Assembly: GCA_023382715.1 (NCBI GenBank)
Contig: JAHDWP010000004.1
Span: forward strand, 1-64,000
DNA: 64,000 nucleotides
Reading direction: 5' to 3'
Source of the DNA: Anaerolineae bacterium
GTDB taxonomy: Bacteria; Chloroflexota; Anaerolineae; Aggregatilineales; Aggregatilineaceae
Made by a program: the position numbers and the translations under genes. Each line of letters begins with the position of its first letter. Position 1 is the stretch's first letter. Of this stretch, positions 1-64,000 are shown piece after piece. The notes beneath the pieces are model-generated. The model did not search any database. It saw only the letters and a list, made by a program, of their open reading frames with translations, and was not told where the DNA came from.

Positions 1-268
1 AACACATCCCCCTTAACCATGCGATAATTGTGTCCAGCTTTATGGGTCCACTACACCTTGCTCCCCTTCTCCCCCTGGAAAGTGTCAGCTATCTCTCCGG
101 TCTATACAGGGATGAGGGGGGAGCTTACCATATCCCCTCTCAGGCCCGCCGTGCCCAGGCGCGAATTGAGCTGCCGTGTAGAATAGATAGCGAAATCGGA
201 TAGAATTCTGTCAGCGGGAGCCAGGGCGTGTGCGACCTGGTCGGATGTGCTATAGAGGGAGTCAGGAC
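1..268. other. Upstream region without recognised gene
   Basis: I see no gene with supportable coding signal here. The sequence is C-rich with short pyrimidine runs and is probably the leader of the first membrane-protein gene or the tail of a gene outside the window. Confidence 0.5.
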
Positions 269-817
269 GTGAAGCTCGAACCCATGACCGAAGGCAGCGT
301 CAAGCGCAAAGCTCCGCGCCATATGGCGGACTTCGTGACCGCCCTGGAGCCGGAGGCGTGCCGCGATCGGCTGGCTCGCGCCGATGCCAGCCCTGGAACT
401 GGCGTGGGGACGAAGCTGACGCCCATCGCGCAGCATACGCAGGTGGCCCGCGATGGTCAGTTCGCCGTCGAGCGGACATTTGCCGGGGGGCTGCACCCGA
501 TCCGCTTCGTCGGCCATCTCGACCCTGACGAGAGCGGCGGCACGTGGGTGCATGGCGCGATCACGCACGACACCGCCAACCAGGTGCTCATCGAAGGGCT
601 GATCGCGTTTCTGGTGTTCTTCCTGGGCACGGTGCTGCTGTTTCTGAGGTTGCGCGCGCTGGCTTTCGCCGTGTCCATTCCGATGCTGTTCCTGCTGTTG
701 GTGATGCTGTCGGCTCGCTGGCGAACGCTGCGCCGGGCCACTGATGACATCGCGCGGTGGTTGCGCCAGCGACTCTACCTGACAGATGGACAGGTGCGGG
801 GGCGGGGGACGAAGTGA
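269..817 (+). CDS. Hypothetical membrane protein, tandem paralogue 1
   Basis: Function unknown. The roughly 90-residue N-terminal part is soluble and carries a DFVTALEPEAC segment and a GTWVHGAI segment. Two hydrophobic helices and a basic tail follow. The next gene has the same layout with DFVTAMSLEEC and GTWVWGTV, so the pair arose by tandem duplication. I chose GTG at 269 because a GAGGGAG ribosome-binding site lies about 8 bases upstream; ATG at 284 or 245 is possible. The soluble part probably faces the cytoplasm and the two helices anchor it, but this is inferred from the hydropathy pattern only. Confidence 0.6.
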   Translation: MKLEPMTEGSVKRKAPRHMADFVTALEPEACRDRLARADASPGTGVGTKLTPIAQHTQVARDGQFAVERTFAGGLHPIRFVGHLDPDESGGTWVHGAITHDTANQVLIEGLIAFLVFFLGTVLLFLRLRALAFAVSIPMLFLLLVMLSARWRTLRRATDDIARWLRQRLYLTDGQVRGRGTK

Positions 818-879
818 TCGCGCTGCGGTATGTCGCGGCGGATAGTGATCGGCGAGTCTGGCCGGAGTTGGGAGTTGCC

Positions 880-1371
880 ATGAGTGAGGGCGAGCGCGGA
901 CGTCGGCTCAAGTTCCTGAGCGTGGACTTCGTGACGGCCATGAGCCTCGAGGAGTGTCAGGAACACCTGCGGCGTTCCGCCACCGAAAGCGGCCAGCGCG
1001 TCTCCCTGCTCGAGGACGGCAGCTTTGCCCTGCGCCGCACGGTGGACGACGAAGGGTCGCAGACGATTGCCTTCTGGGGGACGCTGGAAACGGTGGCGCG
1101 CGGGACCTGGGTCTGGGGCACCGTCGTCGAGACGGGCGCACGCCGGGCCGGGCGCTGGGTGTACGGGATGGCCTTGGTGACGTTGCTGCTGGCGCTGGCG
1201 GCGCTGGAGTCCGGGGTGCGCGGTGCCTGGGGGACGGCGCTGCTGTTGCTGCTGATCGTGGTCGGGATTGGCTTGCTGGCGGCGCGGCTGTGGTGGCACC
1301 GGCACCGGCACGCCATGCAGGTCGTCAACTGGGTCTACGATCTTCTGTACGTCCCCGCGTCGCGCGCCTGA
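880..1371 (+). CDS. Hypothetical membrane protein, tandem paralogue 2
   Basis: About 163 residues, homologous to the preceding gene. The conserved segments are VDFVTAMSLEECQEHL near the N terminus and GTWVWGT before the membrane part, then two hydrophobic helices and a short C-terminal tail. An open frame extends further upstream, but ATG 880 has a GGGAG site 5 bases upstream and keeps the same N-terminal length as its paralogue. It lies 62 bases behind the first copy on the same strand and is probably co-transcribed. No enzymatic motif is visible. Confidence 0.6.
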   Translation: MSEGERGRRLKFLSVDFVTAMSLEECQEHLRRSATESGQRVSLLEDGSFALRRTVDDEGSQTIAFWGTLETVARGTWVWGTVVETGARRAGRWVYGMALVTLLLALAALESGVRGAWGTALLLLLIVVGIGLLAARLWWHRHRHAMQVVNWVYDLLYVPASRA

Positions 1372-1406
1372 GGGGCGCGAGTGGTGTGCGCGCTCTCGCC
1401 CGTGCG

Positions 1407-1415
1407 TGCTATACT
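1407..1415 (+). promoter_or_regulatory. Candidate extended -10 promoter for glgC
   Basis: TGCTATACT matches an extended -10 element (TGn followed by TATACT), about 100 bases upstream of the glgC start. There is no convincing -35 hexamer, which extended -10 promoters can lack. Prediction by eye only. Confidence 0.35.
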
Positions 1416-1514
1416 GAATGCAGCCGCCTGTGAAGGTATGGTGCCAGCGGTTGATGGTAGAGCCGAAGGGCCTGGGATAATCGCGGATTTCTGCGCCACG
1501 AGGAGCGACTGGTC

Positions 1515-2780
1515 ATGCGAACGCGAACCGTGATTCTGGCTGGAGGAGAAGGTAGTCGCCTGGGGGTGCTCACTGCCAAGCGTGCCAAGCCGGCGGTGCC
1601 TTTTGCCGGCAAATATCGCATCATTGATTTCGCGCTGAGCAATTGCGTCAATTCTGGCCTCTTCGACGTGCTGGTGCTCACCCAATATCGCCCGCACAGC
1701 CTCAATGAGCATATCGGCCTGGGCCGTCCCTGGGACCTCGACCGTTCGTTCACCGGCGGGGTGCGCCTGCTGCAGCCGTTCCAGGGCCGCCAGGATACCG
1801 ACTGGTACGCGGGCACGGCGGACGCTGTCACCCAGAACATCAACTTCATCCGCGGTGATGGGGTGCGCAATATCCTCATCCTTTCGGGCGATCACATCTA
1901 CGAGATGGACTACGATATGCTGATCAAGTACCACGAGGGGCAGGGAGCCGACGCCACGGTGTGCGTCATCCGCGTCCCGCGCGACGAAGCGTCCCGCTAT
2001 GGCATCATGGCTGTGGATGAACACAACCGCATCATAGATTTCGTAGAAAAGCCGCCCGATCCGCCCGGCGATCTGGCCAATATGGGCGTTTATGTTTTCC
2101 GGCTTGACGTGCTGGAAAACCTGCTGCGCGAGGATGCCGCGCGGACGGATTCACGTCACGACTTCGGCTACAATATCATCCCGCGCATGATGGAGCTGGG
2201 CATGAAGGTGATGGCCTTTCCCTTCGGCGGCTATTGGATTGACGTGGGGACGATTGACGCTTACTGGGAAGCGCATATGGATCTGCTGGATTTGCCGCCG
2301 TCGCTGGACCTCAATGACCGTTCGTGGATCATCCACACGCGCTCTGAGGAACGCCCGCCCGTGCGCATTGACCGGGGCGCGATCATCGAAGATAGCATGA
2401 TCACCGATGGCTCGATCATCTGCGCGGGCGCGCGCGTAGTACGCAGCGTTCTGTCGCCTGGGGTCTTCGTCGGCCCGAACGCCGTCGTGCGCGAAAGCGT
2501 GATCCTGACCGATAGCTACATCGAGCGTGATGCCGTGATCGAGCGTGCGGTCATTGACAAGGGCGCAGTCGTGGGGCAGGGCGCGCGCGTCGGGCAGGTG
2601 ACCGCGCTCGGCGACCTGGCTATTACCTGCATCGGCAAGAACTCGACCGTCCCGCCTGGGTTTGTGGTCGGGGAGGGGTGCGTGCTCGGCGTTGATCTGC
2701 GCGCAGACGAAGTCACGGCGCAGTATCCGGGCGGCGTCATCCCCGCCAACTCGCACATCATCTATCGCCTGGCCCGATAA
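1515..2780 (+). CDS. glgC: Glucose-1-phosphate adenylyltransferase (ADP-glucose pyrophosphorylase)
   Basis: Makes ADP-glucose from ATP and glucose-1-phosphate, the committed step of bacterial glycogen synthesis, in the cytoplasm. The 421-residue length is typical. The N-terminal nucleotidyltransferase domain shows GGEGSRL, then [29 protein letters not shown] and [10 protein letters not shown]. The last third is a left-handed beta-helix of hexapeptide repeats. The start has an AGGAG site 10 bases upstream. Glycogen debranching enzyme and a glycogen-binding protein lie just downstream on the other strand, so this is a glycogen locus, but synthase and branching enzyme are not in the window. Confidence 0.95.
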
Positions 2781-2808
2781 CCCGGACTGCTCAGCGCGCA
2801 AGCTGCGG

Positions 2809-2837
2809 CGGGGTGTGCGCGAGCGCACCCCGTTTCT
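2809..2837 (+). terminator. Intrinsic terminator after glgC
   Basis: Stem CGGGGTG (2809-2815) pairs with CACCCCG (2826-2832) and is followed by TTTCTG. It lies 29 bases after the glgC stop, between convergent genes. Confidence 0.6.
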
Positions 2838-2854
2838 GCGCTATAGGGTCCGGC

Positions 2855-3484
2855 TCAGGGGGCGGCGGCGCTGTCCAGCGCGGCGCGCTGCTCGAAGATG
2901 ACGCTGGCCAGCATGCGCTCGCAGTCCCCGGCGCTGAAGACGATCTCGACCGGCGCGGACAGGTAGCGCCCTGTCCCCGCCAGTTGTACCCACACCCGCC
3001 GGTTGATGCCCCCGGCAACGGCCAACTGCCAGTGACCGGCCTCATGACCGGCGATCTCGCCGGTGAGCAGCAGGCGCGGAGCCACGTAATCGCCCCAGGC
3101 CAGCACGGCCAGGGCATCGGTGGGCTGGCCGCCGCTGTCCAGGATGCTGCCGGTGACGACGTGCTCTGCACACGAGTCGCCAGGGCGAAAGCTGGGCGAG
3201 TCGTTGCTGGGGACGAAAGGATACTCTCCGCTGACCAGCGCCGTGCCCGGCTCTGGAGACGGCGCAAAGTCGGACTGCACGAAGTACATGCCGGGGGCCA
3301 GCGCAGTCAGCGTGGCCGCAAAATCGGACTCCCGGCTGGCTTCCTGCGCGTTGGCCAGGAGGATGATCAGCATTGCAGCGGTCAGCATGCCCAGGAAGAG
3401 CAGCACCGTGCCGGCCAGCATCAGCCGATAAGCGCGGCTGGATGGCGGGGCAGAGCCGGTCACTGAATACGACTCATCAGCCAT
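2855..3484 (-). CDS. Membrane-anchored extracytoplasmic protein of unknown function
   Basis: 209 residues. A short cytoplasmic N terminus precedes one hydrophobic helix at about residues 20-46, so most of the chain should be outside the membrane. The body contains two cysteines (FRPGDSCAEH and SAGDCERM) and short beta-like stretches, but no motif I recognise. It lies convergent to glgC and 220 bases downstream of the debranching enzyme on the same strand. A link to glycogen is only positional. The start codon is the first ATG, MADESYSV. Confidence 0.55.
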   Translation of the reverse strand: MADESYSVTGSAPPSSRAYRLMLAGTVLLFLGMLTAAMLIILLANAQEASRESDFAATLTALAPGMYFVQSDFAPSPEPGTALVSGEYPFVPSNDSPSFRPGDSCAEHVVTGSILDSGGQPTDALAVLAWGDYVAPRLLLTGEIAGHEAGHWQLAVAGGINRRVWVQLAGTGRYLSAPVEIVFSAGDCERMLASVIFEQRAALDSAAAP

Positions 3485-3576
3485 AGGAGTCCCTCAGGTA
3501 ATCTCGCAAGCGCACGGCCCGTACAGGCTGGCGGGAGCCTGCCGGTAGCTGCTCACCTGTCTTCCCCCATTCTAAA

Positions 3577-3646
3577 CCCCTCCCCCGCAAGGAGGGAGGG
3601 GCTTAAGACCGGCGCTCTGCTCCCTTCCCCCCTCGTGGGGGAAGGG
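3577..3646. repeat. Pair of C/G-rich palindromes
   Basis: Two perfect hairpins lie side by side. CCCCTCCC (3577-3584) pairs with GGGAGGGG (3594-3601), and CCCTTCCCCC (3622-3631) pairs with GGGGGAAGGG (3637-3646). Related C/G-rich palindromes occur elsewhere in the window, for example near 21.8 kb. They look like dispersed intergenic repeats and may also act as transcription terminators. Confidence 0.6.
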
Positions 3647-3703
3647 TTGGGAATGGGGGGCTGGGCCAGGCCAGGCTGTATGCTCGTTTTCGCTCTGGTG
3701 CAC

Positions 3704-5713
3704 TTAGCCCTTGCCCGCCTTCAACCCTGGCTCCAGGGCGCGATAAGCGCGCAGTGCTTCGGCCACGCTCCACGCCTGCGCGACCGCTCCGCGCGGCTGG
3801 TGGGGCGGGTCGCCGTCGAAGATTTCGCCGAGCGTACCCAGCCCTTGATCGGCCAGATGGTCGGCCAGCGGCTCCAGATAGCTGAAGGCGGTGCGCGCCT
3901 TGCCGTAGACGCGATAATGGGCGATGGCGAATGGCCCCAGCAGCCAGGCCCAGGCGGTTCCCTGGTGATAGGCGCTGTCGCGCTGCAAGGGGTCGCCGCC
4001 GTAGTGCCCGGCGTATTCGCTTTCGTCAGGGGCCAGGCTGCGCAGCCCGTAGGAGACCAACAACTCGCGCGCGCAGATGTCCACCACGGCCTGCGCCCGC
4101 TCGCCTTCCAGCAACGGGAAGGGCAGCGCGACGGCGAAAATCTGGTTGGGGCGCAGCGTTGGATCGTCGCCATCCGGCCCGTCCACCACGTCGTACAGGT
4201 AGCCCCCATTGTACCAGAAACGCCGGGCGAAACTCTCTTGGGCACGGTCGGCCAGGGCCGTGTACTGGGCGGCGTCCTCGTCATGCCCCAGGGCAGTGGC
4301 CAGCTCTGCGGTGATGCGCAGGGCGTTGACCCACAGCGCGTTGATCTCCACCGCCTTGCCAACGCGCGGCGTCACCACCCAGTCGTCAATCTTGGCGTCC
4401 ATCCAGGTGAGCTGCAGGCCAGGCTCACCCGCAAAGAGCAGGCCATCTGCCGGATCCATGCGGATGTTGTAGCGCGTCCCCTCGACGTGCCAGCGCAGGA
4501 TGTCGGTCAGCACGGGGTATAAGTCCTGAAAGAGCGGATCGCCGGGGCCGGTCGCCCGAAAGTGCGCGTAGACCGCCTGGAAATACCACAGCGTGGCGTC
4601 TACAGTGTTGTATTCGGGCGCGCTGCCCGCGTCTGGGAAGCGATTGGGCAGCATCCCCTGGTCCACGCAGCGGGCATAGGTGCGCAGAATCTCGGCGCTC
4701 TCCGCGACGCGCCCGACGGCCAGGGTCAGGCCGGGCAGGGCGATCATGGTGTCGCGGCCCCAATCGCTGAACCAGGGATAGCCGGCCAGGATGCTTTTGC
4801 CCGGCGTGCCGTTCATATCGCGCGTGACCAGGAACTGGTCGGCGGACAGGGCGAGCTGGCGAATCCAGGCCGGCGCGTCGGCCAGCCCGGCGCCGGTGAG
4901 CAGCGCGCTCTGGCGTTGCTGCTCGGCGAGCAGCGCATCGTGCCAGGGGGCCGGGTCGCTCTCTTCGGCGGTTAAGACGAGGGCCAGGGTGCTGCCCAGG
5001 TCCAGCTCGGCGATGAGGGTCGCCGCGGCGAAGAGGTCTTCCTGGTCGCCCAGGCCGCGCCGCTTTTCTTCGGAGAGATGGAAAGACCACCACCACTCAG
5101 CATCGGGGACGATGGATCCCTGGTTGGCGAAGATACGCAGGGTGCTGCTTTCGCTGTTATTGCGATCCGGGTGCTGGATGACGCGCACGCCAGCCCCGCA
5201 CGACCAGGGGGCGGGGATAGAAGTCACTTCGACCGGGTAGCCCCCTTTGGTCAGCTTATGGTGATCGCGGCAGGTGCACAGCGGCTTGATGATCAGCTTG
5301 AGGTGTGCGGTGCCGCGCACGTAAGAATACGTGACGTAAGCTGTATTGTGGCCGTGCGCCATCCAGATGCGCTGCACCAGGCGTACATCGCCCAACCCCC
5401 ACACGAAAACGGGGATGGATCCTTCCAGGTGAAAGCTTTCTAAGTGGCGATAGCCGTCTGGCAGCACGACGCCCGCTGCCCATTCATGGGTCACCAGGGG
5501 CGAGCGGCGCCCGTCAATCTCCACCCAGGTGTCGAGATCGGCGACGAGCACAGTGCGGCGGGTGGGGGGCTGGAGCGAGGCGGTGAACAGGCTGTGGTAG
5601 CGGCGTGTGCGCGCCCCCGCCAGCGACCCCAGCGCATAGCCGCCGATGCCGTTGGTGACGAGCCATTCGCGGCGCAGCAGCGCATCAAGCGTGTCACGAC
5701 CAAAGTGGATCAT
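3704..5713 (-). CDS. Glycogen debranching enzyme (amylo-alpha-1,6-glucosidase type)
   Basis: Hydrolyses alpha-1,6 branch stubs in glycogen or other storage glucans in the cytoplasm. The 669-residue chain has the two-domain layout of the prokaryotic GDE family. An N-terminal beta domain (about 1-270) starts with EWLVTNGIGGYALGSLAGA. The C-terminal alpha/alpha-barrel carries GYPWFSDWGRDTMIALPGL at 311-329, the family signature with acidic catalytic-site residues. It is transcribed in the same direction as the CBM48 gene 156 bases upstream, with a hairpin between them. glgC is convergent. This supports a glycogen synthesis and breakdown cluster. Confidence 0.92.
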   Translation of the reverse strand: MIHFGRDTLDALLRREWLVTNGIGGYALGSLAGARTRRYHSLFTASLQPPTRRTVLVADLDTWVEIDGRRSPLVTHEWAAGVVLPDGYRHLESFHLEGSIPVFVWGLGDVRLVQRIWMAHGHNTAYVTYSYVRGTAHLKLIIKPLCTCRDHHKLTKGGYPVEVTSIPAPWSCGAGVRVIQHPDRNNSESSTLRIFANQGSIVPDAEWWWSFHLSEEKRRGLGDQEDLFAAATLIAELDLGSTLALVLTAEESDPAPWHDALLAEQQRQSALLTGAGLADAPAWIRQLALSADQFLVTRDMNGTPGKSILAGYPWFSDWGRDTMIALPGLTLAVGRVAESAEILRTYARCVDQGMLPNRFPDAGSAPEYNTVDATLWYFQAVYAHFRATGPGDPLFQDLYPVLTDILRWHVEGTRYNIRMDPADGLLFAGEPGLQLTWMDAKIDDWVVTPRVGKAVEINALWVNALRITAELATALGHDEDAAQYTALADRAQESFARRFWYNGGYLYDVVDGPDGDDPTLRPNQIFAVALPFPLLEGERAQAVVDICARELLVSYGLRSLAPDESEYAGHYGGDPLQRDSAYHQGTAWAWLLGPFAIAHYRVYGKARTAFSYLEPLADHLADQGLGTLGEIFDGDPPHQPRGAVAQAWSVAEALRAYRALEPGLKAGKG

Positions 5714-5788
5714 TCAGGACTCCGCGCGAAGCTGGTTGTGGCGAACAGCCGCCCGTCCAGCTTGAGCGGGTACGGGCGACGAAACGTC

Positions 5789-5836
5789 AGAAGGAGGAGC
5801 GCACCGCGCGGGCGAAGATGAGGCAGGGCGGTGCGC
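5789..5836 (-). terminator. Terminator-like hairpin after the CBM48 gene
   Basis: A 9-base stem, GCGCACCGC (5799-5807) with GCGGTGCGC (5828-5836). Read on the minus strand it ends in the pyrimidine-rich tail TCCTCCTTCT. It separates the CBM48 gene from the debranching enzyme, so these may be separate transcripts or the second may be attenuated. Confidence 0.45.
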
Positions 5837-5869
5837 CCGCTGTCGTGTGCCTGCAAGGCAGGGTGATCA

Positions 5870-6178
5870 CTAGTCGGGGCTGGTGTTGACCACTGAGTTA
5901 TCGCCGCTGAACGGGTTGGCGACGTAGCGGTCTGCGTCCCAGTCGTTGTGCCAGAGACTGCCATTGATCAGGTAGCGGAACTGGTATTCGCGGTTGGGTT
6001 CCAGGTCCAGCGCGATCTTGAATTTGCCGTTCTTGTAGCGCGTCATGGGGGTGGCGGACTCGTCCCAATTGTTGAAGTCGCCCACCAGGTACGCGCTCTC
6101 CGTGTTGGCGGCGATAGCGTCGGGGAGCGTGAACTCCACTTTCACCTTGCCGCTCTTGAGAAAACGCTTTGTGAACAT
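5870..6178 (-). CDS. Stand-alone CBM48 (isoamylase early-set) glycogen-binding protein
   Basis: 102 residues forming a single carbohydrate-binding module of the CBM48/AMPK-glycogen-binding type. The pattern is VKVEFTLP, then YLVGDFNNWD, then PMTRYKNGKFKIALDLEP, then YQFRYLINGSLWHNDW. The GDFNNWD turn and the later tryptophans are the usual glucan-contact residues. There is no catalytic domain, so it probably binds glycogen granules or targets partners to them. An AAGGAG site precedes the ATG. It is upstream of the debranching enzyme on the same strand. Confidence 0.85.
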   Translation of the reverse strand: MFTKRFLKSGKVKVEFTLPDAIAANTESAYLVGDFNNWDESATPMTRYKNGKFKIALDLEPNREYQFRYLINGSLWHNDWDADRYVANPFSGDNSVVNTSPD

Positions 6179-6480
6179 CCTGCTACTCCTTGACCTTGAG
6201 AGCTTACGCCGCCGATTCTACCACACGTCACAGACAGCACCAGGGTTAGTGTGAGTGCCGGCGCGGTTGGCGGCGATGGCAGCGGTGTTGTGGGGCGCTC
6301 ACCGCGAACCTGGTAAAGACCAGAACAGCGTCCTGTTGCTCAGATTGTCGCACGACCGCTGGTCGCCCTGCCAGCCGGAGATAGGGGCGCCGGCAGGCAC
6401 CCAACTTTGCCGCGCAGCCGCACGCCCCTACAAGGGCGCTGCTCTGCTGCTGCCCCGCCTGATGGTTTTGCGCGCGGTGA
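6179..6480. other. Intergenic region between divergent genes
   Basis: About 300 bases without a supportable gene. It contains GGGGCG/CGCCCC-rich inverted stretches around 6391-6437 that resemble dispersed intergenic palindromes. The promoter for the protease gene begins at its right end. Confidence 0.4.
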
Positions 6481-6509
6481 TTGCATAGCATTGAATTAGC
6501 TCATACAAT
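6481..6509 (+). promoter_or_regulatory. Sigma-70-type promoter for the protease operon
   Basis: TTGCAT (-35, 6481-6486) and TACAAT (-10, 6504-6509) are separated by exactly 17 bases in an A/T-rich patch that stands out from the GC-rich surroundings. The expected start is near 6516, giving a leader of about 210 bases before the GTG at 6725. Confidence 0.55.
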
Positions 6510-6528
6510 AGTAGAATAATCTTCTACT
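6510..6528. promoter_or_regulatory. Inverted repeat overlapping the transcription start (possible operator)
   Basis: AGTAGAA (6510-6516) and TTCTACT (6522-6528) form a perfect 7-base inverted repeat with a 5-base centre. It abuts the -10 hexamer and covers the expected start site, a usual position for a repressor operator. No regulator gene is adjacent. Confidence 0.4.
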
Positions 6529-6724
6529 GCTGGCGTGCCGAAAATGGCCGCCCCCTGGCCCCCCAGACGATTCTGGCCGGTGTTCCCGTCGCTCTCACTC
6601 GCTCACCCTCTTTTCAGCGTCGTAGCTATCACACCCCCCGTCCTCTTCGCTACCTGATCTGTCCGGTTATGTTTCGCAACATCTCTCTGATTCCACCGTT
6701 GATAAGCACAAAAGGAGGATTGGC

Positions 6725-7303
6725 GTGAAACGAAAACATATTCAGATAAGTGTTCTGTTCGTGCTGTTGCTCGTCCTGACCGCGTGCCAATGCGATCCGG
6801 CTGTGATCGGCTCTCAGCCGGTGACGCTCCGCGCACAGGAGCAGTCCAACTGGTGCTGGGCAGCCAGCGGCCAGATGGTCATGGAGTTCCTGGGGCACCC
6901 CGTGAGCCAGTGCACCCAGGCGAACAACCGCCTGGGGCGCAGCGACTGCTGCAACTCACCGCTCCCATCCGGCTGCAACTCGACCGGCTGGCCGGAATTC
7001 GACAAGTACGATTTCACCTACAAGACCACCTCCAATGCTGCGCTGAGCTGGGATGACGTGCAGAAGCAGATCTACTGCAAGAAAGTCCCCATCGCCTTTA
7101 GCTGGCACTGGGATGGCGGCGGTGGGCATATGATGGTGCTGATCGGTTATGTGACGGTCAACGGCGTAGCCTATGTCACCATCAATGATCCCTGGGCACC
7201 CGGCGTCGGCGATCAGCGGGTGATCACCTATGCGCAGTACGTCAGCGGATCGGGCTACACCCACTGGAACGACTACTACGACTTCAAGTACACGGGCAGT
7301 TGA
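6725..7303 (+). CDS. Lipoprotein papain-like cysteine peptidase (C39/C70-like)
   Basis: Predicted secreted, lipid-anchored cysteine peptidase. The signal peptide ends in the lipobox LTAC with Cys21. The mature domain shows SNWCWAAS with nucleophile Cys44, GGGHMMVLIGY with His135, and TINDPW with Asn154/Asp155, the Cys-His-Asn/Asp order of papain-like peptidases. Several extra cysteines (63, 75, 76, 84, 118) suggest disulfides, which fits an extracellular site. The start is GTG at 6725, set by AGGAGG 6 bases upstream. The next gene begins 11 bases after the stop. It resembles the AvrRpt2/C70-type Pfam family; the substrate is unknown. Confidence 0.75.
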   Translation: MKRKHIQISVLFVLLLVLTACQCDPAVIGSQPVTLRAQEQSNWCWAASGQMVMEFLGHPVSQCTQANNRLGRSDCCNSPLPSGCNSTGWPEFDKYDFTYKTTSNAALSWDDVQKQIYCKKVPIAFSWHWDGGGGHMMVLIGYVTVNGVAYVTINDPWAPGVGDQRVITYAQYVSGSGYTHWNDYYDFKYTGS

Positions 7304-7314
7304 GGAGGTGCACC

Positions 7315-7989
7315 ATGAGAAAGCTGCAAAGGAGAACGACGTTGCTCGTCCTTGTCGTCGTGGTGCTGGCGCTGATCGTCGCAGCGGTGCTTTACCTGCT
7401 GTTCGGGCGCGGGGAGGAGCCTGACAAGGAACCCCCAGGGCAGGATACGGCTCAGCAGGCCGCCGAAGAGGCGTTGAAAACGCTGGAGAAGCTGGTCACA
7501 GCAGAAAACTACGCGGCGATGGGGTTCGCCTCTCTCGACGAAGTGGCCCAGGCCCAACTGGGCGCGCCGATGACCGTCTACCGGGTACAGCTTGACCATC
7601 TGCGCGATTACCTGCCCGACCAGACCGATCCGGAGGAGCTGCTGGTGGACATCAACCGCCTGCTGTACCCGGTCACTGTCGGGGAGGAAGTGCGCTCCTC
7701 GCTGGCGATCGAAGGGCGGCGAGAGGCGTGGCGCGGCACCGATTACGGCGGGCCGGGCCTGATAAAGGCTATCAGCCAGTACCGGCAAGGCGATGATGAT
7801 TTCGTTGTGCACGTGGGCTTTCTGGGCCTGTACTTCGTCGGGCAGCGCAACGAAGACGGCCTGTGGCTGACGCCCCTGCTGGACGATCCCGATCTCGGCT
7901 TCGTCGCCGGAGAGCCACTTGCCGCTGCGGAAGTCTTCAGGGGGCTGCTGTCTCTGGCCCAGCAGTACAAAGAAGAAGCGCCGATGTAG
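7315..7989 (+). CDS. Membrane-anchored protein co-transcribed with the cysteine peptidase
   Basis: 224 residues with a basic N terminus, one long hydrophobic helix at about residues 8-30, and an extracytoplasmic acidic domain. No family motif is recognised. GAGGAGG sits just upstream of ATG 7315, which favours this start over the in-frame ATG at 7300. The gene lies 11 bases after the peptidase and is closed by a terminator, so the two form a transcription unit. It could be a substrate, inhibitor or chaperone of the peptidase; this is inference from pairing only. Confidence 0.6.
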   Translation: MRKLQRRTTLLVLVVVVLALIVAAVLYLLFGRGEEPDKEPPGQDTAQQAAEEALKTLEKLVTAENYAAMGFASLDEVAQAQLGAPMTVYRVQLDHLRDYLPDQTDPEELLVDINRLLYPVTVGEEVRSSLAIEGRREAWRGTDYGGPGLIKAISQYRQGDDDFVVHVGFLGLYFVGQRNEDGLWLTPLLDDPDLGFVAGEPLAAAEVFRGLLSLAQQYKEEAPM

Positions 7990-8012
7990 AGCGCTTTTGC
8001 CACCGACCGCGC

Positions 8013-8046
8013 GGGGCGTTTCGCTGAGACACGCCCCGTTTTCGTT
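8013..8046 (+). terminator. Intrinsic terminator of the peptidase operon
   Basis: GGGGCGT (8013-8019) pairs with ACGCCCC (8031-8037) and is followed by GTTTTCGTT. It begins 24 bases after the preceding stop codon. Confidence 0.7.
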
Positions 8047-8145
8047 GGGGAGAGATGCGATCTGTCCCCGCACCGCGTTCTGCATTACACTGACGGGGCG
8101 CTCAGGGTGTTGGCTGGCCGCAGGCCGGGCCGGAGGAGGTATTCG

Positions 8146-8436
8146 ATGTCAGGTGATCGCTCGCAGATGGCGCAGGGGAGCGATGTGCCCACCCTGCCAG
8201 AGTTCCCGGCGTCGTTGGAGCCACACGAGCTGCTGGAGATTGTCGCGGGCGAGCTACGCGGGCCGCTTGGCGCGGTGGAGGGCTGGGCGCGAGTGATCGC
8301 GGGCGACCCTCGCCTGGAGGCGATCTCGCTGGAAGCCGCCGAGTCGATTCCGGCGCTGACGGCGTACATGCGCGCGCTGCTGGCGCGCGTCGAGCAGTAC
8401 CTGGCGGCGCGGGGGTCCGGTCAGGGCGTGTCGTGA
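8146..8436 (+). CDS. Small HisKA-like helical protein without the phospho-histidine
   Basis: 96 residues. The core reads LLEIVAGELRGPLGAVEGWARVIAG in two parts. It resembles the dimerisation/phosphoacceptor helix of histidine kinases (typical form SHELRTPLTAIKGYAELL), but Gly replaces the phosphorylated His. A second helix follows, ending in ALLARVEQYLAARG. There is no ATPase domain, sensor or receiver here. GGAGGAGG precedes ATG 8146. It may be a stand-alone dimerisation domain that interacts with other kinases, or simply a helical hairpin resembling one. Moderate confidence in the gene, low in the relationship. Confidence 0.5.
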   Translation: MSGDRSQMAQGSDVPTLPEFPASLEPHELLEIVAGELRGPLGAVEGWARVIAGDPRLEAISLEAAESIPALTAYMRALLARVEQYLAARGSGQGVS

Positions 8437-8531
8437 ACAGGCCATGACGACCTCGCGGCCATATTCAGCGAGCGAGAAAACCGCGCGCGATAGCGGTATT
8501 GTGCTGTCCGATCGGGACTGGCAACGGGGAG

Positions 8532-10073
8532 CTAGTGGGGCTTCTCAGCCGCGTAGATGGCCGCCGCCTCGTCAAAATCCTCCCGGAGATGCACGTACAG
8601 AGTCCGGAACAGCCGGAAAATCGCCTGGTACACTGCGCGATGCTCAGGGTTGGGCTGGTACACCGTCCTGATCTGGACAATCTGCGCCAGCGTGTCCTGA
8701 AGATCGGGGAACAGCCCCAGACTCATGCCGACCAGCATGGCGTCGCCGAAGGGCGCGCCGATGGGGGCTTCTGGCAGCAGAATCGGGACGCCCAGGATGT
8801 CGGCCTTCATCTGGTTCCAGAGGGCGCTGCGCGTCCCTCCCCCGACCGAGCGCAGTTCCTGCACAACCGCTCCCGCCTCCTGCGCCGTCTGAATGTTGTG
8901 CAGCAAGGCGAAGACCGTCCCCTCCAGAATGGCCCGGATGATCGCGCCTCGCGACGTCCCAAGGGACAGCCCGAACAGGACGCCTCTGGCGTTGGTGTGC
9001 CACAGGGGTGAGCGCTCGCCCATCATGTAGGGCAGGAAGATGACGCCGTCGCTTCCCGGCGCAATCCTCGCGGCCTGCTGAGTCAGCAGATCGAAGGCGT
9101 CAGCGCCCAGCAGCGCGCTAGCTTGTTGCTCGATCAGCCCAAATTGCTCGCGATACCAGTTGAGGCTCGCGCCCGATGCGACGATCGCCCCCACCAGTAG
9201 ATGGACATCGGGAACCACATGGGGGGTGGCGATCAGGCTCGGCTCGGTCATGCCGCTCCTGTTCGGGATCATGAGGACGGTCGAGGTCCCGGTCATCTCG
9301 GCGGCGGTCCCGGCATCGGTGACGCCGGCCTCCAGGGCCGCCGCTACCGCATCAATCATGCCCACCAACACCGGCGTGCCAGGGCGCAGGCCAGTCGCCT
9401 GCGCTGCGCTGGGGGTGACCGCTCCCAGCACGTGATGAGCGGGACAACACGCTGGCAGTTGAGCCTCGTCTAGGCCGCACGCTTCGCACAGCTCCGCCGA
9501 CCATGCGCCGCCGTCGCGCTGCCAGAGCTGCATCAACGCGGCGTGCGTGGGGTCAACGGCAATCTGCCCGGTCAGGCGATAGTTGATGTAGCCATTCACC
9601 TGGACGAACTGGTGTGTCTGAGCGAGCAGGTGCGGCTCGTGATTCCTGAACCAGAGGACCTTCGCCGCCATGAAGTAAGGGTCTGGGCGGTTGCCCGTGA
9701 TCTGGAAGACGCGGTCGCAGCCGAGGGAGTCCCTGATCTGTCGGGCTTCCGCTTCGGCGCGGCGATCCATCCAGATCAGGGCGGGGCGCAACACCTGCCC
9801 CAGGCGATCGAGCGCGATCAGGGCCGGGGCCTGCGAGCTGACCGCCAGCCCGGCCACGCGGTCGGACGCGCCGGGCGTCTGAGCGAGGACTGCCCGCACC
9901 GCGACGCACACCGCATCCCACCAATCCTCGGGGTGCTGCTCGACCCACCCGGGCCTGAGGTAGTGCGTCCGGTACCCCGCCTGGTGAACCGCCTCAACCT
10001 GCCCGCCCTGGCCAATCAGCGCGGCTTTGGCCGCTGTAGTCCCCACGTCAATGCCCAGCAGCAAATCGGTCAC
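8532..10073 (-). CDS. FGGY-family carbohydrate kinase
   Basis: ATP-dependent phosphorylation of a sugar or polyol in the cytoplasm; xylulokinase-like in length (513 residues) and motifs. The N terminus LLLGIDVGTTAAKAALI is the phosphate-binding loop of the sugar-kinase/Hsp70/actin fold. Later come LIWMDRRAEAEA, a GTP-VLVGMIDAVAAALEAG segment and MTGTSTVLMI, then GGGTRS near the C terminus. The open frame extends 70 codons upstream. I choose GTG at 10073 because AGGAGG lies 8 bases upstream and the family begins right there. No isomerase or sugar transporter is adjacent, so the substrate cannot be named. Confidence 0.85.
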   Translation of the reverse strand: MTDLLLGIDVGTTAAKAALIGQGGQVEAVHQAGYRTHYLRPGWVEQHPEDWWDAVCVAVRAVLAQTPGASDRVAGLAVSSQAPALIALDRLGQVLRPALIWMDRRAEAEARQIRDSLGCDRVFQITGNRPDPYFMAAKVLWFRNHEPHLLAQTHQFVQVNGYINYRLTGQIAVDPTHAALMQLWQRDGGAWSAELCEACGLDEAQLPACCPAHHVLGAVTPSAAQATGLRPGTPVLVGMIDAVAAALEAGVTDAGTAAEMTGTSTVLMIPNRSGMTEPSLIATPHVVPDVHLLVGAIVASGASLNWYREQFGLIEQQASALLGADAFDLLTQQAARIAPGSDGVIFLPYMMGERSPLWHTNARGVLFGLSLGTSRGAIIRAILEGTVFALLHNIQTAQEAGAVVQELRSVGGGTRSALWNQMKADILGVPILLPEAPIGAPFGDAMLVGMSLGLFPDLQDTLAQIVQIRTVYQPNPEHRAVYQAIFRLFRTLYVHLREDFDEAAAIYAAEKPH

Positions 10074-10198
10074 TCTGGTAACCTCCTGTATGGTGAGCCG
10101 GTTGGTGGGCGGCCAGGCCGCCGTATGCTTTCGCCCCCGACTCTTCCCCAAAAGAGAAAGGGGCCGGGGCGGGGAGGCGCAGCCTCGCCAAGAGTCGC

Positions 10199-11011
10199 TC
10201 AGCCCAGCGCCACGTCCAGGATCATCATGACTACGAAGCCGAGCATCGCGCCCATGGTGGCCAGGTCGGCGTTGCCGTTGCACTGCGATTCCGGCACCAC
10301 TTCCTCGACCACGACGAAGATCATCGCGCCAGCCGCGAACGCCAGCGCGTAGGGCAGCAGCGGGCGCACGATGAGTACCGACGCCGCCCCCAGCACGCCC
10401 GCGATCGGCTCCACTATCGCCGATAACTGCCCGTACCAGAAACTGCGCAAGCGGGACATGCCTTCTCCCCGCAGCGGCATCGCCACCGCGATCCCTTCGG
10501 GGAAGTTCTGCAGGCCCACGCCGATCGTCAGCGCCACGGCAGCGCTCACTTGCGACGACGGCAGATCAGCCGCCGCCGCGCCGAAGGCCACGCCAATGGC
10601 CAGCCCTTCGGGGATGTTGTGCAAGGTGATGGCCAGAACCAGCAGAATTGAGCGGTGCCAGGTGGTCGGCAACCCTTCCGCCTGTTCTCGCGGCAGGTTC
10701 AGGTGCAGATGAGGCAGCACCAGATCTATCCCGCGCAGGAACAGACCCCCCACCAGGAATCCGATCGCCGCCGGAAACCACGCGGGGACGCCGTCGAATT
10801 CCTCTGCCAGCGCGATGGATGGCGCCAGCAAGGACCAGAAACTGGCTGCGATCATCACCCCTGCCGCGAAGCCCAGCATCGTGTCGAGCAGCCGGCGGCC
10901 CACAGACCGCGTGAGGAAGACGGACGCTGCGCCGAGAGCCGTAACGCTCCACGTGAAGCCCGTGGCCAGCAGCGCCTGCAAGATGGGATGCATCGCTTCG
11001 ATTTCTTTCAT
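10199..11011 (-). CDS. ZIP-family divalent metal transporter
   Basis: 270-residue inner-membrane protein with about eight hydrophobic helices. The ZIP metal site appears as HNIPEG in helix 4 and QNFPEG in helix 5. VVVEEVVPE lies in a later helix, and a histidine-bearing loop LVLPHLHLN precedes helix 4. Such proteins take up zinc, iron or manganese; the presence of HNIPEG/QNFPEG suggests the ZupT/GufA group. I use ATG 11011 (MKEIEAMHP), since the upstream extension has no family similarity. It may be expressed alone. Confidence 0.85.
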
Positions 11012-11589
11012 GTTGACACCTGTGGAATCGCCACCGTGAGGATGGCACCTGTTCCTTACTGGCCCGGACGCTGTTTGAGCTGGCGAATCAACCGAAGAGC
11101 GGGCCAGCCGTCGCCGCAAGCTGGCGCACCACGCCGCCCATTATGGCACAAATCGCCGCAAAGGGAGTCCGCCAGGCTTCAGGATTTGCGAACAAGTCGC
11201 CAGGGTGCGCTGCATCCCGCTCCGCCTGACCTGCGCCCGCATCAATCATAGTGCTTCTGGACGATTTGACCATAGCGCGGGGAAACCGGGCGGCGTTATG
11301 CTAGACGCCCGGCGTTCAGCGTGTCACGGGCAACCTTTGCGCGATCCGCAAGGCAATTGGTGCTGCAGGATGCTGCGATGATTGGGTATAATTCACGCCC
11401 GCTTCAGCCGATGCGCGGGGCCGGGCCTTTCCAGCCGGCCAACCGCCAGCCCTGACAAATTCCTGACTGGCTTTCTTTTTTGGATATACCGGCTTACGCT
11501 CACCCAGTCTCTGGCGCTCACTGCGAGCCGCCAGCCAGTTCAACGTAGCAGATGGCGGTCAGGAGCGCCACTGCGGGAGGCATGAGCAC
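11012..11589. other. Intergenic region between divergent genes
   Basis: About 580 bases without a convincing gene. TATAAT at 11387-11392 is a possible -10 for the rightward SPFH gene but has no good -35 partner. Nothing else stands out. Confidence 0.4.
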
Positions 11590-12561
11590 ATGGAAATCAT
11601 CCCAGGCATAGTCGCTGGCGTCTTGCTGGTGGGCATTCTGCTGGCCGTGCTGTTTGAGTACCGCATCCGCCAGCCGGATGTCATTATGCTGTATGAGTCG
11701 AAGGGCCAGATCGGCGTCCGCAAGGGGCTGCTCTGTCCGCGCCACTTCAGCCTGCCGCTGAAGCGCACGACTTATCCTCTCCAGCTTTCGGTCGAGGCCG
11801 CTGCTGCAGGGAACCTGCTCGTGCTCGTCAAGCTAGTCGGCTCTGCCGCGCCGTCCGTCGAGCATATCCAGGCGTTGATTCGGGTCGGCGGATGGGACAG
11901 TGAGGCAGTGGCGCGCGCGGTGGATCAGGTCAGGATTCTGTTGCAGGGGCTGGTCAAGGAGTACACCGAGCGCTCCGACATTCACGCCATCTCTTCGCCT
12001 GGCATCCTGCAGCACCTGGACGAGCACCTGCCGGCCATCGAAGAGAAGTTCGGCCTGGAGTTGATCTCGCTGGCCGTCCAGTCATTGGAGCCAGCGGACC
12101 CGAAGATCGCTGAAGCGCTCCGCCAGCAGGAAGAGGCGCGCCTGCTCGAACGCACGGAGCAACTGAATCACCAGGCGCGCGTCGTGGCTGCCAGGGCCAG
12201 ATACCAGGCCGATGAAGAGATCGCCGAGATGGAGCACGCCCTGGAACTGAAGCGGGCCGACCTCAAGAGAACCCAGTTTGAGCGCGACGCGGCGCTGGCC
12301 CGCCAGCGTATCGAAGACGAGCTGGCCCGCAGCCGCCTGCGCCTCGCCTTCGAAAAGGAAGAGCTGGACGTACTGCGCGGCAGCCCGGAGCTGCTGATGC
12401 TGACGCCGCAGGCGGCCCGGCTGGCCGAAGCGAGCCAGGGCCTGAAGAACGCCCGGACGGTCATCTCCCTGACGCCGCAGGAGCTTGCCAACGGGTCGGT
12501 GCTCTTCACCCTGTTCCGGGATCTGTTGCAGAAGCACCTGGATGCGCCGGATGAGGCGTAG
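11590..12561 (+). CDS. SPFH/band-7-like membrane protein with coiled coil
   Basis: 323 residues: one N-terminal hydrophobic helix (about 4-23), a beta-rich SPFH/stomatin-like domain (about 25-180), then a long charged helix (about 180-265) with heptad character, and a short tail. VARAVDQVRILLQGLVKEYT and the helix of FGLELISLAVQSLEPADPKIAEAL match the end of an SPFH domain. Such proteins form oligomeric membrane scaffolds. It lies 64 bases upstream of the giant aminotransferase/PEPC-like gene on the same strand, which suggests joint expression and possibly membrane recruitment of that enzyme. Confidence 0.7.
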   Translation: MEIIPGIVAGVLLVGILLAVLFEYRIRQPDVIMLYESKGQIGVRKGLLCPRHFSLPLKRTTYPLQLSVEAAAAGNLLVLVKLVGSAAPSVEHIQALIRVGGWDSEAVARAVDQVRILLQGLVKEYTERSDIHAISSPGILQHLDEHLPAIEEKFGLELISLAVQSLEPADPKIAEALRQQEEARLLERTEQLNHQARVVAARARYQADEEIAEMEHALELKRADLKRTQFERDAALARQRIEDELARSRLRLAFEKEELDVLRGSPELLMLTPQAARLAEASQGLKNARTVISLTPQELANGSVLFTLFRDLLQKHLDAPDEA

Positions 12562-12625
12562 CCAGGCGGAGGCGATCACCGAAGCCTTGCGACGCTGAGG
12601 ACGCGGCCCAAGCGAGTGCCCGACC

Positions 12626-15600
12626 ATGCCCCATCTACCTGATCCAATGGCGCTCTTCCGCCTCAAGCCGATCCGGGCAGCGCGCGTCTCCGAGGTCAGC
12701 GAGACCACAGCGGCGGCGCCCGTCCCGGCGGAGGAGCGCATCAACTTTCACATCGGCAACCCGCTGCAGGACGCGCGCATGTCCTCGGCTTTTCTGCGCA
12801 CGGCCCTCGGCCTGGACATCCGCCAGGAGGAGCTGAGCGACGCCGAGCCAGAAGCGATCCTGGAGCATCTGGGGTGGGAGGCGGCAGACCGGCCCAGGCT
12901 CGATTTCCTCATCCGCGCCATCAAAAAGAGCGCCCCCTACATGCCCAGGGGAGGGTACTCGCCCAGGGCGCGCCACCCTGTCGTCGAAGCGTTCTGCTCA
13001 TGGCTGGAGCACCAGCAGGAGACGCTGCATTATGACACCGGCGAGCAGTCGGGTCGCCGCGAGATCATCCTGGCCTCTGGCGGGCTTGGCGAGACGCTGC
13101 GCGTCATCCTGTTCACCCTGTCGTCGTACCTGGAAACCACGCCCGCGCGCATTCTGTGTTATGGCTGCGACCTGATGCCAGCTCTCAAAGCGCTGCCCGG
13201 CCTGCTGTTTGAAGACCTGCCAGCGGACGAGCAGCTCGCCTGCGAGCGCGTCGAGCAGCTTCTGACGGGCCAGCCCTCTACGCCCACCTTCCTGGTGATT
13301 GGCCGCGTGCTCGGCGAGACGACGCGGCGCTGGCTGCGCCTGGTGAGCATCGAGTGGCCGCTGTTCTTCATCGAGGCGAACAACGCGCCCAACCATCTCT
13401 CGCTGGCCCGCGAGGCCAAGCTGGTTCAGCGCGTCGTCCGGCTGCTGACTCCCGCCATCTTCTCGCCGCGACTGCACGCGCTCTCGACGGTGTTTGTGGC
13501 GGGCAATGCCGATTTGCTGAGCGCGGTGGAAAACGTGCACTTCAGCCTGAAAGGCACGCCTTCTGCGTCCGAAGTCGAGCTGCTGGTCTTTCTGCTCGAA
13601 CAGCATCTTGCCGGACCCTTGCAGGCCCCTCCGCCAGCGATGCCGGAGACTCGCCCCCCCTTTGAAGGGCTGACGCTGGCTGGTGCCGCCGAGATGGCCC
13701 TGCCACATCTGGCCGAGCACGCCGGGGAGCGGCTGGAAGCGCTGCTGGAGGCTCACGCGCAGCGGCTGGAGCATTCGCTGCGCGTGCTGGACGACAAGGC
13801 GGCGCTCTTTACGCAGCGTATGCAGAGCGCGTGGGGCGATCGGCTTTTCGACGAGTTCGCCACCCTGGAGGTGCGGGAGCTGCTCGATCTGCTCATCGAG
13901 AACCTGCACCGACCGGAGACATCCCAGGCATTTCAGCGCAGCTTCCTGAGCGCCTTCGTGCGGCACCAGTCCCAGTACCAGCCGGAGTCATGCCTGGTGA
14001 CCAGCGGCTCTTCGCGCACGGCGCTGGGCATCATCGGCTTTCACTGCGGCATCAGCGAAGTGATCATCCCCGACCTGAGCTGGTCCTACGAGCAGTGCTT
14101 CCCCACGGTATATGCCGTGCCGCTGACCGAGGCGCTGGAGCTTGACGCCGAGGCCATGATCGCCAGGGTCGAGGAGCTTTGCCGGCGCGATCCGTCGTGG
14201 CGGGAGCGAGGGGCGATTGCCCTCAACAACCCGCACAACGCCACCGGGCGCGTCTTCGGCGAGGACGCCGTGCGCAGGCTGCTCGCCTATTGCCTGGAGC
14301 GCGGCATCTACGTCATTGACGACCTGGCCTACCAGAACGTGGCGCCGGTGGACGGTCTGCCCGAAATCAAGACGGTGCGCCAGATGGTGACGGAGATGGT
14401 GCGGCTGGGAGTGGCCGACGAGCGCTGCGCCGACCGCGTGATCACCGTCCATTCCATGTCGAAGACGGACTGCCTGGCCGGGGCCAGGCTCGCCGTTGTG
14501 GAAATCCGCGACCGGGCACTGCGCGAGCGCTTCGCCGAGATCAACGCGCATATCCAGCCCAACATCGCCGCCATCTTCATCTGCTATCTGTTCTATCGCG
14601 GCGCGACGCAGGCTGTGCGCACGTACTGGCACTTGCGCAACGCCATTTACGGCGAGCGGACGCGCGCCTTGCTCGCCGCCGTAGAGAATCTGCCGCCAGA
14701 CCGCAATCCATTCCGCCTGGAGATCATCCCGCCGACGGGCAGCATGTACCCGCTGCTGCACATCGGGGTTTTGCCCGCCGGCCTGTCGTTGGACTGGCTG
14801 GCCTCGTCTCTGGCGCGGCAAGGCATCGGCCTGCTGCCCCTGGCGACGTTCGCGCGCACTGAGAAGGGCTTCGAGACGGGGCGGACGACGTTCCGCCTGA
14901 CGCTGGGCGGCGTGGACAACGCCGAAACGCTCCTGATCAAGACGCGCCGCCTGCTGATTGACCTGAACCGCCTGATCGCCGAAGAAGATGCGCGTTACAA
15001 CCGCAAGCGCCCGCCGCTCAGGCCGGCAGGAAACGGGAGCGATCGATCGTCTGAGCTGACCCACGCGATGGACAGCGTCGCCGGGCAGATCCTGCAATGG
15101 TGCGAGAACAGCCGCGCCAGCCGCCGCCTGATGTCTATGCTCCTGCTGGACGGCGAGCAGGTGCGGCGCGAGTTTGTGCGGCGCTATGCGCCTGAGCGGC
15201 TGGAAGCCTTCCGCACTCGCCTGCTCGACCGGGCGCGGATCAGCGACGAGCTGATGCGCCAGGCGTTAGGCGACGGGGGCAAGCGCCTGGCCGAAAGGCT
15301 TGAGCGGGAGTTCATGAAGGACTCCCTGGAACGGCGGCAGGAATTATTCCGGCTGCGCTCGTATGACCGGACGGTGCACCCCACGCAGATGTATTCGCTG
15401 GGGGCGGAGCTGGCCCTGGACGCCATCCTGAAGGCGCTGATCGCTGGCCAGCCGGTGCCAGCGGCGCATATCGAAGAGGCCGCGCGCGCCCTGCTGCAGG
15501 AATATCTGGGGCTGAATGTCAGCATCTCCTCGCGGCAGGAGACCGACGAAATCCTGCTGGACCTGGCCGCGCTGACGGCGGGCGAGCAGTATTCTGAGTT

Positions 15601-18244
15601 GTTCACCGGCGCGACCCTGACGCCCTTCCTGTCGTTCTGGAGCGACTGGGACGGGAGCAACCGGCCCTCCGGGCAGGGGCACCAACTGGCTGCGGCGGTG
15701 GTCATGGAGAACGTGCGGCGCATGGCGCATATTCTGGGCCTGCTGCGGCAGGTCGTCCCAGATGTTGCCATCAGCCCCGACCTGCTCTCCGAACTCGACC
15801 GGCTCGATCAGCGCAACCAGCGCTTCACCCAACTCCTGAACGCCATCACCCAACTGACTCACCAGTTGGAGCGGCGCTACCGGGGCATTCTGCCCTTTTC
15901 GGTGGACACCACGCCTCTGCGGCAGCTCGCCACGCGCTGGCATCTGCGCCGCGATCCGGCCAAGGTACTCTGGCAGCACAACGATCGCTATGAGCAGAAG
16001 ATGCTTGAGATGCGGCAGGAACGGCGCCAGATGCTGGAGCACTACTTCGCGCTGAACAAGAAGCTGCGCAAGCAGTTGCACGCCCTGATCCCGACCATTC
16101 AGGCGCACCGCACGAGCGAGCGCCTGCTGCGCGAGGTGGTGGGGTATCGGGATATTCTCCAGCGCGTGGTCATCACCCCGCGCATTCAGCAATCGCTGAT
16201 CACGGCGCGCGACCAGTTCGCCATCAACACCACCGTCTACAACACGCACGAGATCAACACCGTCTCCGGCCAGTACGGCAACCCAGGCATGGCGCTGGCC
16301 GTGCAGATCAGCCTGTCCACCAGGCCGGAGACGCTCATCTCGCTTGACCGGAAGATGCGCACCCAGCTGGAGCAGGCGCGGCGCGAGCATCCAACAGCGG
16401 ACCTGCCGTCGGTCTGGCTGATCCCCCTGTTTGAGAGCGTGGAGGCGGTCGAGAACATCCGGGGCTACCTGGATCAGGTGTGGGACTATGCCATGCAGAG
16501 TCGCCACACCGCCCAGTCTGCGCAGAGTCGCTTCACCGAGATGATCTGCGAGGTGTTTGTGGCCGGTTCCGATCTGAGCCAGCAGGTCAGCCAGGCGGCG
16601 GCGGCTTTTCTGTACCAGAAGGCGACGTTCGATGTCCAGTCGTGGCTGGTCGAACACGGCACCGCCGAAAGCGTGCGCGTCAAGCTGGGCAGCGGCGAAC
16701 CAATGCAGCGCCAGGGAGCCTACTACTCGCGCGTGGCGGGCGTCCCCGCTTTTCAGGATTCTGCGCTCAACAGGCAACGCTTCGCCGAGCACCTGCTGGC
16801 CGCCGCGCGCAAAAGCACAGCCTATGCGGTGACGCCCCTGCAGGGCGTCTTCCTGGGCGGCGAACTGCGCACGTTTCAGAGCAACCTGGCGGAGCAGTTG
16901 CGCTTCCTGCCCGCCCGCGACCTGGTCGGCCTGCTGTATCATGTGCGGGAATCGCAGGAGATTCACCGCGCCGACCTGATCCGCGCCGCAGAGATGGCCG
17001 CCGAAACCCGCCTGGTGGCGCGGAGCCGGAGCCTGCACGAGCTGGAGCGCCTGACCATCGGGGCCAGCGAAGCGCCTTACGAGCAGTTCCTCGAAGAGAT
17101 GACCGACAGCTTTCGGCACATCCTCTATGGCGGTGAAGAAGACGTGATCGGTCTGCACATTATCTCATACTTCATCGCCCGCTCCATGCCTCAACTGCGC
17201 GATCGCCCCACCAGCCGGCAGTCGTTGGGGACGGGGACGGAGCGCGGGCAGCGCATCCTGGCCAACATCGCCGAGATCATCCCCCTGTCGAAGCACGGCA
17301 GCTTGCTGCGGGCTATCGCGCACAACCAGGCGCAGACGGCGGTGCTGGGCGTCAACCAGCTTACGACCGGGCTGTTCCGCGCCCTCGAACGCTTCGCCCA
17401 GAAAGCGTTTGTCGAGGCGGAGCAAGAGCGCCTGATCGCTGAGCGATTGCTGCCACACCTGCCCGTGTACGAGATTCTGCACACGCTGCGCGTCTACCAG
17501 GATCACGAAGGGACATTCCTGCACGCTGTCGAGACGGCGTTCCCGGCGGGCAACTCGGCTTTTGTGGCCCTGCGCGAAGATAACGACGCCCTGAGGCGCT
17601 ACCTGCCGCTCGTCCAGCAGGAGCTGCTGCGCCGTCATGGCGTGAGCGTCCGCGAGTTCTTCAGCAACGGGGCGCTCATCCCGGACCTGCTGCCGACGCT
17701 GCGGCCCGATCTTGCCGTCCTGCTGCAGAAAGACCTGTTCAACACCGACATCGAGGCGATGCTGGACGATGTTTCGGGGAAGATCGCCGATGACTGGCGG
17801 ACAGAGGTCAGTCGGCTGCTCCAGGTGCCGCGCCAGATTGATCATTGGCGCTCGATCATCTGGGACGTGATCGGCGACTCGATCTACCAGCGCGTGCAGA
17901 GCTTCGCTGAGCTGGCGACGGCGCTCTATTCCTTCGCCGGGACGCGCTCGCTCAGCGCGGCGCCGCCCCCCGCGACACGCGGGACGCAGTTGTCTCCCGT
18001 GTTGGCGGGATTTTTCCGCACTGCCCGCGCCGATGACGAGATGCGCGGCTTTCTGATCGGCGCCATCGAGTATCTGCGCTCCTTCACCGATGGCAACCTG
18101 GAGATGCCCGTCAGCATCATCCGGGCCATGAACGATGTCGAGCGCCTGGCGCAGATCGAAGAGACGGCGCTCCCGCCCGAAAAGCAGAACCTCTTCCGCC
18201 ACTGCGCGCTGCAGATAGCCCGTCTGGCGGGCGAGAGCGGGTAG
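12626..18244 (+). CDS. Giant fusion: aminotransferase-like segment, PLP aminotransferase, PEP carboxylase-like C terminus
   Basis: 1872 residues. Residues about 38-330 resemble a fold-type-I aminotransferase but lack the lysine. Residues about 430-790 form a complete class I/II aminotransferase: NPHNATG at 535-541, DDLAYQ with Asp566 and Tyr569, and SMSKTD with the PLP lysine Lys613. The rest is PEP-carboxylase-like, with TVHPTQ (His918), DWDG (1007-1010), IPLFES (1266-1271), GSD (1314-1316) and GSGEPMQRQG (1355-1364). These correspond in order and roughly in spacing to TAHPTE, GGDRDGNP, PLFET, GYSDSAK and GRGG of bacterial PEPC. The catalytic Lys of GYSDSAK is Gln1319 here and GRGG is not conserved. 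PEPC makes oxaloacetate and an aspartate aminotransferase converts it to aspartate, so channelling is conceivable. Activity of either part is unproven. Confidence 0.7.
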   Translation: MPHLPDPMALFRLKPIRAARVSEVSETTAAAPVPAEERINFHIGNPLQDARMSSAFLRTALGLDIRQEELSDAEPEAILEHLGWEAADRPRLDFLIRAIKKSAPYMPRGGYSPRARHPVVEAFCSWLEHQQETLHYDTGEQSGRREIILASGGLGETLRVILFTLSSYLETTPARILCYGCDLMPALKALPGLLFEDLPADEQLACERVEQLLTGQPSTPTFLVIGRVLGETTRRWLRLVSIEWPLFFIEANNAPNHLSLAREAKLVQRVVRLLTPAIFSPRLHALSTVFVAGNADLLSAVENVHFSLKGTPSASEVELLVFLLEQHLAGPLQAPPPAMPETRPPFEGLTLAGAAEMALPHLAEHAGERLEALLEAHAQRLEHSLRVLDDKAALFTQRMQSAWGDRLFDEFATLEVRELLDLLIENLHRPETSQAFQRSFLSAFVRHQSQYQPESCLVTSGSSRTALGIIGFHCGISEVIIPDLSWSYEQCFPTVYAVPLTEALELDAEAMIARVEELCRRDPSWRERGAIALNNPHNATGRVFGEDAVRRLLAYCLERGIYVIDDLAYQNVAPVDGLPEIKTVRQMVTEMVRLGVADERCADRVITVHSMSKTDCLAGARLAVVEIRDRALRERFAEINAHIQPNIAAIFICYLFYRGATQAVRTYWHLRNAIYGERTRALLAAVENLPPDRNPFRLEIIPPTGSMYPLLHIGVLPAGLSLDWLASSLARQGIGLLPLATFARTEKGFETGRTTFRLTLGGVDNAETLLIKTRRLLIDLNRLIAEEDARYNRKRPPLRPAGNGSDRSSELTHAMDSVAGQILQWCENSRASRRLMSMLLLDGEQVRREFVRRYAPERLEAFRTRLLDRARISDELMRQALGDGGKRLAERLEREFMKDSLERRQELFRLRSYDRTVHPTQMYSLGAELALDAILKALIAGQPVPAAHIEEAARALLQEYLGLNVSISSRQETDEILLDLAALTAGEQYSELFTGATLTPFLSFWSDWDGSNRPSGQGHQLAAAVVMENVRRMAHILGLLRQVVPDVAISPDLLSELDRLDQRNQRFTQLLNAITQLTHQLERRYRGILPFSVDTTPLRQLATRWHLRRDPAKVLWQHNDRYEQKMLEMRQERRQMLEHYFALNKKLRKQLHALIPTIQAHRTSERLLREVVGYRDILQRVVITPRIQQSLITARDQFAINTTVYNTHEINTVSGQYGNPGMALAVQISLSTRPETLISLDRKMRTQLEQARREHPTADLPSVWLIPLFESVEAVENIRGYLDQVWDYAMQSRHTAQSAQSRFTEMICEVFVAGSDLSQQVSQAAAAFLYQKATFDVQSWLVEHGTAESVRVKLGSGEPMQRQGAYYSRVAGVPAFQDSALNRQRFAEHLLAAARKSTAYAVTPLQGVFLGGELRTFQSNLAEQLRFLPARDLVGLLYHVRESQEIHRADLIRAAEMAAETRLVARSRSLHELERLTIGASEAPYEQFLEEMTDSFRHILYGGEEDVIGLHIISYFIARSMPQLRDRPTSRQSLGTGTERGQRILANIAEIIPLSKHGSLLRAIAHNQAQTAVLGVNQLTTGLFRALERFAQKAFVEAEQERLIAERLLPHLPVYEILHTLRVYQDHEGTFLHAVETAFPAGNSAFVALREDNDALRRYLPLVQQELLRRHGVSVREFFSNGALIPDLLPTLRPDLAVLLQKDLFNTDIEAMLDDVSGKIADDWRTEVSRLLQVPRQIDHWRSIIWDVIGDSIYQRVQSFAELATALYSFAGTRSLSAAPPPATRGTQLSPVLAGFFRTARADDEMRGFLIGAIEYLRSFTDGNLEMPVSIIRAMNDVERLAQIEETALPPEKQNLFRHCALQIARLAGESG

Positions 18245-18336
18245 CGGCGGCCCTTGGCCCGCCGCCCTCTTCTCTTTCTCCCACGTGATACTGTTGGCGA
18301 ACGTTTCGCCGGGGTGCTGCCTGCTGCGGCCCCGCA

Positions 18337-18356
18337 GGGTGTATTGCAATACGCCC
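18337..18356. repeat. Intergenic palindrome between convergent genes
   Basis: GGGTGTATT (18337-18345) faces AATACGCCC (18348-18356) with one G-T pair. This looks like the core of a dispersed GGGCGTATTGCAATACGCCC-type repeat. It lies between two convergent genes and might act as a terminator. Confidence 0.5.
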
Positions 18357-18434
18357 CCGCAGAAATATTTCACCACCAGTCTTCTTTGTGGGGGCAGCGG
18401 CGGACAACCGCCGGCAGACTTCCACTAGCGTGCG

Positions 18435-19223
18435 CTAGGCCCCGTTCGTGCGGCGGGGCATGATCGCCCGCGCCGCGTTCTTCTCGTTGTAGATGACCTC
18501 AACTGGCATCTCGTAGGCCGTGGAGAGCACCGGCTCGGTGAGCACCTCGGCGGGCCGGCCATCGGCTACGATGCGCCCTGCCTTCATCACGACGACGTGA
18601 TGGGCGTAGAGCAGGGCGCTGTTAGGGTTGTGCGAGGAGATCACGAACGACACGTTCTGCCCGGCCAACTGGCTGACCGTCTCCAGCACGCGGTGCTGGT
18701 TGCGCGGGTCGAGATGCGCCGTCGGCTCGTCGAGCAGCAGAACTTCCGTCTGCTGAGCCAGCCCCCGCGCGATGAGAGTGAGCTGGCGCTCGCCACCGCT
18801 CAACCCGGTGTACGGGCGGTCGCGCAGCGCCGCCAGCCCGACCTGCTCGATGGCTGCGTCCACAATCGCCCGGTCGCGCGCCCCCGGCGTGCCGAACAGG
18901 CGCAGGTGCGGCGTGCGGCCCATCATCACCACGTCGCGCACAGTGTAGGCGAAGACGGGCAGGTGCATCTGCGGCACCAGCCCCACTCGCTGGGCGCGCC
19001 TGGCCGAAGAAATGTGGTAGAGATCGTGCCCGTTCAGGCGGACGCTGCCCGCTTGCGGCGGGCGGATGCCGCTCAGAATTTCGAGCAGCGTGGTCTTGCC
19101 GCAGCCGTTGTGCCCCAGCAGGTAGATCACCGACTGATCGGGGACGGCCAGGCTGACATCGCTCAGCACGGCCTGCTGAGCGATGTAGCTGTAGGAGACT
19201 GAGCGGGCTTCCAGCAGGGTCAT
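18435..19223 (-). CDS. ABC importer ATPase (FecE/BtuD type)
   Basis: 262-residue ATPase energising the FecCD-type permease encoded immediately upstream. Walker A is GHNGCGKTT (37-45), the signature is LSGGE (141-145), Walker B is LLLDEP (162-167), and the switch histidine is in ISSHNPN. The ATG at 19223 overlaps the permease TGA (ATGA), which favours it over a GTG two codons earlier. Ligands of this importer class include ferric siderophores, heme, cobalamin and molybdate; the sequence does not decide among them. Confidence 0.92.
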   Translation of the reverse strand: MTLLEARSVSYSYIAQQAVLSDVSLAVPDQSVIYLLGHNGCGKTTLLEILSGIRPPQAGSVRLNGHDLYHISSARRAQRVGLVPQMHLPVFAYTVRDVVMMGRTPHLRLFGTPGARDRAIVDAAIEQVGLAALRDRPYTGLSGGERQLTLIARGLAQQTEVLLLDEPTAHLDPRNQHRVLETVSQLAGQNVSFVISSHNPNSALLYAHHVVVMKAGRIVADGRPAEVLTEPVLSTAYEMPVEVIYNEKNAARAIMPRRTNGA

Positions 19224-20287
19224 CGCCACCCCGTCCGGTTGACGCGCAGGATGACCAACAGCAGCGGCACCCCCACCACGCCGGTGAAGACGCCCAGCGG
19301 CACCTCGGCTGGCAGCAGTGTGCGCGACATGGTGTCAATGAGCAGCAGGAACACCGCGCCCAGGGCCATCGTCGCCGGGATCAGGCGCTGGTGATCGGGG
19401 CCGACCAGCGTGCGCGCCGCGTGGGGGATGACCAGCCCCACCCAGCCGATCACCCCGCCGACCGACACGGCCATCGCCGTCATCAGCGTGCTGCACACGA
19501 TGATCAGCAGCTTGAGCCGCGTCGGATTGAGGCCCAGGGCCAGCGCCTCGTTGTCGCCCATCGAGAGCACGTTCAAGCGCCAGCGCACGCCCCACAGCAC
19601 GACCATCCCCAGCAGCGAGATCGCGGCGAGCGCCGGGATGTCGCCCAGCGTGACATCGGTCAGCCCGCCCATCAGCCAGTAGGTGATCGCGGGCAGCGTA
19701 TCCAGCGGGTCGGCCACGTACTTGAGCAGCGAGGTCAGGGACGAGAAGAACGACCCGACGAGGATGCCGACCAGAGTCAGGACGAGCAGCGGCGCGCTGT
19801 GATACAGGCGGCTGACGGAGTAGGCCAGCAGCACCGCGACCAGCCCGACGAAGAAAGCCGCAAGCTGCACCTCCAGCGGGTCGCCCACCAGCAGCAGCAT
19901 CAGCGCCGCGCCGAACCCGGCCCCAGACGTGACCCCCAGGATGTTGGAGTCCACCAGCGGGTTGCGGAAGATGCCCTGGAAGGTGGCCCCGGTCACGGCG
20001 AGATTGGCCCCGATAAACATGGCGGCAGCAATGCGCGGCAGGCGCACGCGCGTCACCAGGTTGTAGACAATGTCCGGCCCGGCGCTGGCATCGTGACGGC
20101 CCAGGGCGAAATCCAGCAGCGCGCGGACAACGTCCTCGGTCGGGATGGCATAGCGCCCCAGGCCGATGCAGTAAATGGCCGCCGGCAGGGGCAGCAGCAG
20201 AATCAGCAGGTAGAGGGCTTTCTGGCGGTGCTCTGCGTGCAGCCAGACGCACGCGCCAGGCAGCCAACGGCTCAGGATGGGCGTCAC
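19220..20287 (-). CDS. FecCD-family ABC importer permease
   Basis: 355-residue inner-membrane protein with about ten hydrophobic helices, as in BtuC/FhuB/FecCD permeases. Family segments include RLPRIAAAMFIGANLAVTGA, the GVTSGAGFGAAL helix and GVIGWVGLVIPHAARTLVG near the cytoplasmic coupling loop. It starts at GTG 20287, whose last bases overlap the binding-protein TGA (GTGA), and ends overlapping the ATPase start. The three genes are therefore a tightly coupled operon. Confidence 0.93.
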   Translation of the reverse strand: MTPILSRWLPGACVWLHAEHRQKALYLLILLLPLPAAIYCIGLGRYAIPTEDVVRALLDFALGRHDASAGPDIVYNLVTRVRLPRIAAAMFIGANLAVTGATFQGIFRNPLVDSNILGVTSGAGFGAALMLLLVGDPLEVQLAAFFVGLVAVLLAYSVSRLYHSAPLLVLTLVGILVGSFFSSLTSLLKYVADPLDTLPAITYWLMGGLTDVTLGDIPALAAISLLGMVVLWGVRWRLNVLSMGDNEALALGLNPTRLKLLIIVCSTLMTAMAVSVGGVIGWVGLVIPHAARTLVGPDHQRLIPATMALGAVFLLLIDTMSRTLLPAEVPLGVFTGVVGVPLLLVILRVNRTGWR

Positions 20288-21699
20288 TTACAGATACTCT
20301 GCGCTTCCCCTTCGCTCATCACGTAGCCGTAGAACAGGCGATAGAAGGTCATCGTTTCGGCGGCGCAGTCGAGACTCATCTGATCCGGGTAGAGCGTCTG
20401 GGCGATCCAGATGATCCCCAGGATCGAGTCGGGCACGGGCGTGTCCCAGGGCGCGGACAGCTTGGGCAGGCGGTAGACGCGACCCTCGTAGACCGCGCGG
20501 ATAGCCGACCATTCCGCCGCGCCAGTGAACGCCTCGACGTTGGCCCCGCCATAGGGCACGAAGAGGATCACGTCCGGGTCCCAGACAGCGACCTGTTCCA
20601 GGTTGACATCGTTCCAGTAGCCGGTCAGGTCTGCCGTGACCGAGATTGCCCCCGCCGCTTCGACCATAGCCGTCTGGTACATGTCGCCGCTGGCGACGCG
20701 CAGGGGATTCGTCCCGGAGAAATAGACGCGCACCGGCTCGGCAATAGTCTGCGTCTGGGCCAGGATCGCGTCCAGGGTGCGGCTGTAGTAGGCGTTGAAC
20801 TGCTCCGCCTGGTAAGCCGCGTGCGGGCCGAGCACCGCGCCGAGCAAGGTCATGGCGTCCTGCAGGGCCTCTGGCGACTCTCCTTCAAAGCGCAGGATGG
20901 ACACGCCCAACGCCGCCGCCGCGTCGAGCCAGCTTGTGCGCGCGCTGGCCAGGATCAGGTCCGGGTGCAGGGCGGCCAACTCTTCGATGTTGGCTTCCTG
21001 CTGGTTGAGCGTCGAGACGGCGTTGGCAATCGTCTCGAAGTTCGGGTCGAGCTTCAGCATCCCCGCCTTGCCTTCGGGATCGCGCGCGCCCAGGTAACCC
21101 GCTGCCACGAGCCGATCCGCTGCGCCCACTCCGTAAACGTAATAGGTGGCGATGCTGTAGGGAGAGGCGATGCGCCACACAGGCTGAGGCACGCGGACGG
21201 TGGCCCCCGACTGGTCCACGATCTCGACGACGGCGGGCAGCAGCCCCAGATCAATGGCGAGCTGCTGCCCGGCGGGGCTGATGGCAAAGCGCAGAAAGTC
21301 GCGCGCCAGCGCATCACGGGGGTCGAGCACCCCGCTGCACGAATTGCTGGCCAGGTAGCGCGCGCCCAGGCCGGGCAGCAGCATGAAGACATCGCTGATG
21401 TAGCCACACTCAAAGGCGATGGGCGGCGTTTCTTCATAGGTATCGCTGATGATGACCGCGGCTTCGCCCGCCCGCGCCATAATTTCGCTCGCCGTTGCGA
21501 CGAATCGCAGGTCGAGCGCAGCGCCGCCTTCCATAGAAGCGAAGGCGGCGGCCCACGCCTCGACCGGCTCGCGCGCTGATTCCAGCGCCAGCACAACCGG
21601 GCCATCGGCGGCCTGGGCCTGCGCCGGCACGACGCCCGGCGCGGCAGCTCCCACAAGCAGCACAACCAGCAGTCCATAGAACCATGTTCGCTTGACCAT
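20284..21699 (-). CDS. ABC importer binding protein, apparently chimeric (PstS/ModA-like plus BtuF/FhuD-like)
   Basis: 471 residues with an N-terminal signal peptide ending near PAQAQA. Residues about 30-150 look like part of a class-II binding protein, especially ARDFLRFAISPAGQQLAIDLGLLP in two halves. Residues about 190-470 form a class-III (BtuF/FhuD) domain with the long linking helix and the WDPDVILFVPYGG segment. Class-III proteins partner FecCD permeases, as encoded next door. ATG 21699 has AAGGAG upstream. The extra N-terminal module is unusual and may alter ligand choice. Ligand unknown. Confidence 0.75.
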   Translation of the reverse strand: MVKRTWFYGLLVVLLVGAAAPGVVPAQAQAADGPVVLALESAREPVEAWAAAFASMEGGAALDLRFVATASEIMARAGEAAVIISDTYEETPPIAFECGYISDVFMLLPGLGARYLASNSCSGVLDPRDALARDFLRFAISPAGQQLAIDLGLLPAVVEIVDQSGATVRVPQPVWRIASPYSIATYYVYGVGAADRLVAAGYLGARDPEGKAGMLKLDPNFETIANAVSTLNQQEANIEELAALHPDLILASARTSWLDAAAALGVSILRFEGESPEALQDAMTLLGAVLGPHAAYQAEQFNAYYSRTLDAILAQTQTIAEPVRVYFSGTNPLRVASGDMYQTAMVEAAGAISVTADLTGYWNDVNLEQVAVWDPDVILFVPYGGANVEAFTGAAEWSAIRAVYEGRVYRLPKLSAPWDTPVPDSILGIIWIAQTLYPDQMSLDCAAETMTFYRLFYGYVMSEGEAQSICK

Positions 21700-21748
21700 T
21701 CGGGTATCTCCTTTCGGGTATCTTCTTAGAATGCGCAGCAAAATGCGC

Positions 21749-21765
21749 GCTCAACTCGTTTGAGC
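21749..21765. promoter_or_regulatory. Inverted repeat upstream of the metal/cofactor importer operon
   Basis: GCTCAA (21749-21754) and TTGAGC (21760-21765) form a perfect inverted repeat, 50 bases upstream of the binding-protein start. It could be an operator. No clear -35/-10 pair was identified beside it. Confidence 0.3.
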
Positions 21766-21779
21766 ACAATCGTTTAAGG

Positions 21780-21848
21780 GGCCGTTTGAGCAGCCCTGAC
21801 TGACGGGTTTACCTCACCCCTAAGTCCCCTCTCCACACGCGGAGAGGG
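21780..21848. repeat. Dispersed intergenic repeat, copy 1
   Basis: Begins GGCCGTTTGAGCAGCCCTG and ends in a GGAGAGGG palindrome arm. A diverged copy lies at 31489-31547, with matching GGCCGTTTG, GCCCTGACTG-CGGG, TTAC-TCACC and CGCGGAGAGGG blocks in the same order. Confidence 0.55.
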
Positions 21849-22566
21849 GACTTGATCCTCCCCTTTCGTAAACGAAGAGGGGGCCAGGGATGAAGCTCTC
21901 GAACGGCTTCTAAGAGAACTGGTGAACGTGGAGACAGCCAGAGGTCAGGAGGCGTGCGGTGCCATATACCCGCGCGGGCGGCGGCCCGCACGAGGCGAGT
22001 GCCAGTAGCGCACGCGATATGCTGGGCGAGCACGGTATCTCCTTTCCAAGTCGGTTCTGGCTGCTGCCAGAACGTCGGGAGGCTGCCGCGTTTCCACGAA
22101 CAACCCTGGTCTCCGCGCGGCCCGCTGCGCGCGCCGGCGAAGACTCCTCGCCCCCAGGCGAGGCGGCCACATGCCCCTGGCGACAAGCCGTAGGGCAGGC
22201 GGCTCGGAGATCTCTCGGTTAGGAAGGTGCAGAGCGGCGCTGGAGCCGGATCGGCGGCCACGCGCGCGGCGACGCAGCGACTCTAGCGAGTCTCTGCGCT
22301 TTTGGCCACTTGCGCCCAGTCGCGGGGTGTGCGCAGCGGTTGGCAGCGGTTCGCGCCAGCGACGAGCGGGGTGAGGTCAAGGAAGGCGGGACAGGTTTTG
22401 CACGCATCCCCTAGTCGCCCGAATCCACGAACAAGCGTCCGGGCAGGCTCTTGTGCCATTTGCCCATTGTGGTTTACAGTAGATTACATCAACAGATGTT
22501 TATCTAAACCGGCGAACGCCCCACCACCTTTCTCGCAAACCCACTTAGAGAACCTTGGAGACTGCC
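21849..22566. other. Long intergenic region with palindromes
   Basis: About 700 bases without a supportable gene. It is rich in short inverted repeats (for example CTCGCC/GGCGAG near 22148-22163) and carries one copy of a 16-base repeat at 22390-22405. An A/T-richer stretch at 22450-22510 probably holds the promoter of the CBS gene, but no hexamer pair is convincing. Confidence 0.4.
22390..22405 (+). repeat. 16-base direct repeat, copy 1
   Basis: GACAGGTTTTGCACGC, identical to 23333-23348. Both copies lie upstream of a rightward gene. Confidence 0.6.
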
Positions 22567-23004
22567 ATGAAAGTGCGCGATCTGTTGGCCAAAAAACCGT
22601 CTGGCGTGATCACCATTTCACCAGACAAGACGCTCCGCGCAGCCAGCGAAGTCCTTGCGGAACACAACATTGGCGCGCTGGTCGTCGTGGATACTGCCGG
22701 AATGCCGGTCGGCATCCTTTCCGAGCGCGATATCGTGCGCGCCATCGCCACGGTGGGCGAGAATGCGTTGAGGCATGCTGTCAGCGCGGTGATGACCAAA
22801 GACCTGATCATCGCCGTGCCCGAAGATGATGTGGCGTACCTGATTCGCACGATGACCGATCGGCACATCCGCCACCTGCCGATCATGCACGACCAGAAAC
22901 TGGCCGGCATCGTGTCAATTGGCGATGTAGTCAAGGCGCAACGCGATTTCTTTGAGGACGAAGCGCGCACACTGGAGCGCTACATCACTGGCGCGAAAGC
23001 CTAG
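22567..23004 (+). CDS. CBS-domain pair protein
   Basis: 145 residues made of two tandem CBS domains and a short C-terminal helix. Repeat 1 carries PDKTLRAASEVLAEHNIGALVV and GILSERDIVRAI in sequence; repeat 2 carries DRHIRHLPIM and GIVSIGDVVKA. Such pairs bind adenine nucleotides or S-adenosyl ligands and usually regulate partner proteins; this one stands alone. GGAG at 22556-22559 with 7 bases spacing fixes ATG 22567. No partner gene is adjacent in the same direction. Confidence 0.88.
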   Translation: MKVRDLLAKKPSGVITISPDKTLRAASEVLAEHNIGALVVVDTAGMPVGILSERDIVRAIATVGENALRHAVSAVMTKDLIIAVPEDDVAYLIRTMTDRHIRHLPIMHDQKLAGIVSIGDVVKAQRDFFEDEARTLERYITGAKA

Positions 23005-23367
23005 AGCGCGCCAACAGAAGCCCGCCGCCAGGCACGCGCTGTTGCCTCGCTCCGGCCCTTCCCGGCGGAGCCGGAGTGGGGAGCGCCGGGCGGCGGTCGG
23101 AGTCCCTCTCTTTGGCCCGGCTGGAAAGAGGGACTTCGGGGGCGAGGGTTGCGGATCGAGAGCATCGAAGCGCACCAGATCTCTTCCCTCAACTTCGCGT
23201 CCTGGCCTGCCGGAGGAGGGGCCTGGCGCTGCACCAGACGCCCGCCGTCTGCCTCCTGGACCTCTCCGCGCGGAGGCGTACAGCCACGCGCCCCGCGGAT
23301 CCCTCGTCTTGCCTGGCCCCCGGCGAATCGCTGACAGGTTTTGCACGCGACCCCAGGGCAGGAAATC
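23005..23367. other. Intergenic region with hairpins
   Basis: No gene is supportable, although an open frame from the next gene runs back through it. It contains GTCCCTCT/AGAGGGAC (about 23101-23133) and GCTCCGGC/GCCGGAG-type palindromes, then the second copy of the 16-base repeat at 23333-23348. Confidence 0.45.
23333..23348 (+). repeat. 16-base direct repeat, copy 2
   Basis: GACAGGTTTTGCACGC, identical to 22390-22405. It ends 20 bases before the -35 box of the next promoter. Confidence 0.6.
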
Positions 23368-23396
23368 TTGGCCCGTCTCGCGTTGTGGCGTATACT
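23368..23396 (+). promoter_or_regulatory. Sigma-70-type promoter for the first oligopeptide-binding protein
   Basis: TTGGCC (23368-23373) and TATACT (23391-23396) are separated by 17 bases. The expected start near 23403 leaves a leader of about 60 bases before ATG 23463. Confidence 0.55.
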
Positions 23397-23462
23397 AAGG
23401 TCCCGGTTGGCGGCGCGGATGGCGACCGCCTGGGGATCGCGTATTCAGGGAGGATACTCAAA

Positions 23463-25130
23463 ATGAAACGATTTAGTGTTTTGCTCTACCTGTTGTTAGC
23501 GGTCGCTTTCGCTCTGGCGCCCGCTCAGGGCAGCCTGCAGGCCCAGGGCGGGGATGCGCTGGTGTGGGCCCTCACTGGTGGAGACATCTCCACGCTCAAC
23601 CCGGCGCTGGCCACCGATGGGAACTCACTCACCGCCGGCGCTGTCATCTTCTCAAATCTCTTCCGTGTGGACCCCGACACCGGCCTACCGCTGCCAGACC
23701 TTGCGTCCTGGGAGACTTCTCCCGATGGCCTGAGCTACACCTTCACCCTCGAGGAAGGCGTTGTCTGGAGCGATGGCGTGCCGATCACGTCGGCGGATGT
23801 CAAGTTCACCTACGACGCGATCATGTCCGATCTGGTTCAGTCCCCGCGCAAAGCTGATATGGCGGCGATCACCTCGCTTGAGATCGTGGACGAGCGGACC
23901 TTCGTCATCACCCTGGACGCGCCCAACTGCACGATCTGGGGTAACGCCTTCGCCTCGCTGAATCCACTGCCCGCGCACAAGTTCGCGCCCGATCTCAGCG
24001 ATTTCATGACCAACGAGTTCAATACTGCGCCGGACGTTGGCAGCGGGCCGTACCTGTTCGATGAGCGCGCTCCGGGCGAGTACCTGCGTCTCAAGGCCAA
24101 TCCTCTCTATCACATGGGCGAGCCGAAAATCCCCGCGCTGGTGTTCCGCATCATTGCCGACCCGGCCACGCAGAACCAGGCCGTAGAGACGGGGGCGGTT
24201 GACTACGCGTTCATGTACCCGGAAGACTTCTCGCAGATCCCCGATGCGAGCATGGTCAACGCCTATGTCTTCGCGCTCAACAATGCGCCGATCCTGCTGA
24301 TGAACTATCAGGACCCGACCGATCCTCAACCCGCCTACGACGAGAATGGCAACCTGAATGAGTTGGTCCCCAACAAGTTCTTCGCGGACGTTCGTGTCCG
24401 GCAGGCTGTGGCGATGGGCTACGACAAGAGCGCCCTGGCGATGGTCGCCGGCGAGGGCAGCGAGCCGCTGACCGGCCCGATCACGCCGATGTACTACAGC
24501 ACCTACGACCTGTCCGGGATCGAGCCGTGGCCGTATGATCCCGAAGCGGCCAAGCAGCTCCTGGAAGAGGCTGGGTGGGTGGATACCGATGGTGATGGCA
24601 TCCGCGAGAAGGACGGCGTGAAGTTCGAGGTCGAGCTGACCTACAGCCCGCTGGTGGGCATCTGGGGCAACATCGCTGCCGTGGCCCAGGATCAGCTGGG
24701 GCAGATCGGCATCAAGGTCAACGTCACCTCGATGGAATGGAGCGCGTACCTGTCGGAAGTGCTGCTGCCCGAAAAATACGACATGACCGTTGTCGGGTTC
24801 GGCGGCGGCACCCAGGTTGACGGCATCGCCTACAGCCTGCTCCACAGCAAGAACGCGACTCCCAATGGTGGCTTCAACCTGGTCAGCTATGTGAACCCGG
24901 AGATGGATCGCCTGCTGGATGAGGCGCGCACGATGCCCGGCTGCGCGGTCGAAGACCGGGAGCCGCTGTACCAGCAGATCCAGCAGATTGCCCGCGACGA
25001 CGTGCCTTACGACTGGACGGTGAGCAACTTGCAGGTGAACCTGCTCAACAAGCGCGTGATCGGCCAGACCTACGGCATGTTTGATGGCGGCGGCGTTCCG
25101 TTCAGCATCTACACCTGGGAACTGCCCTAA
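23463..25130 (+). CDS. Oligopeptide/dipeptide ABC transporter binding protein (SBP_bac_5)
   Basis: 555-residue exported solute-binding protein. The signal peptide MKRFSVLLYLLLAVAFALAP is followed by a DppA/OppA-type body: ISTLNPALATDGNS, SWETSPDGLSYTFTLEEGVVW in sequence, and the GPYLFDE segment. The frame is open much further upstream, but GGGAGG at 23449-23454 and the signal peptide fix ATG 23463. It is monocistronic, with its own promoter and a strong terminator, and faces two permease genes on the other strand. Ligand is probably a peptide, though this family also binds sugars and nickel. Confidence 0.9.
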   Translation: MKRFSVLLYLLLAVAFALAPAQGSLQAQGGDALVWALTGGDISTLNPALATDGNSLTAGAVIFSNLFRVDPDTGLPLPDLASWETSPDGLSYTFTLEEGVVWSDGVPITSADVKFTYDAIMSDLVQSPRKADMAAITSLEIVDERTFVITLDAPNCTIWGNAFASLNPLPAHKFAPDLSDFMTNEFNTAPDVGSGPYLFDERAPGEYLRLKANPLYHMGEPKIPALVFRIIADPATQNQAVETGAVDYAFMYPEDFSQIPDASMVNAYVFALNNAPILLMNYQDPTDPQPAYDENGNLNELVPNKFFADVRVRQAVAMGYDKSALAMVAGEGSEPLTGPITPMYYSTYDLSGIEPWPYDPEAAKQLLEEAGWVDTDGDGIREKDGVKFEVELTYSPLVGIWGNIAAVAQDQLGQIGIKVNVTSMEWSAYLSEVLLPEKYDMTVVGFGGGTQVDGIAYSLLHSKNATPNGGFNLVSYVNPEMDRLLDEARTMPGCAVEDREPLYQQIQQIARDDVPYDWTVSNLQVNLLNKRVIGQTYGMFDGGGVPFSIYTWELP

Positions 25131-25161
25131 GCTCGAACTGAGCTAGCCCGATAGTCATCCT

Positions 25162-25190
25162 GGGGCGTCCCGCGCGGGACGCCCCATTTT
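25162..25190. terminator. Strong bidirectional terminator
   Basis: A perfect palindrome of 24 bases, 25162-25185, built from GGGGCGTCCC and its complement, followed by ATTTTCTTC. It sits between the convergent binding-protein and permease genes. Confidence 0.8.
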
Positions 25191-25205
25191 CTTCTGGCTC
25201 CGCCT

Positions 25206-26165
25206 CTATCTGCGACCACGCCCGCGCGCGCGCGGATCGAGCGCGTCGCGCAGCCCGTCCCCGGCGATGAAGAAGCACAGCACCGTCACCGCGATCAGGA
25301 TACCCGGCCAGATCACCAGGTGCGGCCCCGTGTTGAAGTACATGCGCGCCGAAGTGAGCATGTTGCCCCACGAGGATTTGGGCGGGCGCACACCCAGCCC
25401 CAGGTAACTGAGTCCCGCCTCAACCAGGATCAGCGAGCCGGCGTCAATCGTCAGCGAGACGATCATCAGCGAAACCAGATTCGGGAAGAGGTGGGCGGTC
25501 AGCACGCGCGGCGATGAAGCCCCGATGGCCTGCGCCGCCGTGATGAATTCGCGCTGCTTGAGCGCCAGCACCTCCCCGCGCACCAGGCGGCACGTGCCGA
25601 TCCAGCCGAGCAACCCCAGCAGCACGATCAGTATCGTCGGCGAGGGGGTGAACGCGACCGAGACCAGAATCAGCAGAAAGATGCTAGGGATTGACGAGAT
25701 GGTGGTGATGAACCAGGTCACCAGGGCGTCAATCACGCCGCCAAAATAGCCGGCCAGCATGCCGATCGCCAGCCCCAGGCTGATGGACATCAGGCTCGCG
25801 CCATAGGCGACGCCCAGCGAAACGCGCCCGCCGTAGAGCAGGCGCACAAACTGATCGCGGCCCAGATGATCCGTGCCCAGCACGTTATGCTTCCAGTCAG
25901 GCGGCTTGTAGCGATTGATGATGTCGGTGCGCTCTGCGCTGACGCCCAGCTCCTTCTCGACGACCGGCGGGGCGAAGATGCACGCCAGGGTCATTGCCAG
26001 CAAGAGCAGCAGCGCCACCAGCGTCAGCCGGTCGCGCCGGATGCGCTGCAGCGCTTCTGCCCACAGCGAGCGCGAGATGTACTTCTCTTCGACGTGCGGC
26101 AACTGGAGCACACCATTGGCCGCGTAGGGACCGCCTGAGCCTGCTGATGCGTTCGCGTTGGTCAT
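25206..26165 (-). CDS. Peptide ABC importer permease, DppC type
   Basis: 319-residue inner-membrane permease. A short cytoplasmic N terminus is followed by one helix, a periplasmic region with HNVLGTDHLGRDQFVRLLYG, then five helices. The coupling loop is EFITAAQAIGASSPRVLTAH, and the end GDGLRDALDPRARG is typical of DppC. It follows the DppB gene by 6 bases. No ATPase genes are nearby, so ATPases must be supplied from elsewhere. Confidence 0.93.
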   Translation of the reverse strand: MTNANASAGSGGPYAANGVLQLPHVEEKYISRSLWAEALQRIRRDRLTLVALLLLLAMTLACIFAPPVVEKELGVSAERTDIINRYKPPDWKHNVLGTDHLGRDQFVRLLYGGRVSLGVAYGASLMSISLGLAIGMLAGYFGGVIDALVTWFITTISSIPSIFLLILVSVAFTPSPTILIVLLGLLGWIGTCRLVRGEVLALKQREFITAAQAIGASSPRVLTAHLFPNLVSLMIVSLTIDAGSLILVEAGLSYLGLGVRPPKSSWGNMLTSARMYFNTGPHLVIWPGILIAVTVLCFFIAGDGLRDALDPRARGRGRR

Positions 26166-26171
26166 CGTCGG

Positions 26172-27200
26172 TCACTCCAGGCGGATGCGCGGGTCTACGA
26201 CCCCATAGAGGATGTCCGAGAACAGCAGCCCGATGATGTACATCACGCCGCTCATGATCACCGTGCCCATGATCACCGGGTAGTCGCGCTGTGAGACGGC
26301 GTCAATTGCCGTGCGCCCCAGGCCGGGCCAGCTAAAGACTTGCTCGATGATCACTGCCCCGCTGAGCAGGAAGCCGATCGAGCCGCCCAGCAGCGTCACG
26401 ATCGGGATCAGCGCGTTGCGCGCGATGTGGTGCGCGTAGATGCCGCGCACCTTCAGCCCTTTGGCGTAGGCAGTCCGCACGTAGTCCTGCCCCATCACCT
26501 CCAGCGCCTGCGTGCGCGTGAAGCGCGAGACGGATGCGACGATGATCAGCGCGAAGACCGAAACTGGCATGACCATATAAGGGATCGAGTCCCAGACCTG
26601 GTACTCGCTGGATGGCTTGGTGATGTCGCGCATCCCGCTCATTGGCAGCCAGTCGAGCCGGACGCTGAAGAAGATGATCATGATCAGCCCCAGCCAGAAG
26701 GAAGGGATGGCGTTCCCGATGACCGACAGCAGCCGCGCCAGTTGATCGAGCCAGGTGCCGTGATAGATCGCCGCCAGCAGGCCGACGATGACGCCAACGA
26801 GGTACCCGATGATCAGCGAGGGCACGGTGAGCAGCAGCGTCGCCGTGATGCGCTCGCCGATCACGTCAGCCACCGGGCGCTTCTGCTGGATTGACTGGCC
26901 GAGGTCACCGCGCAGGATGCCCTTGCGCGTGCCGGGCATGTCCCCTTCGCCGTCGCCATCCACATCAATCTTGACCCAGTCGTTGCCGACGAGCCAGTAC
27001 AGGTATTGGATATGGGCGGGCTGGTCAAGCCCTAGCTGGCGCTTGAGTATCGCGGTCGTTTCCGGGTTGTTATTGGGGCGGAAGGTGATCAGCGTCACGG
27101 GATCGCCCGGCGTCTTGAGCATCAGCAGGAACGAGATGACCGTGATGCCGAACATGGTGGGAATAGCTTGCAGTAGTCTGCGAAAAATGAAACGGTTCAT
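26172..27200 (-). CDS. Peptide ABC importer permease, DppB type
   Basis: 342-residue inner-membrane permease with six helices. It shows the family N terminus RRLLQAIPTMFGITVISFLL, the coupling loop QDYVRTAYAKGLKVRGIYAH and the end YGVVDPRIRLE. The first periplasmic loop is lengthened by an acidic DVDGDGEGD segment (residues 79-87) that resembles a calcium-binding DxDxDG loop. It is preceded at 74 bases by the serine hydrolase and followed at 6 bases by DppC, forming one leftward operon. Confidence 0.93.
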   Translation of the reverse strand: MNRFIFRRLLQAIPTMFGITVISFLLMLKTPGDPVTLITFRPNNNPETTAILKRQLGLDQPAHIQYLYWLVGNDWVKIDVDGDGEGDMPGTRKGILRGDLGQSIQQKRPVADVIGERITATLLLTVPSLIIGYLVGVIVGLLAAIYHGTWLDQLARLLSVIGNAIPSFWLGLIMIIFFSVRLDWLPMSGMRDITKPSSEYQVWDSIPYMVMPVSVFALIIVASVSRFTRTQALEVMGQDYVRTAYAKGLKVRGIYAHHIARNALIPIVTLLGGSIGFLLSGAVIIEQVFSWPGLGRTAIDAVSQRDYPVIMGTVIMSGVMYIIGLLFSDILYGVVDPRIRLE

Positions 27201-27274
27201 AGTTCTCAGATCACCTCACAAGCAGTGCCTCAGGTAGCTGTTGACAGGACCGTCTTGTGCAGAGAGCAACTGCC

Positions 27275-29026
27275 TCATGGCGCAAGGATCCGCTGGGCTG
27301 TGAAGACCTGGCCCGGCTGCTTCAGGATAGCCCGTGAATAGGTGCCCTCTTCGTCCTGCACGAATTCCAGCCGGGCATCCGCAGCACCCTTGACCTGGAA
27401 CTCAACCCCGGACTCTGACAGGCGGCGCGGCAGCAGTTCCTCTTCGGTCTGCCCTGTGATGATCGCGAAGAGCCGGTCCTGTTTGAGGACAACGGCCAGC
27501 TCCATCCCTTCGATGGGCAGTGCGAAACGGCCCACCAGGGCGGTCAGCGTGCTGACGTCAACGGTCAGCGGCTTGCGCTTGAACACGACTGGCTCTACCT
27601 GCGGCTCCAGCGCCACCGACAGTGCATTAATCTCACCCTGGACGCTCATGAGGAAGCGCACCGGCACCCGCTGCTCGAAGCGCGCCAGGTCCAGGTTGAA
27701 GATGTCGTAGTGGTAGTGCTCCAGCGGGTACCAGGCCCCGGCGATCCAGGCTTGCAGCCCGTCCTCTTCGAGCTTGACGATGAAGTCCGCGTAGCCATCT
27801 GCGGCGTATTCGCCTGCGAAAGCCGGCAGAGGATGCGTGGGCGGCGCGTCGCTCGCCTGTTCCTGCCCGGCAACCTCGCGGTCCAGGTCGGTCGCGGCGA
27901 AGAACTCGTCATAGAGCGCGTGCCAGCGCGGATTCCAGTTGTTGTCGGGCAGGCCCAGCAGCCGGTCGGCCACTTCGTAGGTCAGCACGTCGCGCAGCGG
28001 CCTGCTGTCCAGGTTGGTCAGCACGACGATGCCGATCTTCTCCTGGGGGACGAAAGCCACCATCGTGCTGAAGCCGTCAATGTTCCCGCCGTGATGAATG
28101 AGGGTGTAGCCCCGATAGGGCTGGACGAACCAGCCCAGGCCATAGGTTGCGATGGTGGTGTTGTGCAGCCGGGCGGCGAAGCCATCCACCGGCATTACCA
28201 TCTGGGGCTGATGCATCTGGGCGAGATTGCCCGGCGTGACGAACTGCCCTTCGCCAAAACGCCCCTCATTCAGGTGGACTCGCAGCCAGTTGGCCAGGTC
28301 AGTCGCGCAGGAATGGATCGAGCCTGCTGGCCCCATGATCTGGTCGAGATAGTAGGGCACAGCTTCCAGCCGGTCTTCCTCCCCGGCGGCCCGGCCCCGC
28401 TTGATGCGGTAGGGCGTGGCGAAGTCCCCGCGCGTCTGCATGACCTCCGCCGAGAAGCAACTGCGCCCCATGGCCAGCGGGTCGAAGATGCGCTGCTGGG
28501 TGAAGTCTTCCCAGGTGGCGCCGGTCAGCCTGCCCACCAGAAAGCCCGCCGTGACGTACATGAGATTCTGGTACTGCCACACCTCGCGGAAGCCGTGACT
28601 GAAAGACAGATGGGCGATATTCCTGATCACCTTCTCCCGGTCGAAAGGCGTGCCGTACCATGCCAGATCGTGGCGAGGCAGGCCAGAGCGATGGCATAGC
28701 AGATCGCGCATGGTCATCTTGTCGGCGGCATAGCTGTCGCTGACCTTGAAATCGGGCAGATAGTCGCGGACGGGCTTGTCCCATTCCAGCAGGCCGTCGT
28801 CCACCAGCAGGGCGGCGCCCATCGCCGTGAACGCTTTGGACACCGAGGCGATGGCGAAGAGCGTCTCTGGAGTGATCGGCTCCTGGCTGGCCAGGTCGCG
28901 CACGCCGTAGCCCTGCATGTGCAGGACTTCGTCGCCCTTGATGACGGCCAGCGCCAGGCCAGGGACGCGCCAGGAGGCCATTGCTTCTTCGATATAGTCA
29001 CCAATCGTGCTGAGTGCGTCTGTCAT
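27275..29026 (-). CDS. Serine hydrolase of the beta-lactamase/PBP class C family
   Basis: 583 residues. The catalytic domain has SVSK (Ser61, Lys64), a YQN triad at 152-154 and HHGGN as the third motif. The C-terminal ~200 residues form a beta-rich extension like those seen in peptidase-type members. Known relatives are D-aminopeptidases, esterases and DD-peptidases. No signal peptide is visible, so it is probably cytoplasmic. GGAGAG upstream supports ATG 29026 rather than the ATG 17 codons earlier. Lying between an M14 carboxypeptidase and peptide permeases, it probably helps break down imported peptides. Antibiotic resistance is not implied. Confidence 0.85.
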   Translation of the reverse strand: MTDALSTIGDYIEEAMASWRVPGLALAVIKGDEVLHMQGYGVRDLASQEPITPETLFAIASVSKAFTAMGAALLVDDGLLEWDKPVRDYLPDFKVSDSYAADKMTMRDLLCHRSGLPRHDLAWYGTPFDREKVIRNIAHLSFSHGFREVWQYQNLMYVTAGFLVGRLTGATWEDFTQQRIFDPLAMGRSCFSAEVMQTRGDFATPYRIKRGRAAGEEDRLEAVPYYLDQIMGPAGSIHSCATDLANWLRVHLNEGRFGEGQFVTPGNLAQMHQPQMVMPVDGFAARLHNTTIATYGLGWFVQPYRGYTLIHHGGNIDGFSTMVAFVPQEKIGIVVLTNLDSRPLRDVLTYEVADRLLGLPDNNWNPRWHALYDEFFAATDLDREVAGQEQASDAPPTHPLPAFAGEYAADGYADFIVKLEEDGLQAWIAGAWYPLEHYHYDIFNLDLARFEQRVPVRFLMSVQGEINALSVALEPQVEPVVFKRKPLTVDVSTLTALVGRFALPIEGMELAVVLKQDRLFAIITGQTEEELLPRRLSESGVEFQVKGAADARLEFVQDEEGTYSRAILKQPGQVFTAQRILAP

Positions 29027-29066
29027 TGTGCGCTCTCCAGGAGAGGAGCGGGTAGGGGATAGTGGA

Positions 29067-30437
29067 TCATTGCTCACTCTGCGCTTCGGCCAGGTGCTGG
29101 GCCGTGGCCAGCCCGGCGCAAACCTGCACGCCCACCAGGCTGCGGATGGGCAGCGCCCGGTACTGAAGCTCGCGCTCCAGGGCGGCCCCGCGCTCCTCCA
29201 GGCGGGCGCGCGCCGCGTCGCGCGCGGCGCGGATGGCCGGGCTGGGGTTGCCGCTCGCCAGCTCGGCGTCCATCATCCGCGCGAACATGCCCAGGACGAG
29301 CATCGAGTAGAAGCGCGATTCCAGCAGGTTGCTGAACACTTCGGCCTGGGTGGCGGGGCGGGCGGTCTCTTCGGCGGACTGCGCCCACTGCCGGTCGGCT
29401 TCGCGCCACTGCTTGCCCATGCTCAGGAAAGCCCCGACTGCCCGGTGGATAGGCGTCTCCAGGCGGAGATCGGCACGGACTGTTTCCAGGTGCGCGACGA
29501 TCCAGGCATCGAACTCGTCGGCGGCTTCCAGCTTCTGCAGGATGATCTCGCGGCGGATGATGTCGGTGACCGTCAGATCGTTGACGCGCGGATCGTCGAA
29601 GTAGGGCATCTCCACCACCAGCGTGAACGTACCGTAGCGCCGGGCGTAGCCGTCGCTCGATCCGCCGGACTGCATGACGGCCCCTGGATCGGCGATGCCG
29701 TTCTCCGCCAGATGATCGTAGCTCTCTTCGGCGCTCAACATGCGGAAGATGGCGGGGGCGAACATGGTCGCGTTGGTGGTCTCCGGCTCGCCCAGGTGCA
29801 GCGGCAGGCCGTACCAGCCCGGGATCTCGTGGAAGAGATCGTAGAGCGGGGCGCATTCGCGCGAGACGTAGTAGTACACGCCGCCGAAACCTGCGTTGTG
29901 CAGCGAGAAGAGAAGCTGCGGCTGCACCTCGTCAATGACGCGCATCAGCGCCTCGGTCTCTGGCAGCGGGCTGTCGAAGTGGAGCGTTTTGTAGTCAATG
30001 GGGAAGGTCCACTCAACCTGGTCGAAGGGCGCGGGGCGGAAGAAATGACGGGCGTAGTTGGTCACTGTGAAGGGGCCTTTGAACCAGCCTTCGTTGAGAC
30101 GCATTCCGTCCGCATCAATGGCCTTGATGAAATGCCAGGTATAGCCAAGCTCCTGGCGCAGCGCCGCGTCTTCGCACAGGCGGCGCGTCAGGTACTCGAT
30201 GGTCATCGTGCCAATAGGCTCGTTGGGGTGGGGGGCGCCGAAGACGAATGCCTGGCGGGGGCCGCCGGCAATCGTCAGCAGCTCGATGGGGTCACCCTGC
30301 CGAGTCTGCCCAACGACTCGCAAGGTGACCAGCTCGGGGAACTCCTCTAGAAGTCGGTGTGTGGAAGCGCTGAGTTCATCTACGGTCAGGAAAGTTTCAT
30401 AGTCTGGAATATCGGCGGCAATCTGTCGGAGATCCAA
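29067..30437 (-). CDS. M14-family zinc carboxypeptidase
   Basis: 456 residues. Zinc ligands are His70 and Glu73 in GAPHPNEPIGT, and His180 in LLFSLHNAGFGG. The catalytic base is Glu276 in LVVEMPYF. A helical C-terminal ~170 residues is added. No signal peptide is present. I choose TTG at 30437 because GGAGG lies 8 bases upstream and the family-like sequence starts directly after it; the longer open frame has no ATG supported by a ribosome-binding site. It is the first gene of a leftward operon with a serine hydrolase and two peptide permeases, which points to peptide use. Confidence 0.85.
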   Translation of the reverse strand: MDLRQIAADIPDYETFLTVDELSASTHRLLEEFPELVTLRVVGQTRQGDPIELLTIAGGPRQAFVFGAPHPNEPIGTMTIEYLTRRLCEDAALRQELGYTWHFIKAIDADGMRLNEGWFKGPFTVTNYARHFFRPAPFDQVEWTFPIDYKTLHFDSPLPETEALMRVIDEVQPQLLFSLHNAGFGGVYYYVSRECAPLYDLFHEIPGWYGLPLHLGEPETTNATMFAPAIFRMLSAEESYDHLAENGIADPGAVMQSGGSSDGYARRYGTFTLVVEMPYFDDPRVNDLTVTDIIRREIILQKLEAADEFDAWIVAHLETVRADLRLETPIHRAVGAFLSMGKQWREADRQWAQSAEETARPATQAEVFSNLLESRFYSMLVLGMFARMMDAELASGNPSPAIRAARDAARARLEERGAALERELQYRALPIRSLVGVQVCAGLATAQHLAEAQSEQ

Positions 30438-30475
30438 AGCGATGTCCTCCAGCGGGGAAGGGAAATAATGGACTG

Positions 30476-30505
30476 ATAATACCCGACAGGGGGGGCACTG
30501 CCCAA
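30476..30505 (-). promoter_or_regulatory. Candidate promoter of the peptidase-permease operon
   Basis: On the minus strand TTGGGC (30505-30500) and TATTAT (30481-30476) are separated by 18 bases, about 40 bases upstream of the TTG start. Confidence 0.4.
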
Positions 30506-30709
30506 AAATCGCGAACCTTTGTGTTAAGGAACCTGTGCATGTGCGCGGCACGCGCGGTAACCGTAGTGCAGCAGAGCGCCAGACAATGCGCCGAGTCTGA
30601 GCCGGCTCGCTCACGGTCAGTATTCTTACCTTGATTGCTAGTTGAAGGCGTTCACGCAAGACCCGTTAGAATGGAGTTGCCACAACAACATTCACAACGA
30701 AGGACTCAC

Positions 30710-30976
30710 ATGAACGATCCCGATATTGTAACCGCTTATAGCGTAATTGATGATCTGTTGAAAGCGCATGGTTACACCGATGATGTGCGAGCGACCATCG
30801 GCGCAGCCGATTTTGACCTGCAACTGTATCGTCAACGGATTGAGACTGTGTACTCGCAAATGGGAAAATGGGTATTCAGTCGCTTCATGCTCGCACCAAT
30901 CTTGGTTTTGATCTGAAAGCCTGGGCCAGTTTGCTCGCTCTCGCTTTCACCAATATCATCAACGAGCAATCAAGGT
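30710..30976 (+). pseudogene. IS982-family transposase relic
   Basis: Starts MNDPDIVTAYSVIDDLLKAHG, like the N terminus of IS982-type transposases. After about 40 residues it jumps straight to the family C terminus, RQRIETVYSQMGKW. A frameshift near 30868 follows, after which the other frame continues GIQSLHARTNLGFDLKAW. About 200 residues, including the catalytic centre, are deleted, so it is dead. The family resemblance is from memory and moderate. No terminal inverted repeats were found. Confidence 0.6.
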
Positions 30977-31099
30977 TATTCTTATACTTGCAGCCCGCCG
31001 GGCAATCGCCTGTCGGAGTCGGTGGCGCGGGAGGGGTGCGCTCAGCCCGAAAGGACGCCAAGTCTCTACCCCGTGCGCCACTCTGGAGAGGAGAACGTA

Positions 31100-31342
31100 G
31101 TGGAAATATCCATTGTGATCATTGTGATCATTGCGGTGCTGCTCATCTTGTTCATACGCGTGTGCGTTCTGGAGTATCGCCACCAAAGGTACAAGGCGCT
31201 CCCCAGACGCAAGACTCCCCAGAAGCACGTGGTGATCCAGAAGTGCGAGGCGTCCACCGACTGGTGGGATCAGCCCGCCGACGATTCCGGCTGGACAAAC
31301 GGTGACTACATCTGCGCCAGCGAAATTTTTGACGAATGGTGA
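31100..31342 (+). CDS. Small single-span membrane protein
   Basis: 80 residues. A hydrophobic helix of about 20 residues lies at the very N terminus (VEISIVIIVIIAVLLILFIR), then a basic stretch and a tryptophan-rich acidic tail ending in SEIFDEW. GTG 31100 has a GAGAGGAGA site upstream; the longer frame before it lacks support. Function unknown. It sits alone between a transposase relic and repeats, so it could also be a remnant. Confidence 0.45.
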   Translation: MEISIVIIVIIAVLLILFIRVCVLEYRHQRYKALPRRKTPQKHVVIQKCEASTDWWDQPADDSGWTNGDYICASEIFDEW

Positions 31343-31488
31343 TCGGGAAAGCGGTATCACCGTCGCGCCTGGGAGAGCACCGCGGCCTCGATGTGATCAT
31401 GCGCGCCGGGATAAGAGCTATGTGCGTGGGGACAGGCCTTGTGTGGGCTGGGGTCTGCCCCCGGAGCACTATATTGGGTGCTGTGGGA

Positions 31489-31547
31489 GGCCGTTTGCGA
31501 AGCCCTGACTGGCGGGCTTACTTCACCTCTACCACGCGCGGAGAGGG
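31489..31547. repeat. Dispersed intergenic repeat, copy 2
   Basis: Diverged copy of 21780-21848. It keeps GGCCGTTTG, AGCCCTGACTGGCGGG, CTTCACC and GCGCGGAGAGGG in the same order but is about 10 bases shorter. Confidence 0.55.
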
Positions 31548-31562
31548 ATGCAGAATTCTGGA

Positions 31563-31635
31563 ACCGCAGAGACGCAGAGGACACAGGGAAGAACGTATAA
31601 CTTGTTTTTCTCTGCGCTCTCTGCGTCTCTGCGGT
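31563..31635. repeat. CGCAGAG-type inverted repeat (MITE-like)
   Basis: Left arm ACCGCAGAGACGCAGAGG and right arm CTCTGCGTCTCTGCGGT are near-perfect inverted repeats, extending to about 27 bases with mismatches, around an A/T-rich centre. Repeats with such CGCAGAGACGCAGAG arms are widespread in environmental bacteria and look like non-autonomous palindromic elements. Confidence 0.65.
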
Positions 31636-31858
31636 GATCCTTTGCTCTGAAGCCCGGCGTTGGGTGTGGAGGCGCGACTGTGCCCTGGCTGACCTCATCC
31701 CCGCTCAGCGCTGACGTGCCGCCGCCAGGTGGAGAAGGGCGGAACTGCCTGCGAGAGCAGGGTATGAGGTCCGCCCGATGCGGCTCGCGGCGGCAGAGCC
31801 ACACGTGGCCGGGCCTAATCCACGCGCTGGCTCTGTCTTGTTCAAGCGAGCGCGGTCG

Positions 31859-32680
31859 CTACTTCTCAGCCGGTGGCAGAAAGGCGAATATGCGCGCCGG
31901 GCTGCCTGAGCCGCCTTCAATGGGCCAGCCGCCGATAACCAGCGTGGCGCCCACAGGGGGGAGCTGGTCCAGCCAGGCCAGGCATTCGAGGATCATGCCG
32001 TCTGCGTCATACACGGCGAAGCTGGCCCCGAACTCCTCGTCATTGCCGGGATCGACGCCGTGCGTGTCCGTTCCCAGGCCAATCACGCCGCGCTCTGCGA
32101 TCAGAAACTCGGCTGTTTCGGCGCTGAAGCCGGGCCAGTGCAGCGTGCCTGCGGCGTCTTCGCCGAGGAACGCTGCGGGATCGGCCCATTTATCCTGCCA
32201 GCCGGTCCACAGGATGACGACGCTGCCCGGCGGGATCGAGCCATTGGCTGCTTCCCAGGCAGCGACATCGTCTACGCCGAGTCTGAAGTCGGCGTCTTCG
32301 GTCGCCTTGTCTCGAATGTCAATCACGACGGCGGGCACGACCAGTTCTGCGGCTGTGATCATCTCGGCGCTGCGCGCCCCTTCGATGAAGGTGTTGGGCG
32401 TACCCCAGTGCGTGCCGCTGTGTTCGCCGATGGAGATGCGATTGATGAAGTAGTAGTCAACGTCGTAGGTCGCCCAAGGCTCAATCTCGAATGCAGGGTC
32501 GCCGGGCCAGATGGGGATATTCGGGTTGAGAGGTTGCGTGAGATCGATGACCTGCCAGTCGGTCAGCGGGGGTACGGTCGAACGGGCCTGGGCGGTTGGG
32601 TGGATCACACCCCCAAGCACAAGCGCCGCAGCGAACAGCACGAGGATGACGGAAGTGAAAAGAGCAATCGCGTGTTTCAT
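31859..32680 (-). CDS. Exported cyclase-family (kynurenine-formamidase-like) protein
   Basis: 273 residues with an N-terminal signal peptide or anchor (about 5-30). The cyclase fold shows WQVIDLTQPLNPNIPIWPGD, EHSGTHWGTPNTF, GSVVILWTGW, GVIGLGTDTHGVDPG and an end LPPVGATLVIGGWPIEGGSG (split over residues 235-258). The usual metal motif is HxGTHxDxPxHF; here the Asp is Gly and the last His is Thr. So it either uses a different metal site or has lost formamidase activity. Known members act on formylkynurenine or isatin. It is flanked by repeats, and no pathway partner is adjacent. Confidence 0.8.
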   Translation of the reverse strand: MKHAIALFTSVILVLFAAALVLGGVIHPTAQARSTVPPLTDWQVIDLTQPLNPNIPIWPGDPAFEIEPWATYDVDYYFINRISIGEHSGTHWGTPNTFIEGARSAEMITAAELVVPAVVIDIRDKATEDADFRLGVDDVAAWEAANGSIPPGSVVILWTGWQDKWADPAAFLGEDAAGTLHWPGFSAETAEFLIAERGVIGLGTDTHGVDPGNDEEFGASFAVYDADGMILECLAWLDQLPPVGATLVIGGWPIEGGSGSPARIFAFLPPAEK

Positions 32681-32751
32681 GGTTCAGACCTCCTTAAGTA
32701 TGCCGAAGGCTTCCTGATCTTAATGGTATGAGAATCAGGGGTCATTTGTGT

Positions 32752-33039
32752 ATGGTGAGAAGTGCCAAACGAGCGCAGCATGAGGCGGACAGAGCTGATC
32801 CGGACGGTTGCCCACCGGACCACGAGGTGTTGCGGGGCTTCCTGCGCATTGGCATATTCGTTGGCGTCTGTGGGCTGATCATGGCGCTGATGCAGCCGCG
32901 CGACAGCGCCGGGTTCGTGCTCAGCGTCTGCAGCGCCTTGATCGGGGGCGTTTTGATTTTGGGCGTCGTAATTCTGACGCGCTGGTTCATGCGCCGCGAG
33001 CGCGAGCAGGGCATTGAAGAGGATGAGGGGCCGGGCTAG
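32752..33039 (+). CDS. Small two-span membrane protein, stop codon shared with an IS target duplication
   Basis: 95 residues. A charged N terminus is followed by two hydrophobic helices (about 33-50 and 56-78) and a basic then acidic tail. Function unknown. I chose ATG 32752 with AGGGG 10 bases upstream; ATG 32728 is also possible. Its TAG stop lies inside the CTAG target sequence of the downstream insertion element. The duplication preserves the stop, so the gene is intact. Confidence 0.5.
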   Translation: MVRSAKRAQHEADRADPDGCPPDHEVLRGFLRIGIFVGVCGLIMALMQPRDSAGFVLSVCSALIGGVLILGVVILTRWFMRREREQGIEEDEGPG

Positions 33040-33905
33040 GGCGTGTATGCAAACTAGAGCCAGAGAACGATAGCAGCTAAGGTGATCATGGCCGCATAGT
33101 TCGCGGCCCGCTTTTCGTACCGGGTGGCAATGCGTCGAAACTGCTTGAGACGATTGAAGAAGCGTTCGACGCGATTGCGCAAGCGATAAGCCTCTCGGTC
33201 AAAAGGACCTGAGCGATGCTCATCTATTCGACGAGGAATAGTGATGCGAATCCCTCGTTGGCGTAGGGCTTGGCGAAACCATCGGCTGCTGTATCCTTTA
33301 TCACCCACGAGCCGTTTTGGGTATCGCCGGGGACGGCCTGGACTGGCACGCTTGACGTGGCCACGCATTACCAGGTCGAGCGCGACGGTCGCCTCATGCT
33401 GCTGGCCAGGCGTCAAGACAAAGGTCATCAACTTCCCGTTGCCTTCGACACGCACGTGGATTTTGGTGCTCAGCCCGCCGCGCCCACGACCTAAAGCTTC
33501 AGCTTTCGGGGAGCTTTTTTTGCCCCCGCCGCATGTTGATGAGCACGCACAATTGAACCATCCACAAAATGGATTTCCCAGTTCAACTCGCCGCGCTGAT
33601 CGCCCATCTTCTGAAGTTCGCTCAACAGGCGGGCCCACACGCCCGCCTTACGCCAACGCTGAAAACGGCTGTAAACGCTGGCCCATTTCCCGTAGCGCTC
33701 TGGCAAATCCCGCCAGGGCGCACCCGTTCGCGCAATCCACAGCATCCCATTCACCATCGTCCGATGGTCGTGCGCAGGTCGTCCGGTGCTCGGTTTTTCC
33801 GGCGGTAGCAAGCTTCTCAGCCGCTCCCACTGTTCGTCGGTTAGTTCATGTCGTTTGCCCATGCTGCGAGTATACACGCTCGTTATATGAGTTTGCATAC
33901 AGACC
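33040..33905 (-). mobile_element. Complete IS5-family (IS427-like) insertion sequence
   Basis: 866 bases. The left end GGCGTGTATGCAAACT and the right end, reverse-complemented, GGTCTGTATGCAAACT are matching terminal inverted repeats. The 4-base sequence CTAG flanks both ends (33036-33039 and 33906-33909), fitting the YTAR targets of IS5-type elements. It contains one transposase gene split into two frames. The intact structure suggests a recent insertion. Confidence 0.88.
33054..33862 (-). CDS. IS5-family transposase, two frames joined by a programmed -1 frameshift
   Basis: Frame A (33862 to 33491) begins MGKRHELTDEQWERL and contains FVDGSIVRAH with the first catalytic Asp. Frame B (in frame from about 33638 to 33054) continues with LSTKIHVRVEG, VGDKGYSS (second Asp) and NRVERFFNRLKQFRRIATRY (Glu). 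The junction is a run of seven A on the minus strand (33521-33515), read as A AAA AAG in frame A context. A -1 slip there gives a DDE transposase of about 269 residues, normal for the group. Alone, frame A would lack the second and third catalytic residues. Confidence 0.85.
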
Positions 33906-34062
33906 CTAGTTCTGATTCGCCGCCGCGCTTCGGCAGCACAATGTGGCTGCGCTGGATGTCGCAATGGCGCACCAGGCGCGAGGATGATTAACGGACACCC
34001 GGCCAGTACGGTCAGCATGTTTCCGAGGCATAAGGCTGCCCCACCAGGAGGTACGGCGCAAA

Positions 34063-34545
34063 TTGTCAAAGCTCACCTTTCGCCCTATGGAACGGTCCGA
34101 TATCCCGCTGCTGAGCGGCTGGTTGGCCACATTGCCGCTGCTACAACGTTACGGGTTCACCGCCGATAAGGCGGAGGCCGCGCTGGAAGAGGCTCTCCGA
34201 CAGGCGGATATGTTGTGGGTATGTGATACAGGAGATACACTTGGTTGGGCGTGCGGATTGGCCTGGGTGATGCCCAGAGGGGGGTTGGGGCGCAGTGCGT
34301 ATCTTCGTCTGCTGGTTGTCAATGAGGCGTATGCCGGGCTGGGAATTGGGGCAGGCCTGCTAGCCCATGTTGAACAGCTTACTCCCCGTTCGACGAAAGA
34401 TATGCTATTACTTGTGTCCGACTTCAATGTAGACGCCCAGCGATTTTATCGACGCCAGGGCTATACTCAGATCGGCGCCATCCCGGATTATGTATTGCCC
34501 GGCGTGACGGAATTGCTGTTTCGAAAGCGGCTTGCTGGACCGTGA
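34063..34545 (+). CDS. GNAT-family N-acetyltransferase
   Basis: 160 residues. The acetyl-CoA site appears as LRLLVVNEAYAGLGIGAGLLAHVE, in which the loop is YAGLGIGAGL. The C-terminal NVDAQRFYRRQGYTQIG is the usual final part of the fold. The start is TTG 34063 with AGGAGG 11 bases upstream. It lies 94 bases before the peptide-binding protein on the same strand, possibly in one transcript. Substrate unknown. Confidence 0.85.
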   Translation: MSKLTFRPMERSDIPLLSGWLATLPLLQRYGFTADKAEAALEEALRQADMLWVCDTGDTLGWACGLAWVMPRGGLGRSAYLRLLVVNEAYAGLGIGAGLLAHVEQLTPRSTKDMLLLVSDFNVDAQRFYRRQGYTQIGAIPDYVLPGVTELLFRKRLAGP

Positions 34546-34639
34546 CTGAATGTGGTGCCGAGGAGGTGCGCTGTCGACCTGATCACTGTTCGACCATTCT
34601 TTAGTCGCCATTCCACGTATTTCGAAAGGTGAAGCGCTA

Positions 34640-36166
34640 ATGTCACTATCCAGAATTCTTCGAATTGTGCTCGTCCTGGCTGTCACGATCATGGGTGTGG
34701 GCGTCATAGCACCCGCTGCCGCACAGGGCGGCAACACTCTGATCATGGCCCGTGCTGTGGATGCCACCGGCCTTGATCCCCATACGCAAACAGCGTTCGC
34801 GTCGCTGCGCTTGCTCGAGCTGATCTACGAGCCACTCATCCAGGCGGACGAGAACCTTAACCTGGTCCCGGCACTGGCCGAAAGCTGGGCGTTCTCCGAA
34901 GATGGGCTACAGCTCACGCTCAACCTGCGCCAGGGTGTGACCTTCCACGATGGGTCAGCCTTCACGGCGGAAGACGTGATCGCCTCGCTCGCGCGCATCC
35001 TCGACGAAGCGACCGGCTCAGCCACACGGACCAACCTGCTGTCCATCGAGTCGATGGAGGCGCCGGACGACTATACTGTGGTGCTCAACCTGACGCTGCC
35101 AGATGTGCCGCTGGTTGCCGCCCTCAGCAGTATCAACACGGCGATCCTGTCGTCAGAAGTCATCGCCAGCGGCGACCCTACCGCTGACGTAGTCGGCACC
35201 GGCCCGTTCATGCTCGAAAGCTGGCAGCCGGAAGAGAAGACTGTCCTGAAAGCCAACCCGAGCTACTGGGGGGATGGCCCCTTTGTGGACGGCATTGAAA
35301 TCCGGATCATCCCCGACGAAGCGACGATCATGGCGGCCCTGCGCGCCGGTGAGGTGGACTTCGTCATGTTCAACGACCCGCTGATCGCCACCCTGCCGGT
35401 CGGGGACGCGACCTTCACCATCAACCGCGCGCCGGAAATCTCCTACCATGCGCTGCAACTGCGCGCCGCCGTCGAGCCGCTGGACAAGCTCGAGGTGCGC
35501 CAGGCCATTTCCTGCGCCATTGACCGCCAGGAAGTCGTTGACGTGGCTGCTCTGGGCGAGGGCCAGGTCACCGGCCCGCTGACCATGCCGGCCTGGGCCG
35601 TTTCGCTGGATGAATTGTTCTGCTATGAGCAGGATGTTGAACTGGCGCGCGAACTGATGAAGCAGGCGGGCCTGGAAGAGGGCTTCACCCTGCCGGTGAT
35701 CGCCGCCGTGGCCGAGCCGCCCACCGCCCTGTCGGAGGCGCAGGTCATTCAGGAACAGCTCAAGGCGATCAACATCACGGTGGAGATCGAATCGCTGGAG
35801 TTTGGCACCTACGTGGACCGTTGGCTGGCCGCTGACTTTGTGGGCGCCATCGCGCTGAACGGTGGGCGGCCCGATCCCTACCCGATGTACTCGCGTTACT
35901 GGCAGTACGGCGCCAACTTCAACAACGTGGCCGGCTACATTGATGACACGCTCGACAGGCTGATGAAAGAAGGGCAGGTCGAGACGGACCCGGCCAAGCG
36001 TTACGAGATCTTCGTAGAGTTCCAGAAGCACCTGGCCGAGATGTCGCCCTGGATCTGGCTGTATACCGGCTACACGTATACCGGCCAGCAGGCGTATGTC
36101 ACCGGCTTCATTCCCACACCTACCGGCTCGATCTACTACCTGAGCCAGGTCAAGCTCAACCGCTAA
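34640..36166 (+). CDS. Oligopeptide ABC transporter binding protein of the muropeptide locus
   Basis: 508-residue exported SBP_bac_5 protein. The signal peptide runs to APAAAQ, then come the family segments ATGLDPHTQTAFASLRLLELI, ESWAFSEDGLQLTLNLRQGV (in sequence) and VVGTGPFMLESW. AAAGGTG precedes ATG 34640. It is followed by a hairpin, two permeases, a serine hydrolase, AnmK and MurQ. By context the ligand is likely a peptide or muropeptide released from cell walls, analogous in role to MppA, but the binding specificity cannot be read from sequence. Confidence 0.9.
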   Translation: MSLSRILRIVLVLAVTIMGVGVIAPAAAQGGNTLIMARAVDATGLDPHTQTAFASLRLLELIYEPLIQADENLNLVPALAESWAFSEDGLQLTLNLRQGVTFHDGSAFTAEDVIASLARILDEATGSATRTNLLSIESMEAPDDYTVVLNLTLPDVPLVAALSSINTAILSSEVIASGDPTADVVGTGPFMLESWQPEEKTVLKANPSYWGDGPFVDGIEIRIIPDEATIMAALRAGEVDFVMFNDPLIATLPVGDATFTINRAPEISYHALQLRAAVEPLDKLEVRQAISCAIDRQEVVDVAALGEGQVTGPLTMPAWAVSLDELFCYEQDVELARELMKQAGLEEGFTLPVIAAVAEPPTALSEAQVIQEQLKAINITVEIESLEFGTYVDRWLAADFVGAIALNGGRPDPYPMYSRYWQYGANFNNVAGYIDDTLDRLMKEGQVETDPAKRYEIFVEFQKHLAEMSPWIWLYTGYTYTGQQAYVTGFIPTPTGSIYYLSQVKLNR

Positions 36167-36193
36167 CGCTGGGCGGGTGTTCGACTAACCAGT

Positions 36194-36226
36194 GCGGGGC
36201 ATACCCTGACGCGGCGTATGCCCCGC
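36194..36226. terminator. Hairpin between binding protein and permease genes
   Basis: GCGGGGCATAC (36194-36204) pairs perfectly with GTATGCCCCGC (36216-36226). No T-run follows, so it is probably not a full terminator. It may protect the upstream mRNA end or partly stop transcription, giving more binding protein than permease. It could also be a copy of a dispersed palindrome. Confidence 0.5.
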
Positions 36227-36248
36227 CCTACCCACCAAGGGGAGCCGA

Positions 36249-37214
36249 ATGTTTCGCTATCTGGCCCAGCGGCTAGTCGCGGTGATACCGACCCTCATCG
36301 GGATATCACTGCTCGTCTTTGTCGCCATCCGGCTCGTGCCCGGCGACGCGATTACGACCATGCTCGGCACCGAAGCCGGCATGTTGACCGAAAAACAGCG
36401 CGCCTCGCTCGAAGCATACTTCGGCCTCGACAAGCCGATGGTCGAGCAGTATTTCTCGTGGATTGGCCGCGTGTTGCAGGGCGACATGGGCTACTCAGTC
36501 CGGCATGGCAAGCCCGTCCTGACGCTGATCCTGGAACGGTTCCCGGTCACGTTCGAACTGGCCATGCTGTCCCTCGTCATCGCCCTGGCCATCGGCATCT
36601 CCATCGGCACGCTGTCGGCGGTGCGGCACAACTCCATGATTGATCTGTTCGGGCGGCTGTTCGCGCTGACCGGCCTGGCCGCGCCCAATTTTCTGATCGG
36701 CACCTTGCTAATCTACGTGCTCTCTGTGTACTTCGGTATTCTGCCCAACGCTGGCGACTACACAGATTTCACCGAGAACCCGCTCAAGAACCTGAAGCAG
36801 ATTATCTTCCCGGCCCTTACCCTGGGCTTCTCGTTTTCGGCGTCGGTCATGCGCACCACGCGGTCGGCCATGCTCGAAGTGCTGGGCCAGGACTACATCC
36901 GCACCGCGCGTGGCAAAGGGCTGCGTCCGCGCGCGGTCATCTTCGGCCATGCGGTGCGCAATGCGCTGATCCCCATCGTCACGCTGGCCGGGGTGGAGCT
37001 GGGCTATCTGCTGGGAGGCGCGGTGATTGTCGAGAAGATCTTCGCCCTGCCGGGCATCGGGCGGCTGACGCTCAATGCCATCTCCCAGCGCGATTATGCG
37101 CTCATCCAGGGCGCAACCCTGTTCATCGCCTTCAACTTTGTGGTGATCAACATGCTGGTTGATCTGCTCTATGCTGCCATTGACCCCCGGATTTCCTATG
37201 TCAGCAAGAAGTGA
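36249..37214 (+). CDS. Peptide ABC importer permease, DppB type (muropeptide locus)
   Basis: 321-residue inner-membrane permease with six helices. N terminus RYLAQRLVAVIPTLIGISLL, coupling loop LGQDYIRTARGKGLRPRAVI, and end LLYAAIDPRISYVSKK are characteristic. It lacks the acidic loop insert of the other DppB in this window. Its last 17 bases overlap the next permease. Confidence 0.93.
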   Translation: MFRYLAQRLVAVIPTLIGISLLVFVAIRLVPGDAITTMLGTEAGMLTEKQRASLEAYFGLDKPMVEQYFSWIGRVLQGDMGYSVRHGKPVLTLILERFPVTFELAMLSLVIALAIGISIGTLSAVRHNSMIDLFGRLFALTGLAAPNFLIGTLLIYVLSVYFGILPNAGDYTDFTENPLKNLKQIIFPALTLGFSFSASVMRTTRSAMLEVLGQDYIRTARGKGLRPRAVIFGHAVRNALIPIVTLAGVELGYLLGGAVIVEKIFALPGIGRLTLNAISQRDYALIQGATLFIAFNFVVINMLVDLLYAAIDPRISYVSKK

Positions 37215-38076
37215 CTCCATAGGCGAACTCGCCAAAGAGCCTTCCGTGCTGCGACGCCTGTTGCGCAGCCGGAGCGGTGCGCTGGGCCTGGTCATTGTCG
37301 CGTTTTACGTCACTGTGGCTGTGCTGGGCCTGCTGCAGATCACGCCCTACCCGCCCACCGAACAGCACCGCGTGGATCGGCTGCAAGGCCCCAGCTCGCA
37401 GTATTACCTGGGCACTGATATGTTCGGGCGCGATTTGTTAAGCCGCTTGATCAAAGGCTCCACTAATTCGCTCTATGTGGCCTTCTCCTGCGTGGCCATC
37501 TCCAGCACCCTGGGCACCCTGATCGGCACCGCGTCAGCCTACATCGGCGGCACGTTCGACAACGTTATGATGCGTATTATGGATATATTCTTCGCCTTCC
37601 CGGCCATCCTGCTGGCGCTGCTGGTGGTGGTCATCCTGGGCCGAGGGCTGGATAAGACGATCATCGCCATCGCTGTCGTCTACACGCCCATCTTCGCGCG
37701 CGTGGCGCGCGGCCCGGTCTTGTCGGTCAAGGAGATGGAATACATCACAGCAGCGCGGTGCATCGGGATGCACCACAGGCGCGTCGTGTTCTTTCACGTG
37801 CTGCCCAACACCCTCGCCCCGTTGATTGTCCAGGTCAGCCTGGCTCTGTCGTGGTCGCTGCTAACCGAAGCGGGCCTCAGCTTCCTGGGGCTGGGCATCC
37901 AGCCGCCGGAGCCATCGTGGGGAGTGATGCTGAGCGAGAGCCAGGGAATCTCCGAGATCGCCCCCTGGTTGATGATCTATCCCGGCCTGGCGATCATGTT
38001 GGGCGTGCTTGGCTTCAATCTGCTGGGTGACGGCCTGCGCGACGTGCTCGATCCCCGCATGAAACGCCTGCGCTGA
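37198..38076 (+). CDS. Peptide ABC importer permease, DppC type (muropeptide locus)
   Basis: 292-residue inner-membrane permease. Typical elements are YYLGTDMFGRDLLSRLIKG, the coupling loop MEYITAARCIGMHHRRVVFF and the end GDGLRDVLDPRMKRLR. ATG 37198 lies inside the end of the DppB gene, indicating translational coupling. No DppD/DppF ATPases follow; the next gene is a serine hydrolase, so the importer must borrow ATPases encoded elsewhere. Confidence 0.93.
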   Translation: MSARSDSIGELAKEPSVLRRLLRSRSGALGLVIVAFYVTVAVLGLLQITPYPPTEQHRVDRLQGPSSQYYLGTDMFGRDLLSRLIKGSTNSLYVAFSCVAISSTLGTLIGTASAYIGGTFDNVMMRIMDIFFAFPAILLALLVVVILGRGLDKTIIAIAVVYTPIFARVARGPVLSVKEMEYITAARCIGMHHRRVVFFHVLPNTLAPLIVQVSLALSWSLLTEAGLSFLGLGIQPPEPSWGVMLSESQGISEIAPWLMIYPGLAIMLGVLGFNLLGDGLRDVLDPRMKRLR

Positions 38077-38169
38077 GCGCACGAGACCGTCGCAGACGGC
38101 AGGGACGCAAACAACACAGCCCGCCGTCCAGTTTGCCCAGCCTGTTACGTCACCAGGGATCCGACTCAC

Positions 38170-39423
38170 ATGCCCACGCTCGACAGCGTAGCACCCAGCC
38201 AGGCCATCAACACCCTATCCAGCCGCGGCCACGACGCGCTTGTACGCGTCGTGAAGGCGCACCTGGGAGTGACGTTCCCGGCCATCGCTCTGACGGTCGT
38301 CCAGGGCGGCGCGGTGCGCTTCAATGGCGCGTGGGGCTGGCTTGATCCAGAGACGACCTCTTCCCCTACTCAGCCGGACACCTTGTTCGACCTGGCGTCG
38401 CTCAGCAAGCTGTTCACGACGACCGCCTTTCTGACGCTGGTCAGCGAGGAGCGAGTGCGCCTGGACGATCCGCTGGTGAGCATCGTGCCCGAATTCGGCG
38501 CGTCCGGCCCGCGCCCGCTGGATGGCGGGCAGGACCCGCACAGCAAGGCGATGCTTCCCATCCCGGACGACGCGCGCGGTCAGGTCGCCGACCCGGCGCT
38601 GGTGACCTTCTTCCACCTGCTCACCCATACCTCTGGGCTGGCTCCCTGGCGCGCTTTGTACGAGGCCGCCGGGCCGCCGCCGCCCCCGCCGGACGAACCC
38701 GATCCGCTGGGGCGCGAGACACGTTGGGCACGCCTGTTGGATGCCCTGTGCCGCGCATCTTTTGTCGGCCAGCCGGGCGATGGGATTGTGCGCTACAGCG
38801 ACCTGGGCCTGATGCTGCTGGGCGAGGCGACCAGCCGCCTGCACGGAACGCCGGGCGCGCTGGACGCGGCGATCGCGGCGCGCGCCCTCGAACCGCTGGT
38901 CCTGCGCTCGGTGACCTTCAACCCGCTCCAGCACGGGCGCAGCCGGGCGACGATCGCTCCCACCGAAGACGATCCCGGCTGGCGCGGACGGCGCTGCTGG
39001 GGCGAGGTTCACGATGAGAACGCCTGTGGCGCGGGCGGAGTGACCGGGCACGCCGGGCTGTTCGGGACGGCGCGCGATGTCGCCGCGCTGGGACAGGCGT
39101 GGCTGGCGGGCGATCCGCGCCTGGGAATTGCGCCAGCGTTGCTGCGCGCTGCCACCCACCAGCAGGCGCAGACCGACGTGATGCGGCGCGGCCTGGGCTG
39201 GATGCTCAAAGCGCCCCTGGATTCCTCCGCCGGCGATCTGTTCAGCCCCAATTCCTACGGTCATACAGGGTTCACCGGCACTTCGCTCTGGATTGATCCG
39301 GAGCGGGCGCTGATCGTGGCCTGCCTGGCCAATCGTGTTTATCCGGGGCGTGCCAGGCCGGGCATCGAGGCGTTCCGGCGCGCGGTTCATGATACTCTCG
39401 TGCAGGCAGTGGAGGCGCTATGA
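38170..39423 (+). CDS. Serine hydrolase, beta-lactamase/PBP family, of the muropeptide locus
   Basis: 417 residues with SLSK (Ser77, Lys80), YSD (209-211) and a GHTGFTG third motif, the active-site set of class C-type serine hydrolases. A proline-rich loop of seven prolines lies near residue 169-175. There is no clear signal peptide. It ends in an ATGA overlap with anmK and is translationally coupled to it. With AnmK and MurQ next to it, it probably cleaves peptide or sugar-linked esters/amides of recovered wall fragments. Exact reaction unknown. Confidence 0.85.
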   Translation: MPTLDSVAPSQAINTLSSRGHDALVRVVKAHLGVTFPAIALTVVQGGAVRFNGAWGWLDPETTSSPTQPDTLFDLASLSKLFTTTAFLTLVSEERVRLDDPLVSIVPEFGASGPRPLDGGQDPHSKAMLPIPDDARGQVADPALVTFFHLLTHTSGLAPWRALYEAAGPPPPPPDEPDPLGRETRWARLLDALCRASFVGQPGDGIVRYSDLGLMLLGEATSRLHGTPGALDAAIAARALEPLVLRSVTFNPLQHGRSRATIAPTEDDPGWRGRRCWGEVHDENACGAGGVTGHAGLFGTARDVAALGQAWLAGDPRLGIAPALLRAATHQQAQTDVMRRGLGWMLKAPLDSSAGDLFSPNSYGHTGFTGTSLWIDPERALIVACLANRVYPGRARPGIEAFRRAVHDTLVQAVEAL

Positions 39424-40604
39424 TCATCGTTGGCCTGATGTCTGGCACTTCGGCGGACGGCATTGACGCGGCATTGTGTGAGATCACAGGCGCGCCACCC
39501 CACATCCAGGCGCGTATCCGCCACGCGATCACCTACCCGTTCCCACAGGGCTTCCAGGAACACATCCTGAGCGCCTGCCTGCCGGAACACAGCGGCGTGG
39601 ATGTGCTCTGTCAGCTCAATTTCGACCTGGGAGAGCTGTTCGCGCGCGCTACGCAACGGGTCATCGAGGAAGCGAGCCTGACCAGCAACGAGGTGGACTT
39701 AATCGCCTCGCACGGCCAGAACGTCTGGCACATGGTCCAGCCGGACGGCCGGGTGAGCGCTACCCTGCAGATCACCGAAGCTACCGTGATCGCCGAGCGC
39801 ACAGGCATCACCACTGTGAGCAATTTCCGCACGCGCGATGTGGCCGCGGGGGGGCAGGGCGCGCCGCTGGCGAGCTACTTCGACTGGCTGCTGCTGCGCC
39901 ACCCTGCGCACTGGCGCGCCGCCCAGAACCTCGGCGGGATCGGCAACGTGACCTTCCTGCCCCCGCTCGCCGATGCCGATTCCGCGCCGCTGGCCTTCGA
40001 CACCGGCCCCAGCAACGCCCTGATTGACGTGGCCGTGACGCTGCTCAGCGACGGGGCGCAGCTCTACGATCACGATGGGGCGCTGGGCGCGCGCGGCCAG
40101 GTGGATGACGAATGGCTGACCGCGCTGCTGGCCCACCCCTACTTCGAGCGCCAGCCGCCCAAGACGACAGGACGCGAGGTCTTCGGCGCGGTCATGGGCG
40201 AGGCGCTGGTGCGCGAAGGCCGCGCGCGCGGCCTGGACGATGTGTCCATCGTGGCGACGCTCACTGCCCTGACTGCCGCCAGCGTCGCCGATGCCTATCG
40301 CCGTTTTGCGCCCGCGCCGATTGGTGAAGCGATCCTGGCGGGCGGCGGCGCGCGCAATCCGACGTTGGTGCGAATGCTGCGCGAACGCCTGCACCCGACG
40401 CCGGTCCTGCTCAGTGAGAATATCGGCCTGGACAGCGACAACAAAGAGGCGCTCCTCTTCGCTCTGCTGGCCCACGAGACCTGGTACGCCCGCCCGGGCA
40501 CCCATCCGGCGCTGACTGGCGCGCGGCATGGCTCGGTTCTGGGGCAGATCACGCCGGGCCGCAACTACGCCGATCTCATTCGCCGCACGTGGTGCGCGGA
40601 CTGA
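39420..40604 (+). CDS. anmK: Anhydro-N-acetylmuramic acid kinase
   Basis: Converts 1,6-anhydro-MurNAc plus ATP to MurNAc-6-phosphate in cell-wall recycling (cytoplasm). The N-terminal ATP-binding signature is GLMSGTSADGIDAAL. Further family segments are IASHGQNVWH, NLGGIGNVTFLP, FDTGPSNALID and ILAGGGARNPTLVRML. Length 394 is slightly above the usual ~370. It overlaps the upstream hydrolase by ATGA and precedes murQ by 33 bases; MurQ uses its product. Confidence 0.97.
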   Translation: MIIVGLMSGTSADGIDAALCEITGAPPHIQARIRHAITYPFPQGFQEHILSACLPEHSGVDVLCQLNFDLGELFARATQRVIEEASLTSNEVDLIASHGQNVWHMVQPDGRVSATLQITEATVIAERTGITTVSNFRTRDVAAGGQGAPLASYFDWLLLRHPAHWRAAQNLGGIGNVTFLPPLADADSAPLAFDTGPSNALIDVAVTLLSDGAQLYDHDGALGARGQVDDEWLTALLAHPYFERQPPKTTGREVFGAVMGEALVREGRARGLDDVSIVATLTALTAASVADAYRRFAPAPIGEAILAGGGARNPTLVRMLRERLHPTPVLLSENIGLDSDNKEALLFALLAHETWYARPGTHPALTGARHGSVLGQITPGRNYADLIRRTWCAD

Positions 40605-40637
40605 GGCCGGGAACGCCATTCAGAATGGAGGACTTCC

Positions 40638-41522
40638 ATGCTGACCGAAGAGCGCAGTCTGCGAACAGCCAATATTGACCGCCTCAGCACGCAGGCTGTA
40701 TTGGAAATCATGAACGACGAAGATGCGTCCGTCCCTGGCGCGGTGCGGCGCGCCCTGCCGGCCATTGCCCAGGCGGTAGATACCATCGTGGAGCATCTGC
40801 GACAAGGCGGGCGTCTGCTCTATGTGGGGGCTGGCACCAGCGGGCGGCTGGGCGTCCTTGATGCCGTCGAATGTGTGCCGACCTTCAATACCGATCCGGA
40901 GACGGTGCAGGGCATTATCGCGGGCGGCCCGCTAGCGCTGACCCACGCCGCCGAAGGGGCCGAGGACGATCGCGCGGCAGGCTATGCGGACATGGTGGCC
41001 CGTCACGTGAACGAGCGGGATGTGGTAGTCGGCATCGCCGCCAGCGGACGAACGCCCTACGTCATCGGCGCGCTGGAGGCCGCTAACACTATCGGGGCGG
41101 CGACGGTGGCGATCTCCTGCAACGAGCCAGCGCCTATACTGGACCTGGCTGGCATCCCCATCGCTGCCCTGGTCGGCCCAGAAGTTATCACCGGCTCAAC
41201 CCGCCTCAAATCGGGCACGGCGCAGAAGCTGATCCTGAACATGCTCAGCACCGCCACTATGATCCGGCTGGGCAAGGTCTACCAGAACCTGATGGTTGAC
41301 ATGCGCGCGACCAATCAGAAGCTGATGCAGCGCGCCCAGCGTATCGTGGCGGAGATCAGCGGAGTGAGCAGCGAGGAGGCTGGTCGGCTGCTGGAGCAGA
41401 GCGGCTATGAGGTCAAGACGGCGATCGTCGTGGCGCGGCTCGGCGTCAGCCCGGAAATCGCCCGCGCGCGGATCGCTGCGGCGGGCGGCGTGCTGCGCGA
41501 AGTCCTCAAAGATCAGGAGTGA
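40638..41522 (+). CDS. murQ: N-acetylmuramic acid 6-phosphate etherase
   Basis: Cleaves the lactyl ether of MurNAc-6-phosphate, giving GlcNAc-6-phosphate and D-lactate. The 294-residue SIS-fold protein shows VGAGTSGRLGVLDAVECVPT, GIAASGRTPYVIGALE and STRLKSGTAQKLILNMLST, all family hallmarks. GGAGG is 6 bases before ATG. With AnmK it forms the complete anhydro-MurNAc to GlcNAc-6-phosphate route; the later steps (NagA/NagB) are not in the window. It ends 11 bases from the convergent epimerase gene. Confidence 0.97.
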   Translation: MLTEERSLRTANIDRLSTQAVLEIMNDEDASVPGAVRRALPAIAQAVDTIVEHLRQGGRLLYVGAGTSGRLGVLDAVECVPTFNTDPETVQGIIAGGPLALTHAAEGAEDDRAAGYADMVARHVNERDVVVGIAASGRTPYVIGALEAANTIGAATVAISCNEPAPILDLAGIPIAALVGPEVITGSTRLKSGTAQKLILNMLSTATMIRLGKVYQNLMVDMRATNQKLMQRAQRIVAEISGVSSEEAGRLLEQSGYEVKTAIVVARLGVSPEIARARIAAAGGVLREVLKDQE

Positions 41523-41533
41523 GTAGAGGCAGC

Positions 41534-42574
41534 CTATTGCTCCGGCGCAGGCACGATCCCTAGCCCCGGTCGCTCCGTTAAGGCGATCTGGCCCTTGCGC
41601 ATCTCGATACCGCGGTAGGGATCGTTGCTCACCAGCAGGTTGCCGTCCAGGTCGGCGAAGTCAGCCAGCGCGGCCAGATGGGCTGCTGCTGCGACGGCTA
41701 CTGTGCTCTCGATCATGCATCCGATCAACACTTTCATGCTGCACGCTCGCGCCAGTTGGATCATCTGCATAGCCGGGCGCAGACCGCCGCACTTGGCCAG
41801 CTTGATATTGATGCCATCCACCAGCCCGGCCAGCGGGAGCACGCTCTCCACGCCCTGCACCGTCTCGTCTGCGATCAACGGCGGTCGGGCGACTGGCAGA
41901 GAGTCATGCAGAGTGCGCCATCCGGCCAGGTCGTCGCGCGCGACGGGCTGCTCAATAAAGACGATCTCAAGCTCGGTTAGGGCGGGGATGATGGCCAAAG
42001 CCTCGTCCGCGGACCAGCCCCCATTCGCGTCCACGCACAGCCGCGCGCGCGTCTCCTGGCGAGCCATCTGTACATAGCGGAGATCGGTTCGCCAGTCACC
42101 ACTCCCCAGCTTCAGCTTGATCAGGCTGTGATCGCGCGCTTCGCGCACCTGTTCGCGGTATCCATCCTCGTCATCCGCCATGGCGATCGTGAACGAGCTG
42201 ACCGGAATGTGGGCTGGATTGAGACCCCACAGGCGATAGAGCGGGTGGCCCAGATGCTTGCCCCACAGATCGTGCAGGGCGATATCTACTGCCGCTCGCG
42301 CCGCCGGAGTCATGTCGGCTGGAAGACGGTCGAGAGCGTCGCCGAGCAGCAAGGGATCGCCGCTCAGCGCTTCTGCCAGCGCTGGGGCGGAGAGGTGTTG
42401 CAGGACCCGCTCTGCAGTTTCGCCGTAGTAAGGGACCACCGCTGCTTCGCCCACGCCGCTGTGCGTGCCAGCGCTCACCTGGAACAGGACATTCTCGCGC
42501 ACTGTCGTGGTGCCGTAGGAAAGCTTGAAAGGGTGGCGAAGCTGAAGGGCTAGCCTGCGCGTCTGGGTGTGCAT
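41534..42574 (-). CDS. Dipeptide epimerase (L-Ala-D/L-Glu epimerase type)
   Basis: 346-residue enolase-superfamily enzyme of the muconate-lactonizing group. The catalytic lysines are Lys153/Lys155 in LIKLKLG and Lys258 in INIKLAKCGG. Metal ligands are Asp182 (VDANGGW), Glu208 (IEQP) and Asp236 (IADET). IGCMIESTV near the end matches the part that grips the dipeptide. In murein recycling this enzyme converts L-Ala-D-Glu to L-Ala-L-Glu. I use ATG 42574 (MHTQTRRLAL), because the upstream extension is not family-like. Its place beside anmK/murQ supports the role. Confidence 0.9.
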   Translation of the reverse strand: MHTQTRRLALQLRHPFKLSYGTTTVRENVLFQVSAGTHSGVGEAAVVPYYGETAERVLQHLSAPALAEALSGDPLLLGDALDRLPADMTPAARAAVDIALHDLWGKHLGHPLYRLWGLNPAHIPVSSFTIAMADDEDGYREQVREARDHSLIKLKLGSGDWRTDLRYVQMARQETRARLCVDANGGWSADEALAIIPALTELEIVFIEQPVARDDLAGWRTLHDSLPVARPPLIADETVQGVESVLPLAGLVDGINIKLAKCGGLRPAMQMIQLARACSMKVLIGCMIESTVAVAAAAHLAALADFADLDGNLLVSNDPYRGIEMRKGQIALTERPGLGIVPAPEQ

Positions 42575-43374
42575 GGCATGATCTCTGTGAGGGTGGCTGG
42601 TGCAAAGTCGCGATCCATTGTATCGGGATGTGTCGTTCAGGGGTACCGGGCATAGGGTAGGAAGATGAGATTGTCCCCAGCAGGTGGCCGACGAGTATCT
42701 GCGCGGCACAAGGGCGGCCTAATCCGCACGCCAGAACTCTGCGAGAAGCCTGAGCAGTGAGTATCGGGCTTCTCGTTTCTGTTCGTATGAAGCTCTCTGA
42801 TGGTGGCAACGAAGATGCTTGGATGCACAGAAGGGTGCCGGACGACGCGCCAGGCTATGTCTACCGGGGGGAGGAAAAGTGCCAGTATGAAGGTGCAGAT
42901 CAGCGGCCCACCTACATAGAAAACGGAAGTTGCAGAGCGGTGTAATCTGCGATAGTTTATGGAGCGCGGCGGATATGCGCATTTACGGTCTATCTTCGTG
43001 CGCCTTTAGCGAGCTGTTAACCAGTTCCGCGCTGGCAGTTCGTGGGGAAGCAACATGGGGCGCGATGTCGTAGGCGTGAGGTGGGGGGTACGTAAGGCGA
43101 CAGGATTCCTTTCCCCAAAAACCGTCGTATATCATAGAGTCACCAGCCAATGCCCAGACCCACCAACGAGGGGACTCCATAGGCACAGCCGCGTGGCATG
43201 TGCTAGACAGTAAGCCGCGCAAAGAGCCATAGATCAACGCGGGGGCGATTGAGAAGCGGCGCGTGCGCAGGTAGGGGGTGCGCCGCGCGGCAGCTTCGAG
43301 AGTCGCCGCTCGCCAGAGACAGTTTAGCAGGCCGCATGTGAGCGATCGCATGTCGGAGCGGCGGAGCGTGGGTA
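42575..43374. other. Long intergenic region before the polysaccharide locus
   Basis: About 800 bases. Short open frames exist on both strands but lack ribosome-binding sites and recognisable sequence. One strong hairpin is present at 42742-42775. The promoter of the polysaccharide locus should lie here, but I cannot point to a convincing hexamer pair. Confidence 0.4.
42742..42783 (+). terminator. Terminator-like hairpin without an obvious upstream gene
   Basis: CGAGAAGCCTGA (42742-42753) pairs with TCGGGCTTCTCG (42764-42775) with one G-T pair, followed by TTTCTGTTC. On the plus strand there is no gene directly upstream, so it may end an antisense or small RNA opposite the epimerase leader, or be left from a lost gene. 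Confidence 0.5.
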
Positions 43375-44295
43375 GTGGATAGCGAGATAGTTCAGGACTT
43401 GATGACCGAGGTGATAGTCGAGGAACAGCCCGAAGCAGTTCCCACTCCCGCCCCGCGCGCCGAGCTTGCGCCCGCTTATCACCTGCGCATCGAGCCGTCG
43501 CGGGGATGGGTGTCGCTCAAGCTGCGCGAGCTGTGGGAGTACCGCGAGCTGCTCTACTTCCTCACCTGGCGCGACGTGAAAGTGCGCTACAAGCAGACCG
43601 TGCTCGGCGCAGCCTGGGCGATCATCCAGCCGCTGATGACGATGGTCGTCTTCAGCCTGTTCTTCGGCAACCTGGCGAAGATTCCCTCGGACGGCATCCC
43701 CTACCCCATCTTCAGCTATGCGGCGCTCGTCCCCTGGACGTTCTTCGCCAACGGGATGGGCCAGTCGTCCAACAGCCTGGTGGGCGCGGCCAACCTGATC
43801 AAGAAAATCTATTTCCCGCGCCTGGTCATCCCCATCAGCAGCGTCATTTCCGGCGTGGTGGACTTCGCCCTGGCGTTTGTCGTGCTGCTGGGGATGATGC
43901 TGGCCTATGGCATTGTCCCGACGCTCAACGTGGTCTTTCTGCCCTTTCTGCTGCTGCTGGCCTTCGTCACGGCGCTGGGGGTGGGCATGTGGCTTTCGGC
44001 GATGAACGTGCAGTTCCGCGACGTGCGCTATATCATCCCCTTCCTGACGCAGTTCTGGATGTTCGCCACGCCGATCGCCTATCCCAGCAGCCTGATCGAG
44101 AACGACCTGCTGCGCACGCTCTACGGTCTGAACCCGATGACCGGCGTGGTCGAGGGTTTCCGCTGGGCGCTGCTGGACACGGACACCGCGCCGGGGCCGA
44201 TTCTGCTGGTTTCTACGCTGGCGGCGATCGGGCTGCTGGTCAGCGGGGCGTACTACTTCCGGCGCATGGAGAAGACGTTCGCGGATGTGGTCTGA
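43375..44295 (+). CDS. wzm: ABC-2 polysaccharide exporter permease (Wzm-like)
   Basis: 306-residue inner-membrane protein with about six helices and a 50-residue cytoplasmic N terminus. LWEYRELLYFLTWRDVKVRY and KQTVLGAAWAIIQPLMTMVVF are hallmarks of O-antigen/teichoic-acid export permeases, as is LNPMTGVVEGFRWALL near the end. GTG 43375 follows GGAG by 8 bases. Its ATPase partner is the wzt-like gene, from which it is split by a 480-base four-helix-bundle cassette. Confidence 0.92.
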   Translation: MDSEIVQDLMTEVIVEEQPEAVPTPAPRAELAPAYHLRIEPSRGWVSLKLRELWEYRELLYFLTWRDVKVRYKQTVLGAAWAIIQPLMTMVVFSLFFGNLAKIPSDGIPYPIFSYAALVPWTFFANGMGQSSNSLVGAANLIKKIYFPRLVIPISSVISGVVDFALAFVVLLGMMLAYGIVPTLNVVFLPFLLLLAFVTALGVGMWLSAMNVQFRDVRYIIPFLTQFWMFATPIAYPSSLIENDLLRTLYGLNPMTGVVEGFRWALLDTDTAPGPILLVSTLAAIGLLVSGAYYFRRMEKTFADVV

Positions 44296-44366
44296 ATTGC
44301 GAAATGCGAATTGCGGATTGCGAATTCTTAAATCCGCAATTCGAAATCCGAAATCCGAAATTGAGC
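44296..44366. repeat. Left flank repeat of the four-helix-bundle cassette
   Basis: A block of GAATTGC/GAAATCC units. It contains a perfect 13-base inverted repeat, CGAATTGCGGATT (44307-44319) and AATCCGCAATTCG (44331-44343). Its last ~29 bases (CCGCAATTCGAAATCCGAAA...) recur almost exactly at 44748-44776 on the other side of the gene. Confidence 0.75.
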
Positions 44367-44373
44367 GGGGGGA

Positions 44374-44739
44374 ATGGATAGGAACGAGCTAGAGGGCCGG
44401 ACAAAGGCGTTTGCTTTGCGTGTAGTCCGGTTTGTTGGGGCGCTGCCGAAAAACAGGGTGGCCGATGTGTTGGGTCACCAGTTGCTGAGGGCGGGCACAT
44501 CTATCGGCGCGAACTACCGTGAGGCCAACCGCGCCGAGTCCCGTAATGACTTCATCCACAAGATTGGCGTCGTGGAGAAGGAAGCCAGCGAGACACAGTA
44601 TTGGCTGGAACTGCTTCAAGAAGCCGATCTCGGCGACCAGGAAGAGCGCCGCTGGCTGCTCAGAGAATCGGGTGAGCTGCTGGCTATTTTCACCGCGTCG
44701 GGCAAAACCGCCAAAGAGCGGCGAGATCGAGGACGATGA
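44374..44739 (+). CDS. Four-helix-bundle protein (rRNA intervening-sequence type)
   Basis: 121 residues, nearly all helix. LRAGTSIGANYREANRAES and FIHKIGVVEKEASETQYWLE are the family signature of four-helix-bundle proteins first found in 23S rRNA intervening sequences. GGGGGG sits just before ATG. The gene is enclosed by near-identical A/T-rich repeats and interrupts a wzm-wzt pair that is normally contiguous, so it behaves like an inserted cassette. Biochemical function of the family is unknown. Confidence 0.9.
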   Translation: MDRNELEGRTKAFALRVVRFVGALPKNRVADVLGHQLLRAGTSIGANYREANRAESRNDFIHKIGVVEKEASETQYWLELLQEADLGDQEERRWLLRESGELLAIFTASGKTAKERRDRGR

Positions 44740-44743
44740 AACC

Positions 44744-44776
44744 TAATTCGCAATTCGCAATCCGAAATCCGAAATC
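44744..44776. repeat. Right flank repeat of the four-helix-bundle cassette
   Basis: Near-copy of the inner end of the left repeat, running AATTCGCAATTCGCAATCCG and continuing with GAAATCCGAAATC. It ends just before the wzt ATG, so that gene has no usual ribosome-binding site; the repeat has displaced or replaced it. Confidence 0.75.
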
Positions 44777-44779
44777 CCC

Positions 44780-46021
44780 ATGAGCAACGTCGCCGTTCGC
44801 GTCGAAAACCTGGGCAAGCTGTACCGCATCGGCGGCAAGCAGGAGCGCTACCGCACCCTGCGCGACACGCTGACCGACGCCTTCGCTGCGCCCTTTCGCC
44901 GGGCGAGCAGCCTGCTGCGCGGCCAGGCCTACGGTGCAGCGGGGCTGAGGGAAGAGATCTGGGCGCTGAAAGACGTCTCGTTCGAGGTCCGGCACGGCGA
45001 GGTGGTGGGCATTATCGGGCGCAACGGCGCGGGCAAGAGCACGCTGCTGAAGATTCTCTCGCGCATCACCGAGCCGACCGAGGGCTACGCCGACGTGTAC
45101 GGGCGCGTCGGGTCGCTGCTGGAAGTGGGCACGGGCTTCCACCCGGAGCTGACCGGGCGCGAGAACGTCTACCTCAACGGGGCGATCCTGGGCATGTCGC
45201 GCGAGGAGATTGACCGCAAGTTCGACGAGATCGTGGCCTTTGCCGAGATCGAGCGCTTCATTGACACGCCGGTCAAGCACTACTCCAGCGGGATGGGGCT
45301 GCGGCTGGGCTTTGCCGTCGCCGCGCACCTGGAGCCGGAGATTCTGGTGGTAGACGAGGTGCTGGCGGTGGGCGATGCACAGTTCCAGAAGAAGTGCCTG
45401 GGCAAGATGAGCGACGTGGCGGGCGAAGGGCGCACGGTGCTGTTTGTGAGTCATAATATGGCGGCGGTGCGGAATCTGTGTGAAAAGACAGCTCTTCTCG
45501 AAGGCGGTTTGCTCTCTTTCCTCGGGGAAACCAGCCTGGCTATTCACAAGTATCAACTTGGTCTCTCCGACAGCCAGTCTCAGGCCACATCATACGGAGT
45601 TGCAGAGTTCACGAATGTCAGTATCGGGAAGAACGGGAACGGAACCGTTGAGTTAGATGAATCCTTTGAAGTTCGATGCCTGTTAAACTGTCATGCCGAT
45701 ATTGAAATGTTTCGGCTCTACTGTATTATCAGAGACGGAAACGGCGAAGTCGTGGCACATCTGTTCCGAAGGCATCTCGAGATTCTGAAGAGAGGGGCAC
45801 ACAGTCTCAGGATACAGTTTCCCCCTTTGTGGTTGAGACCGGGTGTCTATGATTTACACTTCAAATTGATTCCTGACAGTCTTCAGATTGGCCCTAGACG
45901 TATCCTCTCTGAAATCCATATTCTGAGTGTGTTAGGCAAGGAAGATCTGCAAGCCGAGTTGTGTCTGGGCAAGTTAATACCAACCGTGCAATGGAGAATA
46001 GACTTTCATGCACGAGAATAG
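44780..46021 (+). CDS. wzt: ABC polysaccharide exporter ATPase (Wzt-like)
   Basis: 413 residues. The ATPase domain (1-245) has Walker A GRNGAGKST (80-88), signature YSSGM (168-172), Walker B ILVVDEVLAVGD and switch FVSHN. The C-terminal ~165 residues form a beta-rich domain as in Wzt proteins that recognise the glycan end. Base composition falls sharply at about 45470, exactly where the ATPase domain ends, suggesting the glycan-recognition domain was exchanged. It overlaps neuA by 14 bases. Confidence 0.92.
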   Translation: MSNVAVRVENLGKLYRIGGKQERYRTLRDTLTDAFAAPFRRASSLLRGQAYGAAGLREEIWALKDVSFEVRHGEVVGIIGRNGAGKSTLLKILSRITEPTEGYADVYGRVGSLLEVGTGFHPELTGRENVYLNGAILGMSREEIDRKFDEIVAFAEIERFIDTPVKHYSSGMGLRLGFAVAAHLEPEILVVDEVLAVGDAQFQKKCLGKMSDVAGEGRTVLFVSHNMAAVRNLCEKTALLEGGLLSFLGETSLAIHKYQLGLSDSQSQATSYGVAEFTNVSIGKNGNGTVELDESFEVRCLLNCHADIEMFRLYCIIRDGNGEVVAHLFRRHLEILKRGAHSLRIQFPPLWLRPGVYDLHFKLIPDSLQIGPRRILSEIHILSVLGKEDLQAELCLGKLIPTVQWRIDFHARE

Positions 46022-46745
46022 TATAGCTCTTAATCGTAAGACTTTATTTCATGAAACGCTCGCCATCATCCCCGCGCGGGGCGGGTCGAAGGGCATCCCG
46101 CGCAAGAACGTGCGCGCGCTCAACGGCAAGCCGCTCGTCGCCCACACCATCGAGCAGGCACTGGCTACGCCGGCCATCTCGCGCGTTGTCGTCTCCACCG
46201 ATGATGCGGAGATCGGCGCTGTGGCGCAGCAGTACGGCGCGGAGGTGGTGTGGCGTCCGGCGGAGATCAGCGGGGACACGGCCTCGTCGGAGTCGGCGTT
46301 GCTGCATGTGCTGGATCACTTGGCGCAGACGGAGGGGTACGAGCCGGAGCTGGTGGTGTTTTTGCAGTGCACGTCACCTCTGCGGCGCGAGAACGACATC
46401 GGCCAGGCAGTTCAGAGGTTGCTGGAAGAGCAGGCTGACTCGCTGCTTTCACTAACGCGGTTTGCCCACTTTCTGTGGCATGTGCCTGCCGGTCGCCTGA
46501 CGTCGCTGAACTTCGACCACACCCATCGCCCGCGCAGCCAGGAACTTGCCCCCCTGTATATGGAGAACGGCTCGATTTATGTTCTGAAGCCCTGGGTATT
46601 GCACCAGTTTGGTAACCGCCTGGGCGGGAAGATCGCCTATTACGAGATGGACCCTTTGAGTGCTGTAGACATTGACACGCTCGCCGATTTTGCTCTGTGC
46701 GAAGCGATCATGGTATCCGCATGGGGAATAACAGATAATGATTAA
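46008..46745 (+). CDS. neuA: Acylneuraminate cytidylyltransferase (CMP-nonulosonate synthetase)
   Basis: Activates a sialic-acid-like nonulosonic acid with CTP to CMP-sugar, in the cytoplasm. 245 residues. AIIPARGGSKGIPRKN (19-34) is the nucleotide-binding signature; VVVSTDDAEI, FLQCTSPLR and AVDIDTLADF follow. A 17-residue leader (MHENSIALNRKTLFHET) precedes the usual start of the family and is encoded by A/T-rich DNA, then GC jumps, then falls again after about 46440. It ends overlapping the neuB fusion. Substrate could be N-acetylneuraminate, legionaminate or pseudaminate. Confidence 0.92.
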   Translation: MHENSIALNRKTLFHETLAIIPARGGSKGIPRKNVRALNGKPLVAHTIEQALATPAISRVVVSTDDAEIGAVAQQYGAEVVWRPAEISGDTASSESALLHVLDHLAQTEGYEPELVVFLQCTSPLRRENDIGQAVQRLLEEQADSLLSLTRFAHFLWHVPAGRLTSLNFDHTHRPRSQELAPLYMENGSIYVLKPWVLHQFGNRLGGKIAYYEMDPLSAVDIDTLADFALCEAIMVSAWGITDND

Positions 46746-48990
46746 TATGATCATAGATCGCGATCTGGTGCCCTATAGTGTTCTCAGTGAAGAATCCATT
46801 GCCAATGCCCTGCACAAAATCGTCGAGAATCGGCAGGCGATCATTTGTGGTCTGGATGCCAACGGAACGATAGAAGGGTTGTTTACCAACGGCGATTTCT
46901 TGCGCTGGTTAGTTCAACAGCGGTCGGTGGATCTGGCACAACCGGTCTCTCTCATCCTCAACCGCCATTTTGTTTCTGCGGCGGAAGACGACTCGCCGGA
47001 AAAGATTAGCGCACTGCTGGAGAAAGTGAACTACGTTCCTCTGTTGGACACTAAGCGGCGGCTGGTCGCGGTAGCACGGCACCGTGAACGAGAAATCCGG
47101 ATCGGCCCCTACCGGCTGGACGAGAAATCACCCACGTTTGTAATTGCTGAAATCGGCATCAACCATAACGGTAGCCTTGAACTGGCCAGGCAGCTTATTG
47201 ATGCCGCGGTCGAGGCGGGAGCTGACTGCGCGAAATTCCAGATGCGCACCTTAGCTGCCCTCTACCAGAATCAGGGTGACGCAGAAGACGCCCGAGAGAA
47301 CATCGGCTCTCAGTACACCCTAGACTTGCTGGCGCGCTTTCAATTGTCCCCTGAGCAGATGTTCGCTGCATTTGATTACTGCAAGGAGCGGGGCATTCTG
47401 CCACTGTGCACTCCTTGGGATAAGGAGAGCCTGGCGCAGCTAGAGGAATACGGCATGGAAGCGTACAAGGTCGCTTCGGCAGATTTGACTAATCACGATC
47501 TGCTGATGGCGCTGGCGCACACGGGCAAACCCCTGATCTGTTCGACCGGGATGTCAGATGAGGAAGAAATTCTCCAGGCTATTGATCTACTTCAGCGGTT
47601 AGGTGCATCTTATGTTCTGCTGAATTGCAATTCGGCATATCCCCCGCCGTTTAAGGATGTGCACCTGCGCTATATGGATCGTCTGGCCGAGATTGGGCAA
47701 TGCCTTGTAGGGCATAGCGGGCACGAACGCGGTATTAATGTCGCAATCGCTGCTGTGGCACGCGGAGCGAAAGTGATCGAAAAGCATATTACGCTTGATC
47801 GTGATATGGAGGGTAACGATCACAAAGTAAGCTTGCTCCCTGGTGAGTTTAGAGCGATGGTTGAGGGTATACGGCAGGCTGAGGAAGCTCTGGGGACGGA
47901 TACCAGGCGTCAGATCACACAGGGTGAGCGCATCAACCGCGCTACCTTGGCCAAAAGTCTCGTGATCAATTGTGACCTGGAGCCGGGCGCTATCATCTCT
48001 GCAGCGATGATCGAGATCAGAAGCCCTGGACGAGGTCTACAGCCTAATCGTATGAAGGAGTTGATTGGACGACGCGCCATGCGGCGATTTCAGGCGGGAG
48101 ACTTCTTCTTTCTCAGCGATCTCGAAGCAGAGATGGTTGAGCCGCGTCCATATCAGTTCAGACGCCCCTGGGGTGTCCCAGTGCGTTACTATGATTATAA
48201 GACGATGCTGGAGAAGGCAACTCCTGATTTCGTGGAGTTTCATCTCAGTTATAAGGATATGGACCTCGATTTACACCAGTTTTTTGACCGACCGTACGAT
48301 CTCGGGTTCACTGTCCACAGTCCGGATCTTTTCGCGGGTGATCACCTGTTGAATCTGGCTGCCGAGGACGAGAATTATCGTCAGAGGAGCATTTCCGAAT
48401 TACAACGTGTAATTTACATCACGCGTGAACTTAAAACGTACTTCAAGCGTTCGCCTAAACCATTCTTGATTGTCAGCATGGGGGGATTCAGTCGGGACGG
48501 GTTGCTGCCTTCAGCAGAACGCCCTGCGATGTATGCTCGGATCGCCGAAAGCTTAGGGCAGTTGGATGCTGAAGGTGTCGAGTTAATCGCGCAGACATTG
48601 CCCCCTTTTCCCTGGTACTTCGGCGGACAGCTATATCTGAATCTGTTTGTCGATCCAGTAGATACTGCCGATTTCTGCCGCCAGTACGGTTATCGGTTGT
48701 GTTTCGATGTGTCGCACTCCAAGTTAGCCTGCAATCACTTTCACTGGTCATTCTCTGAATTTGTGGATCTGGTTGGCCCTTATCTTGCCCATCTGCATCT
48801 GGTTGATGCGCAAGGATTGGATGGTGAGGGGCTGCAAATCGGCGAGGGTGATGTGGACTTCCCGGCGCTGGCACGCCAACTTGAGCACTATGTGCCAGAC
48901 GCGCCGTTCATTCCTGAGATCTGGCAGGGGCATGAAAACGGCGGAGAAGGTTTCTGGATTGCGCTTGAAAGACTCGAGAAATGGTTTTGA
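46738..48990 (+). CDS. neuB: Four-module nonulosonate synthase: CBS-like, NeuB, SAF, TIM-barrel
   Basis: 750 residues. Module 1 (1-118) resembles a CBS pair, with GLFTNGDFLRWL. Module 2 (about 130-385) is a NeuB synthase: IAEIGINHNG, AGADCAKFQ, PLCTPWD, YKVASADL, ICSTGMS and IEKHITLDRDMEGNDHKVSL. It condenses PEP with an N-acetylmannosamine-type sugar. Module 3 (about 395-465) is the SAF/antifreeze-like domain that caps the active site. Module 4 (about 475-750) looks like a xylose-isomerase/AP-endonuclease TIM barrel (FDVSHSKLACN, HLHLVDAQGLDGEG). NeuA overlaps directly upstream. The barrel may supply or modify the precursor sugar. Confidence 0.88.
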   Translation: MINMIIDRDLVPYSVLSEESIANALHKIVENRQAIICGLDANGTIEGLFTNGDFLRWLVQQRSVDLAQPVSLILNRHFVSAAEDDSPEKISALLEKVNYVPLLDTKRRLVAVARHREREIRIGPYRLDEKSPTFVIAEIGINHNGSLELARQLIDAAVEAGADCAKFQMRTLAALYQNQGDAEDARENIGSQYTLDLLARFQLSPEQMFAAFDYCKERGILPLCTPWDKESLAQLEEYGMEAYKVASADLTNHDLLMALAHTGKPLICSTGMSDEEEILQAIDLLQRLGASYVLLNCNSAYPPPFKDVHLRYMDRLAEIGQCLVGHSGHERGINVAIAAVARGAKVIEKHITLDRDMEGNDHKVSLLPGEFRAMVEGIRQAEEALGTDTRRQITQGERINRATLAKSLVINCDLEPGAIISAAMIEIRSPGRGLQPNRMKELIGRRAMRRFQAGDFFFLSDLEAEMVEPRPYQFRRPWGVPVRYYDYKTMLEKATPDFVEFHLSYKDMDLDLHQFFDRPYDLGFTVHSPDLFAGDHLLNLAAEDENYRQRSISELQRVIYITRELKTYFKRSPKPFLIVSMGGFSRDGLLPSAERPAMYARIAESLGQLDAEGVELIAQTLPPFPWYFGGQLYLNLFVDPVDTADFCRQYGYRLCFDVSHSKLACNHFHWSFSEFVDLVGPYLAHLHLVDAQGLDGEGLQIGEGDVDFPALARQLEHYVPDAPFIPEIWQGHENGGEGFWIALERLEKWF

Positions 48991-49014
48991 TCCGCCGCTG
49001 ATGCGGGGAGTGGA

Positions 49015-50418
49015 ATGTCGAAAAAACCCCACATTGTCCTGATCATCCCACGCGGCGAAGCCGTGCGGAATTTCCTGTACTCCGATACGCTGCGTATCCT
49101 TAGTGAGAACGCAAGTGTCACTCTGTTGTCCGTCATCCACGACGACGCATTTGTCGCGCGCTTTGGGCCAATGGTCGAGCGGATCGTTCCGCTTCGCGAT
49201 TACCAAGAGCGGCGGTGGATCAGGCAATATCGATCCCTGGTCCATAATGTGCACTTCTGGTGGCTAGGTAGTGGGGTGGCTCGTTGGCGCTTCGAGTATG
49301 GAGACAGCCTGTTCGGGACTCCATTCCAGAAGCTTCTGCGTGAGGGATACAAAGCGCTACTTAGGCTTCTGGCCAACCGTCCCACGCTCAATGCTTTGGC
49401 ATCTCTGGAACGCTACCTCACTGTGAAATTCGGCCCAACAGATGAGTTTCGGCAGCTATACAAGCAACTGCAACCGGATCTCGTCTTCAATACATCACAC
49501 GTCCATGGTCAAGCGAGCGATCTGCCCATGCGCGTTGCGTATAGCCTGGGAATTCCTACTGCGGGCTTCATCTTCTCATGGGATAACCTCACGTCGCGCA
49601 GCCGGATCATGGTTCCCTATCATAACTACTTGGTCTGGAACCACCGGATGCGTGATCAGCTTTTGAGTATCTACCCGGATATTGCGCCTGCGCAGCTTTT
49701 CATCACGGGTACTCCCCAGTTTGATTTTCATTTCAAATCCGAATATCGCCTGTCCAGAGAAGACTTGGCACACCGCCTGGGCATTGACCCTGCGCGGCCC
49801 TTCATTCTCTACACTACGGGTATAGACAGGCATTTCCCGAAAGAACACCTGATGGTGCAGTTAGTCATAGATTTGCTTAGAGATCTGGATATAAGACCTA
49901 GGCCACAGTTAGTGGTGAGGACTTATGCTAAAGGCACCAGCCAGGAAATGCTAGAACTTGCGGGGCAGAAGAATCCTGATGTTGTCTTTCCACCGGTCAT
50001 GTGGGACAACAGATGGTTCATGCCGGCTGAAGAGGATCTTCCGCTCTATAGCAGCATGTTGCACGAGACATGCCTGGGAATCAATGCGGCTTCGACAGTG
50101 ACTTTGGAGCTGCTCATGCTCGATAAGCCAACCATCAATCTAGGCTTTGATCCCCCAGGAAGCGATCTGCACCGCAGAGATCGTTACAGCAAGCACGTAG
50201 ATGAGTTCGATCACTTCATTCCTGTTAGGGATAGTGGGGCGACCATGGTGGCGCGCTCGGAGGAAGATATGCGCAACATGCTGCTGCGCGGACTTCGTGA
50301 ACCGCAGGCCGACAGCACCAGGCGACGACAGTTCATTGTGGACATGTTCGGCGACACGCTCGACGGGCACTCCGGGGAACGCGTGGCCGAGACTCTGCTG
50401 AGTCTCGCATCTAGTTAA
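49015..50418 (+). CDS. Predicted GT-B-fold glycosyl/glycerophospho-transferase
   Basis: 467 residues, no signal peptide. The middle SLGIPTAGFIFSWDNLTSRS and the C-terminal NAASTVTLELLMLDKPTINL resemble surface-polysaccharide transferases of the GT-B/CDP-glycerol-transferase type, where the latter segment forms the nucleotide-donor site. GGGGAG lies 4 bases before ATG. It follows the neuB fusion by 24 bases in the same operon, so it may transfer a nonulosonic acid or another residue. The donor cannot be read from sequence. GC content is lower than in regions 1-3. Confidence 0.6.
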   Translation: MSKKPHIVLIIPRGEAVRNFLYSDTLRILSENASVTLLSVIHDDAFVARFGPMVERIVPLRDYQERRWIRQYRSLVHNVHFWWLGSGVARWRFEYGDSLFGTPFQKLLREGYKALLRLLANRPTLNALASLERYLTVKFGPTDEFRQLYKQLQPDLVFNTSHVHGQASDLPMRVAYSLGIPTAGFIFSWDNLTSRSRIMVPYHNYLVWNHRMRDQLLSIYPDIAPAQLFITGTPQFDFHFKSEYRLSREDLAHRLGIDPARPFILYTTGIDRHFPKEHLMVQLVIDLLRDLDIRPRPQLVVRTYAKGTSQEMLELAGQKNPDVVFPPVMWDNRWFMPAEEDLPLYSSMLHETCLGINAASTVTLELLMLDKPTINLGFDPPGSDLHRRDRYSKHVDEFDHFIPVRDSGATMVARSEEDMRNMLLRGLREPQADSTRRRQFIVDMFGDTLDGHSGERVAETLLSLASS

Positions 50419-50467
50419 GATTAGTGGGTTGACTTGCTCATTGTCAATTCCATAACGAGGCAAGCTT

Positions 50468-51409
50468 ATGATCTCAGCAATGTCATTATCAGTCGTCACT
50501 CCGACATTAGAACGTCCTGAAGAAGTCGATGGACTTCTGGAGAATCTGGCACAGCAGACATTGCTTCCTCTTGAACTAATTCTTGTTGATGGTGCTCCGC
50601 CTGATGTCACTGCGACAGGGCATGTTGTTGCCTCAAAAGCGCCAAACTTACCCTATAGATGCCGATATATACGATACGGTGGCGGGACGGCTATTCAGCG
50701 TAATGTCGGGATTGACATGGTGAGGGGGGATTTTATTGCGTTCATTGATGACGATATTCGGCTGGAGGCAGACTTTTTCGAGCAGATTATGGCAGTATTC
50801 AGGGAGGATGAAAACTGCCGCGTTGGTGGTGTAGCGGGCTATATCACCAACCAGTACTTCGACATCAATTCCGTCGCTAGATGGCGCTGGAATCAGAGGC
50901 TTCGGCTTTATTCAACTTATGAGCCTGGTCGGTATGATTTCGAAACGGGCTATCCAATAAACCGCTACATGCAGCCACCGCACGACACAAACAGAGAGAT
51001 CGACTTTATGGGGGCGGGATGCGCTATGTGGCGGCGAGAAGTGTTCGCCGATGGATTGCGTTTTTCCGAGTTCTTTTCAGGGCATGGCGTGTTAGAAGAT
51101 GCACATTTAGCACTGCGGGCTGCAAAGCAGTGGAGACTTCTTGAGTGTGGGCGTGCGCGTTGTGTACACCTACAATCATCGAAGAGCAGAGAAGACGCAC
51201 GCATGACTGCACGGAAAACAGCGGTCAACTATCGCTATGTGTTCATTGATATTGTGCCAAAACGCACTTGGAAACAGGAATGGCGTTTCTGGCGCGTACA
51301 AGTCTTTGATCTGTTTCGCCTGCTCCTAAGTGCTTTACGAGGTAGGCGAAGTGGATGGCAGGAGGTATTGGGCAAACTGGAAGGGATTATCATTGCTTTT
51401 CGACTTTAG
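50468..51409 (+). CDS. Family 2 glycosyltransferase
   Basis: 313 residues. The GT-A fold begins SLSVVTPTLERPEEVDGLLE. The metal/nucleotide site is FIDDDIRLEADFF, and the acceptor part has DFMGAGCAMWRREVF with GHGVLEDAHLALRA as the acidic catalytic-base region. It transfers a sugar onto the growing repeat unit at the cytoplasmic membrane face. The C terminus has a hydrophobic stretch. It sits 49 bases after the preceding transferase. Confidence 0.88.
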   Translation: MISAMSLSVVTPTLERPEEVDGLLENLAQQTLLPLELILVDGAPPDVTATGHVVASKAPNLPYRCRYIRYGGGTAIQRNVGIDMVRGDFIAFIDDDIRLEADFFEQIMAVFREDENCRVGGVAGYITNQYFDINSVARWRWNQRLRLYSTYEPGRYDFETGYPINRYMQPPHDTNREIDFMGAGCAMWRREVFADGLRFSEFFSGHGVLEDAHLALRAAKQWRLLECGRARCVHLQSSKSREDARMTARKTAVNYRYVFIDIVPKRTWKQEWRFWRVQVFDLFRLLLSALRGRRSGWQEVLGKLEGIIIAFRL

Positions 51410-51414
51410 CGATC

Positions 51415-52350
51415 ATGCCACTCGTCTCTCGATGCCAGCCTCACCGTATTAACGCGATGAGTATGCTCAATACTGTACAGCGCCTTCTGAGAGGAAATAC
51501 AAGGCTTTCATACCTTGCAACCCAGGCACGTCAATTGACAACAGCTCGTGACCCGAGTCACCATGACAGGGATGCATTCACTATCTGGTCCGAATGGCCA
51601 TTTCCTGCGCAGACATCTGCCGCTATAGAAGAGCGGTTGTCAAGCGACTTATCCGAGTTGATCATTGGCCAGATTGATAATGATGGACGTGTTCTCGGCA
51701 CCTTGGGCCCGCTCCCGATGGTTGAAAACGTTGGACAAGAAGAGTTTGTCAAAAGACGACAATATGATCTCAGTATAGTCTTGATCAATCAGGTGGTTCT
51801 CATCAGGAAGGATTTTCGAGGAAACAGGGCATCCTTCATACACGAATGGTTTAATCTACAGTATTTGCGATCAATAGGACAAGGAAATATTCCAGCAGTC
51901 TATGCGGCCGATGAGGACAATTGTTGCTTGTACAAGAGCATGATCAAGGGGCGCACCCTACGAGACTTGATGGTCGACGAGGGCGCAGAGATTCTGACTA
52001 TCCAAACCCAAGATGATCTCGAGTTTCAAGGATTAACACAAGCGCAACGCATCGAGGCAGTCTGGCAGCGCGGACAGGAAGTGCTTGGAAAGGTTGTGCC
52101 CGCCTCTTTCTTGTCAGATTTACGGTGGCAGATCCGCCGAATCCATAAGGCTGGCGTTGTCAAACTCAGCCTGACGTTCGGCAATGTGATGGTAGGGGCT
52201 GCAGACAGCAAGCCCTGGCTGATTGATTTCGAAAACAGCGAGTATTTCCGCTGGAAAACCCACCCTCTCTACTGGCGCCGACGGAAACAGGACATCGAGA
52301 AATTCCGGCGCATTTATGGAATATCAGCTTATGACGAGCCTGAAAAATAG
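51415..52350 (+). CDS. Kinase-like protein, LPS-kinase (WaaP/RIO) fold, catalytic Asp missing
   Basis: About 311 residues from ATG 51415; ATG 51457 is also possible and neither has a clear ribosome-binding site. The kinase pattern is LIRKDFRG (Lys132), FIHEWFNLQYL (Glu144), then IRRIHKAGVVKLSLTFGNVMV, then PWLIDFENSEYF (Asp271 at the DFG position). In active relatives the middle segment reads HxxGxxHGDLxxxN; here the catalytic Asp is Ser252 while Asn257 is kept. It is either a pseudokinase or uses another base. In polysaccharide loci such proteins phosphorylate sugars of the glycan. Confidence 0.6.
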   Translation: MPLVSRCQPHRINAMSMLNTVQRLLRGNTRLSYLATQARQLTTARDPSHHDRDAFTIWSEWPFPAQTSAAIEERLSSDLSELIIGQIDNDGRVLGTLGPLPMVENVGQEEFVKRRQYDLSIVLINQVVLIRKDFRGNRASFIHEWFNLQYLRSIGQGNIPAVYAADEDNCCLYKSMIKGRTLRDLMVDEGAEILTIQTQDDLEFQGLTQAQRIEAVWQRGQEVLGKVVPASFLSDLRWQIRRIHKAGVVKLSLTFGNVMVGAADSKPWLIDFENSEYFRWKTHPLYWRRRKQDIEKFRRIYGISAYDEPEK

Positions 52351-53542
52351 ACTCAGGACAGGGCTGCAACGCGCTTACCTGCGTCTAATTTTGCCCGGCC
52401 TTCGACAGTTGCCCCTGCCGAGCACTCGCTTTGGCCCAGTGAAAGGAATCCATCCTCGACTTTCAACATGGACAGGCGTTCGCCGGGTCTCGCGCATACC
52501 GGATGATCTGGGGCATGATCATTGGTTGTGGGAATATCGCCCCGGAGGCACTGTCCAGGTTGCAGACCCCGTTGCGGCCATTCCAGATGTGCCAGAAGGC
52601 TTCAGGACTTATTCAACCTATGAGCATCCGTCTACTTACGTGGCTTGCATTCACGGGGGCCGCATCGCAACCAAGGCACTCGACGTTATCTCACCAGACG
52701 ACAGAGTCTTCGGTGACCTATACCAATCTTCAGATGGAAGTATATCGGCACTGAGCCTGATCTATCCTCGCTTACCCCGAATGAAAAGAGGGCAAGGTCA
52801 ATATGCCACAATAGTGTCCAACCGAAACCCTAACAACTACTATCACTGGATGATAGATTATCTGACACGCCTGTGGCCCTTGTACGGGAGCGGAATTACA
52901 GACTATAAGCTGTTCGTCCCCGCCAAATTGACTTCGTTTCAAGCGCAATCTCTGCAATTGCTGGGATATTCGGAGGATAGGCTGGTGCCTTTCGCTCAGG
53001 AGCACTGGGAAGTTGAGCATCTTCTGGTTCCTTCATTCGCGCCCGCCTATCGGTTTTCCCCGGAAGCATGCCAGTGGTTACGAGCCAAGTTGCTCTCGGC
53101 ACTGGACGGTTTAGAGGATGGTTCCCCGAAGAGAGTCTTCATCAGCCGGCGGCTTGCGTCCAAGCGCCGGTTGCTCAATGAAGATGAAATCTGGGAATTG
53201 CTGCTCGAACCGGCTGGTTTCGCTCGAGTCTTTCCGGAGACAATGACACTTGCAAACCAGGCGAGACTCTTTCGGGAAGCCGACGTCGTCATTTCACCGC
53301 ATGGGGCTGGGCTAACGAACATCTTGTTTATGCGTCAGGATGCTTTGGCGATTGAGTTGGTTCCTGCGCTCAGGGCCAAGCCAGAATTCTTTTTGCTGTC
53401 CAGTGCAATGGGGGTCAGGTACGCATGTGTCACTAATGCGACGCGCGCTGCGGCCCATCCCCTGGGGCGGATACCTGATACTGATTTTGCGGTTCCCGTT
53501 GAACGTCTTGAGGCTATCATATCTTTACTGAAACTCAGGTGA
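52331..53542 (+). CDS. Family 61 glycosyltransferase
   Basis: About 403 residues from ATG 52331, overlapping the kinase-like gene by 20 bases; ATG 52316 is an alternative. NPNNYYHWMIDYLTRLWPLY and KRVFISRRLASKRRLLNEDE are the family core, and ADVVISPHGAGLTNILFM is the C-terminal signature of the DUF563/GT61 group. Bacterial members act in capsule and O-antigen assembly. No membrane helix is evident. Confidence 0.85.
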   Translation: MTSLKNRLRTGLQRAYLRLILPGLRQLPLPSTRFGPVKGIHPRLSTWTGVRRVSRIPDDLGHDHWLWEYRPGGTVQVADPVAAIPDVPEGFRTYSTYEHPSTYVACIHGGRIATKALDVISPDDRVFGDLYQSSDGSISALSLIYPRLPRMKRGQGQYATIVSNRNPNNYYHWMIDYLTRLWPLYGSGITDYKLFVPAKLTSFQAQSLQLLGYSEDRLVPFAQEHWEVEHLLVPSFAPAYRFSPEACQWLRAKLLSALDGLEDGSPKRVFISRRLASKRRLLNEDEIWELLLEPAGFARVFPETMTLANQARLFREADVVISPHGAGLTNILFMRQDALAIELVPALRAKPEFFLLSSAMGVRYACVTNATRAAAHPLGRIPDTDFAVPVERLEAIISLLKLR

Positions 53543-53781
53543 TCTACAGCAACCTCGTCGTGGTGACAGTAGACCAGCCAACTGCCTTGAACGAGCCTTT
53601 TCTGGCAGATGATTGCATTGTGGTTGTTGACGACACAAATTGGGATGCTCCCAGGCAGGCTACCGAGGATTTCATGCGCCGGAGTCATCATCCATGCGAG
53701 GTGTTGCTGGACGTGAAGACAAGAGATCGCTGCCACCCGACGTTCTGGAACGGGATCATGCTTCTTCGCAAGAGAGGTTAG
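53539..53781 (+). pseudogene. C-terminal remnant of a class I methyltransferase
   Basis: 80 codons in an open frame that begins inside the previous stop. ADDCIVVVDDTNWDAPRQATE followed by HPTFWNGIMLLRK is the usual end of a family of polysaccharide-locus methyltransferases, where the DDTNW part follows the last core strand. The SAM-binding first two thirds are absent. Most likely a truncated gene left by recombination. The family assignment is from memory. Confidence 0.6.
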
Positions 53782-53866
53782 TAACTCCGGAAGGACTCGA
53801 ACAGGATCAACCAGGCCCAAAGCAAACCTAGAAAACGAGTGACAGTGAGAGCAGGTGATAGACCCA

Positions 53867-54589
53867 ATGGAACAACAGAGTTCTGATCGACTGATGAAGA
53901 AGAAGGCCAGAGTACCCGGAACCGTGTCTCCGTTGCTTGTCATCTATCGAAGAGTCCCGTTGTTACACCCCGTATACAGACATCTCCGAGCTCTCCTCTC
54001 GCGGTACACATTGAAGAAGCGCATTACTCGAAGAATGGCGCTCTCTAAGCCCTGTCGTATTATCATTGGGGCGAATGGGAAGCCCCGTGGCGATTGGATA
54101 TTGACCGAAATCTACAATCTGAACATCCTCGCCGAAGCAGATTGGAAGCGGTATTTCCAGGAAGGAACGATCGACGCTCTACTTGCCGAACATGTATGGG
54201 AGCACCTGAGGCTGAAGGAAGGGCAGATGGCAGCCTGCTTGTGTTTCAGGTATCTGAAACCTGGCGGCTACATCCGAGTGGCGGTGCCCGACGGTTTCTT
54301 TCCTTCGGTAGACTACATTGATTTCGTGCGTCCTGGGGGTGTCGGGCCTGGCGCTGACGATCACAAGGTTCTCTACACCTACAAGACTCTCAGCGAGGTC
54401 TTCGAATCAGCCGGTTTTACGGTGGAGCTTCTGGAGTACTGGGACGAACACGGCGTATTCTATGGCTCTGAGTGGGATACTGACGGCGGAATGATCATGC
54501 GTTCTATGCGGTTTGCCAAGCGCACTTTTCGCTGTCATGACGGTAAGGAGCATAACTATACTTCCATCCTATTAGATGCCAGAAGATGA
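53867..54589 (+). CDS. SAM-dependent methyltransferase-like protein
   Basis: 240 residues from ATG 53867, preceded by a weak AGGTGA; GTG 53855 would add four residues. A basic N-terminal 60 residues precedes CRIIIGANGKPRGDWILTEI, in the position of motif I but without the classic GxGxG. LLAEHVWEHLRLKEGQ and FRYLKPGGYIRVAVPDGFFP are the post-motif segments seen in predicted methyltransferases of polysaccharide loci. ATGA overlap with the next glycosyltransferase shows translational coupling. Confidence 0.7.
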   Translation: MEQQSSDRLMKKKARVPGTVSPLLVIYRRVPLLHPVYRHLRALLSRYTLKKRITRRMALSKPCRIIIGANGKPRGDWILTEIYNLNILAEADWKRYFQEGTIDALLAEHVWEHLRLKEGQMAACLCFRYLKPGGYIRVAVPDGFFPSVDYIDFVRPGGVGPGADDHKVLYTYKTLSEVFESAGFTVELLEYWDEHGVFYGSEWDTDGGMIMRSMRFAKRTFRCHDGKEHNYTSILLDARR

Positions 54590-55758
54590 ATCTCGCCGTC
54601 ATCTCTCACAAACCCTGCTGGCCTGCGCCTGATTCTCCGTCCGGCTACGCGACAGACGGGGGCTTTCCGTTTCAGATGAGGGCGCTGTCAGAGCTTTTCG
54701 ATTCGACGACGCTTGTAGTTCCATGTCTCCGTGTGAGCAGAAAAGATCAGGGAACCCCCCTTGAAGGCCATAACCTTTTTGTGGCCCCACTTGAGCTTCC
54801 TTCCGGGGCCGGACTCCGCCGCAAGTTGTCACTGTTACCCTGGCTGGCACGAAATGGCCCCACCCTGCTCCGTGAGATGCGGCGGGCCGATGCCGTACAT
54901 ACGCCCATCCCTGGCGATATAGGGACGATTGGGATGTTGATGGCGTTCGCTCTGCGCAAGCCTCTGTTCGTGCGGCACTGTGGGAATTGGCTTGTACAAA
55001 CCACCTGGACAGAGCGCTTTTGGAAGTGGTTCATGGAGCGCTTCGCTGGTGGGCGCAATGTGATGCTCGCAACCGGCGGATTGAACGAACCACCATCCCG
55101 GCGAAATCGTAACATTCGTTGGATCTTCTCCACGTCATTGACCAGTGAACAGATCGGCCGTTCTGGTATGCCGCGACAGGCTGTGTCTCTGGATGCTCCT
55201 CGCTTGATCACGGTTTGCCGGCAAGAGCCGGATAAAGGCACCGATCTGACCATAATGAGTCTTCCACACCTGTTAGCCGAGTTCCCTGGAATCAGGCTTG
55301 ATGTTATAGGAAATGGATCGGCACTGAAAAAGTGGGTTGCACTCGCTGATTCTCTGGGTGTCACAGAGCATGTCGTGTTCCACGGTGGAGTTGTGCATTC
55401 GCAAGTCCTTGAGCACCTTCGGGGTGCCGAAATCTTCTGTTTTCCAACAGCAGCGTCTGAGGGTTTTCCCAAGGCCGTTTTAGAGGCCTTGGCTTGTGGA
55501 CTGCCGGTGATCACGACTCCTGTTTCGGTACTGCCCCTGTTGATTGACACCGGCTGTGGATTCGTTATCCCGGAACGAACTCCGAGCGCCATCGCAGAAG
55601 CTGTGCGCTCGCTCATACTGAACCCCGAACTATATCGGTCAATGTCTGTCCAAGCAATGGAAACCGCCCGCCAGTATTCGCTCGAACAATGGGGGGCGGC
55701 GATAGGGCACTTGTTGTCCGCACACTGGGGAGAATTGCGCTCTGGTGACAAATCCTAG
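54586..55758 (+). CDS. Family 4 glycosyltransferase
   Basis: 390-residue GT-B enzyme. The C-terminal donor-binding half has LITVCRQEPDKGTDLTIMSL, HGGVVHSQVLEHLRGAEIF and the EX7E-type segment FPTAASEGFPKAVLEALACG. ATG 54586 overlaps the methyltransferase stop by ATGA. The end overlaps the next glycosyltransferase start. Donor sugar unknown. Confidence 0.9.
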   Translation: MNLAVISHKPCWPAPDSPSGYATDGGFPFQMRALSELFDSTTLVVPCLRVSRKDQGTPLEGHNLFVAPLELPSGAGLRRKLSLLPWLARNGPTLLREMRRADAVHTPIPGDIGTIGMLMAFALRKPLFVRHCGNWLVQTTWTERFWKWFMERFAGGRNVMLATGGLNEPPSRRNRNIRWIFSTSLTSEQIGRSGMPRQAVSLDAPRLITVCRQEPDKGTDLTIMSLPHLLAEFPGIRLDVIGNGSALKKWVALADSLGVTEHVVFHGGVVHSQVLEHLRGAEIFCFPTAASEGFPKAVLEALACGLPVITTPVSVLPLLIDTGCGFVIPERTPSAIAEAVRSLILNPELYRSMSVQAMETARQYSLEQWGAAIGHLLSAHWGELRSGDKS

Positions 55759-56839
55759 GCCGCAGCGCGTCTGTTTTGTCGCAGGCACACTCGGCCAAGG
55801 TGGTGCCGAGCGCCAGTTGTTGTATATGGTATCTGCTTTGTCACAAATGGGGATACAGTGTCAGATACTGAGCCTTATGCATGGTGAGTTCTACCATTCC
55901 CGACTGCTGGACATTGGAGTACCAGTCATCTACGTCGGACGATTCGGATTGCCTCTGTTGCGCCTGTTTAGCATCATTCGGGAAGTTCGCCGCTGGCGAC
56001 CGGATATCGTTCAGAGTGCACACCTGTACACCAACCTCTACGCAGCCATTGCCGCTCGGATCACTGGCTCAATCAGCATTGGTGCCAATCGCAACAGTGT
56101 TGTTCACGACATTCAACCTCTGGGCTACTGGGGTAAATTATGTTTACGGTATCCGCACGCAGTGGTCACAAATTCGGCTCAATCCCTTCAGACTATAAGA
56201 AAGAATGCTCTGACGCTCAGACCGGTATTTCTGCTCGAAAATGCAGTTGATTGCGAGCAGTTCGAACCCCGCCTCACACCAAGAGAACCGGCTTCTTCCA
56301 TATACACTCTGGCGGTGGGACGGCTGGTCGGACAAAAACGTCACGACTTGTACTTGCGAGCGGTTGTTGGGGCGCGGCAAACTGCGCCCAACCTGCTAGC
56401 GCGTATCGTAGGAGAGGGTCCCCAACGCACTGCTCTGGAAGACCTGGTTGCTGAGCTGAACATCGGGGATGTTGTTGAATTCCTGGGCGCGCAGTGTGAT
56501 ATGGCACCCATCTACCAGCAGGCAGATATGTTAGTCCTCACGTCCGACTATGAAGGCACCCCCAATGTGGTTCTGGAAGCGATGGCCTGCGGTCTGCCGG
56601 TCGTTACCACCCGCGCCGGTGCAGTACCGGGCCTGATAGAAGACGGTGAAACGGGATATGTGACCGAATTGGGGGATGTTGACGCAATAGCCAGGGCGAT
56701 TGTTGACCTGGCACTCCATCCTGATAAACGAAAGCAGATGGGAAAAGAGGCACGGGCTAGAGTCGAGGCACAGCATTCACTTAAAATGCTTGGCCCCCGT
56801 CTGTTGGCGATCTATAATCAGGTCCTCGGAGCGCCATAG
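55745..56839 (+). CDS. Family 4 glycosyltransferase
   Basis: 364-residue GT-B enzyme starting at GTG 55745 inside the end of the preceding gene. The acceptor half begins VCFVAGTLGQGGAERQLLYM. The donor half shows YTLAVGRLVGQKRHDLYLRA and SDYEGTPNVVLEAMACGLPVV, with the EX7E pair. This pattern is typical of retaining transferases that use UDP- or GDP-sugars in O-antigen or capsule assembly. Confidence 0.92.
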   Translation: MTNPRPQRVCFVAGTLGQGGAERQLLYMVSALSQMGIQCQILSLMHGEFYHSRLLDIGVPVIYVGRFGLPLLRLFSIIREVRRWRPDIVQSAHLYTNLYAAIAARITGSISIGANRNSVVHDIQPLGYWGKLCLRYPHAVVTNSAQSLQTIRKNALTLRPVFLLENAVDCEQFEPRLTPREPASSIYTLAVGRLVGQKRHDLYLRAVVGARQTAPNLLARIVGEGPQRTALEDLVAELNIGDVVEFLGAQCDMAPIYQQADMLVLTSDYEGTPNVVLEAMACGLPVVTTRAGAVPGLIEDGETGYVTELGDVDAIARAIVDLALHPDKRKQMGKEARARVEAQHSLKMLGPRLLAIYNQVLGAP

Positions 56840-56855
56840 TTTCGGCCAGAGACAG

Positions 56856-58277
56856 ATGATTCGCGAAGACAGAAGCAACCCCCTACCTTCCCAGACTGTC
56901 AGCAGCGGGTTCACGACTCACACCAGCCCTATTCTGCACTTCCGCAACGATCAGCGGTTCCTGCAGCTTCTCTTCATTACGCTGCACTTCCCACTAGGGC
57001 TGGTTTTGCGCGTGGCACCCAGTCTGGGCGCAATACAGGCCGGCCTGATTGTCTTGATAGGTCTCAGAGCGGTCAGTCGCAGCAGCAGAAGCGACATCAC
57101 GGCAATCTCGGCTTTGGGGTACCTGATGGGAGGGGAAGTTCTGTGGCGTATGTTGGGTCTTTCTCCACTGCCTCCCTATGAAGGGGGGAAATACGCCGCC
57201 ATCGTCATAGCGACAGTGGGTATCATGCGCCGCTATAGACATGTGCGAGAGTGGCCCCTCATTCCATTCCTGTATCTCTTGTGCCTGCTGCCATCAATGA
57301 TAATGTTGCTGGGAGAGGTTGATCTGGCATTTGCCCGAGGGGCCGTAGTGGGCAATCTTACAGGCCCTATGGTATTAGGATTATGTTCTCTATATTTGGC
57401 AGGGGTTGAGCTGAATTCCAAAGAGGTTGAACAGCTTGCCACTTGGGTGCTAGCGCCGATCCTCAGCATTAGCGCATTGGTATTGTACGGCACGTACGAG
57501 GCGCAGCAGGCGGGTAACTTGTACTTCAGCACTTCATCAAATATGACTACATCGGCGGAATTTGGGCCTAATCAGGTATCAAATACGTTGGCCTTGGGTG
57601 CATTGATATGCTGGCTCTGGCTCGTTTCTTTCCGGACGCGCATCATCGAGATAATCATCATTTTGTTCATACTACTTGGCTTGACCACGCAAATCTTGTT
57701 GACTTTCTCGCGCGGCGGGGCCTATGTCTTAGGATTGTGTATTGTCGGAACTGTGATAGTTCAGGCTCTTAATGTCACAGGGGAATCACCGGCTTATCTT
57801 GGCAGGTGGATCAGGAGGTTGTCCATAGCTCTTCCGGCGCTTATCTTTGTTGTCTGGCCCTGGGTTGACGACTTCACTGAAGGTGCTCTGACCAAGCGCT
57901 ATAGCGAGGAAGACACCGTCAGAACCCAGATTATAGCGACGGAACTTGACATCTGGCGGGACCATCCTGTATTCGGGGTCGGCCCTGGCCGAGTGCAGAC
58001 GTTCATTCGGCAATACTCATCCCTGGGCAACCAAACCCACACCGAATTCACGCGGCTTCTTGCTGAACACGGCATGTTTGGCGCGTTCGGCATATCACTG
58101 TTGATTTCGGGAGTTATTGGGCGTTATCGTAGAAACAGAAACGTGCACGCTAGAACGTGGATTATCAGTTGTGCTGCGTATACCTTCTTATATATGACTC
58201 AGGCTGCAACGCGCACTGTTGCGCCTGCTGTTATGTATGCGCTGATATGGACTCAACTTTTCTCTGATCCGGAGTGA
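56856..58277 (+). CDS. O-antigen polymerase/ligase-like membrane protein (Wzy/WaaL)
   Basis: 473 residues with about 11-12 hydrophobic helices and a large periplasmic loop before the last helices. DHPVFGVGPGRVQTFIRQYS and QTHTEFTRLLAEHGMFGAFG form the O-antigen ligase/polymerase (Wzy_C) signature with the conserved H-N/H-E residues. I take ATG 56856, as the open frame before it overlaps the previous gene. In a Wzm/Wzt-exported system a Wzy polymerase is not expected, so this may be a ligase that attaches the glycan. Confidence 0.85.
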   Translation: MIREDRSNPLPSQTVSSGFTTHTSPILHFRNDQRFLQLLFITLHFPLGLVLRVAPSLGAIQAGLIVLIGLRAVSRSSRSDITAISALGYLMGGEVLWRMLGLSPLPPYEGGKYAAIVIATVGIMRRYRHVREWPLIPFLYLLCLLPSMIMLLGEVDLAFARGAVVGNLTGPMVLGLCSLYLAGVELNSKEVEQLATWVLAPILSISALVLYGTYEAQQAGNLYFSTSSNMTTSAEFGPNQVSNTLALGALICWLWLVSFRTRIIEIIIILFILLGLTTQILLTFSRGGAYVLGLCIVGTVIVQALNVTGESPAYLGRWIRRLSIALPALIFVVWPWVDDFTEGALTKRYSEEDTVRTQIIATELDIWRDHPVFGVGPGRVQTFIRQYSSLGNQTHTEFTRLLAEHGMFGAFGISLLISGVIGRYRRNRNVHARTWIISCAAYTFLYMTQAATRTVAPAVMYALIWTQLFSDPE

Positions 58278-58290
58278 GTGCGAAGCATCT

Positions 58291-59274
58291 ATGCGAATAC
58301 TGTACGTAACCTCAGAATGGCCAACGGAGACTCACCCCTGGTACGCTCCGTTCCTTGTGCGTCAAGTAGGGGCTCTACGTCGAGCAGGGGTAGACATTGA
58401 GGTATTTCCATTTCGAGGACAGAGAAAGCTCAAGAACTACGTTCGGATCTACCGCCGTCTGCATACGAAGATCCGTAATGAGAGTTTCGACGTGATTCAC
58501 GCCCAATTTGGGCATAGTGGACTCTTGGCCAGTATCCCCAAACGCTCACCGATGGTGGTTACGTTCCAAGGCAGTGACTTGCAGGGCATCTACACATCAA
58601 GGGGATACCATCCTATCAGTTACCCATTGAAAATAGCAATGCAGTGGGTTGCTTTTGCTGCAGACGAGGTTGTTCTAGTTGCAGAGCATATGCATCGTTT
58701 TCTGAAACGGTGTGACTATCATGTAATTCCCGGGGGGATAGATTTGGGCCTGTTCAGGCCCCTACCCCAGGAGAGGGCGCGATTGCAGCTTGGCTTGGAG
58801 CCAGACCGATTGTTGGTTGCATTTGTTGGCTCTCCTACAAATGCTGTCAAACGCCATTGGCTGGCAAAGGAAGCCGTCGGCAATCTACCAAAGGCTCTGG
58901 GTGTTGAGCTACTCACTATCACCGGAGTCTCTCCCGAACAGGTTCCAATTCACCTGAATGCCGCTGACGCATTGCTCGTCACATCCAAGCATGAGGGTTC
59001 ACCGAATATGGTCAAAGAGGCAATGGCTTGCAATCTTCCGATCGTCAGTGTAAAGGTGGGAGATGTAAGCGAACGCCTAGCCAAAGTCACTGGTTGTGCG
59101 GTCATCGATTCGGACGATCCAAAGGAAATTGCCTGTCAGCTAGAGCAGGTTCTTTACCGGCGTGAGCGCACTAATGGATGGGAAGTTGCCCAAGAACTCG
59201 ATGAGAATCGTTTGGCGCTCCGCCAGATCGAAGTGTATGAGAGCGCTATTGCCAAGAACAGGCGGCGGCGTTAG
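58291..59274 (+). CDS. Family 4 glycosyltransferase
   Basis: 327-residue GT-B enzyme. N-terminal ILYVTSEWPTETHPWYAPF and DVIHAQFGHSGLLAS; donor half with LLVAFVGSPTNAVKRHWLAK and TSKHEGSPNMVKEAMACNLP, which holds the EX7E pair. It begins 14 bases after the Wzy/WaaL-like gene. Donor and acceptor are unknown. Confidence 0.9.
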   Translation: MRILYVTSEWPTETHPWYAPFLVRQVGALRRAGVDIEVFPFRGQRKLKNYVRIYRRLHTKIRNESFDVIHAQFGHSGLLASIPKRSPMVVTFQGSDLQGIYTSRGYHPISYPLKIAMQWVAFAADEVVLVAEHMHRFLKRCDYHVIPGGIDLGLFRPLPQERARLQLGLEPDRLLVAFVGSPTNAVKRHWLAKEAVGNLPKALGVELLTITGVSPEQVPIHLNAADALLVTSKHEGSPNMVKEAMACNLPIVSVKVGDVSERLAKVTGCAVIDSDDPKEIACQLEQVLYRRERTNGWEVAQELDENRLALRQIEVYESAIAKNRRRR

Positions 59275-59280
59275 TTTTCG

Positions 59281-59508
59281 ATGATGTTCCTTCACGCCTT
59301 CGGTTCCTACAAATATGCGCGCTATGTCCCGACGGACGAGTTCGGTGTAGCAGATGCTTGCTCCATCATGGAACGTCTGCAACAGCGTATGGGTGACGTT
59401 GAGGTTCTCCTTGAGATGACCGACGCCATCCCTCGTGGGCCAAACGGCAAATTCCGCGCCGTTATTTCCAAAGTAAATCCTGGCCCGTCCGACGCTGCGA
59501 AACCGTAG
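59281..59508 (+). pseudogene. C-terminal remnant of a CapK/PaaK-type adenylate-forming protein
   Basis: 75 codons. LQQRMGDVEVLLEMTDAIPR followed by GPNGKFRAVISKV matches the end of capsule-locus CapK proteins (phenylacetate-CoA-ligase-like), where IPRGPNGKFRAVIS is the C-terminal motif. The AMP-binding body is missing and the preceding gene is unrelated, so this is a truncated relic. Assignment is from memory of the family. Confidence 0.6.
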
Positions 59509-59522
59509 CGGACCACCTAAAT

Positions 59523-60638
59523 ATGCACTGGCGAAAGAACGTGCAACCCAGGTTTCTCCTTCACGTCGTCGGGGCGCGGCCCAACTTCATGAAAGCAGCG
59601 CCGGTCATGGCCGCGCTCTCCGCCCGCTCTGGCATTCAGCAGAGGCTCATTCACACTGGCCAGCACTATGACCGGGGCATGTCGGAGGTCTTCTTCCAGC
59701 AGCTTGGATTGCCCCATCCCGACATCAACCTGGAGGTCGGGTCGGCCAGCCACGCTCAGCAGACCGCCCAGATCATCAGCCGCCTAGAGCCTGTATTGCT
59801 GGACCATCGCCCTGACTGGGTACTGGTGTATGGGGACGTCAATTCGACGGTGGCTGCCGCGCTGGTTTGTGCTAAACTGCTCATCCCGGTGGCGCACGTC
59901 GAGGCGGGTCTGCGCTCGTTTGACCGTACTATGCCCGAAGAGATCAACCGCGTGCTGACTGACCAGATCGCGGATTTGCTGTTTACGCCTTCCAGGGATG
60001 CTGATGAGAACTTATCACGGGAAGGCATCTCATCGGAGAAGATCCACTGCGTTGGCAATGTGATGATTGACACGCTGGTGCGATTGCTGCCTCAAGCGGA
60101 CGAACGCCCTATCTTGACAACATTGGGGCTTAACTCAGGTAAGCCTTATGTACTCGTGACGCTCCATCGCCCGTCCAATGTTGATAACAGAGTGATGTTG
60201 ACCGGTCTCGTGACAGCTTTGGCGGAAATCAGCCGGGATTTGCCGGTTATATTTCCGGTCCATCCGCGTACACGCCAGCGCCTAATAGACTTGCAGCTTG
60301 CAGAGACTACCCCGAATCTTTGCCTGATAGAGCCATTGAGCTATCTGGATTTCCTCGCTCTGCAGAGGCATGCAGCGGCGGTTATTACTGACTCAGGGGG
60401 CGTTCAAGAGGAGACAACTTTCCTTGGGGTACCTTGTCTCACAATGCGGACAAACACAGAGCGCCCAATCACTATTAAACTGGGAACGAACACTTTGATT
60501 GGCCAGGACACGCAGTTGCTTCGCCATGAGTTGGCCAGAATCCTCAACGGGGAGACCAAGAGAGGGCAGATTCCCCCCCTGTGGGATGGCCATACGGCTG
60601 AGCGAATCGCGAACATTATCACGAATAGCCCCGGGTAA
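59523..60638 (+). CDS. wecB: UDP-N-acetylglucosamine 2-epimerase (non-hydrolysing type)
   Basis: Interconverts UDP-GlcNAc and UDP-ManNAc. 371 residues in a GT-B-like fold. VVGARPNFMKAAPVMAAL, IHTGQHYD, VYGDVNSTVAAALV, HVEAGLRSFDRTMPEEINR and the C-terminal DSGGVQEETTFLGVPCLTMR with NTERP are the family hallmarks. The first half is GC-rich and the second half noticeably less so. It could supply ManNAc-type precursors for the NeuB fusion if a hydrolysing activity exists. Confidence 0.94.
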   Translation: MHWRKNVQPRFLLHVVGARPNFMKAAPVMAALSARSGIQQRLIHTGQHYDRGMSEVFFQQLGLPHPDINLEVGSASHAQQTAQIISRLEPVLLDHRPDWVLVYGDVNSTVAAALVCAKLLIPVAHVEAGLRSFDRTMPEEINRVLTDQIADLLFTPSRDADENLSREGISSEKIHCVGNVMIDTLVRLLPQADERPILTTLGLNSGKPYVLVTLHRPSNVDNRVMLTGLVTALAEISRDLPVIFPVHPRTRQRLIDLQLAETTPNLCLIEPLSYLDFLALQRHAAAVITDSGGVQEETTFLGVPCLTMRTNTERPITIKLGTNTLIGQDTQLLRHELARILNGETKRGQIPPLWDGHTAERIANIITNSPG

Positions 60639-60641
60639 GGC

Positions 60642-61874
60642 GTGACCCGTATTCTCCTGATTCACCAAGCATTTATTTCGCCCAGCGAAGCCGGGGGCAC
60701 TCGACACTATGAGCTTGCCCAGCACTTAATCCGGCAGGAGCACGAGTTCACGATTGTAGCCAGCAACCTGGGCTATCTCACGGGGCAGTGTGTGGTCGAG
60801 GGAAAGGGCCTTGTCAAAGAGCAGATTATTGATAATGTGCGGGTGCTGCGGGCCTATGCCTATCCCTCACTTCATAAAAGCTTTGTCTGGCGAACCATCT
60901 CGTTTCTGAGCTTCATGCTCACCTCAGTGTGGGCGGCGTTGCGCGCCGGCCCAGTCGATCTTGTCATCGGCACCTCACCGCCGATCTTCCAGGCTGTCTC
61001 GGCATGGTTGGTAGCGCTCCTGCGGCGGCGTCCATTCCTGCTCGAAGTGCGCGATCTGTGGCCTGAGTTTGCGATTGGCATGGGAGTGCTGAGAAACTCA
61101 GTCCTGATCAGCCTCTCGCGCTGGCTGGAACGGTTCCTGTATGCCCGCGCAACACATATTGTCGTCAACTCACCGGCCTATCGCGAGTATCTTCTGGAAA
61201 AGGCTATCCCAGGCGAAAAGATCACTCTCATCCCCAATGGAGTGGATGTTACGGCATTCTCTCCAGGAGCCGATGGTCAGGAAGTACGCCAACAATTCAA
61301 TCTGGATGGCAAGTTCGTTGTCATCTATGCGGGCGCACTCGGTATGGCGAACGACATCGGCACGATTCTGAGCGCTGCTGATGCGTTGCGCGACAACCGC
61401 GACATCCACTTCCTGTTAGTTGGCGATGGCAAGGAACGAGCTAACCTGGAGACTCGGGCGCGCGAGCTTCAGCTATCCAATGTGACCTTCGCTGGCTCGC
61501 ATCCCAAGGCATCTATACCTGACTTTCTGGCAGCGTCCGATGTCTGCGTGGCCACGCTGCAGGACATTCCCATGTTTCGCACAACTTATCCAAACAAGGT
61601 TTTCGACTACATGGCCGCAGGACGCCCCACTATCCTGGCCATTGATGGTGTGATTCGCGAGGTTGTCGAAGCTGCCGGTGGGGGTATATTTGTGCCGCCA
61701 GGGAATCCTTCCGCATTGGCGGGCGCGATCCGAAAGCTGAGCGCAGATCGGGAATGTGCCCAGACTATGGGACATGCGGCACGACGCTACGTTGTCGAAC
61801 ACTTTGATAGGCGCCAGCAAGCCGAAGCATTTGCCGAACTCGTCAGGCGGTTGGTGGATAGAGAGAAAGCTTGA
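60642..61874 (+). CDS. Family 4 glycosyltransferase (WbuB-like)
   Basis: 410-residue GT-B enzyme from GTG 60642, just after TAAGG. The N-terminal half has PSEAGGTRHYELAQHLIRQ and VIGTSPPIFQAVSAWLVAL with a hydrophobic surface helix, as in WbuB-type transferases. The donor half has VIYAGALGMANDIGTILSAA and TTYPNKVFDYMAAGRPTILA. It overlaps the PglC-like gene. Members typically add a sugar to a lipid-linked intermediate. Confidence 0.92.
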   Translation: MTRILLIHQAFISPSEAGGTRHYELAQHLIRQEHEFTIVASNLGYLTGQCVVEGKGLVKEQIIDNVRVLRAYAYPSLHKSFVWRTISFLSFMLTSVWAALRAGPVDLVIGTSPPIFQAVSAWLVALLRRRPFLLEVRDLWPEFAIGMGVLRNSVLISLSRWLERFLYARATHIVVNSPAYREYLLEKAIPGEKITLIPNGVDVTAFSPGADGQEVRQQFNLDGKFVVIYAGALGMANDIGTILSAADALRDNRDIHFLLVGDGKERANLETRARELQLSNVTFAGSHPKASIPDFLAASDVCVATLQDIPMFRTTYPNKVFDYMAAGRPTILAIDGVIREVVEAAGGGIFVPPGNPSALAGAIRKLSADRECAQTMGHAARRYVVEHFDRRQQAEAFAELVRRLVDREKA

Positions 61875-62503
61875 ACAGATTCTATCGGCACGGCGGGAAG
61901 CGTCTTGTTGATTTGATCTTGACGGTATTCGCACTTGGACTGTTCTCGCCCGTCCTGGTCGTAATCGCGTTCCTCGTGCGGGTCAGGCTTGGTTCCCCCG
62001 TTCTCTTCCGTCAGCAGCGCCCCGGACTTCGCGGCAGACCCTTCATCCTGCTCAAGTTCCGCACAATGACCGACGCGCGCGATGCAGATGGCAATCTCCT
62101 GCCCGATGAGCAGCGCCTTACCTCGTTCGGGCGATTCTTGCGCCGCACCAGCATGGATGAGCTTCCAGAGCTGCTCAACGTCCTGAAGGGAGACATGAGC
62201 CTGGTCGGGCCGCGCCCCCTGCTGATGCAGTACCTGGATCGCTACACTTCGGAGCAGATGCGCCGTCATGAGGTCAAGCCGGGCATCACTGGCTGGGCGC
62301 AGATCAACGGGCGCAATGCCCTGTCGTGGGAAGATAAATTCGCACTGGATGTGTGGTATATTGATCACCTGTCCCTATGGCTGGATCTCAGGATTATTCT
62401 GCTGACGATATGGAAGGTGTTGCGGCGGGAGGGGATCAGCCAGGCGGGTTTCGCGACGATGCCGGAGTTCATGGGGACGGAATCAATTCCCGACATCTCA
62501 TGA
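61871..62503 (+). CDS. Phosphoglycosyl transferase, PglC/WcaJ family
   Basis: Transfers a sugar-1-phosphate to undecaprenyl phosphate, the first membrane step of glycan assembly. 210 residues, the size of the monotopic PglC group. A single re-entrant helix lies at about 12-35. The catalytic Asp-Glu pair is in RRTSMDELPELLNV; LKFRTMTDARD and GDMSLVGPRPLL are other conserved parts. The start is TTG 61871, overlapping the previous stop (TTGA). The end overlaps the PglD-like gene (ATGA). Confidence 0.93.
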   Translation: MNRFYRHGGKRLVDLILTVFALGLFSPVLVVIAFLVRVRLGSPVLFRQQRPGLRGRPFILLKFRTMTDARDADGNLLPDEQRLTSFGRFLRRTSMDELPELLNVLKGDMSLVGPRPLLMQYLDRYTSEQMRRHEVKPGITGWAQINGRNALSWEDKFALDVWYIDHLSLWLDLRIILLTIWKVLRREGISQAGFATMPEFMGTESIPDIS

Positions 62504-63129
62504 GTGGTATTCTGATCATAGGCGCAGGTGGGCATGGCAAAGTTGTGGCTGATATTCTTCTGAGGCAGTCCATAGCGGTCTTGGGCTTTCTGGATGATGA
62601 TCCGGCCATGTGGGGGACTTTTCGCCTGGGCTTACCGGTTTTAGGTGCTATTAACACCTTCTCAGATTATTCCCCGGAAGGGCTGATTATAGGCATTGGC
62701 TCAAATGTGATGCGCCGTGAGATTGTTAGGCGCCTCGGCAGCCTGGCGTATGATCTCTGGCAACCGGCTGTCCATCCCGAAGCGATTATTGCTCCATCAG
62801 CGAGCATTGGACGGGGGACAGTGATCGCAGCCGGAGCAGTGGTGAATCCTGACACATGTCTGGGAGATCATGTCATCATCAACACGGGCGCTACGGTTGA
62901 CCACGATTGCTATATAGGCGATTTCGTGCATATCGCCCCCGGCGCACATATGGCTGGCAGCGTTCGTATAAGCGAGGGAGCCTTGTTGGGAATAGGTAGT
63001 GTAGCGATTCCTGGCAGTGCCATTGGTGAGTGGGCAACAGTCGGCGCCGGCGCTGTGGTGCTAGGCAATATCCCAGGCCACGCGATCGCCGTAGGCGTCC
63101 CTGCGCGCTGGAGCTTCAAAGGAGAGTAG
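62500..63129 (+). CDS. Sugar O/N-acyltransferase, NeuD/PglD family
   Basis: 209 residues. The N-terminal Rossmann part has IIGAGGHGKVVADIL; the C-terminal left-handed beta-helix has GATVDHDCYIGDFVHIAPGA with the catalytic histidine at position 135. PglD acetylates UDP-4-amino sugars; NeuD members acetylate sialic acids. ATG 62500 overlaps the stop of the preceding gene. With a PglC-like gene before it and an aminotransferase after it, a UDP-diacetamido-sugar (bacillosamine) route is the most likely role. Confidence 0.9.
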   Translation: MSGILIIGAGGHGKVVADILLRQSIAVLGFLDDDPAMWGTFRLGLPVLGAINTFSDYSPEGLIIGIGSNVMRREIVRRLGSLAYDLWQPAVHPEAIIAPSASIGRGTVIAAGAVVNPDTCLGDHVIINTGATVDHDCYIGDFVHIAPGAHMAGSVRISEGALLGIGSVAIPGSAIGEWATVGAGAVVLGNIPGHAIAVGVPARWSFKGE

Positions 63130-63136
63130 GCTGTCC

Positions 63137-64000
63137 ATGCACATCCCCATGTCCTCCCCCGACATCACAGCCGCAGAGATCGCTGCCGTCAACGCGGTGC
63201 TCAGCACCCGCTGGCTGAGCATGGGGCCTAAGATTGACGAATTTGAGCAGGCGTTCGCCGCACAACTGGGCGTTCAGCACGCCATCGGTGTCAACTCCGG
63301 CACGAGTGGGCTGCATCTGGCCATGATCGCCGCAGGCATTAGCGACGGGGACGAGGTGATCACCCCCTCGTTCAGCTTCATCGCGTCGGCCAACTGCGTG
63401 CTCTACGAGCGTGGCAGACCGGTTTTTGTTGACATTGACCCGCTCACTGGCAACATGGACCCGTCGCGAATCGCGGAGGCCATCACCGAGCGCACGAAAG
63501 CGATCATCCCGGTCCATGCCTTCGGCCAGCCCGCCGATATGGACCCGCTTCTCGCCATCGCGCGTGCGCACAACCTCTGCGTGATCGAAGACGCCTGTGA
63601 AGCCTTTGGCGCAGAGTACAAGGGGCGTCGCGCGGGGACGCTCGCTGATGCCGCGGTGTTTGCCTTCTATCCCAACAAGCAGATGACTACCGGGGAAGGC
63701 GGCATGATCGTCACCGACAATGCGGCGTGGGCTGGCCTTTTCAACAGTCTGCGCAACCAGGGCCGGGACGTCTTCGACGGCTGGCTCAACCATACCCGCC
63801 TGGGCTACAATTATCGCATGGATGAGATGAGCGCCGCGCTCGGCCTGGCCCAACTGAAGCGCATCGAGGAGCTTTTGCAGAAACGGGCGCAGGTAGCGGC
63901 CTGGTACAACGAGCGCATTGACGAGATACCCGGCCTGGAGAAACCCTATATCGCTCCGACCACGACGCAGATGAGCTGGTTCGTCTATGTTATCCGCTGC
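63137..64000 (+). CDS. DegT/DnrJ/EryC1 sugar aminotransferase (partial, runs off the window)
   Basis: 288 codons seen. PLP-dependent aminotransferase acting on a nucleotide 4-keto sugar. IGVNSGTSGLHLAMIAAGI, EVITPSFSFIASANCVLYE, VIEDACEAFGAEYKG and the PLP lysine Lys181 in FAFYPNKQMTTGEGGMIVTD identify the family. ATG 63137 is preceded by GGAGAG; ATG 63149 is an alternative. As PglE-like it would make the 4-amino sugar that the PglD-like gene acetylates. The needed 4,6-dehydratase is not in the window. Confidence 0.92.
   Translation, partial: MHIPMSSPDITAAEIAAVNAVLSTRWLSMGPKIDEFEQAFAAQLGVQHAIGVNSGTSGLHLAMIAAGISDGDEVITPSFSFIASANCVLYERGRPVFVDIDPLTGNMDPSRIAEAITERTKAIIPVHAFGQPADMDPLLAIARAHNLCVIEDACEAFGAEYKGRRAGTLADAAVFAFYPNKQMTTGEGGMIVTDNAAWAGLFNSLRNQGRDVFDGWLNHTRLGYNYRMDEMSAALGLAQLKRIEELLQKRAQVAAWYNERIDEIPGLEKPYIAPTTTQMSWFVYVIRC

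Follow-up and report, generated by a model that had tools for sequence, protein, structure and literature searches.

A bacterial fusion of aminotransferase domains with a highly diverged PEPC-like part, encoded beside an SPFH-like gene

We describe a gene family whose products join a degenerate aminotransferase (AT) domain, a catalytic AT domain and a long C-terminal part that resembles phosphoenolpyruvate carboxylase (PEPC). Both this architecture and the homology to PEPC are, in our judgement, very probable. The family was recognized in a window of 64,000 nucleotides, the whole stretch of DNA that was analysed, in which the fusion gene lies directly downstream of a gene for an SPFH/band-7-like protein. 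The parts of this two-gene module are as follows.

11590-12561, forward strand: predicted SPFH/band-7-like membrane protein of 323 aa, the obligate upstream partner (Band_7 is the top Pfam family)
12626-18244, forward strand: fusion gene, 1872 aa, comprising pseudo-AT, AT and PEPC-like parts
12626-13615, forward strand: residues 1-330, the pseudo-AT, a degenerate large domain of an aminotransferase that lacks the PLP lysine and aspartate (AF2 model, hhalign)
13616-13897, forward strand: residues 331-424, a variable linker together with a long helix; identity averages 32% across residues 331-420
13898-15010, forward strand: residues 425-795, fold-type-I aminotransferase (PF00155, Foldseek, hhalign)
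14228-14248, forward strand: residues 535-541, NPHNATG motif (N535, P536, H537, N538 and G541 invariant in 37 proteins)
14462-14464, forward strand: Lys613, in SMSKTD, the PLP Schiff-base lysine (invariant in 37 proteins)
14978-18241, forward strand: residues 785-1872, the modelled PEPC-like part, in which resemblance to PEPC starts at about residue 800 (PEPCs account for all 16 significant PDB matches)

The fusion gene and its relatives

The open reading frame comprises 1872 codons from an ATG, without an internal stop, and occurs once in the source genome (3.88 Mb, 98.6% complete). The original prediction, which was made from the sequence, had suggested looking for the same architecture in other genomes, and 36 full-length or nearly full-length relatives were found, with identities of 45-80%, in MAGs of Anaerolineae, Ignavibacteria/Bacteroidota and Acidobacteria. 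Together with the window protein, these constitute the 37 full or nearly full proteins of the family alignment. A scan of GTDB species genomes yielded 34 fusion loci (52-79% identity), predominantly in Anaerolineae MAGs and otherwise in MAGs labelled Ignavibacteriae, Bacteroidetes or Acidobacteria; organism labels are those of the database records. Every full-length match had the identical architecture, and no stand-alone PEPC-like part was seen among the fusion-family matches. Phages yielded no copy of this part, and plasmids no full-length copy.

The distribution of the fusion in the sampled genomes was patchy. Counting full-length matches only, it occurred in 3 of 301 genomes of the Chloroflexota sample, the source genome included. 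It was present in 11 of the 61 genomes that comprise the source genome and its close relatives, and in the phyla of the Ignavibacteria and Acidobacteria MAGs it was found in 12 of 297 and 3 of 297 sampled genomes, respectively. Two MAGs (L016 and L147) carried the fusion as two ORFs, split near residues 1476 and 1237, respectively, which represents either an assembly frameshift or a true break. Among MAGs of the Acidobacteria sample, the fusion of L148 (1792-8336) begins at residue 226, the first 225 residues being absent in frame, and that of L149 (2282-9373) has a deletion at residues ~1360-1370, in the loop that carries Arg1362.

In five pairwise comparisons, dN was 0.13-0.18 and dS 0.70-2.7, corresponding to dN/dS values of ~0.07-0.20, for which the larger dS values are near saturation. 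The fusion ORF is real, intact and under strong purifying selection. These ratios and the invariance of the PEPC core residues disfavour the alternative, raised in the original prediction, of a huge degenerate enzyme. Its further remark that no described protein of this kind was known to its author agrees with our search of the open-access literature, in which no published description of such an AT/PEPC-like fusion was found.

The aminotransferase domains and the SPFH-like partner

Residues 443-764 matched PF00155 with an E-value of 4e-17 (62.8 bits versus a cut-off of 19.7) and NCBIfam likewise indicated an aminotransferase; no close AT subfamily was identified for the fusion, all NCBIfam scores being far below cut-off. 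According to Foldseek, the domain shares the fold of LysN and aspartate aminotransferases (E ~1e-14 to 1e-12), and profile-profile comparison with class I ATs using hhalign gave 99.8%. Residues N538, D566, Y569, S612, K613, R621 and R757, the PLP-site residues expected of the AT family, were invariant in the 37 fusion proteins. The complete PLP aminotransferase that had been predicted is thus borne out.

The AF2 model of residues 1-795 was of good quality (pLDDT 83, pTM 0.82). In this model, the strands of the catalytic AT lie at residues 456, 478, 494, 529, 562, 605 and 622, and seven strands at residues 147, 174, 193, 221, 246, 270 and 289 of the N-terminal domain repeat their order. Two weak profile comparisons in hhalign agreed on the register, aligning G226RVLGE...FFIE250 with G541RVFGE...VID565. 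At the position equivalent to the PLP aspartate, D566, the window protein has A251, and A, V, I, L, G or F occurs across the family. No conserved lysine was present at the PLP-lysine position of this domain in the 37 proteins; the sole invariant lysine in residues 200-330, K309, lies beyond the strand expected to bear it. Residues 1-330 constitute an additional aminotransferase domain that has degenerated. Class I aminotransferases normally function as dimers, and the pseudo-AT may serve as a pseudo-subunit, so that a single chain would complete the AT dimer.

In each of the 37 full loci, the SPFH-like gene directly precedes the fusion and has the same orientation. The gap is usually <60 bases; in the L148 and L149 loci, the two ORFs are separated by 440-580 bases. 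The partner proteins share 41-82% identity among loci, and their divergence parallels that of the fusion (r = 0.93 for pairwise distances over 35 loci). Of 22 partner proteins, 11 had Band_7 (PF01145) as their best Pfam family (lowest E-value 0.0045), with scores short of the cut-off; the window protein likewise scored under the PF01145 cut-off (12.5 bits versus 23.6). As read from the sequence, the protein appears to comprise an N-terminal hydrophobic segment, an SPFH-like domain and a coiled-coil-like helix. According to a survey of prokaryotic SPFH proteins (PMC2636767), one SPFH subfamily is likewise missed by most programs; neither the word aminotransferase nor the word carboxylase appears in the text of that survey.

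Apart from the SPFH-like gene, no neighbour of the fusion was conserved across loci. In the window, genes for an ABC importer of the FecCD type, comprising an ATPase, a permease and a periplasmic binding protein, lie downstream at 18435-21741 on the reverse strand; a glycogen-debranching enzyme and a nucleotidyltransferase that contains hexapeptide repeats are encoded upstream at 1515-5713. The ABC and glycogen genes were rejected as partners as they are not conserved beside the fusion. Anti-phage defence was considered in view of the patchy, two-gene pattern; the fusion had no PADLOC match and that of the SPFH-like protein was at chance level (E 0.12).

The PEPC-like part

Residues 785-1872 were modelled from an alignment of fusion relatives only, which contained no PEPC. 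The model was of moderate confidence (pLDDT 67.9, pTM 0.69). In a Foldseek search of 350,542 PDB chains, all 16 matches with E ≤ 1e-3 were PEPCs, the best at 1.8e-6, and they spanned bacterial/plant (6u2t, 1jqn and 1fiy) and archaeal-type (3odm) enzymes; the first non-significant match had an E-value of 0.33. The superpositions were loose (TM 0.22-0.46, rmsd 16-21 Å), and the fold argument leans on the exclusivity of the matches and their E-values rather than on the TM-score. The C-terminal half had been predicted to be PEPC-like from its motifs, and the structure search likewise matched it to PEPCs exclusively. No search placed it in another family with high probability and the PEPC TIM barrel is present in the predicted fold.

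Sequence comparisons were less uniform. Single-protein and first-alignment searches of residues 785-1872 against Pfam, NCBIfam and PDB profiles returned no match. The best Pfam family of the C-terminal part was PF14010 (PEPcase_2, archaeal-type PEPC), detected in 2 of 25 members with an E-value of 0.0015; no match exceeded the curated cut-off, and the window protein had none. PF00311 did not appear among the listed families (E ≤ 10) in either of the two 25-member sets. The hhalign tests of the family were weak (P 0.011-0.02). The family profile and that of bacterial PEPC had the PLFE, SD and loop blocks in register, albeit weakly; the score of 32.1 compares with a mean of 24.1 and a maximum of 37.8 in 120 block shuffles. 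The colinear motif chain against bacterial PEPC alone was equalled in 19 of 300 shuffles and so is not beyond chance, and local profile alignment reached z ~1.9 at best, falling near zero with stiffer gap costs.

After these weaker tests (block-shuffle, motif-chain and local alignment) had failed, we devised a column test, in which the fusion family, bacterial PEPCs and archaeal-type PEPCs were aligned using MAFFT without anchors. Twenty-four near-invariant columns were identical in all three groups, versus 4-17 in 40 shuffles in which the family columns were permuted in blocks of 20. The shared columns include T916, H918, P919, P1267, L1268, E1270, S1315 and D1316, as well as G1355, G1357, R1362, R1562-A-I and the C-terminal G1872. 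As motif order against bacterial PEPC alone is no proof, the case is made by the fold search, the PF14010 match and the three-group alignment. By these data, the assignment of residues ~800-1872 as a highly diverged PEPC homologue is well supported. The mean core identity of this part within the family was 0.64, versus 0.67 for the AT domain.

The predicted active-site elements of the PEPC-like part are as follows.

15371-15382, forward strand: TVHP 916-919, equivalent of the PEPC catalytic-His motif (TAHP or TQHP)
15644-15655, forward strand: DWDG 1007-1010, equivalent of DRDG (bacterial) or DxEG (archaeal), aligned in the third of three settings only
16175-16183, forward strand: TPR 1184-1186, candidate counterpart of the strand that carries Arg396 in E. 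coli (ITPRIPNP in the archaeal type), from a hand alignment
16424-16435, forward strand: PLFE 1267-1270, metal-ligand glutamate motif, from the three-group alignment
16565-16573, forward strand: GSD 1314-1316, metal-ligand aspartate motif, from the three-group alignment
16688-16711, forward strand: GSGEPMQR 1355-1362, equivalent of the loop GRGGSIGR, with Arg1362 equivalent to the PEP-binding arginine
17309-17317, forward strand: RAI 1562-1564, equivalent of Arg713-Ala-Ile, aligned in two of three settings
18239-18241, forward strand: Gly1872 at the C-terminus, counterpart of the terminal glycine of PEPC, invariant in 37 proteins

The motifs named in the original prediction (NPHNATG, Lys613 in SMSKTD, HPT at 918, DWDG at 1007-1010, PLFE at 1267-1270 and GSD at 1314-1316) all lie at the residues given there. 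The spacing of HPT and PLFE is similar to that in PEPC, as had been claimed, although the ~352 residues given for the fusion become 349; the canonical PEPC of the source genome has 364 (H136 to P500, L065), and ~368 had been given for E. coli PEPC. Overall, the prediction is partly supported: it had read both halves of the fusion correctly and had missed the pseudo-AT domain, the obligate SPFH-like gene and the archaeal-type pattern of the active site described below, while the formation of oxaloacetate and aspartate that it proposed for an active chain is more tentative.

His918 is invariant in the family, as are Glu1270 and Asp1316, and all three align with both PEPC types. The Glu of PLxE and the Asp of SD are the metal ligands of PEPC; residue numbers of the bacterial enzyme are those of E. 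coli. Arg1362 occurs in 36 of 37 proteins, the exception being the deletion, and was aligned in all three settings; Gly1872 was aligned with the archaeal group in two of three. The proposed assignment of R1186 as the Arg396 equivalent, on barrel strand 3, fits the hand alignment and the strand order of the model, and is missed by automatic alignment. In PEPC, the histidine is the catalytic base and the loop arginine binds PEP, the latter having been suggested to be pulled to the active site by the C-terminal glycine (PMC3894211). The reaction proceeds by formation of carboxyphosphate and an enolate, followed by carboxylation (PMC8100219).

Three residues of the bacterial enzyme are replaced. 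The position of Lys546 is Q1319 in the fusion family and L, M or T in archaeal-type PEPCs; that of His579 is L1354 (L or M in the family) and I or L in the archaeal loop; and that of Arg581 is S1356 (S or C in the family), where the archaeal loop has small or aliphatic residues. We considered reading a loss of catalysis from these replacements and dropped it: archaeal-type PEPCs also lack the three equivalents, and loss of activity is therefore not inferable. As aligned, the predicted active site of the fusion follows the pattern of archaeal-type and not of bacterial-type PEPC. The retained residues fit a working enolate-forming enzyme and do not indicate its substrate.

Possible function and comparison with known systems

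A canonical PEPC (L065) is encoded elsewhere in the source genome, and such an enzyme was also present in 14 of 25 fusion-bearing genomes, a count in which some matches are fragments and the MAGs are possibly incomplete. Because the two coexist, the fusion does not simply replace the canonical enzyme, nor is it simply the anaplerotic enzyme of these genomes. Archaeal-type PEPC (L150-L153 and L180-L188) occurred in a minority of Chloroflexota genomes, most having the bacterial type or none. One relative (L094, G328:C77) encodes a second, divergent PF00311 PEPC that is 33% identical to the source-genome copy, as well as an ordinary PEPC.

The data above support the fold assigned to each part and the purifying selection, and show that the catalytic residues are conserved and that the two genes are always paired. 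Building on them, we tentatively propose that the module is a membrane-associated bifunctional enzyme comprising an SPFH anchor, a pseudo-dimeric AT and PEPC-type chemistry, a reading that, taken whole, we consider plausible and somewhat short of probable. The SPFH-like protein would anchor and probably oligomerize at the membrane, retaining the large protein there, and the pseudo-AT would pack on the catalytic AT domain as a second subunit otherwise would. The PEPC-like barrel would bind a divalent metal via Glu1270 and Asp1316 and generate or capture the enolate of a three-carbon keto acid, in the simplest case converting PEP and HCO3- to oxaloacetate. The PLP site at Lys613 could then use glutamate to transaminate the keto acid so formed; in the simplest case oxaloacetate would become aspartate, and the intermediate may be channelled between the two sites. 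That PEP carboxylation is coupled to transamination at the membrane in this way is slightly more tentative still. The most specific version, a third PEPC class that exists only as a membrane-tethered AT fusion with a pseudo-subunit and an SPFH scaffold and makes aspartate from PEP, bicarbonate and glutamate, is rather unlikely.

The PEPC-like part may instead act on another substrate, as a metal-dependent lyase, decarboxylase or carboxylase for a keto acid that is the product or substrate of the AT, PEP carboxylation having been lost. We regard this as doubtful, albeit a possibility of some weight. The superfamily of the PEPC-type barrel includes many enolate chemistries, the part has diverged extremely from both PEPC types, invariant family-specific residues surround the barrel (e.g. 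Q1319, E1358, RPSGQG 1013-1018 and H1566-N1567), and the coexisting canonical PEPC is in keeping with a different role. However, the residues common to bacterial and archaeal PEPCs have been kept, R1362, R1562 and the C-terminal glycine among them. The same conservation bears on the suggestion that catalysis is confined to the AT, with the PEPC-like and pseudo-AT parts having a regulatory or structural role, for instance as membrane-located sensors of PEP, aspartate or bicarbonate. The clear degeneration of the N-terminal AT indicates that domain decay happened here at least once, the equivalents of K546, H579 and R581 are missing, and an SPFH partner would suit a scaffold or signalling role. 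Yet the catalytic His and the metal ligands, together with the loop Arg and the C-terminal Gly, are constant in the 37 proteins, bar one loop-deleted MAG copy. There would be little reason for a mere binding domain to require the whole catalytic set, and the core identity is as high as that of the AT domain. We consider this suggestion improbable.

Finally, the resemblance to PEPC could be superficial, the part being some other large helical TIM-barrel protein with chance motifs. The empty single-protein profile searches would be compatible with this, as would the several sequence-only tests that came out at the 2-7% level or worse. The idea is largely refuted, and very improbable, given that the fold matches are exclusively PEPCs, that PF14010 is the best Pfam family and that the common invariant columns outnumber those of every shuffle.

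If the proposed bifunctional enzyme is correct, the family would be a third, far-diverged branch of PEPC beside the bacterial/plant and archaeal types, which are two strongly different kinds (PMC8100219). By keeping the residues common to both, it would sharpen the definition of a minimal PEPC active site. It would also join anaplerotic carbon fixation and amino-acid synthesis in a single chain, and its SPFH-like partner would provide an example of a defined cargo in a membrane-scaffold family that, in bacteria, has few clearly established roles.

Each component has known counterparts. Archaeal-type PEPC (PF14010, 3odm) has in common with the fusion the fold, THP, DxEG/DxDG, PLFE(D) and RSD/GSD, and further GxG-4x-R, LxRAI and the C-terminal glycine; like the fusion family, it is without equivalents of bacterial Lys546, His579 and Arg581. 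By contrast, it is a stand-alone protein of ~490 residues, whereas the PEPC-like part of the fusion has ~1080 residues with extra helical parts, is fused to AT domains and has only remote sequence similarity to the archaeal enzyme. Bacterial/plant PEPC (PF00311; 1jqn, 6u2t) resembles the PEPC-like part in fold, size, and motif order and spacing; the fusion differs in having no PF00311 match, in the absence of the three active-site residues and in its AT, and the canonical copy is encoded separately in the genome. Residues 425-795 share the PLP residue set and the fold of fold-type-I class I/II aminotransferases (PF00155; LysN and the Thermus and Thermotoga aspartate aminotransferases), but, unlike these, the fusion AT belongs to no close subfamily and has a degenerate copy in the same chain as its partner domain. 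Known SPFH/band-7 proteins (PF01145, PMC2636767) have a hydrophobic N-terminus, a coiled-coil-like helix and a conserved operon. The partner here also lies in a conserved operon and, as read from its sequence, appears to have the other two; its Band_7 match is weak. Known SPFH operons pair with NfeD homologues, whereas in the present module the partner is the AT/PEPC-like fusion.
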